Shown one piece after another: positions 1 through 42,364 of a stretch of 42,364 bases of DNA; position 1 is the first letter of the stretch, and each line of letters opens with the position of its first letter. The translations under genes were made by a program, and so were the position numbers. The DNA is from a virus. The stretch is taken from positions 1-42,364 of IMG/VR virus record IMGVR_UViG_3300009285_005270. The stretch is one strand, 5' to 3'. The notes beneath the pieces were generated by a model that did not search any database, was not told where the DNA came from, and saw only the letters and a list, made by a program, of their open reading frames with translations.

Positions 1-2
1 CT

Positions 3-77
3 ATACAAGAAGTAGAACCACAACAAGTAATTAGTAGATTCAATGTAAGAAAAAGAGGAAGACCATTAGGTAGTTAA
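3..77 (+). CDS. C-terminal fragment of an unknown protein with an AT-hook-like tail
   Basis: The frame is open from the window edge to a TAA at 75-77; the start lies outside. The last residues, RKRGRPLGS, contain the GRP core flanked by basic residues that is typical of AT-hook minor-groove binders, but 24 residues cannot establish function. It is followed one base later by another plus-strand gene, so it belongs to a small plus-strand cluster converging on the lysis genes. The segment is more AT-rich than the phage genes to its right. Confidence 0.5.
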   Translation: MQEVEPQQVISRFNVRKRGRPLGS

Positions 78-78
78 A

Positions 79-249
79 ATGAACAATAATATTGAATTTA
101 GAAAACCTTTTGCAACTTCATTCAAAGCTGCATTAGGTTACTTGTTTGCAAAATTACTATTTACTATTGTTGTGTTTTTAGTAATATTTTTTGTTATAAC
201 ATTAATTAACAAAGATGTTGGATTAGGAATATTAAAAATGATAGGTTAA
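79..249 (+). CDS. Small membrane protein, 56 aa
   Basis: The ATG starts one base after the upstream TAA. The translation begins MNNNIEFRKPF and contains one long hydrophobic segment at about residues 20-44 (LFTIVVFLVIFFVITLI core), so a single-pass membrane protein is likely. No family is recognised. It is followed after one base by the ATG of the next small gene, an operon-like arrangement. Base composition is very AT-rich. Confidence 0.55.
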   Translation: MNNNIEFRKPFATSFKAALGYLFAKLLFTIVVFLVIFFVITLINKDVGLGILKMIG

Positions 250-250
250 A

Positions 251-400
251 ATGTTAGAATACGAACAATTGCATGCAAATTTAGTAGGACTACCGCCAGA
301 AAAAGAATATAACTATTTTAGTATTAAATATGGAAAATTTCCTATTGGAACAAAAGAGCCATACAATCATTATGGAGACCAAAAACAAATAAAAAAATGA
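251..400 (+). CDS. Hypothetical protein, 49 aa
   Basis: The frame runs from ATG at 251 to TGA at 398-400 and begins MLEYEQLHANLVGLPPEKEY. It is soluble in character with many Tyr, Lys and Pro residues, and no motif is recognised. Support comes from tight spacing to the preceding gene and from the terminator-like hairpins that follow. It is the last plus-strand gene before the convergent minus-strand lysis cassette. Confidence 0.5.
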   Translation: MLEYEQLHANLVGLPPEKEYNYFSIKYGKFPIGTKEPYNHYGDQKQIKK

Positions 401-472
401 CTGTAATCCAATCAGGCAAGAGGCTATACTTAAACTAGCCCCAATCTACTTTCATAAAAATTATACTAAAAA

Positions 473-495
473 GCCCCGGTTTTACGGAGCATTTT
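473..495 (+). terminator. Weak plus-strand terminator hairpin
   Basis: GCCCCG (473-478) can pair with CGGAGC (485-490) with one C-A mismatch, and ATTTT follows. It sits 70 bases after the last plus-strand gene, where a terminator is expected. The stem is short, so this is tentative. Confidence 0.35.
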
Positions 496-531
496 AGGAG
501 GACATAGAGGTGAATGTCTGTTGGCGGTTAT

Positions 532-562
532 TACCCCACCATCCAACTGGGGTATTGTTGTT
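532..562 (+). terminator. Convergent-gene terminator hairpin
   Basis: TACCCCA (532-538) pairs perfectly with TGGGGTA (548-554) around a 9-nt loop, followed by TTGTTGTTT. It lies between the plus-strand cluster and the end of the minus-strand lysis operon at 562. The T-rich flank is on the plus-strand side, so it best fits termination of rightward transcripts. Confidence 0.5.
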
Positions 563-879
563 TACCAAGGTAGGATACCGCCGGCTTTCTCTGATCTAGG
601 ATGATCGACTTTCCAGTTTAAGTGTTTGAGTTTATCCAAATAGCGCAAAAGTAGGGTTAGGCTTGTTGTAAATAGCATTCGGGCGGGAATGGTATAGACG
701 AACACCCAAACATTCACCACAAGGCTCTCCGGTACTCTAATTGCTTGGTTTAAGAGTTGGACAACAATATCGGATGTCACTAAAAATACTACCCATCGAC
801 CAACCTCTTTGATCGATTCCCATTGAGACTCACTAAATTTACTTTTTATCCAATCTAACATTTCTCTAATTCTTTCCAT
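562..879 (-). CDS. Small two-helix membrane protein, holin candidate (105 aa)
   Basis: The chosen start is MERIREMLDW at 879, 13 bases after the upstream gene stops at 893; the frame is open further upstream but only inside that gene. Two hydrophobic segments are visible at about residues 27-47 and 56-82, after an amphipathic charged N-terminus. Size, topology and position at the end of a cassette with an N-acetylmuramoyl-L-alanine amidase fit a holin or other lysis membrane protein. The neighbouring 101-aa protein is an equally good holin candidate. The role is inferred from context only. Confidence 0.6.
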   Translation of the reverse strand: MERIREMLDWIKSKFSESQWESIKEVGRWVVFLVTSDIVVQLLNQAIRVPESLVVNVWVFVYTIPARMLFTTSLTLLLRYLDKLKHLNWKVDHPRSEKAGGILPW

Positions 880-892
880 AATTTGTTTTTTC

Positions 893-1345
893 TTAATTAC
901 TAACGATGAAGCGATCAGTGACAAAGTTTGTTTCTTTTTTATAGCTACCCACATCAAACTCAACAATGCCATTATAGTAGTAACTCCCTTCCGGGATGTC
1001 ACACGGCAACCAGTAATTTGAATAAATGGTTTTGGTCCCCGGTTCTAAGACTAAATCCTTGGTGAATCTTTGGACCTCCGTTTCAGAGTCGGTATTAGTC
1101 AATACTAATTCAATAGTCGCCTTGGCCGAAGTGTTGATGGCCGCACTTCTTTCAAACTTCAAAACTACCGTATCGCAAGAGGTATAGACTGGTCGATCAA
1201 CCGGGACCGGGTTTTTAATACTATAGTAAATAGTTTTATCAAAGAACTGAAAATAAACATCCGGTACCAGTTTACCTAGTCCCACAAAGAGAAAAGCAAA
1301 CAATAAAACTGACAATAATCTTTCCCCTAAACTTCTATTTGTCAT
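893..1345 (-). CDS. Membrane-anchored protein with an extracytoplasmic domain, 150 aa
   Basis: The N-terminus (MTNRSLGERLL) leads into one hydrophobic segment at about residues 9-27, a signal anchor or signal peptide. The rest is a beta-rich soluble domain with two cysteines (YTSCDTVV and LPCDIPEG) that could form a disulfide outside the cytoplasm. The start overlaps the end of the upstream membrane-protein gene by 11 bases. Placement between two putative holins in the lysis cassette suggests a role at the envelope, such as spanin-like or anti-holin function, but no family is recognised. Confidence 0.6.
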   Translation of the reverse strand: MTNRSLGERLLSVLLFAFLFVGLGKLVPDVYFQFFDKTIYYSIKNPVPVDRPVYTSCDTVVLKFERSAAINTSAKATIELVLTNTDSETEVQRFTKDLVLEPGTKTIYSNYWLPCDIPEGSYYYNGIVEFDVGSYKKETNFVTDRFIVSN

Positions 1346-1640
1346 TTGGTGTATCCTCCTTCTTTTTCAAAAAGGGAATTGACCCTTTATAAAAATATCC
1401 CACCAAACCACCCATTAACGCATCAAGTGCCGGTGAGACAACAATTTGAGTATTGATGAGAGAAACTAATCTGGTAAATGTCCAAATTATTGTCACGGCC
1501 AGTAGTACAATATCATTGCTCGCGACATCTTTATTCTTGCGATGAAGTATGTAACTAAGTACAATTCCGGAGATAAGACCGGCAAAATATGCTGATATCA
1601 TCTCTAAAAATGTAAGTAGGTTTGCGCTCATAGTTGACAA
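1335..1640 (-). CDS. Holin-like membrane protein, 101 aa
   Basis: Two to three hydrophobic segments are visible (about residues 8-32, 43-60 and 70-85), with a short charged C-terminus rich in Lys, Glu and Asp, the usual layout of a class I or II phage holin. It overlaps the amidase gene upstream by 13 bases and the downstream gene by 11, so the three are translationally coupled. It ends in TAG; reading through would run about 19 codons further into the next gene, so TAG acts as a stop here. A second start four residues in (MSAN) is possible. Confidence 0.65.
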   Translation of the reverse strand: MSTMSANLLTFLEMISAYFAGLISGIVLSYILHRKNKDVASNDIVLLAVTIIWTFTRLVSLINTQIVVSPALDALMGGLVGYFYKGSIPFLKKKEDTPNDK

Positions 1641-2323
1641 AGACGGGATATCTGTAATAAACGATCCTTAAGACCTTGGCACTCCCTCTCCTTATCTGCC
1701 ATTTCAACCCTAATTTTGATTAACTCCTGTGCTTCGGGACTTGTTTGGGATGTCGGTGCCTTCCATTCAATACCCAAATAACTGACTATTCCCCTCGCCA
1801 CACCTTTTGCGATGTTATATAGGCCACTATCAGATGATAGTATTTTCCGATCAATTTCGCTATTTATAAACCCACACTCAATCAAACAAGCAAGGGGTTT
1901 TGTATCATGTATAAAGCCAAGTCTCCCCCAAATATTAGCACTCTTCTCATCCTTAACACCCCTGGTCTTACCCATCCTGGACTCGACTGCTATAGCATCT
2001 ATAATAAATTGAGCAAATTTTTTACTCTCTTCCGATCCTCGGTAATACCAACCCTCTAAACCAAAACCACTTTCCGGTACTTTTGAAGAGTTGATATGAA
2101 TTTCTGAACAAATATTTATTCCATCTGCGCGGGCATTGATCCATTTAATTGTTTGGACCAAACTCAATTCTTTTGGGGGGTTCAATACTCCAACTCCGTG
2201 ATTCCGAATAATGGGACTGGCTAAGTCAACAATCTTTTCAACGATATCCCTTTCAACTAATCCATTATAAGTCGATCCCGGATCAGTAGAGGAATGGCCG
2301 GCGGACAATGCTATCGTTTTCAT
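1628..2323 (-). CDS. N-acetylmuramoyl-L-alanine amidase (Amidase_3 endolysin)
   Basis: This is a 231-residue zinc amidase that cleaves the bond between muramic acid and the peptide stem of peptidoglycan. The Amidase_3 zinc ligands are visible: H10 in LSAGHSSTDPG, E24 in LVERDIVEK and H76 in SEIHINSS, with catalytic E149 in CLIECGFINSEID. The catalytic domain fills residues 1-185. A charged helical or coiled-coil tail (about 198-231) replaces any recognisable wall-binding domain. There is no signal peptide, so export would need a holin, and one is encoded just downstream. The upstream gap to the giant virion gene is only 29 bases. Confidence 0.93.
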   Translation of the reverse strand: MKTIALSAGHSSTDPGSTYNGLVERDIVEKIVDLASPIIRNHGVGVLNPPKELSLVQTIKWINARADGINICSEIHINSSKVPESGFGLEGWYYRGSEESKKFAQFIIDAIAVESRMGKTRGVKDEKSANIWGRLGFIHDTKPLACLIECGFINSEIDRKILSSDSGLYNIAKGVARGIVSYLGIEWKAPTSQTSPEAQELIKIRVEMADKERECQGLKDRLLQISRLCQL

Positions 2324-2352
2324 AATTTAATCTTACGGTAACATCTAATAAT

Positions 2353-5300
2353 TTACAACTTATCATAGGTGGTTTTAATTCCCAGTTTAAGTCGTAATTC
2401 TTTGGTCAAATTGCGCGATACATTGTCTACATACTTCTGTCCTCTTGGACCCAAGCCAGAAGGAGTGTCGCCTTTATTGTTTGCTCCACCCCGACCGACA
2501 TTGTGAGCTGCTATGGCTCTGTTTATGTCGCCATCAAAATGTTTCAAATTACTAGCAAACTCTTTCCCCAACCAATTAATTGCAAACTCCGGATCATCAG
2601 CCTGCCCATCTGTCACATCCGGATGCGCCTTACTATTTATTTGAGCAATCCCTCGATCGATCCCGGTCTCTTTCGTACCATTTCTAGCATCGGTCTTATA
2701 GCCGCTCTCTTGCCACAACATTGCTGATATCAACTCTGGCCTCATACTATGTTTTTTACTGGTATTGATTACCTGTTTGCCTATCTCCCCTTCTGGTTTC
2801 TTTTGGGATAAACCAATGTAGGTATCTGCTTGCTCATTTTCCGGTGTTGGTGTCAATACCTGCTCTTTTCGAGCCGGTTGCTTAAACTCACCAAGCTCCT
2901 TGCCGGTCAATCTTTTCTCGGTCTTAGCATTAATATTTTGTTTGTACCACTCCGGATAGTTGGACCTTAAATACTTCATTGATTCTTCGTTCCTAACTTT
3001 CTGCTCGGCTTCATATTTCTTACGGTCTTCGCCTTTCTTAAACTCCTCCTCGGCACTCACTGTCTTACCGGACATAAACTGACCCACATTATCTAAAAAC
3101 TTCTGCCAACCGGTTCTCATGTCGAGATTCCATACTGTTTTATTTTGCGTTCCTTCTATACCCTCAGCGGCATAGGCCTCTTTGACTATTTTGAAATTCA
3201 GTAATCCCTTTTTTTCTTCTTTTACTTCCTTGGTTTTTTCCAAATACTTATTCATCACATCATTGGTAATGATCTTGTTAGAAGCGGCAGTAGTAAGTAG
3301 GTTGTAAAAATCTTCTCCGGTCATTTCTTTTTGATATCGAGCTAACATCTCGGCCTTGGCTTCATTAGTATTGGCGTAAATTAAGCTATCTAAAAACACA
3401 TTTTTACCTTCCAGTTTTTGGACCTCGTACTTCTTCATCAAATTAGCCACTTCCTGCACATCATCTTTATTGTTGGTATCCAGCTTATGGCCCAATACAT
3501 TTTCAATATCAGTTAAGTTAGGAGCGCGATTGTTTTTAACTGCGCCGTCAATTGCCTCATTCCTTCTCATTGTCTTTTGAGCGTTTTTCTGTTCGATCTC
3601 GGCCTTGATCTTTTGATCGATCTCGGTTTGTCCATAGTTAGACACTCTGACAAAACGACCCAATAGATTAGATAACACGGGTAAGTTGAGCATCTTCTCC
3701 ATTGCCCCTTCGTTGCCATCTGCTCGATATGCCGGAATGACGATACTGGCTCCTTGATTGTTGAGTAGCCATTGAAGCATCTTTGGCCACGAATATTTGA
3801 AGCCAGCTTTGTATTCATTATCGGTTAAGACATTTCTATTTCTAAAACTATCCCAAGGGTTCTTCCCAGAGAGGTAGGTGGACAAGGCTTGAGCGCCGGT
3901 GATTGACGGAGTAAGGTTTGGTAGTTGTCCGGACCACAAACTGAAAATATCAGATAAATTGTCAAGCAGGGTTTGTTTATCGCCCCCCTTAAGGGCATTG
4001 GCCAACTTCCAGAGCATTGCCCCTTGGAACCGTCCTGTCTCGTCGGCCGGTATTCTGACATAAATTGTTTTGCCATTTTCATCAGTTCCGATTGGCACAA
4101 TCGTATAATTGGCTTTGTCGTATTCGGAGACTGAATCAAGTTGCTTTTTATACAAGACCCCAAGCAGACCCATTGTCCCGGCAATTTGCATTAACTTTGG
4201 CATTAATCCTAGTATTGACTTAAACCACCACGCACCCCTAGTCTTTGGTCTAGTGGCCATATTGATGTCACCTTTGATACCCTCTTTGGCGGCATTAGAG
4301 AATAGGAAAACATTATTAGTAATTGGGGTAGCAGTACCATTAGTTAAAAAGTCCGGTGAACCAATATAATTTCGAACATAATGAGCTAATTCTTTTTCAC
4401 CGATTTCACCCTTAAGTATTCTATATCCGGCTATTTTGGGTAATGCTTCAATGAAATTACCCACTACTTCAATTCCATCGAACAATTTAATGACCGGCTT
4501 CAAAACAGTTTTTAATGCCGATCTACCTTCTTTACCAGGGACCACTCCAATTCTTCTTAAAACTCTAGTTACCTCTTCTTCTCCGGGATCGGGGGTACCG
4601 TAAAGATCATTTCTATTTAACCCAAAAATCTCATTAGTTTCCATCTCTCGGACGATATCATTCTCGCTTCCTACTGCCTTAGCCCATGCCGCGGGTACTG
4701 ACTTAATATAACTATTAACCAATTTGGGATATGACAATAAGGATTGGCCAACCGTCTTATCTGGCATGTTACGCCATGTTCTCTGAAAGTCTTTTTGAAA
4801 GTTGAATAGTTGAAAACCTAAATTTAGGGAAGTAAATAATGGACGGTATATTCTGGTTTGAGTCAATACTTTAGTAATCGTTCCCAGCTTCCTTAAATTT
4901 GGTTCATCAATGTGATTGAGAATCGTAGACACCTCTTTGTCAACATAAAATGCACGAATTTTACCAACAATAATTACCTTAACTAAACCTAAATCTTTAT
5001 TTCTTGATTCTATTGGTACTTTTGTTTTACCATTCCAAATCATTTTGGCATCCTCCAATTCCCCAAGGTCTTTCAAAAACTTCAAATTGACCTTCTTAGA
5101 CTTGTTGTACCGCATGGCCCGAAGTGTCGTCACCATCTTCATCAAAGAAGTAGTGGCCGGGTTGGCAATATCTTTTAGGGTACCTTTTTGTTGATGGACT
5201 GCCGAAGTAATTTTTTGATCGATATAATCCAAGACTTGAAAAGTGGCATAAGATTTATTGGCTTTCATCTGTTCTAGCATTTCCGGTCGGTAAAAACCCT

Positions 5301-8300
5301 CCTTCTCAGCTTGGTTCACTAAGGCTTGCATCCCTTTTCTAAACATCTCTTTGGCTTCCTGTAGTTTTTGCCAATCTTCCGGATTGGTGTGTTTTTCCAT
5401 CTCGTCTAATGTCCACTTAGCCGTCTTTGGATCATAACCGCCGGGATTAGCGAGTTCACCGCGCTCAAACATGGCTCTTTCAAGTTGAAGAATCTTACCC
5501 AGATCAGACCATCCATTAATAACCTCATTAGCTTTAGTAACCACCGGTTGAAAATTATCATGAACAAACTCTTTAATTGCTCCCTCCATATAATTAAGTC
5601 CGGCCAGATCATAAATGGGGTTAAATTCTGACTCGATATTTTTACCACTTTTAATTGCCTCTATTACTTTCTTATTAATTGCATAGTTTTTATCGTTGAA
5701 CAGAGTATTTAACATTCCAATTACATTGATCTTATTATTTTTCTTTTCTATCTCTTGAGCCAACCATCCCTCTTCCCCAGTTTTATAACTCTTCTCTAGC
5801 GCTTTATATCTCTCTTGGAATATTTGTTCATCACCGGCATTGAGTAGATTTTGAAGATCAAAAAAGTTGTCTCTAATTTCTGGTTTGTTATCCATCCAAT
5901 TAAAAAATCCTCGATAAAACTCTGGTGCTTTTTCTTTCAGTAAGGCCGGGTCATTGAAGAGGACCGATATAGCATCGGCATATAATTCTTTACCAGAGAA
6001 ACGATATTTGGTATAACCAGGATCAAGACCGGGATTAAATGGCTTCCAAAGTTGAGTAAGTGCTTTTAGTTCAGTAGTAATTTCTTCAATGGCAAATAGT
6101 CCCCGACTTTTGATTTCTTCTCTGACCAATTCCTGATACTTTTTCTTGATATCGGCAGGGGCGTTCTTCATCACCTCAATTAGTTTCTTCTCTTTGGTAA
6201 TGATGCTGAAATTAGCCCACTCCGGCAACACACCCTTAATTGCTCCTTTCACTATTTCTACTTTTTCTTTTTCACCAAGCAATTTAATATATTCCATCAG
6301 TCCCGGCATGGTCTCTCCGGCCATCGTGTCATTCCAAATAGCCATGATTTCTGACGGTGTTGCCTTTTTCTCACCAATAATTACTTCAACCTCTTCTAAT
6401 TGTGGCTTTGATAGTGACTGCTTTGCCTCGCTTCTTAGCCTCGATCGATCTTGCGGTGTCAATATACCAGCTTCGGCAGTAGGTGATTCCGGTAGCATGT
6501 GTTTTAGATATCTTCGCATAGAGGCGATCCGGCCAAGGATATTCCCCCGACTCATGGTTTTTTCCGGAAAATAATCAGTTAAATGTCCAAATTCATGAGC
6601 GAAAACTTTAACAGCAATAGTTGGATTCTTAAATATTTCCCTATTTAGAGTAATCCCACCGGCTCGATGGACACCTAGATAAGATCGAAGCGCTTTAAGG
6701 ACCGGCACCTTATTAGTCAAGGTTCGATACATCCTTAACAACTCTGGAAATTCAACCGCCTTGATTCCTTCAAGCTCTTTCATTCTCGATTTCACATCAG
6801 CATATCCGCCTACATCAGCTTCCGGATAATATCTTGGATATGTCTCTCTGGCGGTTGGAACCGACATGGCGATATCTATAGCTTCACTGGCGGATAATTC
6901 CAGATTGTTTTCAATTCGCCTAACCGTTTCTAGTAAGTCAGATATTTGAGTTGGCATCACCTTGGCTAAAGTTTCTACATCACCTTCGGCGAATCGCTTG
7001 AGATTCATTAATCTTTTGGCCTTGGCAATGGTTTTTAAGTCGTTGTCTTCAAAAATCTGTCTTTGTTGTTTGGCCACTTCTGCTCTTGCTACCTGCATTT
7101 CGGTTGGCGGCTTTTTCTTTTTTGCCCTAACCTTCCTTTTTCTTGATTGGGGAATGGTTTTTATTTCCGGCGTTAATTTTTCCACCAAAACTCCACCTTG
7201 GCCATCCCTGGCAATAATTCGATAATCTTTTAGTTGAATGGTTGATACCTTTCCGTATTCTCCGGCCGCCACCCTTGTCTCTGTCAACCAAACCAAGTTT
7301 TTAGTTGGTACCTTTTCAATATCTATACCCGGTTCAACTTTTATATCCGCATTACCAAGTTCTTTCTGTTCATATTCGACAATTTGTTTTGCTGTCATAT
7401 TCTTCGGCATGGCACTTTCCGGACCACCACGATAAAAAGTTTTGGGAGTAGTAATTGGTTTTACTGATACATACTTCTCATAAAAAGACTTGATGGTGTT
7501 GATTGTAAAAGGCTTGTTGTCATTCCACTTGACAAATTCTTCTGTTAGTTTGGAATCTGTTGCTATTGAAATAAACTTTTTATCAGCTACCGTTAAGTCG
7601 GGTGATTTTTGTTTGTCTTTTAACTCAATGAATTTATTTATGAAGTCGTCGACCGTCTTAAATTTACCCGCCAGTTCTTGTAATGGTTTCAAAGTGTCTG
7701 GAACTGCCTTTACTGTAGTTGCCAGTGGTGCCACTTTAGTTTCGGCCACTGGTACTTGTTTCTGAACCTCCGTAACTACCTCTCTGGTTGGTTTCGTCAA
7801 TCCTAGAGGCTCTGGTGAAGTCGTTGGCTTTGGACCCAATCCTATTTTAATACCAATTGAGTTCAAACCAGGGGTAACTACCTTAATTCCACTTTCCCCA
7901 GTAGTGTCAATTTCCAGCATCACACCTTTTCCTTTGGCCACGGCTGCTTGTTCAATTATTTTATTTCCGGCAGGGGTATTATTCAGATCAGACGACTTAA
8001 CAGTGTCAATCGCCGCTTCCGGTGTCATAGTGATGGGTTCTCTGACTGGGGTTATACCAGCTTTTTCTGTTAATGATTTTGGTTTTACGACTGTTTTAAT
8101 ATCACTTAAGTTTACTTTGCCGAATAAACCTGCCAGTTTTCTTTGCCAAACTCCTGCCCTTTTCAATATTTCGTAAGAATCATTAAGTTTTTTAACTTCT
8201 GCAATTTGTTCTAGTGTTCCCCTACCGGCAAAAACTTCTTTATAATTAACAATCTTTTTTTTGTAGGCGGCAGATATCTCGGATAATGGGGCATCTGGCC

Positions 8301-9306
8301 TAACTCCAAGGATATTAGAAACCTTAGTAATCTCCGATGATTTTAATTTTATAGTATCTAGTTTTCGCCCGACATAGGGTTTGGCCACCATCGTCGCCAT
8401 AAATCCAACATCAATAATTGTTTGAGCAATCGGATTGTCTGTTACAGCTTCTCCCAATCCTGGCTGTTCATTGACTCCACCAAAGGCACCGGAGATGATA
8501 TCGGTGTCTTTCTTCCTGGCTGCTTTGACTCCACCAAAGGTTGCTCCCAATATGGGGGCAATTACTGATGTGCGGTAAAGAGTATTCAATGTTCCCAATC
8601 CAGCTTGAGCCACACTTAACAAGTCTTCTTTTACACTTATCTTTTCTCCTTTCAGTGACTTTTCCAATTTATATGCAGGGGTAAGCTTGTAAAATGCTTT
8701 AGCTGTTTCAACCCCACCCTTAAAGGTAGTGTCGATATATTGTCTAAATGCTTCCGGAGCCGGCCCACTAGCGGTCGGGAAAAACCAATCCTTAACCGGA
8801 ACCGCCTTAACTCTGGTTACCGCATCTTCGTAGCCACCGGGCATTATGGATTCAACCGCCTTATTAACCCTACCTAGTGTTTCATCAAAAATATTCTTAG
8901 ATATTATTGGAGATACTAATTGCGCGGATTGATCGGCCACTGGTGCCGACGATATAATCCCCATGGGCTTAATTTCTTTTATCTTGGAAGTATCAATTTT
9001 CGGAGTTTCAACTTTAGCTAACTGCTCTTCTATTTTTTTTTTAGGGCTAATGGAAGAAATTACTTTAGAAACGGTTGATTTTATTTGGTCAAAAAATGAT
9101 GGTTTGGTGGTAGTAGTTACTGCCTCTTCTTTTTGTTGGATTTCTTGTTTGGCCACTTCGGACGGTTTAGTCGGAGTTTCACCTAAAATAGACTTTTTCT
9201 TTTCTAAGTACGCTTGAAAAACAGGATCATTAGTAGCAGTCCCGGCAATTTCCTTACTTGCTAAGACACTATTTTTCTTCTTTAAGTAATCTTCATAGTA
9301 ACCCAT
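2353..9306 (-). CDS. Giant multidomain (polyvalent) phage protein with C-terminal lytic transglycosylase, 2317 aa
   Basis: The gene takes up one sixth of the window. Regions in order: a Lys/Pro-rich N-terminus; residues about 325-380, a J-domain-like helical hairpin in which the HPD tripeptide is absent (YKKKIVNYKEVF); about 622-712, a segment with YRGG and WLTE motifs resembling ADP-ribosyltransferase-like polyvalent domains; H904-E-F-G-H908, a zinc-metallopeptidase motif; about 1400-1750, a helical region with hydrophobic stretches like polyvalent-protein-associated domains; and about 2180-2300, a GEWL-type transglycosylase with catalytic E2200 (WQESGY), RGIAQIN and AAHNVGRGG. It is probably packaged in the capsid and ejected with DNA to cut the wall and act in the host. 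The transglycosylase is clear, the HEFGH motif good, and the other assignments tentative. No frameshift is seen. Confidence 0.85.
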   Translation of the reverse strand: MGYYEDYLKKKNSVLASKEIAGTATNDPVFQAYLEKKKSILGETPTKPSEVAKQEIQQKEEAVTTTTKPSFFDQIKSTVSKVISSISPKKKIEEQLAKVETPKIDTSKIKEIKPMGIISSAPVADQSAQLVSPIISKNIFDETLGRVNKAVESIMPGGYEDAVTRVKAVPVKDWFFPTASGPAPEAFRQYIDTTFKGGVETAKAFYKLTPAYKLEKSLKGEKISVKEDLLSVAQAGLGTLNTLYRTSVIAPILGATFGGVKAARKKDTDIISGAFGGVNEQPGLGEAVTDNPIAQTIIDVGFMATMVAKPYVGRKLDTIKLKSSEITKVSNILGVRPDAPLSEISAAYKKKIVNYKEVFAGRGTLEQIAEVKKLNDSYEILKRAGVWQRKLAGLFGKVNLSDIKTVVKPKSLTEKAGITPVREPITMTPEAAIDTVKSSDLNNTPAGNKIIEQAAVAKGKGVMLEIDTTGESGIKVVTPGLNSIGIKIGLGPKPTTSPEPLGLTKPTREVVTEVQKQVPVAETKVAPLATTVKAVPDTLKPLQELAGKFKTVDDFINKFIELKDKQKSPDLTVADKKFISIATDSKLTEEFVKWNDNKPFTINTIKSFYEKYVSVKPITTPKTFYRGGPESAMPKNMTAKQIVEYEQKELGNADIKVEPGIDIEKVPTKNLVWLTETRVAAGEYGKVSTIQLKDYRIIARDGQGGVLVEKLTPEIKTIPQSRKRKVRAKKKKPPTEMQVARAEVAKQQRQIFEDNDLKTIAKAKRLMNLKRFAEGDVETLAKVMPTQISDLLETVRRIENNLELSASEAIDIAMSVPTARETYPRYYPEADVGGYADVKSRMKELEGIKAVEFPELLRMYRTLTNKVPVLKALRSYLGVHRAGGITLNREIFKNPTIAVKVFAHEFGHLTDYFPEKTMSRGNILGRIASMRRYLKHMLPESPTAEAGILTPQDRSRLRSEAKQSLSKPQLEEVEVIIGEKKATPSEIMAIWNDTMAGETMPGLMEYIKLLGEKEKVEIVKGAIKGVLPEWANFSIITKEKKLIEVMKNAPADIKKKYQELVREEIKSRGLFAIEEITTELKALTQLWKPFNPGLDPGYTKYRFSGKELYADAISVLFNDPALLKEKAPEFYRGFFNWMDNKPEIRDNFFDLQNLLNAGDEQIFQERYKALEKSYKTGEEGWLAQEIEKKNNKINVIGMLNTLFNDKNYAINKKVIEAIKSGKNIESEFNPIYDLAGLNYMEGAIKEFVHDNFQPVVTKANEVINGWSDLGKILQLERAMFERGELANPGGYDPKTAKWTLDEMEKHTNPEDWQKLQEAKEMFRKGMQALVNQAEKEGFYRPEMLEQMKANKSYATFQVLDYIDQKITSAVHQQKGTLKDIANPATTSLMKMVTTLRAMRYNKSKKVNLKFLKDLGELEDAKMIWNGKTKVPIESRNKDLGLVKVIIVGKIRAFYVDKEVSTILNHIDEPNLRKLGTITKVLTQTRIYRPLFTSLNLGFQLFNFQKDFQRTWRNMPDKTVGQSLLSYPKLVNSYIKSVPAAWAKAVGSENDIVREMETNEIFGLNRNDLYGTPDPGEEEVTRVLRRIGVVPGKEGRSALKTVLKPVIKLFDGIEVVGNFIEALPKIAGYRILKGEIGEKELAHYVRNYIGSPDFLTNGTATPITNNVFLFSNAAKEGIKGDINMATRPKTRGAWWFKSILGLMPKLMQIAGTMGLLGVLYKKQLDSVSEYDKANYTIVPIGTDENGKTIYVRIPADETGRFQGAMLWKLANALKGGDKQTLLDNLSDIFSLWSGQLPNLTPSITGAQALSTYLSGKNPWDSFRNRNVLTDNEYKAGFKYSWPKMLQWLLNNQGASIVIPAYRADGNEGAMEKMLNLPVLSNLLGRFVRVSNYGQTEIDQKIKAEIEQKNAQKTMRRNEAIDGAVKNNRAPNLTDIENVLGHKLDTNNKDDVQEVANLMKKYEVQKLEGKNVFLDSLIYANTNEAKAEMLARYQKEMTGEDFYNLLTTAASNKIITNDVMNKYLEKTKEVKEEKKGLLNFKIVKEAYAAEGIEGTQNKTVWNLDMRTGWQKFLDNVGQFMSGKTVSAEEEFKKGEDRKKYEAEQKVRNEESMKYLRSNYPEWYKQNINAKTEKRLTGKELGEFKQPARKEQVLTPTPENEQADTYIGLSQKKPEGEIGKQVINTSKKHSMRPELISAMLWQESGYKTDARNGTKETGIDRGIAQINSKAHPDVTDGQADDPEFAINWLGKEFASNLKHFDGDINRAIAAHNVGRGGANNKGDTPSGLGPRGQKYVDNVSRNLTKELRLKLGIKTTYDKL

Positions 9307-9309
9307 GTA

Positions 9310-10671
9310 TTATTTTTGAATATTAATAACAGGTTGGTTACTACTTTCAAATTTAATACCCAAAGCCTGTAATTCTTCTTTGGTGTATTGATTGTTTGTC
9401 TTATCGGTACCCATTTGGACAGGTCCCCATTTACTAGAAGCGTTGTAGGAATTATAAATTGTTTGGGAATCAACATCACCGGAGTAAACAGCCATAATAT
9501 CCTTAAATGATTCACCGGCTCTAGCCGCCGCTTTAATCTGATTGACCGCTTCTGATTCTTTTTCTGCTGTAGTTTGTTTACCGGTGGTTCTAGTACCATA
9601 AGATTGAACCGAAATTGTGCCATCCGGATTCCTAAATCCTATTTGAGTAATACCATCATTTGAAGTCTCAAAAACGATATCGGCTTTTGGATCAACCTTT
9701 TCCTTCATCGCTTGGATAATACCCACCGGCAATCCAGCCTGTATCTCTAGCTTTTGGATCATTAATTTTTGATCGGCCGGCAAATCGCCCATATTCAAAT
9801 TACCTTCTTTAATGGCATTAGCGACCGTAGTTAAATTAGCTCTAGCAGTGTCGACTCGGTTTTGCTTAATCTGTTCATTCAGTTTAATCGCATCAGTGGC
9901 ATAGGTCCACGCCTCTTGTCTAAATCCAGATAAAAGATTTTGGACCTTTACATTCCGATCAAATTCAGCCTCATAAGCCTTGACGGCATCACCATAATCA
10001 AGTCCGGCATTAGTCACATAGGTATTAATAATATTGTATTTGGTAGTCAATTCATCAACCACCGCGCTTTTCTGATTAGCAATATAATCAAGTTTGGTTC
10101 TAGCTTGCCTTTCTTCTTCACTAATCCGTCCGGCCATCACATTTAAGGCCACTGGTTTACCCTCTTCGGCTCCGGTCACTTCTCTCAATTTAGCTTGGAT
10201 GTCTTTCTCTTCTGCTTTAATTGTATTCAATTCGCCCTCCAAGTCGGCAACCCCATATTGGGTTCTTAGCTTTTCAGTTAAGGCATTGCGATCCAGAGTT
10301 GTTGGTACTGGGGTAGTTGGTGTAAGTTCGGTTTTTAACTGTTCGGCAGTTGGTATATTAATTTCCGGTACCTTAATCTCCGGAGAGGACATGGTTTGAA
10401 ACTGTTGATCCTGATAGGTAGCTAGATAATTAGGTAATTCTTCTTTACTGGTTGGATATTGGGTAGTTGGAGTAGTCGTTGATGTGGGTGTGGTGGTTTT
10501 GGCACCGCTACCGCCTTGTAGTGAAGCCAGAAGTCTAGTGTTTTGATCTGCCGTCCCTCGGTACTCTCCCGATTTTCCTAACCCGCTACTTTCATATATT
10601 CCGGCCCTCTGGGATACTGACGGTAATGCTTGTCCTTGTCCTGTGTAGTAATCATATAAAGTATTGGCCAT
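9310..10671 (-). CDS. Virion-associated coiled-coil protein, 453 aa
   Basis: The N-terminus is rich in Gly, Ser and Tyr (MANTLYDYYTGQGQAL), followed by a Thr/Pro linker at about 57-75 and a long Glu/Lys/Ala helical region at about 130-300 predicted to form coiled coils. The C-terminal third is globular. It lies four bases upstream of the giant ejection-type gene in the late operon. Such helical proteins are often internal virion or ejection proteins, which is the best guess, but no family is recognised. Confidence 0.65.
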   Translation of the reverse strand: MANTLYDYYTGQGQALPSVSQRAGIYESSGLGKSGEYRGTADQNTRLLASLQGGSGAKTTTPTSTTTPTTQYPTSKEELPNYLATYQDQQFQTMSSPEIKVPEINIPTAEQLKTELTPTTPVPTTLDRNALTEKLRTQYGVADLEGELNTIKAEEKDIQAKLREVTGAEEGKPVALNVMAGRISEEERQARTKLDYIANQKSAVVDELTTKYNIINTYVTNAGLDYGDAVKAYEAEFDRNVKVQNLLSGFRQEAWTYATDAIKLNEQIKQNRVDTARANLTTVANAIKEGNLNMGDLPADQKLMIQKLEIQAGLPVGIIQAMKEKVDPKADIVFETSNDGITQIGFRNPDGTISVQSYGTRTTGKQTTAEKESEAVNQIKAAARAGESFKDIMAVYSGDVDSQTIYNSYNASSKWGPVQMGTDKTNNQYTKEELQALGIKFESSNQPVINIQK

Positions 10672-10672
10672 A

Positions 10673-11053
10673 TTAGTTTTGTTTTTTAATAAATCCCACC
10701 ACTTTGTCTTTATCTAATTCTACACGATAATCAAGGACATTTTCTTTGCCGGACTCAAAATCAAGTATCAATTGGAAAAATGAAACATCTGGCGCCATAC
10801 CATCAGGAACTTCTACCTTTTTCATCCCCACAACTCTTTCCTCAACTTCCTGGGTTTTCTTATTAATCATGAACCATTTTTTTATTGGTTCTTCGACTTC
10901 ATGGAAAACAATCTTGAATGGAACCATATACTTACCCACTTCTTCGACTTCTAGATTGGATGGTTTAATAAACTCCTTATCAACATTTTCATGCACGCGA
11001 CCATTAACTGTGCCAAAGATGTCACCGCTTTTTTTATTGTAGAAAATTATCAT
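10673..11053 (-). CDS. Hypothetical late protein, 126 aa
   Basis: The translation begins MIIFYNKKSGDIFGTVNGRV and is rich in Val, Glu and Lys with alternating hydrophobic residues, suggesting a small beta-rich fold. It overlaps the last fibre paralogue by four bases and is one base from the next late gene, so it is co-translated with tail genes. Tail assembly or fibre chaperone roles are possible, but nothing diagnostic is visible. Confidence 0.65.
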   Translation of the reverse strand: MIIFYNKKSGDIFGTVNGRVHENVDKEFIKPSNLEVEEVGKYMVPFKIVFHEVEEPIKKWFMINKKTQEVEERVVGMKKVEVPDGMAPDVSFFQLILDFESGKENVLDYRVELDKDKVVGFIKKQN

Positions 11054-11958
11054 ACGATTTTGTCCTTAAAAATTATAACTCTAAAATACACCGTCACGGT
11101 TCCACTCTTTCTTATTTGAAGTTGAGTATTATTAGCACTACCAGGATATATTAATTCATCTTCAATTACCCTATCATTGGGCGTGCCATTGTTGAAAGTA
11201 TAAAAACCCATTGCATTACTAGTTGCCCACCCTGCTCGATTAACTATTTCTTGAACTTGATCTTTGACATTGATTCCAAAATAACTACCTGATCCGGCCG
11301 CCACATTCTGTTCAGAATAAGCATCTGTTTTTGCCTTACCCAAGTCACTACCGAATGATCCCACATTATCTTCGTCAATTCCCCATGTTTTAATACTTAC
11401 ATCATTGGACCCATACTTAGTATCTACCCGAAACTCAACTGATGCGGAGTCGATTGTAGCCCCCTGCGGCAAAGTATCATCAAAATATACACCTGCTCCG
11501 ACATTCGTAAATCTATATCCACAGTCATTAGCAGCTCCACCATTGTTACCAACCAATAAAGAGTCATTTCCTAATCCACCATTAGAATAACCGTCAGCAA
11601 CACTAGTTATGTTTATTTGGTTATATGGATGAATTAAATTCATTTTGCATTGTATTTTTGAAGAATCTGCGAAAGCATACGCGTTACCATTGATGTCTAA
11701 GTTGGCCGATAAATAAGGACATAATCTTTGTTTACTAGTCAATGAAGATCCTTGCCACAACACAATATGTGCCGGGACATACCCTAGCGAGTGAGTCACA
11801 TCAACTGTTTTATTTTGATCCCCAGGATTAAAAGTTACCGATACCAAAGAATCACTATGATATTTGAACATCGAATACTTTGAAGACATTATAATCCTCC
11901 GGATGTCCGACTCAGTGATTCCATATCCCGCCTCAGTTATTTTTATTCCGTAATCCAT
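11050..11958 (-). CDS. Tail fibre or receptor-binding paralogue, 302 aa
   Basis: This is the longest of three tandem paralogues. The N-terminus MDYGIKITEAGYGIT matches the next two genes (MGDYGFKVTRDGYGIT, MDYGLKISQDGKDV), all carry an H-(S/N)-L-G/N-(Y/F)-(V/I)-P motif near residues 50-65, and each ends in a Phe/Tyr-rich strand such as VIIF or YYIF. Here about 200 Gly/Asn/Ser-rich residues are inserted between motif and C-terminus, probably a beta-sandwich or lectin-like domain. Placement among tail genes suggests surface adhesins. The family resemblance is seen directly; the function is inferred. Confidence 0.7.
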   Translation of the reverse strand: MDYGIKITEAGYGITESDIRRIIMSSKYSMFKYHSDSLVSVTFNPGDQNKTVDVTHSLGYVPAHIVLWQGSSLTSKQRLCPYLSANLDINGNAYAFADSSKIQCKMNLIHPYNQINITSVADGYSNGGLGNDSLLVGNNGGAANDCGYRFTNVGAGVYFDDTLPQGATIDSASVEFRVDTKYGSNDVSIKTWGIDEDNVGSFGSDLGKAKTDAYSEQNVAAGSGSYFGINVKDQVQEIVNRAGWATSNAMGFYTFNNGTPNDRVIEDELIYPGSANNTQLQIRKSGTVTVYFRVIIFKDKIV

Positions 11959-12387
11959 TTAAGCTCCGTTATCGGCAAATATATAATATTTATAGTTTAC
12001 TGTTTTATTTGTACCACCAGAATTATGCATACCTAAAACTAAATTAGTTGAATCTAAATAAGTATTAATTAAGTCGCCGTTACTATCAATATCGCAATCT
12101 ACATATACGCCATTGTAATCGGCATCATCCGACGGTAAAACAATTCCTCCAAAATAATATCTTCCCGATGATGGATTGACCTCAGTATAAATAAAACTCA
12201 TGGGTATGAAATTCAAGTTATGGGCAATTGTCACACTAGCATCAGCTCCGGCGTTGACGGTTAGTTGTCCTGAACCCGATGCAGCAATTTTTACATTGGC
12301 ATATAACGAGTTAAAAGCATACTCTCTCGGTTCGGTACTAGTTATTCCATAACCATCTCTGGTTACTTTGAATCCGTAGTCACCCAT
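11959..12387 (-). CDS. Tail fibre or receptor-binding paralogue, 142 aa
   Basis: The middle member of the three-gene family. It has the same N-terminal DYG-(F)-K-V-T-R-D-GYGIT block, the AHNLNFIP version of the shared motif at about residues 74-81, and a KYYIFADNGA C-terminus. Its stop touches the start of the 302-aa gene and its start shares a base with the 118-aa gene, so all three are tightly coupled. No membrane segment or catalytic motif is visible. Confidence 0.7.
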   Translation of the reverse strand: MGDYGFKVTRDGYGITSTEPREYAFNSLYANVKIAASGSGQLTVNAGADASVTIAHNLNFIPMSFIYTEVNPSSGRYYFGGIVLPSDDADYNGVYVDCDIDSNGDLINTYLDSTNLVLGMHNSGGTNKTVNYKYYIFADNGA

Positions 12388-12743
12388 TAAGAAGCCCCTT
12401 GTTGATAAAAGATGTAATATCTAAAAGTTTCAGTATTAGTCGGCGCCGGAGATACCCAAAAAGGACTGACTGGTTCTATAGTCAAATTAGTTGAATCAGT
12501 ACCCGCATTGATTATATTATCTCCACAAATCCCCCCCCTAGTATACGACCCAACTCTCTTTTGCATGACAAAAAAGAACGGAATATACCCTAAACTATGA
12601 GCAATCGTTTTGGTTCCGGTACCAGTAGTGGCACCGGTTGTCTTTGTTTTGAGAGTATTAAATTTAGAACTGAATACCAATTCGTAATCAGCACAAGTTT
12701 TAACATCCTTTCCATCTTGTGATATCTTCAATCCGTAGTCCAT
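12387..12743 (-). CDS. Tail fibre or receptor-binding paralogue with G8 tract, 118 aa
   Basis: The shortest and first-translated member of the tandem family. It starts MDYGLKISQDG, carries AHSLGYIP at about residues 48-55 and ends RYYIFYQQGAS. The coding strand contains eight consecutive G residues at 12538-12531 (codons for R69-G70-G71), an unusual homopolymer in this AT-rich genome and a candidate slippage site that would truncate the protein. The gene ends one base into the next paralogue. Confidence 0.7.
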   Translation of the reverse strand: MDYGLKISQDGKDVKTCADYELVFSSKFNTLKTKTTGATTGTGTKTIAHSLGYIPFFFVMQKRVGSYTRGGICGDNIINAGTDSTNLTIEPVSPFWVSPAPTNTETFRYYIFYQQGAS

Positions 12744-13463
12744 TTAGAACCCTCCTGATTGATAACCTAACAAAATTCTATCGTTGGTTCCATCATTAAT
12801 TAGTATTCTTCTATTGGGACCATCAATCTTTATATTGCTAACTCCCACAACAAAATCACCACTTAATGTCTGCGACGAGCCGGCTTTAAGTAAAGCATCA
12901 GCGGCTCTCAAATCATTTAACAATACCCATTCCCCGGCGGTTATAGCATCAGCGCCTATTGATGCGGCCCGATATGGCTTATTATTGTCGTCGGTGTCAT
13001 ACCAAATATCACCTACGGCCAATGATACGGGAATGGTAGTTTGTGCAAATACTGTAATCGTTGAAACCATCAACAACTCCCATTGGCCGGTCGCAATTGT
13101 TGTCGCTCCTACCGCACCGGCGCGATACAACTTGTTTCCATCATCAGTGTCAAACCACAAGTCACCCACTGCAACCGAAGTCGGAATGGTTGCTTGCTTA
13201 AAAATACTTATCTTGGTATATCCCGCCCCGCTAAAATCAGCCGAGGTAGCGATTACATGACCGTCCATGTCGACACTAAATGGTGCATCAGCAAAACGAT
13301 TACCTCCAAGCCAGATACCGGATTCATCAGCCTTAAACGCTTTGGCGCCTCGACCTATCTGCAAGCTCAAAAGATCACTCAAGGTACTAACTGTTTGGAC
13401 ATTAACATTCCCTATGTCTACATCAGCAACATCGTTAAATGGATTGACAATATTTACGCTCAT
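12744..13463 (-). CDS. Tail tip or fibre protein with internal duplication, 239 aa
   Basis: Residues about 48-78 contain a GIWLGG...APFSVDMDGHVIA pattern of the kind found in C-terminal regions of phage tail-tip and fibre proteins. Two repeated blocks follow (IPTSVAVGDLWFDTDDGNK and IPVSLAVGDIWYDTDDNNK, about 45 residues apart). The C-terminus NDRILLGYQSGGF resembles fibre trimerisation ends. The start overlaps the upstream gene by four bases and the stop abuts the fibre paralogues. An attachment-organelle role is likely. Confidence 0.75.
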   Translation of the reverse strand: MSVNIVNPFNDVADVDIGNVNVQTVSTLSDLLSLQIGRGAKAFKADESGIWLGGNRFADAPFSVDMDGHVIATSADFSGAGYTKISIFKQATIPTSVAVGDLWFDTDDGNKLYRAGAVGATTIATGQWELLMVSTITVFAQTTIPVSLAVGDIWYDTDDNNKPYRAASIGADAITAGEWVLLNDLRAADALLKAGSSQTLSGDFVVGVSNIKIDGPNRRILINDGTNDRILLGYQSGGF

Positions 13464-14920
13464 TTTAGGAATACGGCCCCACTTTCAACCGAAGGGGCGG
13501 TATTACTACTCGCGGTAAAAGTGAGTTTAATTGATAATACCGAAGCCTCCGGACACTCTTCGGCAGTAACCACATTTCGTTCAGTATCAACCACTTCGGT
13601 CATATTGACATAGCCAGCATAGTTTTTATCGTAGGCAAGATTAAGGGCGCAACTAGCCGGTATCTGATAGTAAGCAAAAGCAATTTTATCAACTACCGAA
13701 AACTCCTCACGCTCAATCGCCATGATTCTCGATTCTAAATAAGCACCATCAAGTTTGTTTGAATAGTCTAATTTATCAACTCCATAAGTCGTAGCGTTCT
13801 TCCAAGCGACAAAAACATTGAAGCCAGACACCGCGATTGCCCCAATTTCAATCGATGAAGTGACAAAGGCACTTCCCGACCGTTCTGAAATGGGATAAGG
13901 GAAATCGAGGATAAAGGGGTATTTCTTATCATGTCTTGCCAACCGGTAGATACCCAGATCAGCCGGATTACCAGTACCATTACTAAACCCAAAAAGTAAT
14001 TGACCCCCGATATTACCTACCGATGAGGGGTGGACTAACCCGTAGGCCGTGGGTGAGTAGTCACCGGGAATAGTTTTATAAAGATCAAGGGTATTGGTAT
14101 TGCCATTGTAAACATAAAGGTTGCCGGCCAGTCCGGCATTAACTAGAACAAAGTTATCAGCCGGGATGAAAGCATTGATTCCTGTCTCCGGGATTGGATC
14201 AGATGAAGAGAAGCTAACACTGTAAGTATTCCATTTAATTATTTCTGTCTCGGTAATGGTATCGGCTACCCAAGTACCAATCAGAAGATCAGTTAAACTA
14301 ATCCCCAACGCCTTCACCCGCAAGGGACTTTTGATATCCAAAGCATTCGCAGTAAAAGTATTGGTGTCAACTTGGGCCACATAATTGCCATCTCCGATAT
14401 AAAGCACTTGAGCCGCGGTGTGATTAAGCATGGGATGAAACAAAGCATCAGTAACAGTAAAAGTAGCCCAGTTCAAGGCTATGTTGGCCGTCCAGTTAGA
14501 AGAGCCAACAGCTCCAGAGGCAAGAATCCGATGAAGTCTCGATTGAGTAGCAAAATAAATATAACCTTGATATTCACAAGCACCCAAACAACCGGCAGCA
14601 CCGGCGGCGGGAACCGTAGTATAAACCAGAGCAAAACTGTTGTCTGAGAGAGTTTGTTGCCAAATTTTGCCGTCAGTATAGGAAAACCAGTAGACATAAC
14701 CATTTGACGAAACTACTTTTTCTTTACAAAAAGCCGTAATGGTAGTACCACTAATTTTAGTCATTTTTTGAGCTACCTTAAGTAGTCCCGGAGTCGAATG
14801 AGGATCAAGTCCTGTCATTTTGTAAAAAGAGTTTTTGACACCGGACCATCGAGAGTCAGCTAAACCACCCTGATTAAAATCTTGAAACGGTATGATATTT
14901 TTCTTTACTGATGATGCCAT
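13460..14920 (-). CDS. Virion protein, possible beta-propeller tail or hub protein, 486 aa
   Basis: The N-terminal segment QGGLADSRWSGVKNSFYKMTG, followed by DPHSTPGLLK, is of a kind seen at the start of phage tail or hub proteins. The remainder shows repeated aromatic beta-strand blocks (GYVYWFSYTDGKIWQQ, GYIYFATQSRLHRI, LYIGDGNYVAQVD, GNLYVYNGNT), consistent with a propeller of blade-like repeats. A short-tail hub or stabilisation-protein role is plausible from position between connector-type and fibre genes. The fold is inferred from repeat spacing only. Confidence 0.65.
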   Translation of the reverse strand: MASSVKKNIIPFQDFNQGGLADSRWSGVKNSFYKMTGLDPHSTPGLLKVAQKMTKISGTTITAFCKEKVVSSNGYVYWFSYTDGKIWQQTLSDNSFALVYTTVPAAGAAGCLGACEYQGYIYFATQSRLHRILASGAVGSSNWTANIALNWATFTVTDALFHPMLNHTAAQVLYIGDGNYVAQVDTNTFTANALDIKSPLRVKALGISLTDLLIGTWVADTITETEIIKWNTYSVSFSSSDPIPETGINAFIPADNFVLVNAGLAGNLYVYNGNTNTLDLYKTIPGDYSPTAYGLVHPSSVGNIGGQLLFGFSNGTGNPADLGIYRLARHDKKYPFILDFPYPISERSGSAFVTSSIEIGAIAVSGFNVFVAWKNATTYGVDKLDYSNKLDGAYLESRIMAIEREEFSVVDKIAFAYYQIPASCALNLAYDKNYAGYVNMTEVVDTERNVVTAEECPEASVLSIKLTFTASSNTAPSVESGAVFLK

Positions 14921-14934
14921 AATTCATTATACCT

Positions 14935-15651
14935 TTAGTAGGGTTTTTCAGTCTTGGTCCAAGTATCAGTAGTTTTTACTGTCTTGGTATAAGTTGAGGT
15001 TGGCTTAACAGTTTTAGAGAATACCGCCGTCAACTTAGCAACCTTGGACCAAACATTAATAAGTAATCCATTAATATATGTTCGAATAGTATCGCTAAGT
15101 GTTACCGTATCACTTAAAATCTTTGTCATGGATTTTTGAAGCGAATCAGTTAAAGTGGCGGTGTCAGTTAAAGACAACAGCCTTCCATGCGCCTTGGCCA
15201 ATACTTCCGATAGCGTGGCAGTATCGTTCAATATTCTAGTAGTGGCTTTGGATATTGTCTCACTTAGTGTCGCGGTATCGGTTAAAGTCTTGAATTGACT
15301 TCTTATCTTTGAAAATACCTCGGAAAGAGTAACCGTATCCAAGAAGGAAATAAACCTATTTTGAATAGTAGAAAATACCTCAGATAGGGTAGCCGTTTCG
15401 TTTAATATCTTTGTAGTAGCTTTGGTCAATACTTCTGATAAGGTTATTGTTTCAATAAATTCCTTACCCTTAGCTTGGATAGTATCAAAAAATGGCTCGG
15501 ATAATGTGGCAGTATCGTTTAGAGTTCGAGATGTACCTTTGACCAATGTTTCAGAAAGAGTAACAGTATCGGTTAAACTCAAAACATGGGCTTGATTAAA
15601 GCCGCGATTGCTTCCGTAAGGTGTTGATCCAAATTCATTTCCGCCATACAT
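14935..15651 (-). CDS. Repeat-rich fibre or adhesin protein, 238 aa
   Basis: After a short Gly/Tyr head (MYGGNEFGSTPYGSNRGF), about nine degenerate repeats of roughly 18-20 residues run from residue 24 to 195. Each is built on L-x-D/E-T-A/V/I-T-L-S/T-E/D (for example LNDTATLSEVLAK, LTDTATLSETISK). The C-terminus changes to a second short repeat, (W/Y/F)-(S/T)-K-T-(V/E)-K. Such modular repeats suggest a fibrous shaft or extended surface protein whose length can change by recombination. It lies in the fibre bank, three bases after the 389-aa gene. Confidence 0.7.
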   Translation of the reverse strand: MYGGNEFGSTPYGSNRGFNQAHVLSLTDTVTLSETLVKGTSRTLNDTATLSEPFFDTIQAKGKEFIETITLSEVLTKATTKILNETATLSEVFSTIQNRFISFLDTVTLSEVFSKIRSQFKTLTDTATLSETISKATTRILNDTATLSEVLAKAHGRLLSLTDTATLTDSLQKSMTKILSDTVTLSDTIRTYINGLLINVWSKVAKLTAVFSKTVKPTSTYTKTVKTTDTWTKTEKPY

Positions 15652-15653
15652 AA

Positions 15654-16823
15654 TTAAAAGACATACTCAATAAAAGAAGTAAATAGTGTTAGATCAGAAA
15701 CGGCACACCAATAATCAATTTTGTTGTTAGCCGAATACTTAATTGCCCCCATATTCATTTGGCTAGAACCAGCCGTACCAACCGAACCGCTAGCATTACC
15801 AAACACAACAGCATCAAATGGTACTTCTAGTGTAAAATTGGTGATATCTACCGCGGCAGTATATCCATAAGCCGCCTGCCAATCTCTAATAAACCCATTA
15901 CAAACTTGATATTTGTGAGACAAAGTTGAGGGTGTTCCAGATGGAGCTGTACTCCCAGTCCATACGGGGACTACCACAGCTTCTAAAACTCTTGACTCGT
16001 ACACAGGTCTTTGAATTAAGTTTTTATTGGTAAATGTAGGAACTGTCCATGTATAGCCCGCGCCGGCCGAAAGAGTGGCAGCAAACCTACCTATCAGTTC
16101 ATAATCATCTCCGGCTGCCGCGTTAGTAATAGTAGAAATGGCACAATATTTTTCATTAGTTGATGTTGCATGAAAACTGTCATACTCTTGTCCTGCCGGT
16201 GTTCGGCTAAATCCAACTACTACTCCGTCAGTAGCGTTATAACCCAAATAGACAAAATAATCTATTTCTTTGGTGGCCAATACCGTACTCCCAGCATTGC
16301 ACCAATTCGTCCCCGCGTTTTTGGTTACACTCAAAGCCCCCGTTATGGCCCTTAAAGTATCCCCAATGCGACAATAAACCGGATTAGTGGCACTTGGATC
16401 GGTACCGTCCATACATTTAATAGCTACTGTCAAATTATTACTGGCAACTGATGGAGTAATTTTTCCATTTATCAAAAGTCCTTTCCAATAAACTTCGCTT
16501 AATATTTGCTTTTCTGAACTATGAACCTCACAGATATCATCTCCAACCACAATCGTTCTGGCTGTAGTTACTGGTATTCCTTGCGCCCGCACAATGGTAT
16601 AGGTAGTCGTTCCCGCCGCGCTAGATCCCGCTGTCACCTTAACTATTTCACTATTAGCCCTTGTTGGTGCGGTACTAGCCGGTTTAACCAAACCCCACCA
16701 AGGATAAATGTCGGGAAGATAAGCGGCGTTAGCGTCGGTAACACCAAGAGAAGTCCCTGAAGTGGCCGGAGACGGAGCTGCTGAAACTGAGACGAATGAT
16801 AAATCTGTATGTACTCTACTCAC
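15654..16823 (-). CDS. Tail fibre-like protein, 389 aa
   Basis: A Thr/Ser/Ala/Gly-rich beta-type protein starting MSRVHTDLSFVSVSAAPSP. It has a GDDICEVHSSEKQ segment near residue 95 and a PVYESRVLEAVVVPVWTG segment near 280, and ends in aromatic strands (LTLFTSFIEYVF). Composition, length and position between two other fibre-type genes support a tail-fibre or baseplate-attached role. No enzymatic motif is visible. Confidence 0.65.
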   Translation of the reverse strand: MSRVHTDLSFVSVSAAPSPATSGTSLGVTDANAAYLPDIYPWWGLVKPASTAPTRANSEIVKVTAGSSAAGTTTYTIVRAQGIPVTTARTIVVGDDICEVHSSEKQILSEVYWKGLLINGKITPSVASNNLTVAIKCMDGTDPSATNPVYCRIGDTLRAITGALSVTKNAGTNWCNAGSTVLATKEIDYFVYLGYNATDGVVVGFSRTPAGQEYDSFHATSTNEKYCAISTITNAAAGDDYELIGRFAATLSAGAGYTWTVPTFTNKNLIQRPVYESRVLEAVVVPVWTGSTAPSGTPSTLSHKYQVCNGFIRDWQAAYGYTAAVDITNFTLEVPFDAVVFGNASGSVGTAGSSQMNMGAIKYSANNKIDYWCAVSDLTLFTSFIEYVF

Positions 16824-16859
16824 AATTTTAGATAGCCTTGGTTAGTAATACCACGCAGT

Positions 16860-17414
16860 TTAGGCTACTTTGACTTTGTGGATAATTTGTAGGGTGTCGG
16901 TATCAACAATAGTAACGGCAGAAAAGGTTTGATAAGCCATTAAGTTACCACCGGAAGTATTGTTATCTAACAATCCCTCTTCGGTAACGGCGAAAGAACC
17001 GGTAAATGAAAAGGTCTTAACCCATTGTTCAGTATCTCCGGTTGTGGTCGTGGTCGTATTTGTTACTGTAGCGGCACCCCTCTGGCCTCCGGCAGTCACT
17101 ATTTCCGAGTTAAGGGTTGTAGTACCTCCGGTACCGATTCCAATAGCGATGGCGGTCACTGGTGCAGTCGTAGTACCACCTAATTGCTCAGCGGTGATAG
17201 CCTTACCTTTTGTGGTGATTGTATTTATTTTGATCCCACCAACTTGCCAATTGCCAAAAAGTAGAGGCACTTTCAAATCCACGCCAAAAAGTTTATGTGC
17301 TAAATTCCACAACTTATTTGCGTTAAAAAGTTTCTTCTCATTACCATCCTTATCGAACAACCTAATCTCCGTCCACCCCTGTAAACCTACTTGATTAAAT
17401 AATGTTTTTTTCAT
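16860..17414 (-). CDS. Putative tail-fibre-associated structural protein, 184 aa
   Basis: The middle carries AIAIGIGTGGTTTLNSE followed by a Thr-rich strand region and SFAVTEEGLLDNN...LMAYQTFS. This is a recurrent pattern in small phage structural proteins near fibre genes (GTGT-T-L motif, then E-x-G-L-F/L-D, then a final hydrophobic strand). It overlaps the upstream 71-aa gene by four bases. A structural role is likely; its exact place in the virion is unknown. Confidence 0.65.
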   Translation of the reverse strand: MKKTLFNQVGLQGWTEIRLFDKDGNEKKLFNANKLWNLAHKLFGVDLKVPLLFGNWQVGGIKINTITTKGKAITAEQLGGTTTAPVTAIAIGIGTGGTTTLNSEIVTAGGQRGAATVTNTTTTTTGDTEQWVKTFSFTGSFAVTEEGLLDNNTSGGNLMAYQTFSAVTIVDTDTLQIIHKVKVA

Positions 17415-17626
17415 TTGTCCTCCTTTTTAACTGCCACTAACTCACTCTCAGCCCCGGTCTTGAAACCTTCAATTATTTCCTTCTTCTCGTGGTCTACCTC
17501 TTTAGCACTAATTTTGTATGTCCAACCTTCTCCATCAAATGCCATTGAGACAACTTTGCCAACCTCATAAATCGAATCACCAACAAACTTTACCCGATCT
17601 CCTATATCAAATTTGTTTTTTACCAT
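17411..17626 (-). CDS. Small SH3/KOW-like protein, 71 aa
   Basis: The sequence FDIGDRVKFVGDSIYEVGKVV has the spacing of a KOW/SH3-type barrel (GD-x-V at residues 8-11, then a turn and a second strand). It ends in a Lys/Glu-rich tail. It is coupled to the 184-aa gene by a four-base overlap and sits in the head-to-tail region. The fold assignment is tentative and the function unknown. Confidence 0.6.
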   Translation of the reverse strand: MVKNKFDIGDRVKFVGDSIYEVGKVVSMAFDGEGWTYKISAKEVDHEKKEIIEGFKTGAESELVAVKKEDK

Positions 17627-17656
17627 AATTTATTATGCTTTTTTAATTAATAAAAA

Positions 17657-18403
17657 TCAATAGTTGGCACCATTATCACCTATCTGTGAAGCTGGTGGTA
17701 CAGCAAAAGTAACCTGTCTGTCTCTATTTTGGGGTTTAAGAGAGTTGATAGACGATCGTTTCAAAGTATCATAATTCTGTTCTCGCTCGGTTAGGGGTAT
17801 TGGCTTCTCTTTACTTTCTTTCCATTCAATGATTACTCCCATCGCCCATACACCGTGCATCTCCCTAGGAATACCGTGTGTGGTTGTAGAGGGGTCTTGA
17901 CTCATGTCGTTGGTAGCGGATAAGTCCGTAATGGCCTCTGGCCAAGTATTTACACGGACCTTCAAACCACTAGCCACCGAAGTAATCGTGCCAGAGTAGA
18001 TATAAATTGACTTACGACTTAAATCAAATCTGGCACCTTGGGGATTGTCTTGACTAACTTGTTGGTTATTAAAGAAGTTGGTTATCTCCGATTCAGTCTC
18101 AATCGAGGTACCTACCTGAGATAAATCTAATTCATAAAGAGGAATGAAGTTAGTAGCATCTAGTTTGGCTTCAATTCTTTTGATAGAAGCGAGCATATCT
18201 TGAGGTAAAGGATATTCTCTTTGATCGGCGACCAAACTGGTGTACTGGGGGATAAGTAAAATATCTTCATCGGCATCGAGAATATCTTTGGCCAATTCAT
18301 CTTGTCTTACCTTCATGTAAGCCAACATTTCAGCATCCGAAAAGGTAGTTGAATTAGTCTTGGTTTTCTTCCGAACATAGGTGGCAAATTCAGCGGGAGT
18401 CAT
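17657..18403 (-). CDS. Probable head-tail connector or adaptor protein, 248 aa
   Basis: The N-terminal 45 residues (MTPAEFATYVRKKTKTNS, then DAEMLAYMKVRQDELAKDI) form two helices of the type seen in podovirus connector or adaptor proteins. The protein then has YPLPQDMLASIKRIE and strand-rich parts and a flexible tail. Position between capsid decoration genes and tail genes agrees with a ring below the portal. No motif proves this. Confidence 0.6.
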   Translation of the reverse strand: MTPAEFATYVRKKTKTNSTTFSDAEMLAYMKVRQDELAKDILDADEDILLIPQYTSLVADQREYPLPQDMLASIKRIEAKLDATNFIPLYELDLSQVGTSIETESEITNFFNNQQVSQDNPQGARFDLSRKSIYIYSGTITSVASGLKVRVNTWPEAITDLSATNDMSQDPSTTTHGIPREMHGVWAMGVIIEWKESKEKPIPLTEREQNYDTLKRSSINSLKPQNRDRQVTFAVPPASQIGDNGANY

Positions 18404-18426
18404 AAACTAATTATACAGACTAATTG

Positions 18427-18960
18427 TTAAGCCGCTACCAATTTACCATCACTCGACAAAGGATAGTAGGACACAAAGAATCTCATTGCACCAGTTGTCG
18501 GAGTTTGGGTAGTAGCATATCTGTATTCAATTTGGGTGACTGCCGCGGTCTTCTTAGTTATCGCAACAGGGGTAAAGATACCGGTTTGAAGCGTTGTGGG
18601 TTCCGTTATAGCACCGGCGGCATTAGTCACGGCCACTGCGGCGGCGGCTACTAATCCGGTCTTTAGAATCAATGAGCCGGCTTTCAAAGAGGACATTGTA
18701 ACACCACCTACAGCGGTTAAATAGACTTGGGCAGTTTGATCGTTGATTCTAAATGAAGCAGCAGTATGGTTACTACCAAGATTGGTTCTAACTTCACCCC
18801 AAAGTCTTGTTATCATCACCGATCCGGTAAGAGTAAAAATAGGCACAACTACGGTAGCATTGCTACCAACAAAAGTATGATCTTTCCACTTCTTAAAAGG
18901 AGAATCGCCATAAACAGGATTACCGTTAGCATCAATGTCGACCAGATCGTCAAATACCAT
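18427..18960 (-). CDS. Putative capsid decoration or head-associated protein, 177 aa
   Basis: A beta-rich, Ala/Thr/Val-rich protein with no charged catalytic clusters, starting MVFDDLVDIDANGNPVYGD. Its start is two bases downstream of a 47-aa gene. It lies between the beta-helix protein and the connector gene. Its composition resembles the small decoration and minor head proteins often encoded just after the capsid protein. The role is inferred from context. Confidence 0.6.
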   Translation of the reverse strand: MVFDDLVDIDANGNPVYGDSPFKKWKDHTFVGSNATVVVPIFTLTGSVMITRLWGEVRTNLGSNHTAASFRINDQTAQVYLTAVGGVTMSSLKAGSLILKTGLVAAAAVAVTNAAGAITEPTTLQTGIFTPVAITKKTAAVTQIEYRYATTQTPTTGAMRFFVSYYPLSSDGKLVAA

Positions 18961-18962
18961 GA

Positions 18963-19106
18963 TTATTTCTCCCTTGAAACTTCTACTTTTACTTCTTCTT
19001 CTCTATTTAGATAAACATCACACAAGACTCCATCGCGTATTTCATGGACAATATCGGTGTATTCAACTCTTACATTCCCAGCTTTTTTAGATTTTTTACT
19101 TGACAT
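18963..19106 (-). CDS. Small hypothetical late protein, 47 aa
   Basis: ATG at 19106 to TAA at 18963-18965. The translation begins MSSKKSKKAGNVRVEYTD and ends EVKVEVSRE-K, highly charged with a basic head. It fills the only gap between the 338-aa and 177-aa genes and stops two bases before the next start, so it is very probably real despite its size. No family is recognised. Confidence 0.65.
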   Translation of the reverse strand: MSSKKSKKAGNVRVEYTDIVHEIRDGVLCDVYLNREEEVKVEVSREK

Positions 19107-19142
19107 TTATTTATCTTAAATAACTAAATTGGTTTCTTAATT

Positions 19143-19169
19143 CCCTCCTCCAAAGCAGGTGAAGGAGGG
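19143..19169 (-). terminator. Intercistronic hairpin between late head genes
   Basis: CCCTCCT (19143-19149) pairs with AGGAGGG (19163-19169) around a 13-nt loop, within the 75-base gap after the 338-aa gene. On the coding strand no U-run follows, so it may be a 3-prime-end stabiliser, processing site or leaky terminator rather than a full terminator. Confidence 0.4.
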
Positions 19170-19181
19170 TCAAAGAACTAA

Positions 19182-20198
19182 TTAGCCAGTAACGGCAACA
19201 CCGGTTGTATTGTGTGTTGGAACAGCACCGTCAACATAAATACTCATAGATGCTTGTTTCATCACCGTGTGGTCAACTGAGGTACAATTTTTGAGCAATA
19301 CTGCACCTTCTGTTTGGGCCGCACCAAATCCAACCGCATGAGCAGGAGTCGCGGCGCCTAATATATTGCTATAAAAGACACTATCCCTGACCAAGAACAT
19401 TCTCTCTACATCGGTAGCATTTGCACCATAAATGTCTACATGTTCAACCCCGGCAGACTTAGATAAGAACAGGCAGGAGTCAACCACATTATCTCGACAC
19501 TTTTTACCAGACAGAGTAGCAGTCAAAAGCATGTTGGCCCGGATACAGTTATCAGCTACGATGTTGGCAGATGATCCAAATACACACTTAATCCATTGAG
19601 CAGAGTCGCCATTGTTTAGAACCTCGGCGGCACCAGACTCGTCGAGATCAGTTGATTTATAAAATTCACAACCTTCATAAATCGCATATTCCCCACCCTC
19701 AGCAACGGCGTACAGAGATTCAGCCTTGGTATTAGAAGAATCAAATTTCAGATTTCGGAAGGTATTACCAACACCAGTATTTTGCATAACGGCAATATCA
19801 GCCGCAGCGCTTGTCACACCCATGGTAATTCTAGTTCTGGCACCCATACCAAACGCTCCACCACGCATAGACATGCCAATAAAATGAAGTCTATTTTTAG
19901 TAATAGTAAGCATTGAGGTTTGGGCGTGAGCCGCGTTGGCACTTAAAAGGATCACATCATGACGGTTGGACACCGCAGCAGCATAAGCCGAAGCAATCGT
20001 ACCGTGAACCGCTAAAGAGCCATCCTTATAAGTTTTTTGATACTTTTCATAAAATTCAACATAGTTACTATCACCAGATGGGATAACAAAATAGACATTA
20101 CCGGTCGTCAATGGTAAGCCATTCGCCCGGACACCCAAATCTAACAGAGCCTTTTCTAATTCCACATTGCCAGAAGCGGCATTGCTATATTTTGACAT
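19182..20198 (-). CDS. Beta-helix-like head or fibre protein, 338 aa
   Basis: From about residue 95 onward the sequence has the rhythm of a right-handed parallel beta-helix: short strands ending in Asn/Asp/Cys turns (NTFRNLKFDSSN, AIYEGCEFYKST, QWIKCVFGSS, NVVDSCLFLS, MFLVRDSVFYSN, VLLKNCTSV). The N-terminal 60 residues could anchor it to the virion. It sits two genes after the major capsid gene with its own flanking hairpins, so it may be an abundant capsid fibre or decoration rather than a tail spike. No catalytic residues are identified. Confidence 0.65.
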   Translation of the reverse strand: MSKYSNAASGNVELEKALLDLGVRANGLPLTTGNVYFVIPSGDSNYVEFYEKYQKTYKDGSLAVHGTIASAYAAAVSNRHDVILLSANAAHAQTSMLTITKNRLHFIGMSMRGGAFGMGARTRITMGVTSAAADIAVMQNTGVGNTFRNLKFDSSNTKAESLYAVAEGGEYAIYEGCEFYKSTDLDESGAAEVLNNGDSAQWIKCVFGSSANIVADNCIRANMLLTATLSGKKCRDNVVDSCLFLSKSAGVEHVDIYGANATDVERMFLVRDSVFYSNILGAATPAHAVGFGAAQTEGAVLLKNCTSVDHTVMKQASMSIYVDGAVPTHNTTGVAVTG

Positions 20199-20219
20199 AG
20201 TTTTTTTCCTTTTGTCTCA

Positions 20220-20241
20220 CCCGGACCACCACTGATCCGGG
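20220..20241 (-). terminator. Intercistronic hairpin between head genes
   Basis: CCCGGA (20220-20225) pairs with TCCGGG (20236-20241) over a 10-nt loop in the 60-base gap between the 109-aa and 338-aa genes. There is no strong U-run on the coding strand. It is one of four similar GC-rich hairpins placed between the head genes. Confidence 0.4.
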
Positions 20242-20257
20242 ATTAACTAATTTTTAA

Positions 20258-20587
20258 TTAACCAAGAGCAACCCAAGACACCTGTTCACTAGTGACATTG
20301 ACATCGAGGTCAAGCCCCATGATAAAGCCAGTAGCGCTAACCGTAATACCAAGTGTAGTGATTGAGGCACCACCGGTACCCGCAGCCACTCTTTTGTGTG
20401 CCGAAGCATCAGCCATGCCCTCTACCCACTCATATTGGTCGCCAGAGGTGTTGTTAATAACTTTCACATAACGAGGTTTGAATCCGGTCGTAAATGTGTA
20501 GGCCGCAACTGAACCAGTATCGAGATACCGACCAGTAGCTAACCTCAAAGTGTTTTCGGGAAGTTTGGTTGTGATTGTTTGAGCCAT
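20258..20587 (-). CDS. Putative head decoration protein, 109 aa
   Basis: A small beta-rich protein (MAQTITTKLPENTLRLATG; later FKPRYVKVINNTSGDQYEW) immediately downstream of the major capsid gene and isolated by GC-rich hairpins on both sides. The YVKVINNTSG strand-turn pattern recurs in small phage coat-associated proteins. A decoration or fibre-like head role is likely from context; no family is proven. Confidence 0.65.
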   Translation of the reverse strand: MAQTITTKLPENTLRLATGRYLDTGSVAAYTFTTGFKPRYVKVINNTSGDQYEWVEGMADASAHKRVAAGTGGASITTLGITVSATGFIMGLDLDVNVTSEQVSWVALG

Positions 20588-20616
20588 ATTTTTGTTTTAT
20601 TTAATTTCTAAATTCC

Positions 20617-20634
20617 CCCCGGATTTCTCCGGGG
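20617..20634 (-). terminator. Hairpin after the major capsid gene
   Basis: CCCCGGA (20617-20623) pairs with TCCGGGG (20628-20634) around a TTTC loop, just after the capsid stop at 20643. On the coding strand AATTTAG follows, a weak U-run; the other strand has TTGTTTTT. It is likely a leaky terminator or RNA-stabilising 3-prime end for the capsid message. Confidence 0.5.
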
Positions 20635-20642
20635 AGTTGTTT

Positions 20643-21611
20643 TTAAGCGGATACACCAACTTGTAAATCGACTACATAGGCAGAGTTTAGAACTTTGGCT
20701 ACATAAGCAGCTTTCCAACCTGATGTGCTTCTTTGATTCAAAGGATCAGCAGTACCGGCGCTTCCAAGTGGGTGAACAATGTTTTGCAATGCCACACCAG
20801 AGATTCTAGTTTGGGCGAAAGCATTTTGACCGAAGATCAAAACATGATGAACATCATTACTATCAACTCCACCGGCAGACTCTACTTTGGCATTGGTTGT
20901 CATTAAGAACCGGACATTGGCCAATGATCCAATTTCATCTTCCATAACATTTGCTTTGTTTGGATACTTCTCAACAGGAACCCAGCCAGTAGCATCGTCA
21001 AGATCATAAGCCACATCCTCAGAAACGATACCAATAAAGGATTTACCAATTGGAACGGTGTTGTATCCATCGGCCGGATTTATCATGGTCGTTACGGGCT
21101 TACAGTTACCACCGCGGAGAGTTCTAACTGATTGCTTCACTTCATCACGGGTTATCTTCATTGCGGCGCTGATCTCATTTGTCGCAGTAGCAGTTGAAGC
21201 GTACTGAGCAGAGGCACCGGCAACAAAAATATCTCTACCGATTTGGTCTAAAGAATCACCGGCTTGGTCTCCCAAGATTTCAGCAGTCTCAGTCAGGATA
21301 GGATCAATTGTTTCGACTTGGACCTTATCGGTGATAGTCACATAGTCACCATAGTAAAGAACGGTTGCAGTTATATCAGTTGTCGATAGTTGTTTACCAC
21401 TTGGAGTCACACCCTCAGAAAGAGCAGTTGTTTGAGCGGTAAGAGTCCCATATCGGCGGAACTTAACTACATTAGTACCAGAGTTTGAAGGAATATCACG
21501 AACTTGAGCAAACCGATTATGAACGAATGCCGGGACGGCCCTTTCCAATAAAGTGCGATCATAAAAATTATTTACTTCTATAGCTATTTCTGTTCTGGTT
21601 GTATTTGCCAT
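20643..21611 (-). CDS. Major capsid protein, N4-gp56-like family
   Basis: This 322-residue protein carries the pattern of the N4-gp56 family of HK97-fold capsid proteins: VRDIPSNSGTNVVKFRRYG near residue 38, then ALSEGVTPSGKQL, VLYYGDYVTITDKVQ and the EILGDQAGDSLDQIGRDIF helix at about 110-128. It assembles on the acidic scaffold encoded upstream and receives DNA through the portal. It has its own promoter and leader hairpin (21737-21646) and is followed by a hairpin, which fits high, separately tuned expression. Length is normal for a small member of the family. Confidence 0.9.
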   Translation of the reverse strand: MANTTRTEIAIEVNNFYDRTLLERAVPAFVHNRFAQVRDIPSNSGTNVVKFRRYGTLTAQTTALSEGVTPSGKQLSTTDITATVLYYGDYVTITDKVQVETIDPILTETAEILGDQAGDSLDQIGRDIFVAGASAQYASTATATNEISAAMKITRDEVKQSVRTLRGGNCKPVTTMINPADGYNTVPIGKSFIGIVSEDVAYDLDDATGWVPVEKYPNKANVMEDEIGSLANVRFLMTTNAKVESAGGVDSNDVHHVLIFGQNAFAQTRISGVALQNIVHPLGSAGTADPLNQRSTSGWKAAYVAKVLNSAYVVDLQVGVSA

Positions 21612-21645
21612 TTTGTTTTTTTAACTTAATAATAATTAAAGCAAC

Positions 21646-21677
21646 AAAAAAGGCCCACCCCATTTACAGGGTGAGCC
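21646..21677 (-). terminator. Attenuator-like terminator in the capsid-gene leader
   Basis: On the coding strand AGGC-CACCC-type arms (21677 to 21651, one mismatch) close a 7-8 nt loop and are followed directly by TTTTTTG, a textbook intrinsic terminator. It lies between the promoter at 21711-21737 and the capsid ATG at 21611, so it would sit in the capsid mRNA leader. A plus-strand T-run (21682-21686) also flanks it. It may insulate the capsid unit from upstream transcripts or attenuate it. Confidence 0.6.
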
Positions 21678-21710
21678 TCGGTTTTTCCGTTATTGCTCTA
21701 TCTAGTTTTC

Positions 21711-21737
21711 ATTATACACTACCGAAACTAGAGTCAA
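21711..21737 (-). promoter_or_regulatory. Sigma70-type promoter for the major capsid gene
   Basis: On the minus strand TTGACT (21737-21732) is followed after 15 bases by a perfect TATAAT (21716-21711). A longer-spaced -35 alternative, TTGTTG (21740-21735, 18-base spacer), overlaps it. The site begins nine bases after the stop of the 217-aa gene and about 100 bases before the capsid ATG. The short spacer is the main weakness. Confidence 0.6.
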
Positions 21738-21745
21738 CAAGTAAA

Positions 21746-22399
21746 TTACAAAGAATCGCCTACGGTTTTCCCAGTCTCCGGATCAGTTCTATCAATCAAA
21801 AACTCTTGTCCGGCTTCGTTGGTCAACCTCAACCGACGAGCCAGAGAATTACCAACACTTTGTGGGACAAAGACTAAACGACCTTTTGGTACATACCATC
21901 GAGCGCCATTCTCTTGAATCAACTCAACTGCGGTACCCTCTTTAACAGACTGTTCTTTTCTTCCTGACTTGTCTCTTGTCCAAGTAACCACCCCCGCTCT
22001 TTCGTTTGGTTCAAGTGGTACTAGAAATTGAACTGTCTTACCCTCAGCTTCTTCCTTTAACCATTTATCCATCATAATGTCCTTCTTTGACTGCCATTGT
22101 CTCTCGATCTGTCGATCTTCTCTCGGATTGGGTGTCTCTTCAAGGGTAGCGACTCTTTGAATAACATTTTTGGCTTTCAGCGTATCAATAACCGCTTGGC
22201 ATTGCTCTGGAGTAGTAAAAGCATCTACTGATTCAGCCGGCATGCCCAATTCGATCAACTTCCTTTTCATGAACTCTAATTGTTTAGGATTAGTATTATC
22301 TCCGGCCGGTTGCTTAACAACATCAGGATCCTGAACGATGGCACTCTTAACAACCTTATCTTCTGAACTTATTTTTGCTGGACCTTTTTTATTTAGCAT
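21746..22399 (-). CDS. Hypothetical protein between scaffold and capsid genes, 217 aa
   Basis: The N-terminal third is polar and probably flexible; the middle has the helix VATLEETPNPREDRQIERQW; and the C-terminal part is a beta-rich domain with VQFLVPLEPNERAGVVTW and ARWYVPKGRLVFVPQSV. The order portal, scaffold, this gene, capsid suggests a head-assembly or minor capsid role. No protease triad is visible, so it should not be called a prohead protease. Confidence 0.65.
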   Translation of the reverse strand: MLNKKGPAKISSEDKVVKSAIVQDPDVVKQPAGDNTNPKQLEFMKRKLIELGMPAESVDAFTTPEQCQAVIDTLKAKNVIQRVATLEETPNPREDRQIERQWQSKKDIMMDKWLKEEAEGKTVQFLVPLEPNERAGVVTWTRDKSGRKEQSVKEGTAVELIQENGARWYVPKGRLVFVPQSVGNSLARRLRLTNEAGQEFLIDRTDPETGKTVGDSL

Positions 22400-22422
22400 A
22401 TTTTTATAATTTAATAATTAAT

Positions 22423-23034
22423 TTAACCTCTTGGTCTTTGTAAAACCTCTCTTTTTTTGGCTTCAAACTCTTCTTTGGACATAGTAAGCCAATTAACCTT
22501 ATCTCCACCCGGCTTCCTAACAGTCGTCCCCGGTGTCCTGGTTTGATTGACTTTCTTTTGGGTGTCCCTTTCTTTGGCCGCTCCAAGTTTCATCAAATCA
22601 TCAGAGGCCACCATTGCCGCGATATTCTTAATGGGAATCTGGCTATAAGCGGGATGAGAAGCGTATTTAATTATTACCCCTCTATATTTGGAATACTCCG
22701 GTTTATTTTGAATGAATGAATCAACATCTTGCTTAACTTCAATTTCTTGCAACTTAGCACCAACTCTTTTATCAACAATTCTTTCAATCCGCTTTTTATC
22801 ATCCGGATCATCATTATCCTCTTCATCCTCGTCCTCTTTGTCCTTTTTACCACCACGAACCTCCGGCTCTATTTTCGATTCGTCAATGATTTCATCATCT
22901 CCATCTTCCTTCTCCTTTCCCTTGTCTTCTTCTTTTTCATCTTCCCCCTTCTCGTCATTGTTTTCGCTTTCCTCCTCTTCGTTTGTTTCCTCTTCTTCAA
23001 TAACTTCTTCCTCTTTTTTTATTTCTTCTGGCAT
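22423..23034 (-). CDS. Probable capsid scaffolding protein, 203 aa
   Basis: The chosen start is MPEEIKKEEE at 23034; an upstream in-frame start would add 15 residues unlike the rest. Residues 1-90 are almost entirely Glu, Asp, Lys and Asn with little structure. A helical region follows (about 95-135, RIVDKRVGAKLQEIEVKQ) and a basic C-terminus ends REVLQRPRG. An acidic disordered body with a basic capsid-binding tail, encoded between portal and capsid, is the usual picture of a phage scaffold. Confidence 0.75.
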   Translation of the reverse strand: MPEEIKKEEEVIEEEETNEEEESENNDEKGEDEKEEDKGKEKEDGDDEIIDESKIEPEVRGGKKDKEDEDEEDNDDPDDKKRIERIVDKRVGAKLQEIEVKQDVDSFIQNKPEYSKYRGVIIKYASHPAYSQIPIKNIAAMVASDDLMKLGAAKERDTQKKVNQTRTPGTTVRKPGGDKVNWLTMSKEEFEAKKREVLQRPRG

Positions 23035-23106
23035 ATTTTTTAGTATGGGTTTTTCCCTAACTAGTAACTGTAATAACAATAGATTACTTTATCATAATAA
23101 TCAAGT

Positions 23107-23415
23107 CTAACCAACGCGGGGGTATGGATCGCCGTCATCAACCTCACCCCCTTCACTTGGAGTTAGTTTTTTGATTATATTTAATGGTGTATTAATAATG
23201 TCTTCGTGAACTGCTAATTTATCTCTTAATCGATCCATCTCTATTTCAGTTGCACCCTCTGGCTTCTTAAGAATTTGTTGAGTTAGAACCTTTATATTTT
23301 CTCCGACAATCAACTCCAACAACTGCCAACCGGGATGTTTCAATAAAGAAATGAAGTTGGAAACCGCCTGATCTCTTTTGGCCGGTTCACTAAAATTTAA
23401 GTCGTTTGGTGTCAT
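23107..23415 (-). CDS. Hypothetical portal-linked protein, 102 aa
   Basis: It begins MTPNDLNFSEPAKRDQAVSN and is mainly helical and acidic at the C-terminus (GGEVDDGDPYPRVG). Its ATG overlaps the portal stop by four bases, so the two are translationally coupled. It ends in TAG with a TGA two codons later. A head-assembly accessory role is likely from position only. Confidence 0.65.
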   Translation of the reverse strand: MTPNDLNFSEPAKRDQAVSNFISLLKHPGWQLLELIVGENIKVLTQQILKKPEGATEIEMDRLRDKLAVHEDIINTPLNIIKKLTPSEGGEVDDGDPYPRVG

Positions 23416-25400
23416 GCTTGAGCAGATGTTTGGCTTGGAGTAACACCGGCTTTCCCGGCTCCACCGTTCATCATATTAATTCCCGGTAATACTCCATCTT
23501 GGCCGGGCTGAAATTGGCTTACTGCCTGATCCTCTGGAAAGAACTCTGGCTTAACCTTCTTAATTGATAGGGCTTTTTTGTGAGTCTCAATGTGAGCCAT
23601 TGATGCCTTAGTCTGTTTAGCCTTAGCGTGAATCTCCAAATGGACATTGTGATCGTCTTCCGGTAATACCGGCACCGTCTTATTTTCATTCAAGAGGTCA
23701 TTTTGATCCTCGGCAATCCTCTCATCAATCGTGGGGGGGAATAGACGGTCAATTTCATCCTTCTGTAAGCCATTGAGTCTCGCCAACTTCTTTAACCCCC
23801 ACCTTCTGTTTGCGGTTGGTTCCTGTAAGGCAAGTGAGAAAAAACTGGTCAATGTTTGTCTTTCCTCAAGTTGTTTAGCCCGACTCAAAACATCAGATTC
23901 AATATAAACATCCGGATCGAGTCTGGTTAAGAAGTCACCACTAGCCAGCGGTCTCCATTTGGGACCAAAAGCACCCACAGTCCTAATAACCTTCTCATCA
24001 ATACCCTCACCAAAGTTATCTTTGTGAAGGTTATACCACTGTTGCCAAAACCTCTTCTCGGACCAACCAAAGATTTTAGCTGATAGAGAATATCGAGTAT
24101 CGGTTGAGGCAAAAAGCAGATTAGTTTCACCAAGCGGTCGATCTTGTTTGGATTGCATCCCTTGTTTTATATCCGGAGTCGCAGTAGCTTTTTGGGCCGA
24201 TAAATCAAGAGTCTCGAATATAAAATTGAGCAACTGCATGTTTGGCCGCGCCTTCATCAGTGGAGCGATAGAGTTAGACACCGGTTCGCCGGGTTTAGGT
24301 TCAATTGGAATACCCTTATTAAAGTCAAAATCCAAATCAGATTTATTAGTAATCTTACTGGAATCGTAAATGTACATTGGGTACAAATCCGCCTTCATTG
24401 TTTTGAGACCCAGATTCAAGGCAACTGCTCTAGCTCTTTGCTTATCCTCGGTCAAATCCGGAACACTAGTACCATCCCAATCATGAGAAGTGGGGTATAG
24501 AGGTCGATCAACCAAAGGCCAATATTTTCTTTTCATAATCTTAAATCCAATTACCTTCTCTCTTTCATTAGATAGCCACACCTTGACCTTCTCAACCTTT
24601 TCACCAATCTTAAAATGAGTGAACCATTGAGTAATTGTGTATTGAGCATTCACACCCAAACTCGATTCCTTGTCCTTCGACACATTTTGTCTATTTTGAG
24701 CATTGTTTCTAGCCTGTATTGCATCTTCTAGTAAGGAATAGGTATTGGAACCATAACTCATTTCATCAAAGTCTATGTCCTTAAAAAATGGATCAGTCTC
24801 TTCAATCTCGTTTCTAGTTATTTTCAGTTCATTGCCACCAAAACGCATCGATCCCTTACCTTTTCGATTACCATTGATTGATTTAGCCGATGGATCACGA
24901 AGCCAAGTAATAAAGTCAATGTTCTCTGGCAACGGCAAGAAGGTATTTTGATCCGGATCGCGCTCATACTCTTCCATTGAAACGATACCACGACCACAAA
25001 AAATAGTATCCCAAATCCAATCATAATCTAACTGATCTTTCTCCATATCATCATAGTCCGACTTGGCCATATCTGTTAAGTTGTCCGCCGTGTCCTCATC
25101 TCCGTCTTCTTTACCCTGAAAATCAACATTAAGCCGATCAACATAAAGCGAGGCCAACACAGTTTGAAAAGTAGTGAACATGGTAGTATCGCCCACAGCA
25201 TCTTTATCTCTCTTTTGATTGTTAAACAATTTCAACCTAACATTTAATTCATCCTTTTTGGGCTTCTGATGTTTCCAAGCCAAGTCAAACTCGGCTTTAC
25301 ATTGAGTCGCCAAAGCCCCCCAGTTAAGAGTAAATGTGTCACCACCATTGGTTATAGCTTCCAACTCTTTATCTTCTGTTTGTTTTATATCTTCTGGCAT
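23412..25400 (-). CDS. Portal protein, 662 aa
   Basis: Length, position directly after terminase-linked genes and sequence character fit a podovirus-type portal that forms the dodecameric DNA channel. It has an acidic N-terminus, a helical clip/stem part, VWLSNEREKVIGFKIMKRKY with WPLVDRPLYPTSHDWDG, long helices in RAVALNLGLKTMKADLYP and SDVLSRAKQLEERQTL, and a disordered Gln/Gly-rich C-terminus (about 630-662). There are no enzymatic motifs. It couples to the 102-aa gene by a four-base overlap. Confidence 0.85.
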   Translation of the reverse strand: MPEDIKQTEDKELEAITNGGDTFTLNWGALATQCKAEFDLAWKHQKPKKDELNVRLKLFNNQKRDKDAVGDTTMFTTFQTVLASLYVDRLNVDFQGKEDGDEDTADNLTDMAKSDYDDMEKDQLDYDWIWDTIFCGRGIVSMEEYERDPDQNTFLPLPENIDFITWLRDPSAKSINGNRKGKGSMRFGGNELKITRNEIEETDPFFKDIDFDEMSYGSNTYSLLEDAIQARNNAQNRQNVSKDKESSLGVNAQYTITQWFTHFKIGEKVEKVKVWLSNEREKVIGFKIMKRKYWPLVDRPLYPTSHDWDGTSVPDLTEDKQRARAVALNLGLKTMKADLYPMYIYDSSKITNKSDLDFDFNKGIPIEPKPGEPVSNSIAPLMKARPNMQLLNFIFETLDLSAQKATATPDIKQGMQSKQDRPLGETNLLFASTDTRYSLSAKIFGWSEKRFWQQWYNLHKDNFGEGIDEKVIRTVGAFGPKWRPLASGDFLTRLDPDVYIESDVLSRAKQLEERQTLTSFFSLALQEPTANRRWGLKKLARLNGLQKDEIDRLFPPTIDERIAEDQNDLLNENKTVPVLPEDDHNVHLEIHAKAKQTKASMAHIETHKKALSIKKVKPEFFPEDQAVSQFQPGQDGVLPGINMMNGGAGKAGVTPSQTSAQA

Positions 25401-25401
25401 A

Positions 25402-25830
25402 TTAATTTAATGTCCGGTCGACTTGTTTCCGGGCCTCTTCAAACCTTTTAACTATTTTTTCGTCTGTCTCTGGTAGGCGATCGCCCCTTTGATAATCAAT
25501 TGTGGCGGCGGCTCCGGAGTAACACATCTTCAAAACCTCAGCCACCTCATCCTCACTCAACTTGTCTTGACCCGGCTTAGGAGTAATCACAAAGTAAGAA
25601 GAAAACAACTCGCCGTTAAAAACTGCATCCCATAAAAAAATGTCCTTCATTATCCGCCTAACATAAATTCGACCGTTTTTATAAGTCACGGCCATCAATA
25701 GAGAAATGTAGCTAGTAATGGTCTTGGCATTACCCTCAGTATCCACCGCGAAGCCATCTCTAGCTCCGATCGCCGGTGCTACTTTAATAGTGACCTTTTT
25801 TGGCTTGCTTTGTGGCTTCATTGTCTTCAT
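25402..25830 (-). CDS. Hypothetical packaging-region protein, 142 aa
   Basis: The protein begins MKTMKPQSKPKKVTIKVAP, basic, followed by a compact domain with YISLLMAVTYKNGRIYVRRI and a C-terminal Glu/Arg helix. It overlaps the upstream 88-aa gene by 47 bases and ends one base before the portal start region. The high density of overlapping genes between terminase and portal suggests DNA-packaging or head-assembly accessories. Confidence 0.6.
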   Translation of the reverse strand: MKTMKPQSKPKKVTIKVAPAIGARDGFAVDTEGNAKTITSYISLLMAVTYKNGRIYVRRIMKDIFLWDAVFNGELFSSYFVITPKPGQDKLSEDEVAEVLKMCYSGAAATIDYQRGDRLPETDEKIVKRFEEARKQVDRTLN

Positions 25831-26050
25831 TAACTAGTTCTGCTTTATTAATTTTTAATCTAGCACTCATGGTTTTACTTGAACTCCACTCATCCTTATT
25901 AACTCCCATTACTTCAACATCAACCATCATCCTATGCTTTCCACCCACCTTCATATCTTTTATTCCAGGCAGTTCTTCATCAGTCATCGTCATCATTGGC
26001 TTCATTTTTGGCATAGCCTCTACCACTGGGGATTTATTTGTACTTTTCAT
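25784..26050 (-). CDS. Hypothetical Met/Lys-rich protein, 88 aa
   Basis: The chosen start is MKSTNKSPVVEAMP at 26050, preferred over an in-frame start eight codons earlier that lies in the intergenic T-rich stretch. The middle contains EELPGIKDMKVGGKHRMMVDVEV, a pattern that recurs in small phage proteins encoded near terminase and portal genes. Function is unknown. It overlaps the next gene by 47 bases, longer than usual here. Confidence 0.55.
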   Translation of the reverse strand: MKSTNKSPVVEAMPKMKPMMTMTDEELPGIKDMKVGGKHRMMVDVEVMGVNKDEWSSSKTMSARLKINKAELVNEDNEATKQAKKGHY

Positions 26051-26074
26051 AATTTCATTATATAGCAAAAACAA

Positions 26075-26281
26075 TTAACTTAAATCAATTTCGGTTTCCC
26101 CATCGAGCAATTGACTATCTCTAACTTCTATTCTAACCAAAACATTATTCTGTTTGTGGACCACAAATTGACCAAAAGAATATCTACGAAGCCGTTGTAT
26201 CAAATCAGCTTCCTTAACGGTTATTGTTACCATTATTTTCTTCTCCGGCTTGTATGGTGAAAATGGTGTTGTGTCGCTCAT
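26075..26281 (-). CDS. Hypothetical protein after TerL, 68 aa
   Basis: It starts MSDTTPFSPYKPEKKIMVT, with a probable small alpha/beta fold (VKEADLIQRLRRYSFGQF). Its ATG overlaps the TerL stop by four bases, so it is co-translated with the large terminase. No family is recognised. Confidence 0.6.
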   Translation of the reverse strand: MSDTTPFSPYKPEKKIMVTITVKEADLIQRLRRYSFGQFVVHKQNNVLVRIEVRDSQLLDGETEIDLS

Positions 26282-27675
26282 GTTCTTTCGTAAGGATCGT
26301 CATTTGGTGCCGATGATTGGCTACTCGATGATTGTCCTGAAATAATTATATCCTTAAATGCTACCGCAAATCCCCTGAAAGCATCAGAACCATGAGAAGA
26401 CCAATCATGCTCTGGGTGCGCTCTATATACTTGATTCTTTTCATCCCACTCTTTGTGGTAACTCATCAAAGCATCCCAACCTCTCTCTGTTTTTTCTAAA
26501 TCAAACCAACATCGATTCAAAATATTTCTCACTGCCTGTATTCCGTCCTCAACCGGGATCATCGGTATTACTTCAAATTCAATTCCCAAACTCTTGGCCA
26601 CTTCCAACCGGCTCTTGCCAGTACCCAACTCCCGGACCTTGATATCGTGAGGCGCATAATGTTTTCGATAGATATAAGGCTTCTTCCCCAATGCTTGAAT
26701 ATAATAATTAATTCCCTCCCCATTATCTTCCATATAATCAATCAAATGAACCTCCTTACCCACCACCTGCACAAACCAAATCGTCATTGAATCATCAATA
26801 CCCAAATCCCAATAAGTATCAACCAAACCATTCATGTCGTAAGGAACCGCAGTATGCCGGCCATCCTCGTCAGCTTTCAATAGTTGTTGCGCATAATAAG
26901 AACCTTGAATTGGGACATCAAAACTGCACATATACTCCTGCTGATAAAGCGCGTCATTCCCATCCTTCCTAATAATCTCTTCTCTTTCCTGTCCCAAAAT
27001 CTTAGGATCAATAGCCTTAGTATCTTCAACCGTCAACACCTCCGAATACCATACTTTGGGAAATGCCCTCGCCGTCTGCAATGTCGTCCATCCGTGATTC
27101 TTCCCTCTTGGGGTATAGTCAAATACCGCCCACCCCCCATTCTCTGCCAAAATAGGTCTCATAAAATCCCATGCGGCCGGATTTTGCAGTGGCCACTCGG
27201 AAAACACACAACCAACAGGATTAGTACCCACAATAGAATCAATGTTGTCAGTTCCAATTACTTGAAATAACGATCCGGGTATCTTATCTCCGGCCTTATG
27301 GCGTTCCAATTCTTCTGAACTCATTAAAGTTGTTGGCTTTTTTACTTCAATCAGCATTTCCGTGTTGTCTGTTCTGATCCTCAATCCTTGGGGTATATGA
27401 TCGGTAAACTTAAAGCCATCGCGATCCCGGCCATTCCAAATTATTTTCTTACCCTGTTTATAACTAGGAAGAAAGTAGTAGTAGCCACCAATTCGCTCAA
27501 ACATTTCTTTGGCCATGTAGTTGATGAACACCTTATCCTTTCCAGAACGCCGGTGCCAAACACTCACCACCCTCTTAAATCCGTTATCTAGCGCCTGTAG
27601 AACAGGCTTTTGGTACCACCGTGCAGTAAAGTTGTAGGGCAAATCAATTTTCCGGTTTAGGTCCAGTTCCGCCAT
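26278..27675 (-). CDS. terL: Terminase large subunit (TerL)
   Basis: This is a 465-residue packaging ATPase-nuclease. The ATPase half shows a Walker A variant W40-H-R-R-S-G-K-D47 and a Walker B CVFSE with catalytic E160. The C-terminal RNase H-like nuclease has the acidic residues D290 (TYWDLGIDDS), D344 (APHDIKV) and D431 (SHGSDAF). The R-R-S-G-K-D form of Walker A is common in podovirus-type terminases. It works with TerS and the portal to cut and pump DNA into proheads. It overlaps TerS by 32 bases, an arrangement common in packaging modules. Confidence 0.95.
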   Translation of the reverse strand: MAELDLNRKIDLPYNFTARWYQKPVLQALDNGFKRVVSVWHRRSGKDKVFINYMAKEMFERIGGYYYFLPSYKQGKKIIWNGRDRDGFKFTDHIPQGLRIRTDNTEMLIEVKKPTTLMSSEELERHKAGDKIPGSLFQVIGTDNIDSIVGTNPVGCVFSEWPLQNPAAWDFMRPILAENGGWAVFDYTPRGKNHGWTTLQTARAFPKVWYSEVLTVEDTKAIDPKILGQEREEIIRKDGNDALYQQEYMCSFDVPIQGSYYAQQLLKADEDGRHTAVPYDMNGLVDTYWDLGIDDSMTIWFVQVVGKEVHLIDYMEDNGEGINYYIQALGKKPYIYRKHYAPHDIKVRELGTGKSRLEVAKSLGIEFEVIPMIPVEDGIQAVRNILNRCWFDLEKTERGWDALMSYHKEWDEKNQVYRAHPEHDWSSHGSDAFRGFAVAFKDIIISGQSSSSQSSAPNDDPYERT

Positions 27676-28177
27676 AATCTTTTACCCTGATAACTTCTAA
27701 TTGACCACCCAAGTCTACCTTTTGTTTTTCCGGAGCGTATGATCCTTTCAATTTGTAAGCCAAGTCTAATGCTACTTTGATGTTTCCACCGATAGGTACG
27801 GTATACCAAAGCTCAACCATTTTTTTGACCTTGACATCTCTCAAAAGTTTAATAAGTCTTCCGTTGGACATTGTGACGACTCGCTTTATTTCGGTGTCGG
27901 TTAGGTCAGGATTAACAAAGGTGTGTCTCATTCTTCGGGAATTGAGGAGCAGTTTGTGAGCCTGAACTAGTTTTTTGTCTGGTATTAAATCACCGATCTT
28001 TGACACTTCTTCTTGAAAGCCCTTAGTCCCAGTAACGATCTTTGGTTTTCTAGCCACTGATTCTGAATACCCAGCATCTCTTAAAATCTTTGCCATCGAT
28101 ACATTTTTCTGTCCCTTATATTTGCGGAGTATTTCAGATATTCTACTTACCGCGATTATCTGTCTGTTTGTTGCCAT
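27644..28177 (-). CDS. terS: Probable terminase small subunit (TerS)
   Basis: A 177-residue basic, helical protein whose N-terminus carries a helix-turn-helix-like segment (VSMAKILRDAGYSESVARKP, residues 26-45). Immediate overlap with TerL and the length make it the DNA-recognition subunit of the terminase. The central part is helical (LVQAHKLLLNSRRM), and the C-terminal tail GGTGPKPEN would contact TerL. The upstream leader at 28178-28313 holds a motif shared with the capsid leader. Confidence 0.85.
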   Translation of the reverse strand: MATNRQIIAVSRISEILRKYKGQKNVSMAKILRDAGYSESVARKPKIVTGTKGFQEEVSKIGDLIPDKKLVQAHKLLLNSRRMRHTFVNPDLTDTEIKRVVTMSNGRLIKLLRDVKVKKMVELWYTVPIGGNIKVALDLAYKLKGSYAPEKQKVDLGGQLEVIRVKDYGGTGPKPEN

Positions 28178-28313
28178 ACTAGTTTTCGGTTTTTCCGTTT
28201 AACTAAAATAATAATAGCAGATAAGAAAACAAAGGTATAACCACTACCCTTCCACTAAAATCATTAACCGTAGGGCATTACAGTAAGACCTATATTATTA
28301 AATTAGCCCTAAT
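28178..28313 (-). promoter_or_regulatory. Non-coding leader of the terminase operon
   Basis: No gene is visible in this gap. At 28186-28199 the plus strand reads TCGGTTTTTCCGTT, identical to 21678-21691 in the capsid leader, and CTAGTTTTC (28179-28187) also recurs there (21702-21710). No strong -35/-10 pair is seen. The repeated leader motif may be a regulator site or an RNA element. Ordinary chance similarity in AT-rich DNA cannot be excluded. Confidence 0.35.
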
Positions 28314-28724
28314 CTACCGTTTTAACTCTTTTTCAATCACTTCCATTACATCATCCAAACTATCAGTCCAAAAAGCCAAACCACCATTATCATTTATATT
28401 TTTAATAAATTCTAATTGCGCCGGTGTTGGTTTGCCACCGGGTCGTTTTACTTCGATCGCCAAAAACTTACCTCCCGGTAAAATACCCAAAATATCTGAT
28501 ATGCCAATGAGTCCAGTCGGTATAAAACTACCATTTTCTTTCTTAATTCCTACATTATTTACCTTCCAATGGAATATCTGGTTGAGCGAAAGGTAATCGA
28601 GGATTGATTTTTGCACTTCCTTCTCTAAAACATTTCCACTCGCAGAATTGAATCTAATCTTGGCCGGTCCTCTTTTCTTACTCTTGAGCAATTTTTGATA
28701 ATTGGCCGCGGACATTTGAATCAT
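28314..28724 (-). CDS. VRR-NUC (PD-(D/E)XK) nuclease
   Basis: A 136-residue single-domain nuclease of the VRR-NUC type. D77 lies in GISDILGIL, and E91-V-K93 (FLAIEVKRPGG) forms the E-x-K of the PD-(D/E)XK core, followed by the PTPAQLEFI helix; E34/E36 may supply the first acidic residue. Phage VRR-NUC proteins act on branched or flapped DNA in replication or packaging. It sits next to the terminase genes. A start three codons in (28715) is possible. Its ATG overlaps the upstream small gene by ATGA. Confidence 0.9.
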   Translation of the reverse strand: MIQMSAANYQKLLKSKKRGPAKIRFNSASGNVLEKEVQKSILDYLSLNQIFHWKVNNVGIKKENGSFIPTGLIGISDILGILPGGKFLAIEVKRPGGKPTPAQLEFIKNINDNGGLAFWTDSLDDVMEVIEKELKR

Positions 28725-28882
28725 TTTATTATCTTATTCTTTCCATTAACCATAAATTTTTTACCCATCTCATTAAACAATCTCACGCTTCTTATTTTTA
28801 AGTATTCAATTTTACCCAATAACTTAATTAATTTAGTTTCATCTTTCACAGTGGACTTGTCGACATCGAAGTCGAGTAACAC
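28721..28882 (-). CDS. Small basic protein with GTG start, 53 aa
   Basis: The frame is open from a TAG at 28901-28903 to TGA at 28721-28723. The first usable start is GTG at 28882 (reads LLDFDVDKSTVKDETK after the initiator); a second GTG is at 28849. The C-terminus is helical and basic (KIRSVRLFNEMGKKFM). Its TGA overlaps the nuclease ATG as ATGA, which is the main evidence that it is translated. The true N-terminus may lie upstream across a frame change; see the finding for 28904-29212. Confidence 0.5.
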   Translation of the reverse strand: MLLDFDVDKSTVKDETKLIKLLGKIEYLKIRSVRLFNEMGKKFMVNGKNKIIK

Positions 28883-28903
28883 AACCTTTGTAGGGTTGGT
28901 CTA

Positions 28904-29212
28904 AACCTATCAAGCCCATTTGCCAACTACCTTTTGCTATATCGGTTGGCGCGACGGATGCCACACACAAGGCTCTGGGCTAGATCACTCGATACTAAAG
29001 TGCTAGCAGTGCCATATCTGTAAGCCGGCTAATTGAAGTATCGGCACGAAGTGGATGGAACGGAATCGAACCGCCGCCGGTTGGTAAAGCAACCTGCATA
29101 CCAATTACCATCCATAACAGGAGGATACAACTACAAACATGTTGCCAGATTGTAAAAGTATCCGCAAGTTCAAGCAACAAAGTATAGTTGAGCTTGATCT
29201 TTATCCTGTTAT
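28904..29212 (-). ncRNA. Candidate structured RNA region with no convincing gene
   Basis: The stretch is less AT-rich than its surroundings and folds into consecutive helices. A 9-bp closing stem 29114-29122/29204-29212 encloses two hairpins (29123-29163 with GGATAC/GTATCC, and 29171-29196 with CAAG-CAAC arms). A tRNA-like element lies at 29052-29114. Hairpins follow at 29009-29047 (GTGCC/GGCAC), 28979-29007 (GCTAG plus CACT arms) and 28922-28950 (GCCAAC/GTTGGC). The orientation is assumed minus from the tRNA-like part. It could also be degraded coding sequence, because one minus frame is open except for two TAG codons. Confidence 0.4.
29052..29114 (-). tRNA. tRNA-like element, anticodon unclear, probably degenerate
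   Basis: On the minus strand a 7-bp acceptor-like stem TGGATGG/CCATCCA is perfect, the T arm has the consensus GGTTCGATTCC, and a D-loop-like TAATTGGTA follows the acceptor. The anticodon stem GGTTG/CAACC leaves a six-base loop, CTTTAC, instead of seven, and the variable region is three bases, giving only 63 nt. UUU or UUA are the possible anticodon readings. It may be decayed, or a tRNA mimic inside a larger RNA. Confidence 0.4.
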
Positions 29213-29481
29213 CTAAATCTATACCCCTCAACCCACTGTTTCAAGACATCAGAAGAGGCTTGTTTGGCCTCGGTCTCTACTCTCCTATACCCTTCGGAGA
29301 ATAGTTTAACCTCTACCGGGTGGGTAGCTGCAAAACGGATCGATTCATTAGTCGACACCGGCACAATTATGCCAATCAAAATCAAATTAAGAATAAGACT
29401 CGCAATCAAGAGCTTACTTACACTCTTTTTTAGAGCTACCAGCTTTTCTTTTTCCGGCATATCGGTTTCTATCCTTGGCAT
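29209..29481 (-). CDS. Single-pass membrane protein, 90 aa
   Basis: A GGAGG ribosome site nine bases before ATG at 29481 fixes the start. The layout is a short cytoplasmic head (MPRIETDMPEKEKLVALKK), one transmembrane helix at about residues 22-42 (LLIASLILNLILIGIIVPV) and a soluble helical C-terminus (KLFSEGYRRVETEAKQAS). No family is recognised. Its stop overlaps the closing stem of the structured region downstream. Confidence 0.65.
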   Translation of the reverse strand: MPRIETDMPEKEKLVALKKSVSKLLIASLILNLILIGIIVPVSTNESIRFAATHPVEVKLFSEGYRRVETEAKQASSDVLKQWVEGYRFR

Positions 29482-29553
29482 TTAATTTTTCCTCCTGCTT
29501 AAATAAATAATAAAAAAGTAATAATAACCCTATGAGACCGATAAAATATAAAA

Positions 29554-29727
29554 TTAGTATGATAAAGCTAATCTATTAATTTTATCCTGCAAGGTAATCA
29601 TCTGATTTCTTTTAAGGTTGTTTCTTTCAATTACCTTGCCCGCATCTTTATCCATCAACTCACACAACGCCTCATAAAGTAATCCCAGTTCTCCTCTAGT
29701 TATGACTACTTTGATCTTGTCGTCCAT
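29554..29727 (-). CDS. Small hypothetical protein, 57 aa
   Basis: ATG at 29727 to TAA at 29554. The translation begins MDDKIKVVITRGELGLLYEA and is helical throughout (LMDKDAGKVIERNNLKRNQM). It starts two bases after the preceding 52-aa gene stops, in the same compact operon. Function is unknown. A DNA- or protein-binding helix bundle is possible. Confidence 0.6.
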   Translation of the reverse strand: MDDKIKVVITRGELGLLYEALCELMDKDAGKVIERNNLKRNQMITLQDKINRLALSY

Positions 29728-29729
29728 AA

Positions 29730-29888
29730 TTATTCCCTATCCATGTCGTTTCTACTTACCTTGGCCGTTTTAGAAACGAGCTTGATAGTCTCCATCAAAT
29801 AACCAATAAGCGATTCAACTACCAGCTTGTCTTTGATGTTAGCTCGGACATCAAGCATGTAGATTTTACTGTACTTTTTTGCTGACAT
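29730..29888 (-). CDS. Small hypothetical protein, 52 aa
   Basis: A GGAGGT ribosome-binding site lies six bases before ATG at 29888, inside the end of the upstream gene. The protein begins MSAKKYSKIYMLDVRANIKD and ends SRNDMDRE, largely helical and charged. Overlap with the upstream stop and the two-base gap to the next gene show tight coupling. No family is recognised. Confidence 0.65.
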   Translation of the reverse strand: MSAKKYSKIYMLDVRANIKDKLVVESLIGYLMETIKLVSKTAKVSRNDMDRE

Positions 29889-30171
29889 TTGTACCTCCTA
29901 AATTATTAAATTTTTCTCCTTTTAATTTATAGTCATTAATTCTTAACTTAACTACTTCTGCCAACACATCCCCCGTTAATTTTAGTGGTATCGTGATTCC
30001 GTAACACATAAGGATGTAACTATTTAATTTAACTAACGAGTTTACAATACCTGCATATACCGGTGCCTCGGAATTAATCATACTCTCCAATATTTTAGCC
30101 ATTTTATCGTCTTTCTCTACACCAAACGCCGAAGAGATTTTAACCCTAATATACTTATTTACTTTTTTCAC
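29866..30171 (-). CDS. Hypothetical protein with GTG start, 101 aa
   Basis: The initiator is GTG at 30171, one base after the RtcB stop, with AAAGGGG just upstream as ribosome site. The protein begins with a basic strand (KKVNKYIRVKISSAFGVEKD) and continues as a mixed alpha/beta domain. No motif is recognised. Coupling to RtcB hints at a related role in RNA metabolism, but this is only context. Confidence 0.6.
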   Translation of the reverse strand: MKKVNKYIRVKISSAFGVEKDDKMAKILESMINSEAPVYAGIVNSLVKLNSYILMCYGITIPLKLTGDVLAEVVKLRINDYKLKGEKFNNLGGTNVSKKVQ

Positions 30172-30172
30172 A

Positions 30173-31381
30173 TTACCCCTTTATTACCGCCAGTGGCTTA
30201 AGACTGACTAAAATTTTAACCAAGTCCTCTTGATTCTTCATAACAACATCAATATCTTTATATGCTCCGGGTGCTTCCTGCAAATCGTCTGCAACCCTTG
30301 GCGCGCCTAATATACCATCCATTTTCTTTTGCTCTCCCTCTAGTGATAAAGTTCTAATTGCTTCCTTTCTTCCCATTCTCCGACCGGCACCATGACTACA
30401 TGACATATACGATTCTCTATTACCCAAACCCTCGACAATATATGAGCTAGTACCCATTGATCCGGGGATGATTCCAATTAATCCCTCAGTAGCTTTAGTC
30501 GCTCCCTTTCTATGGACCATAACATTTTCTCCAAAGTGGTTTTCCATTGCGGCGTAATTATGAGCAATATTAATCATATTCTCCATGTTAAATCCCTCCG
30601 ATAGTTTCGATTCAAAAACGCTGCTAAAAACATCTAGGACCCGATTCATCATCAATTTTCTATTAGCCAAAGCAAACTCCACACAATAATTCATTTCTTT
30701 TATGTAGTTCTGTCCCTCTTCACTATCAATCGGTAAGAACGCCAAACCATCTTCACCAACAAACTTAGGAATGTTGGAATACCATTTGAGGTTTAATTTT
30801 TGAGCCAGATCATTGTAATGTTTGGCCACTTGGAATCCTAAGTTACGCGATCCAGAATGAATCATTATCCAGATATGACCATCATCCCCTTTTTGAATCT
30901 CAATAAAATGATTGCCGCCACCAAGAGTACCTATTTGAGTTTCAGCATTTTCATATTCGCGAGATATTACAGATTCATCCGCATTTCTAAACTCCATCCA
31001 CGGAAATTTACCATCAATAAATCCCGGCATTAGTTTTTCGTCTTGAGGTTTATTGTGATGAGCAAATCCTACCGGGACAACCCTTCGGATCTCACCCATG
31101 ATCTTTTTTAATTGATCTTGGGTTATCTCCGTGAGGCTTGTCTTGACTGCACACATACCACATCCGATATCTACCCCTACCGCATTAGGAACTATCACGC
31201 CACGAGTCGCTAGTATGCCACCAACAGGCATTCCATACCCTTGGTGACAGTCCGGCATGGCACATACCCACTTATAGGTAAAAGGTAGATTGGCGATCGC
31301 TTTGAGTTGGACCATTGCCCCATCCTCAATTTCATCTAACCACATTTTTATTGGTACAGCTTCGGTATTAATTACTTTCAT
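30173..31381 (-). CDS. rtcB: RtcB-family RNA ligase, 402 aa
   Basis: A full-length GTP- and Mn-dependent RNA ligase that joins 2',3'-cyclic-phosphate or 3'-phosphate ends to 5'-OH ends. Metal ligands D71 and C74 (VGVDIGCGM), H158 (GGGNHF), H175 (MIHSGSR) and H274 (IAHNYAAME) are present, as is H330 (SCSHGAGRRMG), equivalent to the guanylylated histidine of E. coli RtcB. All key residues are intact, so activity is expected. Its start overlaps the 57-aa gene by ATGA. Phage RtcB can repair host or phage tRNAs cut by defence ribonucleases, in keeping with the tRNA genes in this genome. No Archease is seen nearby. Confidence 0.95.
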   Translation of the reverse strand: MKVINTEAVPIKMWLDEIEDGAMVQLKAIANLPFTYKWVCAMPDCHQGYGMPVGGILATRGVIVPNAVGVDIGCGMCAVKTSLTEITQDQLKKIMGEIRRVVPVGFAHHNKPQDEKLMPGFIDGKFPWMEFRNADESVISREYENAETQIGTLGGGNHFIEIQKGDDGHIWIMIHSGSRNLGFQVAKHYNDLAQKLNLKWYSNIPKFVGEDGLAFLPIDSEEGQNYIKEMNYCVEFALANRKLMMNRVLDVFSSVFESKLSEGFNMENMINIAHNYAAMENHFGENVMVHRKGATKATEGLIGIIPGSMGTSSYIVEGLGNRESYMSCSHGAGRRMGRKEAIRTLSLEGEQKKMDGILGAPRVADDLQEAPGAYKDIDVVMKNQEDLVKILVSLKPLAVIKG

Positions 31382-31551
31382 TTATTATCCTCCGCCAACA
31401 TTCTAATAAAGCAATTACCTAAACCAAAAGACCAGTGACGATACTCCCCCACCTCTGACGCTATCCTAATTCCAATCCGGCCAGCCTTATCAACCATCAA
31501 CATCACCGGACCGTGCTTTGCAATTACTGCCCCTACTAATTTTGTTATCAT
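31378..31551 (-). CDS. Small hypothetical protein upstream of RtcB, 57 aa
   Basis: AAGGTGG precedes ATG at 31551. The protein begins MITKLVGAVIAKHGPVMLMV and continues DKAGRIGIRIASEVGEYRHW, a compact beta-rich pattern. Its TGA overlaps the RtcB ATG, so it is translated with the ligase. It could be an accessory to RtcB, though nothing specific supports this beyond coupling. Confidence 0.65.
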   Translation of the reverse strand: MITKLVGAVIAKHGPVMLMVDKAGRIGIRIASEVGEYRHWSFGLGNCFIRMLAEDNK

Positions 31552-31576
31552 ATCCACCTTTTTTTGAATAATTAAT

Positions 31577-32146
31577 TTATTTAATAACTGCTAAATATTC
31601 CTTACCATCTAAAATGACTTTTACCTCTTTGCCAGATAGACCAACATTTTCTTTCTTTTCTTCCGGTAACCCCAATTCAACCAATTTTCCATAACAAACT
31701 TCACCCTTTTCCAACTTTCCACATTCTATCTGTAACTCCTCTTCTGTTGGTTTTCTCCACAAACATAAACCGGCAAATATCCTCAATGAAATATTTAATC
31801 CTAACTTACAAACAATGCCCCATCCGGCTTCAATGCCCGATCCGGCTTTAATGCCCTCTCCGGCTTTAATGCCCTCTCCGGCTTTAATGCCCGATCCGGC
31901 TTTAATGCCCGATCCGGCTTCAATGCCCCATCCGGCTTCAATGCCCGATCCGGCTTCAATGCCCGATCCGGCTTTGGCAAAAATATATCCGGAAACCTTA
32001 ACACTACCCCCAAATCTTACATATCCCAAATTTTCTTCTATCTCTATGTTCCCTTGAAAATCAGATACATCCTCTTTTCCAATATATTCTTTCCAATAAT
32101 TATCAGTATCCTTAATGTCTTTACTAGTTATGACCAATGTTTTCAT
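31577..32146 (-). CDS. Hexapeptide-repeat protein (left-handed beta-helix type), 189 aa
   Basis: Residues about 59-112 consist of nine nearly perfect hexapeptides of form A-G-(S/W/E)-G-I-(E/K/V), preceded by related strands (GYVRFGGSVKVSGYIFAKAG) and followed by LGLNISLRIFAGLCLW. The period of six with Ile facing inward suggests a small beta-helix in which polar S/E/W and E/K positions face solvent. The N-terminus (MKTLVITSKDIKDTDNYW) and the C-terminal 70 residues are ordinary globular sequence. Protein-binding or DNA-mimic roles are conceivable; no function is known to me. Confidence 0.75.
   Translation of the reverse strand: MKTLVITSKDIKDTDNYWKEYIGKEDVSDFQGNIEIEENLGYVRFGGSVKVSGYIFAKAGSGIEAGSGIEAGWGIEAGSGIKAGSGIKAGEGIKAGEGIKAGSGIEAGWGIVCKLGLNISLRIFAGLCLWRKPTEEELQIECGKLEKGEVCYGKLVELGLPEEKKENVGLSGKEVKVILDGKEYLAVIK
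31813..31974 (-). repeat. Nine tandem 18-bp repeats inside the hexapeptide gene
   Basis: Nine consecutive in-frame 18-bp units are seen on the plus strand, each reading AATGCCC-NNT-CCGGCTT-(C/T). Only positions 8-9 and 18 vary, so nucleotide identity is much higher than the amino-acid pattern requires. This suggests recent expansion by slippage or unequal recombination, and copy number may vary. It is not a CRISPR array: there are no spacers and the unit is coding. Confidence 0.85.
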
Positions 32147-32158
32147 TTTGTTTTTAAT

Positions 32159-32296
32159 TTATAACTTTTTCTTATCCTCGTGCCAATCAAATGATTTACA
32201 GTTTGGACACTCCTTGGGTTGCTCTACCCTTGGACTCCACTCGTAGCCACACTTGTTGCATTTAACTGAATGTATTTTGATTTTCTTGTTTGTCAT
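32159..32296 (-). CDS. Small zinc-ribbon protein, 45 aa
   Basis: ATG at 32296 to TAA at 32159. Two knuckles, C13-x-x-C16 (KCNKCGYEW) and C30-x-x-C33 (ECPNCKSF), make a rubredoxin-like zinc ribbon of the kind often found in phage early proteins. The N-terminus MTNKKIKIHSV and the C-terminus HEDKKKL are basic. Nucleic-acid or protein interaction is likely, with no specific target visible. It lies between two genes of the compact early operon. Confidence 0.75.
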   Translation of the reverse strand: MTNKKIKIHSVKCNKCGYEWSPRVEQPKECPNCKSFDWHEDKKKL

Positions 32297-32320
32297 ATCT
32301 TTATTATCATAATATAATTA

Positions 32321-32719
32321 TTAATCTTTTGTCAAGGGGTGAATTTCAGTATCAACATTTAGGTTTGAGTATCTTCTAAATTTAATTAATTGAGATTTTG
32401 GCTTTCGATACACCGGCTCTTTAATCACCTTCGTACCAATTCTGAACAACCTAACCCACCTAAAACTTAAAAGAATACCCTCAAAATCTACTCCCATATC
32501 TGAATAGTCGTAATGTCTTTCTATCACCGGGACCGGAACCATCAAGTATCTTGGTACTCTTACATCCTTGTACCCAACTACTTTGCCAAAAAATAAATGA
32601 TCCATGTGATAACTAACCACCTCCATAAACTTTTTATTATAGAAGTCCGTGACATTTGCCATTCTCTCCACGCTGTTTTCTAGCTCGATCTTTCCCATTG
32701 TTTCATTTTTCCTTATCAT
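32321..32719 (-). CDS. Hypothetical early protein, 132 aa
   Basis: The protein begins MIRKNETMGKIELENSVER. An in-frame ATG seven codons in (32698) is also possible, but the ribosome-like AAGGGTG ten bases before 32719 favours the first. It has an alpha/beta character with a basic C-terminal part (YRKPKSQLIKFRRYS). No family is recognised. Confidence 0.6.
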   Translation of the reverse strand: MIRKNETMGKIELENSVERMANVTDFYNKKFMEVVSYHMDHLFFGKVVGYKDVRVPRYLMVPVPVIERHYDYSDMGVDFEGILLSFRWVRLFRIGTKVIKEPVYRKPKSQLIKFRRYSNLNVDTEIHPLTKD

Positions 32720-32721
32720 TA

Positions 32722-32886
32722 TTATTTTTCACCCTTAATTCCAACCTTTAACAACTCTTCCGTCCTCAACATCACGGCATGCCTCTTTTTAGCATCCATT
32801 TCATTCCACCCATCGATCAACATCTTTTTGAGTAGGTGGAACTTTTTAGCATACTTAGCTATTTTCTTTATTTGTTTTTGTCCCAT
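32722..32886 (-). CDS. Small basic helical protein, 54 aa
   Basis: The start MGQKQIKKIAKYAKKFH at 32886 is chosen because it follows the upstream stop (32888) directly; the longer frame would overlap that gene by 35 bases. The sequence is a run of basic amphipathic helices (LLKKMLIDGWNEM, KRHAVMLRTEELL). Nucleic-acid binding is possible. No family is recognised. Confidence 0.55.
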   Translation of the reverse strand: MGQKQIKKIAKYAKKFHLLKKMLIDGWNEMDAKKRHAVMLRTEELLKVGIKGEK

Positions 32887-32887
32887 A

Positions 32888-33088
32888 TTAGATGCTTGAA
32901 TGTAAATAGTTGAGCAATTCACTCAATACCTGAATAGCATCGATCGAATTATATTTCTTTTCCGAAGTAACCATCCACTCAACCGGTCTCTTGGTACTTG
33001 ATAAGGGATCCGAATAATTATCCTGATTCTTATCAGCCATCTCTCTGATTGTAATATCGAACTCTACTTTTTGCGGTATTCTACTCAT
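32888..33088 (-). CDS. Hypothetical protein, 66 aa
   Basis: The translation begins MSRIPQKVEFDITIREMADK, with a strand-like N-terminus, a polar middle and a helical end (AIQVLSELLNYLHSSI). It is in the chain of small early genes with gaps of 1-22 bases. No motif is recognised. Confidence 0.6.
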   Translation of the reverse strand: MSRIPQKVEFDITIREMADKNQDNYSDPLSSTKRPVEWMVTSEKKYNSIDAIQVLSELLNYLHSSI

Positions 33089-33109
33089 TTTTATCTTTAA
33101 TTAATAACT

Positions 33110-33319
33110 TTATAACCCCTCCGTATTAGGATCATCTAAAATCCGCGCGGCAATCATTCTAATAAACTCGTTTCTATCTACCCAAACCAAATCTTTCTTT
33201 TTAAGCGTTTTTGGTTCAATAAAATAACTGTCTACTACATCACCGACATTTTTTACAATGGAGTCGTATATTTTTCCCCAATCGAATTTATCTAATTTTT
33301 TCATATCTGAAAGAATCAT
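33110..33319 (-). CDS. Hypothetical acidic helical protein, 69 aa
   Basis: Two starts are possible: MILSDMKKLDKFD at 33319 or MKKLDKFD at 33304; the second reduces overlap with the small membrane gene upstream. The sequence is helical (WGKIYDSIVKNVGDVVDSYF; EFIRMIAARIL). Function is unknown. Confidence 0.55.
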   Translation of the reverse strand: MILSDMKKLDKFDWGKIYDSIVKNVGDVVDSYFIEPKTLKKKDLVWVDRNEFIRMIAARILDDPNTEGL

Positions 33320-33407
33320 AAATATCTAATATTATCCACAAAGGTAGTATAAGAATAAAAACCACCACCACAAAAGGATATACAAAAATGAATCGTAATG
33401 TTCTCAT
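33288..33407 (-). CDS. Small membrane protein, 39 aa
   Basis: Its ATG (33407) overlaps the upstream TGA as ATGA, and the frame runs to TAA at 33288. Residues 6-27 form one hydrophobic segment (FIFVYPFVVVVFILILPLW) after a basic head MRTLR and before an acidic/basic tail, so a single-pass membrane peptide is likely. It overlaps the next gene by 17-32 bases. The coupling and clear topology support it despite the size. Confidence 0.5.
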   Translation of the reverse strand: MRTLRFIFVYPFVVVVFILILPLWIILDIYDSFRYEKIR

Positions 33408-33841
33408 ATCAATTTATTCTCCAATAAATAAACAAGCATTTTGGCTCTAGCGTTGGCTTCGGTAGTATCACTATAAACTTCACATTCTGTCGGCTTTAAC
33501 TTTTTATTTCTATTACCCCACCAGTAACTAACACTCCATTCACTATATCCTTTTTCACATACCACCAAATCTGGCAACATCTCTCCTAATTCAGCAACGG
33601 TAAAGGCGGAAACAGAGTCAATACAATTAGCCAATCCAATTAACCCAGCCATCCCTAAAACATAAGGTTCGGTGTTTAGTCCAAAGTAACCACTTAAACC
33701 ATACTTGAGATGTCCATATTTTGATTCCTTAGCATATTTATCTTCTGCCCTCATAAAGTAAAACAAACTCTCCTGTTTTACCCCCAACTCTTTCAATCGT
33801 TTGGCTAGGTCTAGTGAACAGACTTGGGATTCTAGTTTCAT
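33404..33841 (-). CDS. Conserved-type phage protein of unknown function, 145 aa
   Basis: The protein begins MKLESQVCSLDLAKRLKELG and contains DSVSAFTVAELGEMLPDLVV and TTEANARAKMLVYLLEN. These are patterns I associate with a small protein common in diverse phages, often annotated only as hypothetical. Both ends overlap neighbours by four bases (ATGA). It may be an early replication-region accessory; no catalytic motif is seen. Confidence 0.65.
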   Translation of the reverse strand: MKLESQVCSLDLAKRLKELGVKQESLFYFMRAEDKYAKESKYGHLKYGLSGYFGLNTEPYVLGMAGLIGLANCIDSVSAFTVAELGEMLPDLVVCEKGYSEWSVSYWWGNRNKKLKPTECEVYSDTTEANARAKMLVYLLENKLI

Positions 33842-34023
33842 TTGAAAATTACATTGAACTTATAAGTTGGTTCACCGGCTTTATTGCAAAAAGGACATTC
33901 TAATCGAGACTGATCTAGTTCACCATACTTAAAAACAACCATCCGTGTACAATTCGGACAAATAACACTATAACAATGTTCTCCCCCAACATCCTCAATA
34001 TATGTAGCCAAGGTTTCGATCAT
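33838..34023 (-). CDS. Zinc-ribbon protein, 61 aa
   Basis: The paired knuckles C22-P-N-C25 and C43-P-F-C46 form a zinc ribbon with about 17 residues between. The rest is short strands. The start overlaps the upstream stop and the stop overlaps the downstream ATG, each by four bases. Roles in nucleic-acid or protein contact are plausible but unproven. Confidence 0.7.
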   Translation of the reverse strand: MIETLATYIEDVGGEHCYSVICPNCTRMVVFKYGELDQSRLECPFCNKAGEPTYKFNVIFK

Positions 34024-34187
34024 GGTTTTACAATCTTAATTATTTCAATTATATTTAATCCAAATTCTTTTTTAAGCCAAAAAATAAAACCACTATATTG
34101 CCAAGCATCCATATTATCTCTCATTGACTTAAATTCTCTAGGTTCAAATTCTATTGAAGTGGAGAACAATCCTTTTTTTATTCTCAT
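34020..34187 (-). CDS. Hypothetical protein, 55 aa
   Basis: The start MRIKKGLFSTSIEFEPREF at 34187 is chosen because it overlaps the upstream TGA by four bases, as its neighbours do; a longer frame would overlap by 49 bases. The pattern is alpha/beta with a C-terminal amphipathic helix (FWLKKEFGLNIIEIIKI). No family is recognised. Confidence 0.6.
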   Translation of the reverse strand: MRIKKGLFSTSIEFEPREFKSMRDNMDAWQYSGFIFWLKKEFGLNIIEIIKIVKP

Positions 34188-34396
34188 ATTAAATGACAAC
34201 AGTCTTTTCCATTTTTTAACGGCAATGAACAAACATAGGCAGCATTAGTTCGCCACCGACTACCACACTTATTACACTCAATATCAGAATAACCAGAACT
34301 GGTACGATGATACCCATTGAATGCCGAATGATTATGTCCCTTACAAACCACTGCCAAAAACTCTTTTCCACATTTACAGGACATACCTTGACTCAT
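34184..34396 (-). CDS. Cysteine-rich zinc-binding protein, 70 aa
   Basis: Eight cysteines (C7, C9, C18, C41, C44, C56, C66, C67) and several histidines (GHNHSAFNGYH) are packed in 70 residues. CKCG and CNKCG knuckles suggest one or two zinc sites. It is coupled by ATGA overlaps on both sides. This is the third small zinc protein in the early operon. Confidence 0.65.
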   Translation of the reverse strand: MSQGMSCKCGKEFLAVVCKGHNHSAFNGYHRTSSGYSDIECNKCGSRWRTNAAYVCSLPLKNGKDCCHLI

Positions 34397-35148
34397 AGTA
34401 AAGTTTCCTGCTTAACTTCTAACTTCGATTCTACTTTTGGTGCTACCAGAGACTTCCTCACCGGCTCCACCAATACTACATCCACCCTCTTGAAGTCTTT
34501 TAGTGGCAGTATTGCCACCTGCCGGCCGACCTTATTGGCCCAAACCGATCGATACTGGTGGCCAAGGTTCATCCCGCGGATTGATTCGATTTCATAGTAA
34601 GTCTTACGATTAGCTCCCAAATAACACTTATAAAGTGATGATTTTTGTAAAGCCACCATATCAAGACCAATACAAAGAGTTTGCTTCCCCTCTTCAAATT
34701 GGCTCATACGACTCATAAAAGGCGCTCTGACAACATGTATTTTCTCACCGCCATAGTTCACCCCCGCCCTGGCGAGAAGACCGCCCAAACCATTTATCAT
34801 CTCCAACATTTTCTCTCGGCTAAGTCCCGTAGTCTCGTAATAGTCTCCATTTATCAAAATCATAGACCGTGCCTTATCTCTTTGAAAAGTATTAATTAAT
34901 GCCTTATTTATCATCTTTAATTTGTACTTCTTCTGATAATACAAAATTGATTTTTCTTCTACCTCTGTCAATGGTTCCCACTCACGCTTAAATGTATCCC
35001 AATCCAAATAATCTCTTCTCGCCCAGTCCGGGGAAAAAACCATAACCTTACCCAAGTCTTTAATAAATCCGTGTTTTATATCCACCACATCATTTTTTTG
35101 AAGATATGGAGTTTCCAAATGTGCATCTCCCTTAAACCGATACATCAT
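34393..35148 (-). CDS. Hypothetical early protein, 251 aa
   Basis: It begins with two ATG codons (MMYRFKGDAHLETPYLQKND) and has a central helix-rich part (REKMLEMINGLGGLLARAG) and a beta-rich C-terminal half (KVGRQVAILPLKDFKRVDVV). The C-terminal 20 residues are polar. It stops four bases into the next gene. No family or catalytic motif is visible. Confidence 0.6.
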   Translation of the reverse strand: MMYRFKGDAHLETPYLQKNDVVDIKHGFIKDLGKVMVFSPDWARRDYLDWDTFKREWEPLTEVEEKSILYYQKKYKLKMINKALINTFQRDKARSMILINGDYYETTGLSREKMLEMINGLGGLLARAGVNYGGEKIHVVRAPFMSRMSQFEEGKQTLCIGLDMVALQKSSLYKCYLGANRKTYYEIESIRGMNLGHQYRSVWANKVGRQVAILPLKDFKRVDVVLVEPVRKSLVAPKVESKLEVKQETLL

Positions 35149-35628
35149 TTACTTATCCCCCCTTTGTTTTCTGGCTTTCTCCATGGTATCGTCAAATTTT
35201 TTGAGAATTATCTTTGACTCCTTACTATCTTTTCCAAGTTGCAGGACCGCGGATGTTATCTCGGCCGATTGATTTTTGCACAAACCAACTACATTTTTAA
35301 TCGATTGGCATTCTTTGCTCACCGCTTCGATTGATATCTCTGTACCCGAGTTAAAACATTTGAGTAGAAACGCATTATCACTAATCTCGTCTTGTACTTC
35401 TCTCAAGACTTGGAGTAATTTAATATCTCTTTCCCTGCCATTTTTAAGCTTGGTGTGAATAGATTTTAACCAAACCTTTTCCATAAAATGCCACATATCC
35501 CCGTCAACCTCGTTTCTTACACCGATCAACTTCATCAGTTTAGACAACTTTTTGATAAATAATATCTGCAACAAATCGAAGAGAAGAAAAAAAATACAAA
35601 GAACCAATAAAAGATTTTGGGTATTCAT
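35149..35628 (-). CDS. N-terminally anchored coiled-coil membrane protein, 159 aa
   Basis: Residues 5-26 are hydrophobic (LLLVLCIFFLLFDLLQILFI), after which the chain is helical and charged to the end (LLQVLREVQDEISDN; KDSKESKIILKKFDDTM), suggesting a membrane-anchored coiled coil facing the cytoplasm or periplasm. It overlaps the upstream basic protein by four bases. Function is unknown. Superinfection exclusion is one of several options. Confidence 0.6.
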   Translation of the reverse strand: MNTQNLLLVLCIFFLLFDLLQILFIKKLSKLMKLIGVRNEVDGDMWHFMEKVWLKSIHTKLKNGRERDIKLLQVLREVQDEISDNAFLLKCFNSGTEISIEAVSKECQSIKNVVGLCKNQSAEITSAVLQLGKDSKESKIILKKFDDTMEKARKQRGDK

Positions 35629-35846
35629 ATTGTTTTGCTTGCCTCCTTCTTTTCCAATGCTTTTTGATGTGCCAATGCTTGTTGTTTCTCTACCCTAACC
35701 TTAATGCTATCCACACGACTGTTCCATTTAATGTTATTAAACTTAGGTACTCTGGCCACCCTCGCCCCACCGTTCTTACCGGTTCCCCTTTTTAGAGTAA
35801 TCATCTTTTGGGCCATTTTCACCTTCTGTTTATGAGTAGTCTTCAT
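35625..35846 (-). CDS. Small strongly basic protein, 73 aa
   Basis: The sequence begins MKTTHKQKVKMAQKMITLKR and continues GTGKNGGARVARVPKFN, then a charged helix KVRVEKQQALAHQKALEKK. The high Lys/Arg content suggests nucleic-acid binding. ATGA overlaps occur at both ends. No family is recognised. Confidence 0.6.
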   Translation of the reverse strand: MKTTHKQKVKMAQKMITLKRGTGKNGGARVARVPKFNNIKWNSRVDSIKVRVEKQQALAHQKALEKKEASKTI

Positions 35847-36214
35847 AATAAAGATAAAAAGTATATAAAAAAATATGCCAGGAGAATTGCACTAGTTATC
35901 AAAACCAAAAATACTGCAAATGAAATTAATTGGTTAGTTTCTTCTACTTTAAGAATCCTCTCATTGTTTCCGTCACTTAAAACAATCTCTTTCTTCTTCA
36001 CTGTGATACTACCCTGTTTTTTATGCCACTTAGGCATCACACAATAATCATAATAATCTTTTGACTTCCGGATTAATTTCAAGGTAGTGTCTCCGATCCT
36101 TACGCCAGTAGAATCAAAAATATGTTGTAACCTAGTCTCACCATCTTTCCATCCCTCTTCTAGTGATTGTTTGGCTATTGCGTATACCTCCGGAGTAACT
36201 TTTAGTACTTTCAT
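35843..36214 (-). CDS. C-terminally anchored membrane protein, 123 aa
   Basis: The soluble N-terminal domain (MKVLKVTPEVYAIAKQSLEE, later KLIRKSKDYYDYCVM) is followed by a C-terminal transmembrane helix at about residues 97-120 (SFAVFLVLITSAILLAYFF). It is coupled to the basic 73-aa gene by a four-base overlap. No function is recognised. Confidence 0.6.
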   Translation of the reverse strand: MKVLKVTPEVYAIAKQSLEEGWKDGETRLQHIFDSTGVRIGDTTLKLIRKSKDYYDYCVMPKWHKKQGSITVKKKEIVLSDGNNERILKVEETNQLISFAVFLVLITSAILLAYFFIYFLSLL

Positions 36215-36234
36215 ATTTTTAAGTTAATAAATAA

Positions 36235-37095
36235 TTATCTAATTTCTCCCTCACTATTTTCTTCCCAAGGAGGTAGTGGTGCCGGTTCTTCACCCAACGG
36301 TATGTCCTCGATCTTTCGTCCGGCACTATCGAAACCCTCTTGTCGAATGGTTTGAGCCGTGTCCTCGGTAGCCTTGTTTGCAATTAATCTCTCCACCATA
36401 TCTTCAACTTTTTTAACATTGTCTCGCAAAAAAACAAACTCATTTTGATCCGTTACTAATTCCGGATTACCTTCGGTATCTTTACTAATCTCAAACTTAA
36501 CAATAAACCACTGCTTTGTACCTTCGGTTATCTTTTCAGAACTCAACTTAACAGTCAAAGCAAACATTGGGATTCCCATTGGCTTTGCCTTCGTCCACTT
36601 CGAAGCATCTTTACCAAAGTCCCAAAGATTCTGCAACTTGGACCCGGTAAAATACATCAAAAACGGCTTAGGAGATTCACCCTCAATAATTACTCCGCCA
36701 AGTATTTGATTCCAAACATTCTTTTTACCTTCAAGTCCATCAGCTCTAAAACCGCGGGAGATAGTCAACACATGGCACAACACATCCTTAAACTCCTCTT
36801 GGGTTTTCTTATAAAAGAAATAACCATGTTGAGGTTCCTTACCGTTTGCCAATTCGTTTCCGACACTACGACCCACAGAATGTATCTTTAACAAGGGCAG
36901 GGACTCACCACCGATATTTTCTGATCCCATACTTGCCGACTCGTTATACATGTCAGTAAGAGCTTTGTTTTTACTAATCTCGGCCAGATTCTTAGATACT
37001 TCTTCTTCCACTTTCTTCTCGGCTACTGCCTTCTCTTCTTTCCAACCATTAACTTTTGCTCTCAATACTTCCTTTGAGTCTTTTTTATCTGTCAT
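36235..37095 (-). CDS. Hypothetical protein with acidic C-terminal tail, 286 aa
   Basis: The start MTDKKDSKEVLRAKV at 37095 is chosen because GGTGG lies six bases upstream; a further in-frame ATG at 37137 lacks a site. A Lys/Glu helix (residues 1-45) precedes a domain with PLLKIHSVGRSVGNEL and YFFYKKTQEEFKDVLCHVL, and the C-terminus is acidic and Pro-rich (EEPAPLPPWEENSEGEIR). The layout of a folded core plus an acidic tail resembles phage ssDNA-binding proteins, and it is the first gene of the early operon. This is a guess: no OB-fold signature is certain. Confidence 0.55.
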   Translation of the reverse strand: MTDKKDSKEVLRAKVNGWKEEKAVAEKKVEEEVSKNLAEISKNKALTDMYNESASMGSENIGGESLPLLKIHSVGRSVGNELANGKEPQHGYFFYKKTQEEFKDVLCHVLTISRGFRADGLEGKKNVWNQILGGVIIEGESPKPFLMYFTGSKLQNLWDFGKDASKWTKAKPMGIPMFALTVKLSSEKITEGTKQWFIVKFEISKDTEGNPELVTDQNEFVFLRDNVKKVEDMVERLIANKATEDTAQTIRQEGFDSAGRKIEDIPLGEEPAPLPPWEENSEGEIR

Positions 37096-37179
37096 TTTGT
37101 GCCACCTATTAAAATAATAATTAATTTGTTTATTCAAAGCGTAACCACTTGGCTTTCGACTATCTAGAAATCGTCAACA

Positions 37180-37203
37180 TTTCTTTTTTGCGCAAAAAAG
37201 AAA
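37180..37203. repeat. Perfect 24-bp palindrome upstream of the early operon
   Basis: A 12-bp arm, TTTCTTTTTTGC, is followed immediately by its exact reverse complement. A second dyad, GTAACCAC (37141-37148) with GTGGTTGC (37219-37226), lies outside it. It sits 85 bases upstream of the chosen start of the 286-aa gene. It may be an operator, cruciform or transcription-stop element. Confidence 0.6.
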
Positions 37204-37450
37204 CTCTTAATGGCTATTGTGGTTGCCCTCAAAATAAACAAATTATTAAAGTTAAATTAATAACTCAAAGGACATTTCAGCCATGAGCCTTAGAGGAGCC
37301 ACTACCAAAATGTCTTTCGAACCATTAATTTTTAATGTTCTTCCTGCTTTATAATTCATCTTATGATAATAATAAAACCATGTCAAGGGATCAAATTTTC
37401 CATACCCAAAAAGATGATTTTTCTACCAACTTACTCTATGCTTATATTGT
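37204..37450. other. Intergenic stretch upstream of the tRNA-Thr unit
   Basis: No credible gene is seen. The DNA is AT-rich and holds no strong promoter, only weak matches such as TTGAGT...AATAAT on the minus strand around 37240-37270. It separates the leftward early operon from the plus-strand tRNA. Confidence 0.4.
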
Positions 37451-37478
37451 AGGGATGGTCGCCACCTCTTCCATCCCT
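37451..37478 (+). other. Perfect 8-bp hairpin just upstream of tRNA-Thr
   Basis: AGGGATGG (37451-37458) pairs perfectly with CCATCCCT (37471-37478) over a 12-nt loop and ends four bases before the tRNA 5-prime end. It could guide processing, insulate the tRNA, or be part of a larger RNA. Confidence 0.45.
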
Positions 37479-37482
37479 GTAT

Positions 37483-37553
37483 GCCTTTATCGTCCAATGG
37501 TAAGACAATTGTTTTGTAAACAATTTATTTGGGTTCAAGTCCTAATAAAGGCT
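37483..37553 (+). tRNA. tRNA-Thr (TGT)
   Basis: It is a complete cloverleaf on the plus strand: acceptor GCCTTTA/TAAAGGC, D arm GTC-CAATGGTAA-GAC, anticodon stem ATTGT/ACAAT with loop TTTGTAA (anticodon TGT), and T arm TTGGG-TTCAAGT-CCTAA. No CCA is encoded. It is the only tRNA on the plus strand and is isolated from the minus-strand cluster. Confidence 0.92.
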
Positions 37554-37624
37554 CATTCCTAATCCATCCCATTAAACACTTCCAACAAATTCCAGTATCC
37601 AACCATGCAGGATTCCAACATCTT

Positions 37625-38083
37625 CTACTTCGACACTTTTGCATCGCCGGCCGGATTTTGTAACTTTATATCTTCTTCATTCCAGATTCCCATCTGATGC
37701 CACATTTGTCTAAACCAGTGGGTTTGAAAATAAGCAATGGTTTCTTCATTTTCCAAAGTAAACGGCATACCAGAATCCCTAAAAATATCTACTGTTAAAT
37801 GAACAACTTCATGAAACAAAGCATAAAAGTTACTAGCTTCACTAATCCACACCACTCGCTTTATTAAACCTTTTTCCTCATTCTTAAAACAAGTATAGAA
37901 TCCCTGTAAATCCCAAAATCTTTCCGGACCAGCGCCCAATTTGTTCTTCTTCAACCATTTCTCCATCTCTTCTTTTGGACCACAACAAAAATCTACTCTG
38001 GTAAACAGTACCAGCTCATATAAACTCACATGTCTAAACTTTTCCACCGCGTTTATTTTTTCTATTTTTAATTTCTTTTTCAT
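37625..38083 (-). CDS. HEVVH zinc metallopeptidase-like protein, 152 aa
   Basis: H91-E-V-V-H95 in FYALFHEVVHLTVDIF is a gluzincin-type zinc site, and the Glu cluster ENEETIAYF at 111-119 supplies a likely third ligand, giving the compact layout of small phage or ImmA/IrrE-like metallopeptidases. A CC pair (DFCCGP) precedes it. It may cleave a host regulator or toxin-type protein; no substrate is evident. It ends with TAG; reading on would give about 21 more codons up to a position just before the opposite-strand tRNA. Confidence 0.75.
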   Translation of the reverse strand: MKKKLKIEKINAVEKFRHVSLYELVLFTRVDFCCGPKEEMEKWLKKNKLGAGPERFWDLQGFYTCFKNEEKGLIKRVVWISEASNFYALFHEVVHLTVDIFRDSGMPFTLENEETIAYFQTHWFRQMWHQMGIWNEEDIKLQNPAGDAKVSK

Positions 38084-38590
38084 TATTAAATCTTTAATAT
38101 ATATAGGGATCAGGAATTTTGCTTATGGAGTAGTTTGTACTATTTAGATACAAACTATTCTTCTGCTTAGAACGCAAAAAGGGTATCCCCATTCCAGAAG
38201 ATAAAAAATTAATGTTTGTTCAGTTGTCTCTCTGACACTAATTATTTGTCTGTAAAACTTTCTACCATCTTTTCAGATAGAATAAAACGGCGTGGCCACA
38301 AATTTGCCACCTTGCCATTTTTACTACCGATCAAGCATTAAACATTCCCCTGCTCCGGATTGCTGTCCGGATCATCAGCTTTTTTCGGCTCGGGTACTTA
38401 TTTGGTACTGGCATACCCGACTTAGATCCCACCAGTTTTATTAACTGATAAATCAGTTCTATAGGGAAATAAGACAATGCCAGTACATTCCGTGATTGTT
38501 TTTATATTCGGCGCCGGTCTGTTTATTATTTGGAATCTAATCTTGATATTATTGGACCAAAAAAAGCCGCCTTTAATAGCGGACTCTTGC
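38084..38590. other. Long intergenic region with several dyads and no supported gene
   Basis: It contains a 9-bp hairpin TAGTTTGTA/TACAAACTA (38131-38157), a TCCGGA/TCCGGA hairpin near 38355-38372, a TCGGGTA/TACCCGA stem near 38392-38422 and an operator-like AACTGAT-AA-ATCAGTT (38443-38458). A plus-strand frame from 38477 encodes a hydrophobic 76-residue chain but runs through the promoter-terminator unit into a tRNA, so it is not accepted. The dyads suggest a control region between tRNA and early genes. Confidence 0.45.
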
Positions 38591-38616
38591 TTGACTTTGG
38601 TGTTTTGGGGTATAAT
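38591..38616 (+). promoter_or_regulatory. Plus-strand sigma70-like promoter
   Basis: TTGACT (38591-38596) and a perfect TATAAT (38611-38616) are separated by 14 bases; an alternative -35, TTGCTT (38587-38592), gives an 18-base spacer. Transcription would start near 38623 and reach a strong terminator within about 65 bases. The short spacer weakens the call. Confidence 0.5.
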
Positions 38617-38622
38617 TTGCAT

Positions 38623-38690
38623 AAGTTTTTCTCGTAAAAAAACTATAGCCTCTGTGATACTTCGGTGTCAAGAGGCTATTTCTTTTTTCA
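38623..38690 (+). ncRNA. Candidate small RNA of about 65 nt
   Basis: This is the segment between the plus-strand promoter and the end of the terminator T-run. The predicted transcript has a roughly 20-nt A/T-rich 5-prime arm followed by a long hairpin with a C(UUCG)G tetraloop and a U-rich tail, the usual form of a short terminator-derived phage sRNA. No gene lies downstream on this strand. Start and end are inferred. Confidence 0.4.
38636..38689. terminator. Strong bidirectional intrinsic terminator with UUCG tetraloop
   Basis: ATAGCCTCT (38645-38653) pairs with AGAGGCTAT (38671-38679). Inside, TGATAC-TTCG-GTGTCA extends the stem to a C(UUCG)G tetraloop on the plus strand. Seven A residues at 38636-38642 give a U7 tail on the minus strand, and TTCTTTTTT follows on the plus strand. 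It ends the minus-strand tRNA cluster and the candidate plus-strand RNA. Confidence 0.8.
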
Positions 38691-38695
38691 AATTG

Positions 38696-38766
38696 CTCCA
38701 AGACTAGGATTCGAACCTAGAACAACTGCTTAACAGGCAGTGGTGATACCATTTCACTATCTTGAA
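38696..38766 (-). tRNA. tRNA-Asn (GTT)
   Basis: Acceptor TTCAAGA/TCTTGGA, D stem GTG/CAC, anticodon stem ACTGC/GCAGT with loop CTGTTAA, and T arm CTAGG-TTCGAAT-CCTAG. It is the last tRNA of the six-gene cluster, directly before the bidirectional terminator. No CCA is encoded. Confidence 0.92.
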
Positions 38767-38770
38767 TCGG

Positions 38771-38841
38771 CGACCTGCAAGAGAATCGAACTCTTACTAA
38801 CGGTGTGACAAGCCGATATTCTGCCATTAAATTAGCAGGTC
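38771..38841 (-). tRNA. tRNA-Asp (GTC)
   Basis: Acceptor GACCTGC/GCAGGTC, T arm AAGAG-TTCGATT-CTCTT, anticodon GTC after T33 and discriminator G, as expected for Asp. The anticodon stem has a C-A mismatch at its loop-closing pair and a weak outer pair, so the arm is somewhat degenerate. It is separated from tRNA-Asn by four bases. Confidence 0.82.
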
Positions 38842-38845
38842 TAAG

Positions 38846-38917
38846 TCGGGATAGGTGGATTCGAACCACCAACCGACGGTCCCAGGCCGCCAAAGTTGCC
38901 AATTACTCCATACCCCG
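38846..38917 (-). tRNA. tRNA-Pro (TGG)
   Basis: Acceptor CGGGGTA/TATCCCG, anticodon stem GGCGG/CCGTC, loop CCTGGGA giving TGG with G37, T arm GGTGG-TTCGAAT-CCACC, discriminator A. Position 33 is C in place of the near-universal U, an oddity. An alternative reading as GGG would break the anticodon stem. Confidence 0.82.
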
Positions 38918-38918
38918 G

Positions 38919-38989
38919 TTTCGCTTTATGGATTCGAACCACAATCTGTGAGGTCAAAGCTCACCGAACTACCATTATTCGAAAGCGAA
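38919..38989 (-). tRNA. tRNA-Gln (TTG)
   Basis: Acceptor TTCGCTT/AAGCGAA, D arm CGAA-TAATGGTA-GTTCG, anticodon stem GTGAG/CTCAC with loop CTTTGAC (anticodon TTG), T arm TGTGG-TTCGAAT-CCATA. It is one base from the neighbouring tRNA-Pro. Confidence 0.9.
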
Positions 38990-38993
38990 TTGG

Positions 38994-39066
38994 TATCACT
39001 ACGGCGATTCGAACGCCGGTCTGATGGCTGAAAACCACCCGCCCTGACCAACTAGGCGATAGTGAC
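38994..39066 (-). tRNA. tRNA-Glu (TTC)
   Basis: Acceptor GTCACTA/TAGTGAT, D stem GCC/GGC, anticodon stem GGTGG/CCATC with loop TTTTCAG (anticodon TTC), T arm CGGCG-TTCGAAT-CGCCG. This is the first of two Glu isoacceptors in the cluster. Confidence 0.92.
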
Positions 39067-39069
39067 ATG

Positions 39070-39141
39070 TGTCGCTATGGTGAGTCGAACACCAATTAAT
39101 AGATTGAGAATCTATTGGCTTAACCGTTGGCCGATAGCGAC
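39070..39141 (-). tRNA. tRNA-Glu (CTC)
   Basis: Acceptor GTCGCTA/TAGCGAC, D arm GGC-CAACGGTTAA-GCC, anticodon stem ATAGA/TCTAT with loop TTCTCAA (anticodon CTC), T arm TGGTG-TTCGACT-CACCA. It is the 5-prime-most tRNA of the cluster, nine bases after an intrinsic terminator. Confidence 0.9.
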
Positions 39142-39166
39142 AAAGAAAAACCCCTCTTTCGAGGGG
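39142..39166 (-). terminator. Intrinsic terminator upstream of the tRNA cluster
   Basis: On the minus strand CCCCTC-GAAA-GAGGGG (39166-39151), a stable GNRA-capped stem, is followed by TTTTTCTTT. It would stop leftward transcripts just before tRNA-Glu(CTC). No promoter fits between it and the tRNA, so tRNA expression needs read-through, processing or a promoter overlapping this element. Confidence 0.75.
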
Positions 39167-39267
39167 GCTTTGTTTGAAAAGTACTACAAAATCTCCCTCA
39201 AAAGGTCATACCCTCTTCTGGTTGATTTTGCTGATTGATAATCATAAGGTTATTCTAACACTGTTTA

Positions 39268-39492
39268 TTAGCCGCTTGTTAGCCTTTCATTAGCCATTGG
39301 TTCTCGTATTTCTGTTTTTTTCCAATGTTTTCTATGATTCGGCTGAGCTGCCAAACTCCTTAACTTGTGATCGCCCTTATCGAAACTAGCAATACTATCT
39401 GTCAATTGATAAATACAACATCTCTGGCCGCCATTACACTCTGCCAGTTCTTGATTGGTTTTGCTTAAACATTCTCTTTTTATTTGGTACAT
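39268..39492 (-). CDS. Hypothetical protein, 74 aa
   Basis: The protein begins MYQIKRECLSKTNQELAECN with cysteines at residues 8, 19, 25 and 26 (GGQRCCIYQL), then a basic His/Lys-rich part (PNHRKHWKKTEIREP). Its ATG overlaps the end of the HNH-like frame by 13 bases, so it was probably part of the same operon. No family is recognised. A Cys/His metal site is possible. Confidence 0.5.
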   Translation of the reverse strand: MYQIKRECLSKTNQELAECNGGQRCCIYQLTDSIASFDKGDHKLRSLAAQPNHRKHWKKTEIREPMANERLTSG

Positions 39493-39710
39493 CTTTCAAA
39501 TTCAGTTCTCTCTGCTGGGGTCATTCTTCTAACAATTAATGTTACCGCGGCATAGTGGCCTCTGGCCACTCTCCATTCATTAGCAACCACTGCATCAGCC
39601 AAATGCTCTAAGGCGTGTTCTGGTAAGGTGACGCACTGTAAATTTTCCTATTCTCTAATGCCGCCAAGAAAATGAGGTATCCGGTGATGAGTTTCGGTAT
39701 GGGTACTACT
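39480..39710 (-). pseudogene. HNH-endonuclease-like C-terminal part with in-frame TAG
   Basis: From about 39708 the frame reads THTETHHRIPHFLGGIRE, a TAG at 39648-39650, then ENLQCVTLPEHALEHLADAV and further to TAA at 39480. The ETHH-R-I-P-x-F-L-G-G, x-N-L and L-P-x-H-A-x-x-H series is the layout of small phage HNH nucleases. The TAG falls between GGIRE and ENL, where the family has an ordinary residue. The 5-prime part of this gene is missing and is replaced by integrase sequence. Either it is dead or TAG is read through; TAG ends other genes here, so decay is preferred. Confidence 0.6.
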
Positions 39711-40334
39711 GGCAAGGTCTATCCGGTCTGCTTTTAGGCTTTCTTTGAATATTAGCTCTAACTCATCATAAGACAAAAAATTTATTTCCCTATTAGGCGC
39801 TTTTTTTGGAAAATATTTTGAAAACTCCTTAATAGCTCTTGAAACGTTTTCGTTGGTATTTGTTATTTCTTGATATAAATCGCCGAGTAAACACATTAAG
39901 GTATGCGTTTTGGTAATTGTTGCTCTTTCAAGCCCTTTATCTCGCATTGAAATATAAAACTTTAATATTTTATCTATTTTAAGGTTTTCAAAAATTGAAT
40001 TTCCAAGTGCCGGTCTTATATGATTTTCAATCCTGGCACGGGTTTCAATTTGCCAATTTTTAGTGCCACATAAAAATCTTGAGTGATTATAAAACAAATC
40101 AATTATATCAGACACCGTAAATACTGTGCCTTTTATCTTAGTTGCATAAGATGGATCTTTCCCAAGCGCAAGCTCTTGCCTTACTTTTGCCTCAACCAGC
40201 AAAGCCTCGTCCTTTGTCTTTCCCGCGGTCATAGCTCTCCATGTAAGCTTTCCAGGTTCTTTCCACCTGACCATCCAGCGGATTTTTCCACCTGATGTTT
40301 TCCTTTTATAAATATTAGTTCTAATTAAAATCAT
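39648..40334 (-). pseudogene. Tyrosine integrase lacking its catalytic domain
   Basis: Residues 1-70 form the three-strand N-terminal domain (MILIRTNIYKRKTSGGKIRW; GKLTWRAMTAGKTKDEAL). Residues 75-185 are a SAM-like core-binding domain (VSDIIDLFYNHSRF; LERATITKTHTLMCLLG), followed by INFLSYDELELIF, which normally introduces the catalytic domain. There the frame changes to HNH-type sequence after KADRIDLA and stops at TAG. The R-K-H-x-x-R-H/W-Y residues are absent, so it cannot recombine. The cause is a deletion-fusion in vivo or an assembly chimera. Confidence 0.75.
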
Positions 40335-40343
40335 AAATACTTC

Positions 40344-40586
40344 TTAAATATTGTAAAACTCAGCCTCCAACCATTTGTAAAAAGCTATTTTAGGATAGCG
40401 AACTTTTTTTTGAATTATTATCTTTGGCAGCCTTGTGCTTATACTCCTTCTTCTTGTTGCATTATAAACATATTTTTCATCACACTCTAATATTTCCGCA
40501 ATGTCCTGCCGAGTAAGAAACTTCTTGTTTTTATGTTTCTCATCAATATCTATAATAAAGTCTCTTAAAATTAAATTTTCAATCAT
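40344..40586 (-). CDS. Excisionase-like helix-turn-helix protein, 80 aa
   Basis: The sequence FLTRQDIAEILECDEKYVYNA (residues 23-43) is a winged HTH of the MerR/excisionase type, followed by a basic wing (TRRRSISTRLPKIIIQKKV) and a final helix YPKIAFYKWLEAEF. GGGGGT lies six bases before the ATG at 40586. It directly precedes the integrase and probably controlled its direction or expression. Composition is AT-rich, like the integrase part and unlike the tRNA region. Confidence 0.75.
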   Translation of the reverse strand: MIENLILRDFIIDIDEKHKNKKFLTRQDIAEILECDEKYVYNATRRRSISTRLPKIIIQKKVRYPKIAFYKWLEAEFYNI

Positions 40587-40598
40587 TTTGTACCCCCA

Positions 40599-40711
40599 TT
40601 AAGTTTCTATCAGCTCACTAAATTTATCCTTATTATGATTAAAATCCTTTTTTTCAAAACTATCAAATTTTAATCTTTCTCTTTCATGTGGCTTTTTAAC
40701 CTTATTATTAA
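40599..40711 (-). pseudogene. C-terminal remnant of a gene cut by the insertion sequence
   Basis: A minus-strand frame is open from the IS boundary to a TAA at 40599-40601. It reads VKKPHERERLKFDSFEKKDF and ends FSELIET, a charged helical pattern. It stops 12 bases before the HTH gene start, normal operon spacing. The 5-prime part must lie beyond the IS, outside the window. Function cannot be inferred. Confidence 0.5.
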
Positions 40712-40742
40712 CCTGAATTTGACCTCGTTTTTCCCCACTACA
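40712..40742. repeat. Left terminal inverted repeat of the IS
   Basis: This 31-bp sequence starts CCTGAATTTGACCTCG and ends CCCCACTACA, matching the reverse complement of the right end at every base. The transposase stop codon TAG (40738-40740) lies inside it. Confidence 0.95.
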
Positions 40743-42231
40743 CTGCCTTTAAAAGAGTCTTATTGATGGTTCCTAGAATTTTTTCTTGACGTTTTGTTAG
40801 CGCCACAAGTTTTCCAATCTTGAACTTACTTTTGGGATTCCGCAAATAAACTCTGTACAATCCATCTAAATCTTGAAGCGCTGTAATTGCTGATACATCA
40901 AGATGACGGACCTTGTCTTTTAAGACTGACAGCAAAAGACAGGCAAGATAACAAATGAAAACGTGTGCTTCAACTCTGTTATACAGCCAGTGACGTATCG
41001 GACGAAGATTGATAACTCCCTTGAGGGACTGAAATGATTTTTCTACAACATCTTTATCGAAATATCCATTGACGACTTCATTCATAGAAATTTTTGTGTT
41101 TGTAAAAATGAGCGAGATCCCATCAGTTTTTGCAGCCTCAATTAATTGAATATTCAACAAGCGTCCATCTTTACCAAAAAATTTTAGGAGCTCTGGTTTT
41201 ATTGTTTTATTACGAGCCAAACGGATCTGAGCCGCTTCGATTTCATCAAATCGCGACTCTTCTTGTAGCTGTGCACGTTTTCTGTTGAAGCATATAATTA
41301 GACGACCAAGACTAGAACCATGTGTAAATTTTTTCTCTCGACAATAGAATTTTGATTGATTCACACGAACACGGTTTCCAACTCGCACAAGATCATTGAG
41401 TTCGCTGACTATTGAAGCCTGGATCGTCTCCGACATTTTGAGACCACAAATGACTTTCCAATCATTTTCCCTCAGATAATCCGTATTTTCAGAAGAAGAA
41501 ATACCTCTGTCCATAACTGCAACTCCTTCACTTATTCCAAAACGCCCCAGATCTGTAGAAACATCACTGAATGTTCTGGAGTCATGAATATTGCCGGGAA
41601 ATGTTTTATGAAAAATTGGAATCCCTCGCTCGCGAGTGACGGCTAGCCCAATTTGTATCAATGGATAACCTTTTCTTTTTTCCTTATCGTGACCAAATTT
41701 TGCAATGGGACAACTTTTGCCATGGAAGTAGGTGTTGGTCACATCATACACTACGCCCTTAGGTGCAACTTTAAGTTTCCTCTTTATGGTATCAAAAATA
41801 TTTTTTTGCAATTGCATTTGATCTACTTGCTCAATTGAATCCAATGCATTCACTAAACGTTTTTCTGTAAGATCCTCCAAATTTAGAATATGATTAAGAT
41901 CAGTTCGCCGGAACCACGTCTTCATATTATTTAGACTTTTGTAATCAAGGCAATGAGCGTATGTCATAGACAATATTTCATTTGCATAATCTCCAAGTAG
42001 CGGCGGCAATCCAATCTCGGATGCAATTGAGTGGAGTGCCATCAAAGGACCAGAAAGTTTTACGGACTCAATTTCTGCCTCTGAAATAGAGCAGGATAAG
42101 ATTGTTTTTCCATCAGCTTCTCGCCCTATGTGTCGAATAAACTTCTGAACAACCTTACCATTCACACGGACATTTTCTACTTCCTCTAAATAAATTTGAC
42201 CATTTCTTCTGCGTTTTCTGATAAAGCTCAT
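40738..42231 (-). CDS. IS1634-family-like DDE transposase, 497 aa
   Basis: The start MSFIRKRRRNGQIYLEEVEN at 42231 is preferred over a GTG six codons upstream that lies in the promoter palindrome. The DDE triad is visible as D in VVYDVTNTYF, D in VAVMDRGISS and E in DKDVVEKSFQSLKGV, with a long insertion before the third residue, as in IS1634/IS4-type enzymes. The Y-(2)-R-(3)-E region appears as VVEKSFQSLKGVINLRPI. The protein looks intact, so the element may be active. The C-terminus ends in the left inverted repeat. Confidence 0.92.
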   Translation of the reverse strand: MSFIRKRRRNGQIYLEEVENVRVNGKVVQKFIRHIGREADGKTILSCSISEAEIESVKLSGPLMALHSIASEIGLPPLLGDYANEILSMTYAHCLDYKSLNNMKTWFRRTDLNHILNLEDLTEKRLVNALDSIEQVDQMQLQKNIFDTIKRKLKVAPKGVVYDVTNTYFHGKSCPIAKFGHDKEKRKGYPLIQIGLAVTRERGIPIFHKTFPGNIHDSRTFSDVSTDLGRFGISEGVAVMDRGISSSENTDYLRENDWKVICGLKMSETIQASIVSELNDLVRVGNRVRVNQSKFYCREKKFTHGSSLGRLIICFNRKRAQLQEESRFDEIEAAQIRLARNKTIKPELLKFFGKDGRLLNIQLIEAAKTDGISLIFTNTKISMNEVVNGYFDKDVVEKSFQSLKGVINLRPIRHWLYNRVEAHVFICYLACLLLSVLKDKVRHLDVSAITALQDLDGLYRVYLRNPKSKFKIGKLVALTKRQEKILGTINKTLLKAV

Positions 42232-42238
42232 AATGGGG

Positions 42239-42268
42239 ATTATCCCCACTACTGCAGATTGAAGTCAA
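42239..42268 (-). promoter_or_regulatory. Transposase promoter overlapping a GGGGAT palindrome
   Basis: On the minus strand TTGACT (42268-42263) and GATAAT (42244-42239) are 18 bases apart. The -10 lies in a GGGGAT/ATCCCC dyad. The start point would be next to the ATG at 42231, giving an almost leaderless message. CCCCACTAC at 42244-42252 repeats the inner end of the terminal repeat, so transposase might bind and repress here. Confidence 0.5.
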
Positions 42269-42333
42269 GTACAAAAAAACAATTTTTTATAATTTTTCCT
42301 AGGGAATTTATGAATTTTAGATTAAAATCATTT

Positions 42334-42364
42334 TGTAGTGGGGAAAAACGAGGTCAAATTCAGG
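42334..42364. repeat. Right terminal inverted repeat of the IS
   Basis: This is the exact inverse of the left repeat over 31 bp. It reads TGTAGTGGGG through GGTCAAATTCAGG at the final base of the window. Confidence 0.95.

Follow-up and report, generated by a model that had tools for sequence, protein, structure and literature searches.

A small structured RNA and tRNA-like elements at the border between the early and packaging genes of a phage

The question raised by this locus is what a phage encodes in a gap between its early and packaging genes that appears to hold RNA structure and no gene. An earlier sequence-only reading of the virus record analysed here (the window hereinafter, i.e., the whole stretch of 42,364 nucleotides) had marked positions 28904-29212 as a dense succession of RNA helices with a tRNA-like core, and proposed that it could be a new structured phage RNA or a tRNA mimic, perhaps akin to the large, ornate GOLLD and ROOL RNAs. 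GOLLD and ROOL are large RNAs of phages and prophages that are often encoded near tRNA islands (PMC12286853). The presence of RNAs of this type near tRNA genes is an open puzzle, and their size makes study hard; the RNA described below, which at 99 nt combines a clear fold and a conserved distal motif with a defined genomic slot, would be a small case open to testing.

Composition and folding of the gap

The minus strand of the window carries the main gene run, from the virion genes (the major capsid protein belongs to the N4-gp56 family) and packaging genes through the early genes, and for this reason is the strand to fold. The flagged region is the gap from a 90-aa ORF to a possible 42-aa ORF, at the early/packaging border (Table 1); seven canonical tRNA genes are located at 37.5-39.1 kb of the window. 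The region is indeed less AT-rich than its surroundings, as noted previously, with a G+C content of 45.6% compared with 34-38% in the flanks and 39.5% overall, and the earlier statement that no credible gene covers it is also accurate given that the sole frame to do so (78 aa, TTG start) matches no family. The open frame of the 42-aa ORF extends back to position 28900 (28721-28900, 59 codons; translation TNPTKVVLLDFDVDKS...KIIK), and homologue searches with it are empty. The idea, prompted by this frame, of a gene split by an intron was rejected because there is neither a match to group I or II introns nor a homologue of the frame. A promoter scan of the region detects sites no commoner than expected by chance.

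Table 1. Features of the window discussed in the text; the record is followed by the RNA elements and then by the neighbouring genes
Feature	Coordinates	Strand	Evidence or remark
Source record, IMGVR_UViG_3300009285_005270 (IMG/VR virus)	42,364 bases		
3WJ, 99 nt, closed by P1	29114-29212	-	fold z -5.5 and structural homologue in L004
P1, 5' strand (AUAACAGGA)	29204-29212	-	contains UAA stop of the upstream 90-aa ORF
P1, 3' strand (UCCUGUUAU)	29114-29122	-	9-bp pairing with 29204-29212
Junction and arm P2	29164-29203	-	basal pairs kept; upper part unlike between the two phages
Arm P3	29123-29163	-	distal motif conserved
T1, 63-nt D-armless tRNA-like element	29052-29114	-	tRNA model, 24.9 bits, E 2.4e-5
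Linker between T1 and T2	28918-29051	-	includes hairpin 28979-29007
T2, probable 65-nt D-armless tRNA-like element	28853-28917	-	tRNA model, 12.4 bits, E 0.17 window-wide
Large terminase	26278-27675	-	phrog_2, 2.5e-19; bait for finding relatives
Probable small terminase	27644-28177	-	position; 31% identity to a relative's ORF just 5' of the large terminase
VRR-NUC endonuclease, leads the packaging block	28314-28724	-	Pfam PF08774, 1.3e-5
Possible 42-aa ORF, GTG start	28721-28849	-	stop overlaps VRR-NUC start (ATGA)
90-aa ORF with hydrophobic stretch	29209-29481	-	just upstream of 3WJ; family searches empty
RtcB-type RNA ligase	30173-31381	-	phrog_1075, 1.4e-123

On the minus strand, the 368 nt from 28845 to 29212 fold with -114.7 kcal/mol (z -3.4 to -3.6; plus strand, z -1.7), which ranks the region third among the 44 tiles of this strand from position 25900 on. 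The tiles that fold better are found in a repeat region (31789) and beside the tRNA cluster (38045); among the tiles computed, none in the rest of the minus strand falls below z -3.3. Thus, the interval marked in the sequence-only reading does fold beyond chance, but it leaves out most of the second tRNA-like element (28853-28917, T2 below). Similarly, the stems of the reported dense stretch are present, but 120 nt in its middle (28931-29050) fold no more strongly than chance (z -0.5), and the hairpin at 28979-29007 that was singled out there does not rise above chance (z -1.5). The region consists of three separate things, all on the minus strand, and is not a single dense RNA. Rfam searches at the gathering cut-offs and ARAGORN searches in the tRNA, tmRNA and intron modes assign it to no class (the tmRNA search is empty), and ARAGORN runs with lowered thresholds are uninformative, with dozens of false matches. 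The repeat region is a gene on the minus strand (31577-32146) for a protein with tandem GSGIEAG-type repeats, to which a protein of the relative L027 is 51% identical; its z of -5.8, the strongest local folding signal among the windows computed, is due to the tandem repeats.

A three-way junction RNA in two phages

The 9-bp stem 29114-29122/29204-29212 had been read as closing a three-way junction, and this holds: the junction (3WJ) has a z of -5.5 on the minus strand (-5.0 on the plus strand), and none of 200 shuffles is equally stable. A search of 498 kb of relatives with a covariance model built from the single window sequence identifies, besides the 3WJ itself, one match, L004:5177-5276, with 27 bits and an E-value of 5e-4. 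The phage L004 encodes a large terminase 64% identical to that of the window. Its 3WJ copy folds alone into the same junction (z -4.0), comes after a 61-aa ORF (4977-5162) that includes a hydrophobic stretch, and lies 5' of genes for tRNA-Ala (5489) and tRNA-Met (5599), a placement similar to that in the window.

The two copies are identical in 44 of 100 columns, with one 1-nt gap, and 26 of the 28 compared pairs are standard in both, 11 having changed on both sides. P1 keeps 9 of 9 pairs in both phages (6 double changes), basal P2 keeps 4 of 4 (all double changes), and P3 keeps 13 of 15 (1 double change) and is conserved in sequence too, with the common distal motif UACUUYURCAwUCUGnCnA(n)CAUGUUUGURG. 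The compensatory pairs that the sequence-only reading had proposed to seek in a homologue are therefore found, in one comparison of two sequences. A count on the model alignment, where agreement with the structure is built in, gives 96% paired and 10 of 27 pairs double-changed, and none of 500 shuffles scores as high; sliding the pair partners lowers the pairing from 96% to 57% or less. A coding explanation was rejected because the frames of one or the other copy hold stops or differ, and a shared protein frame, the alternative raised at the outset, is ruled out by the 1-nt indel in the P3 loop.

A chance likeness between the two copies, with the region being unstructured filler, would have in its favour that there are two sequences only. 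This explanation is close to refuted by the E-value of the match, the similar position, and a control in which none of 2.07 million 100-nt stretches (relatives and window, both strands) pairs as well, the best other stretch forming 23 of the 28 pairs; this control is supportive and is not a p-value because sequence also contributed to the search that picked out the L004 match. Beyond reasonable doubt, the 3WJ is a real structured RNA, and it is a selected RNA structure in the two phages.

A model built from both sequences detects no third copy in 815 kb of relatives or in 19 whole records, and neither blastn and nhmmer searches of the relatives nor the phage GenBank records yield a further homologue; according to the model searches, L017, L027 and most other relatives are without the 3WJ. 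A scan of the viral collection for the P3 motif returns 13 matches, of which only the one in L004's own contig is real. A search of 28650-29600 against Rfam 15, run with lax filters and E-values of up to 10, identifies no described class for the 3WJ, and the L004 copy has no match at E up to 10 either. The 3WJ is a new small structured phage RNA that matches no Rfam 15 family and is known from two phages only, in agreement with the earlier remark that no known class could be matched, now extended by the Rfam 15 and ARAGORN searches.

Like GOLLD and ROOL, the 3WJ is a structured phage RNA beside tRNA genes (the GOLLD linker sometimes even holds tRNAs), but these RNAs are several hundred nt long with an ornate multi-helix fold, whereas the 3WJ is about 100 nt long without such a fold, and their Rfam models match neither the whole window nor 28650-29600 at E up to 10. 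A single large, ornate RNA of this kind is not supported, also in view of the unremarkable middle of the region; structure beyond chance is limited to about 99 nt and the tRNA-like pieces. The tRNA cluster of T4 includes the small stable RNAs C and D, co-encoded with the phage tRNAs, which the 3WJ resembles, by description only and across unrelated phages, as a small RNA beside phage tRNAs. The packaging RNA (pRNA) of phi29, a component of the packaging motor, is likewise about 100-120 nt long with a three-way junction, and the 3WJ is located near packaging genes; unlike phi29, this phage has an ordinary large terminase, and the 3WJ has no Rfam match. In L004, the octamer TTGACAAT is found on the plus strand around the 3WJ and the tRNA genes (5279, 5303, 5476 and 5673), four times as [AT]TTGACAATT; these sites may be promoters or processing sites.

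tRNA-like elements and the slot upstream of the terminase genes

A tRNA model based on 14 canonical tRNAs from the window and its relatives, with T1 and T2 left out, was run unfiltered over the whole window and ranks the seven true tRNAs first, followed by T1 (match at 29050-29114) and then T2 (28851-28917). The two elements are encoded in tandem, about 135 nt apart. T1 is the 63-nt tRNA-like fold of the sequence-only reading, the description of which stands: the acceptor TGGATGG/CCATCCA forms 7 of 7 pairs, the T arm GGCGG-TTCGATT-CCGTT forms 5 of 5 with a loop that fits TTCRANY, and the anticodon stem GGTTG/CAACC (5 of 5) carries a six-base loop, CTTTAC, instead of a 7-nt one. The D-loop motif ATTGGTA is present, but the 5' D strand is deleted in the model alignment, so that there is no D stem. 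The fold of T1 (29051-29114) has a z of -1.6. T1 is below the Rfam gathering cut-off for tRNA (RF00005) and scores 19.3 bits with tRNA-Sec, below the cut-off of 47. With an E-value of 2.4e-5 for the model built without it, T1 is tRNA-derived. Its anticodon loop equals that of the window's own tRNA-Gln, CTTTGAC, minus one base, and together with a U1-A72 pair this suggests an origin from tRNA-Gln. The new structured RNA and the tRNA mimic that had been envisaged as alternatives are thus both borne out, but by different pieces, the 3WJ and T1, respectively.

T2 (28851-28917, z -3.1 on the minus strand versus -0.9 on the plus strand) combines the acceptor GGGCTTG/CAAGTCC, the anticodon stem CAACC/GGTTG with the loop CTACAAA, and the T arm TCGAC-TTCGAT-GTCGA with a six-nt loop; it also has no D stem, and no tRNA model of Rfam matches the 91-nt stretch that contains it at E up to 10. 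T2 is a probable, not a certain, element because it overlaps the 59-codon frame, where codons for DFDVD might by themselves account for its T arm. T1 and T2 have the acceptor, anticodon and T arms in common with tRNA (RF00005), but the D stem is absent, the loops are shortened and the scores are below the cut-off. All 17 stem pairs are intact in each. A descriptor of perfect acceptor, anticodon and T stems retrieves from the window only five of the tRNAs along with T1 and T2; it is matched once in 60 whole-window shuffles, and yields no D-less case in the relatives searched with it. The model scan is the fairer test, since T2 was already known when this descriptor was widened. The terminase relatives sought for covariation in T1 are 68% identical at best (viral and genome collections). 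The sole match to two exact or near-exact patterns of T1, in L064, was rejected as a chance hit inside a tail-protein ORF. The single terminase relative in the genome collection, L063 (JAHFKK010000006.1, 38% identity), comes from a contig labelled Candidatus Gottesmanbacteria, which weakly hints at which hosts distant relatives may infect.

Canonical tRNAs are encoded upstream of the terminase genes in L004, L019/L042, L030 and L032. In L017 (terminase identity 57%), a gene resembling tRNA-Met, the D loop of which has shrunk (1969-2039, 40 bits), occupies this place. It is followed after about 150 nt, 1.1 kb upstream of the terminase, by a 55-nt D-less element (L017:2188-2242) that shares the acceptor core GGATGG/CCATCC with T1 and is also picked by Rfam tRNA-Sec, with 21.8 bits, below the cut-off. 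Another element, L027:3817-3929, has a perfect T arm and a long closing acceptor helix around a 113-nt body. A minimal descriptor that asks for a 7/7 acceptor and a 5/5 T arm within at most 200 nt retrieves from 558 kb of relatives, apart from tRNAs, just the elements of L017 and L027, each of which is located in the slot. Another 319 kb yields additional tRNA-like sequences as well as a sequence, present in three contigs, whose end is only a few bases 5' of the terminase match; the latter is probably due to chance. A 62-nt tRNA-like element that lacks a proper anticodon arm (L054:2336-2397, 22 bits) is present in a phage that has only the VRR-NUC gene in common with the window. In the distant relative L070, a 103-nt tRNA-like sequence (6571-6673, minus strand) has an enlarged body, a tRNA-Ser/Leu-like start and a consensus T arm.

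The recurrence of stripped tRNAs in this slot is compatible with decay that happened repeatedly and, equally, with the acceptor and T arms having stayed in use. That T1 and T2 are functionless pseudogenes, i.e., ordinary tRNA genes of the phage's tRNA cargo in decay, has in our view an evenly balanced standing. T1 resembles a tRNA minus about 5 nt of the 5' D strand and one anticodon-loop base, intact tRNAs are kept in the slot of L004, L019, L030 and L032, and the phage owns 7 intact tRNAs elsewhere; however, T1 and T2 each keep 17 of 17 stem pairs although both are without a D stem, and the slot of L017 holds the 55-nt D-less element. The perfect stems are a weak argument against decay because they were partly selected for by the search.

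It is highly unlikely that T1 and T2 function as D-armless tRNAs or as tRNA decoys, for example against a host anticodon nuclease, with RtcB part of the same defence. The intact anticodon arms of both elements and the RtcB gene on the same strand would fit this, and D-armless tRNAs are known in animal mitochondria (PMC4013460), but T1 has a six-base anticodon loop, T2 a six-base T loop, CCA is absent, and the open-access literature yielded neither a bacterial precedent nor one for D-less or degenerate phage tRNAs. The RtcB gene lies about 1 kb upstream of the tRNA-like elements and may be tied to tRNA repair.

A possible route to a free RNA

The explanation that we favour, as somewhat probable, is that the stable RNA slot of this phage encodes the 3WJ as a small structured RNA, which is freed by RNase P at T1 and acts in trans. 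The slot between the early and packaging genes, the home of tRNA genes in the relatives, would encode the 3WJ, which would be transcribed from the minus strand together with T1 and T2. Having lost the D arm, T1 and T2 should not work as ordinary tRNAs. An acceptor and a T arm make up the minimal substrate of RNase P, and T1, which keeps both, starts on the last base of the 3WJ (29114), so that a cut by RNase P is expected there, giving the 3' end of the 3WJ. The freed RNA would then act through P3, its conserved distal arm, with protein binding as the most likely mode of action. The compact closed fold, the conserved distal arm and the tRNA slot suggest a small stable RNA co-transcribed with tRNAs. 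In L004, the tRNA begins 212 nt past the 3WJ, so that the abutment of the 3WJ and T1 is not conserved and the RNase P step stays a proposal. If T1 is an RNase P signal, this would be a reason for phages to keep tRNA-shaped sequences unable to decode.

The 3WJ might instead act in cis on the late transcript, either as an antiterminator comparable to put of HK022 or as a leader that adjusts the expression of the packaging genes, with T1 and T2 as unrelated remnants, which we consider rather unlikely. The 3WJ is located at the early/packaging junction of one co-directional gene run, right after a stop codon, and its bulged, conserved distal arm would suit binding of the polymerase or a protein. 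Conversely, L004 has about 400 nt and two tRNA genes between the 3WJ and the next ORF, there is no terminator-like site to control within 28600-30200, and a closed stem such as the 9-bp P1 is what free-standing RNAs typically have.

Within the favoured scheme of a freed, trans-acting 3WJ, a more far-reaching analogy can be drawn. The mascRNA of MALAT1, tRNA-like but with reduced arms, forms the 3' end of another RNA and there acts as an RNase P signal. T1 is comparable as a tRNA-like element with reduced arms and a possible RNase P signal 3' of another RNA, but mascRNA (RF01684) is eukaryotic and does not match T1 at E up to 10; its model gives a sub-threshold match to the L004 tRNA-Ala only. 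By this analogy, T1 would be a D-armless tRNA mimic that steers RNase P to mature the new 3WJ, a phage counterpart of MALAT1-mascRNA, and the stripped tRNAs (T1, T2, L017:2188-2242, L027:3817-3929 and L054:2336-2397) would be reusable processing signals, a conjecture that we regard as unlikely.

At the other end of the window, six of the tRNA genes are clustered on the minus strand (38695-39141) with a spacing of 0-4 nt. Beyond this cluster (39648-42249, minus strand), there are a short ORF that by eye is tyrosine-recombinase-like, an 80-aa ORF and a DDE transposase (Pfam PF01609), and the tRNA cluster and transposase end could be an integration region or a cargo end of the phage genome.
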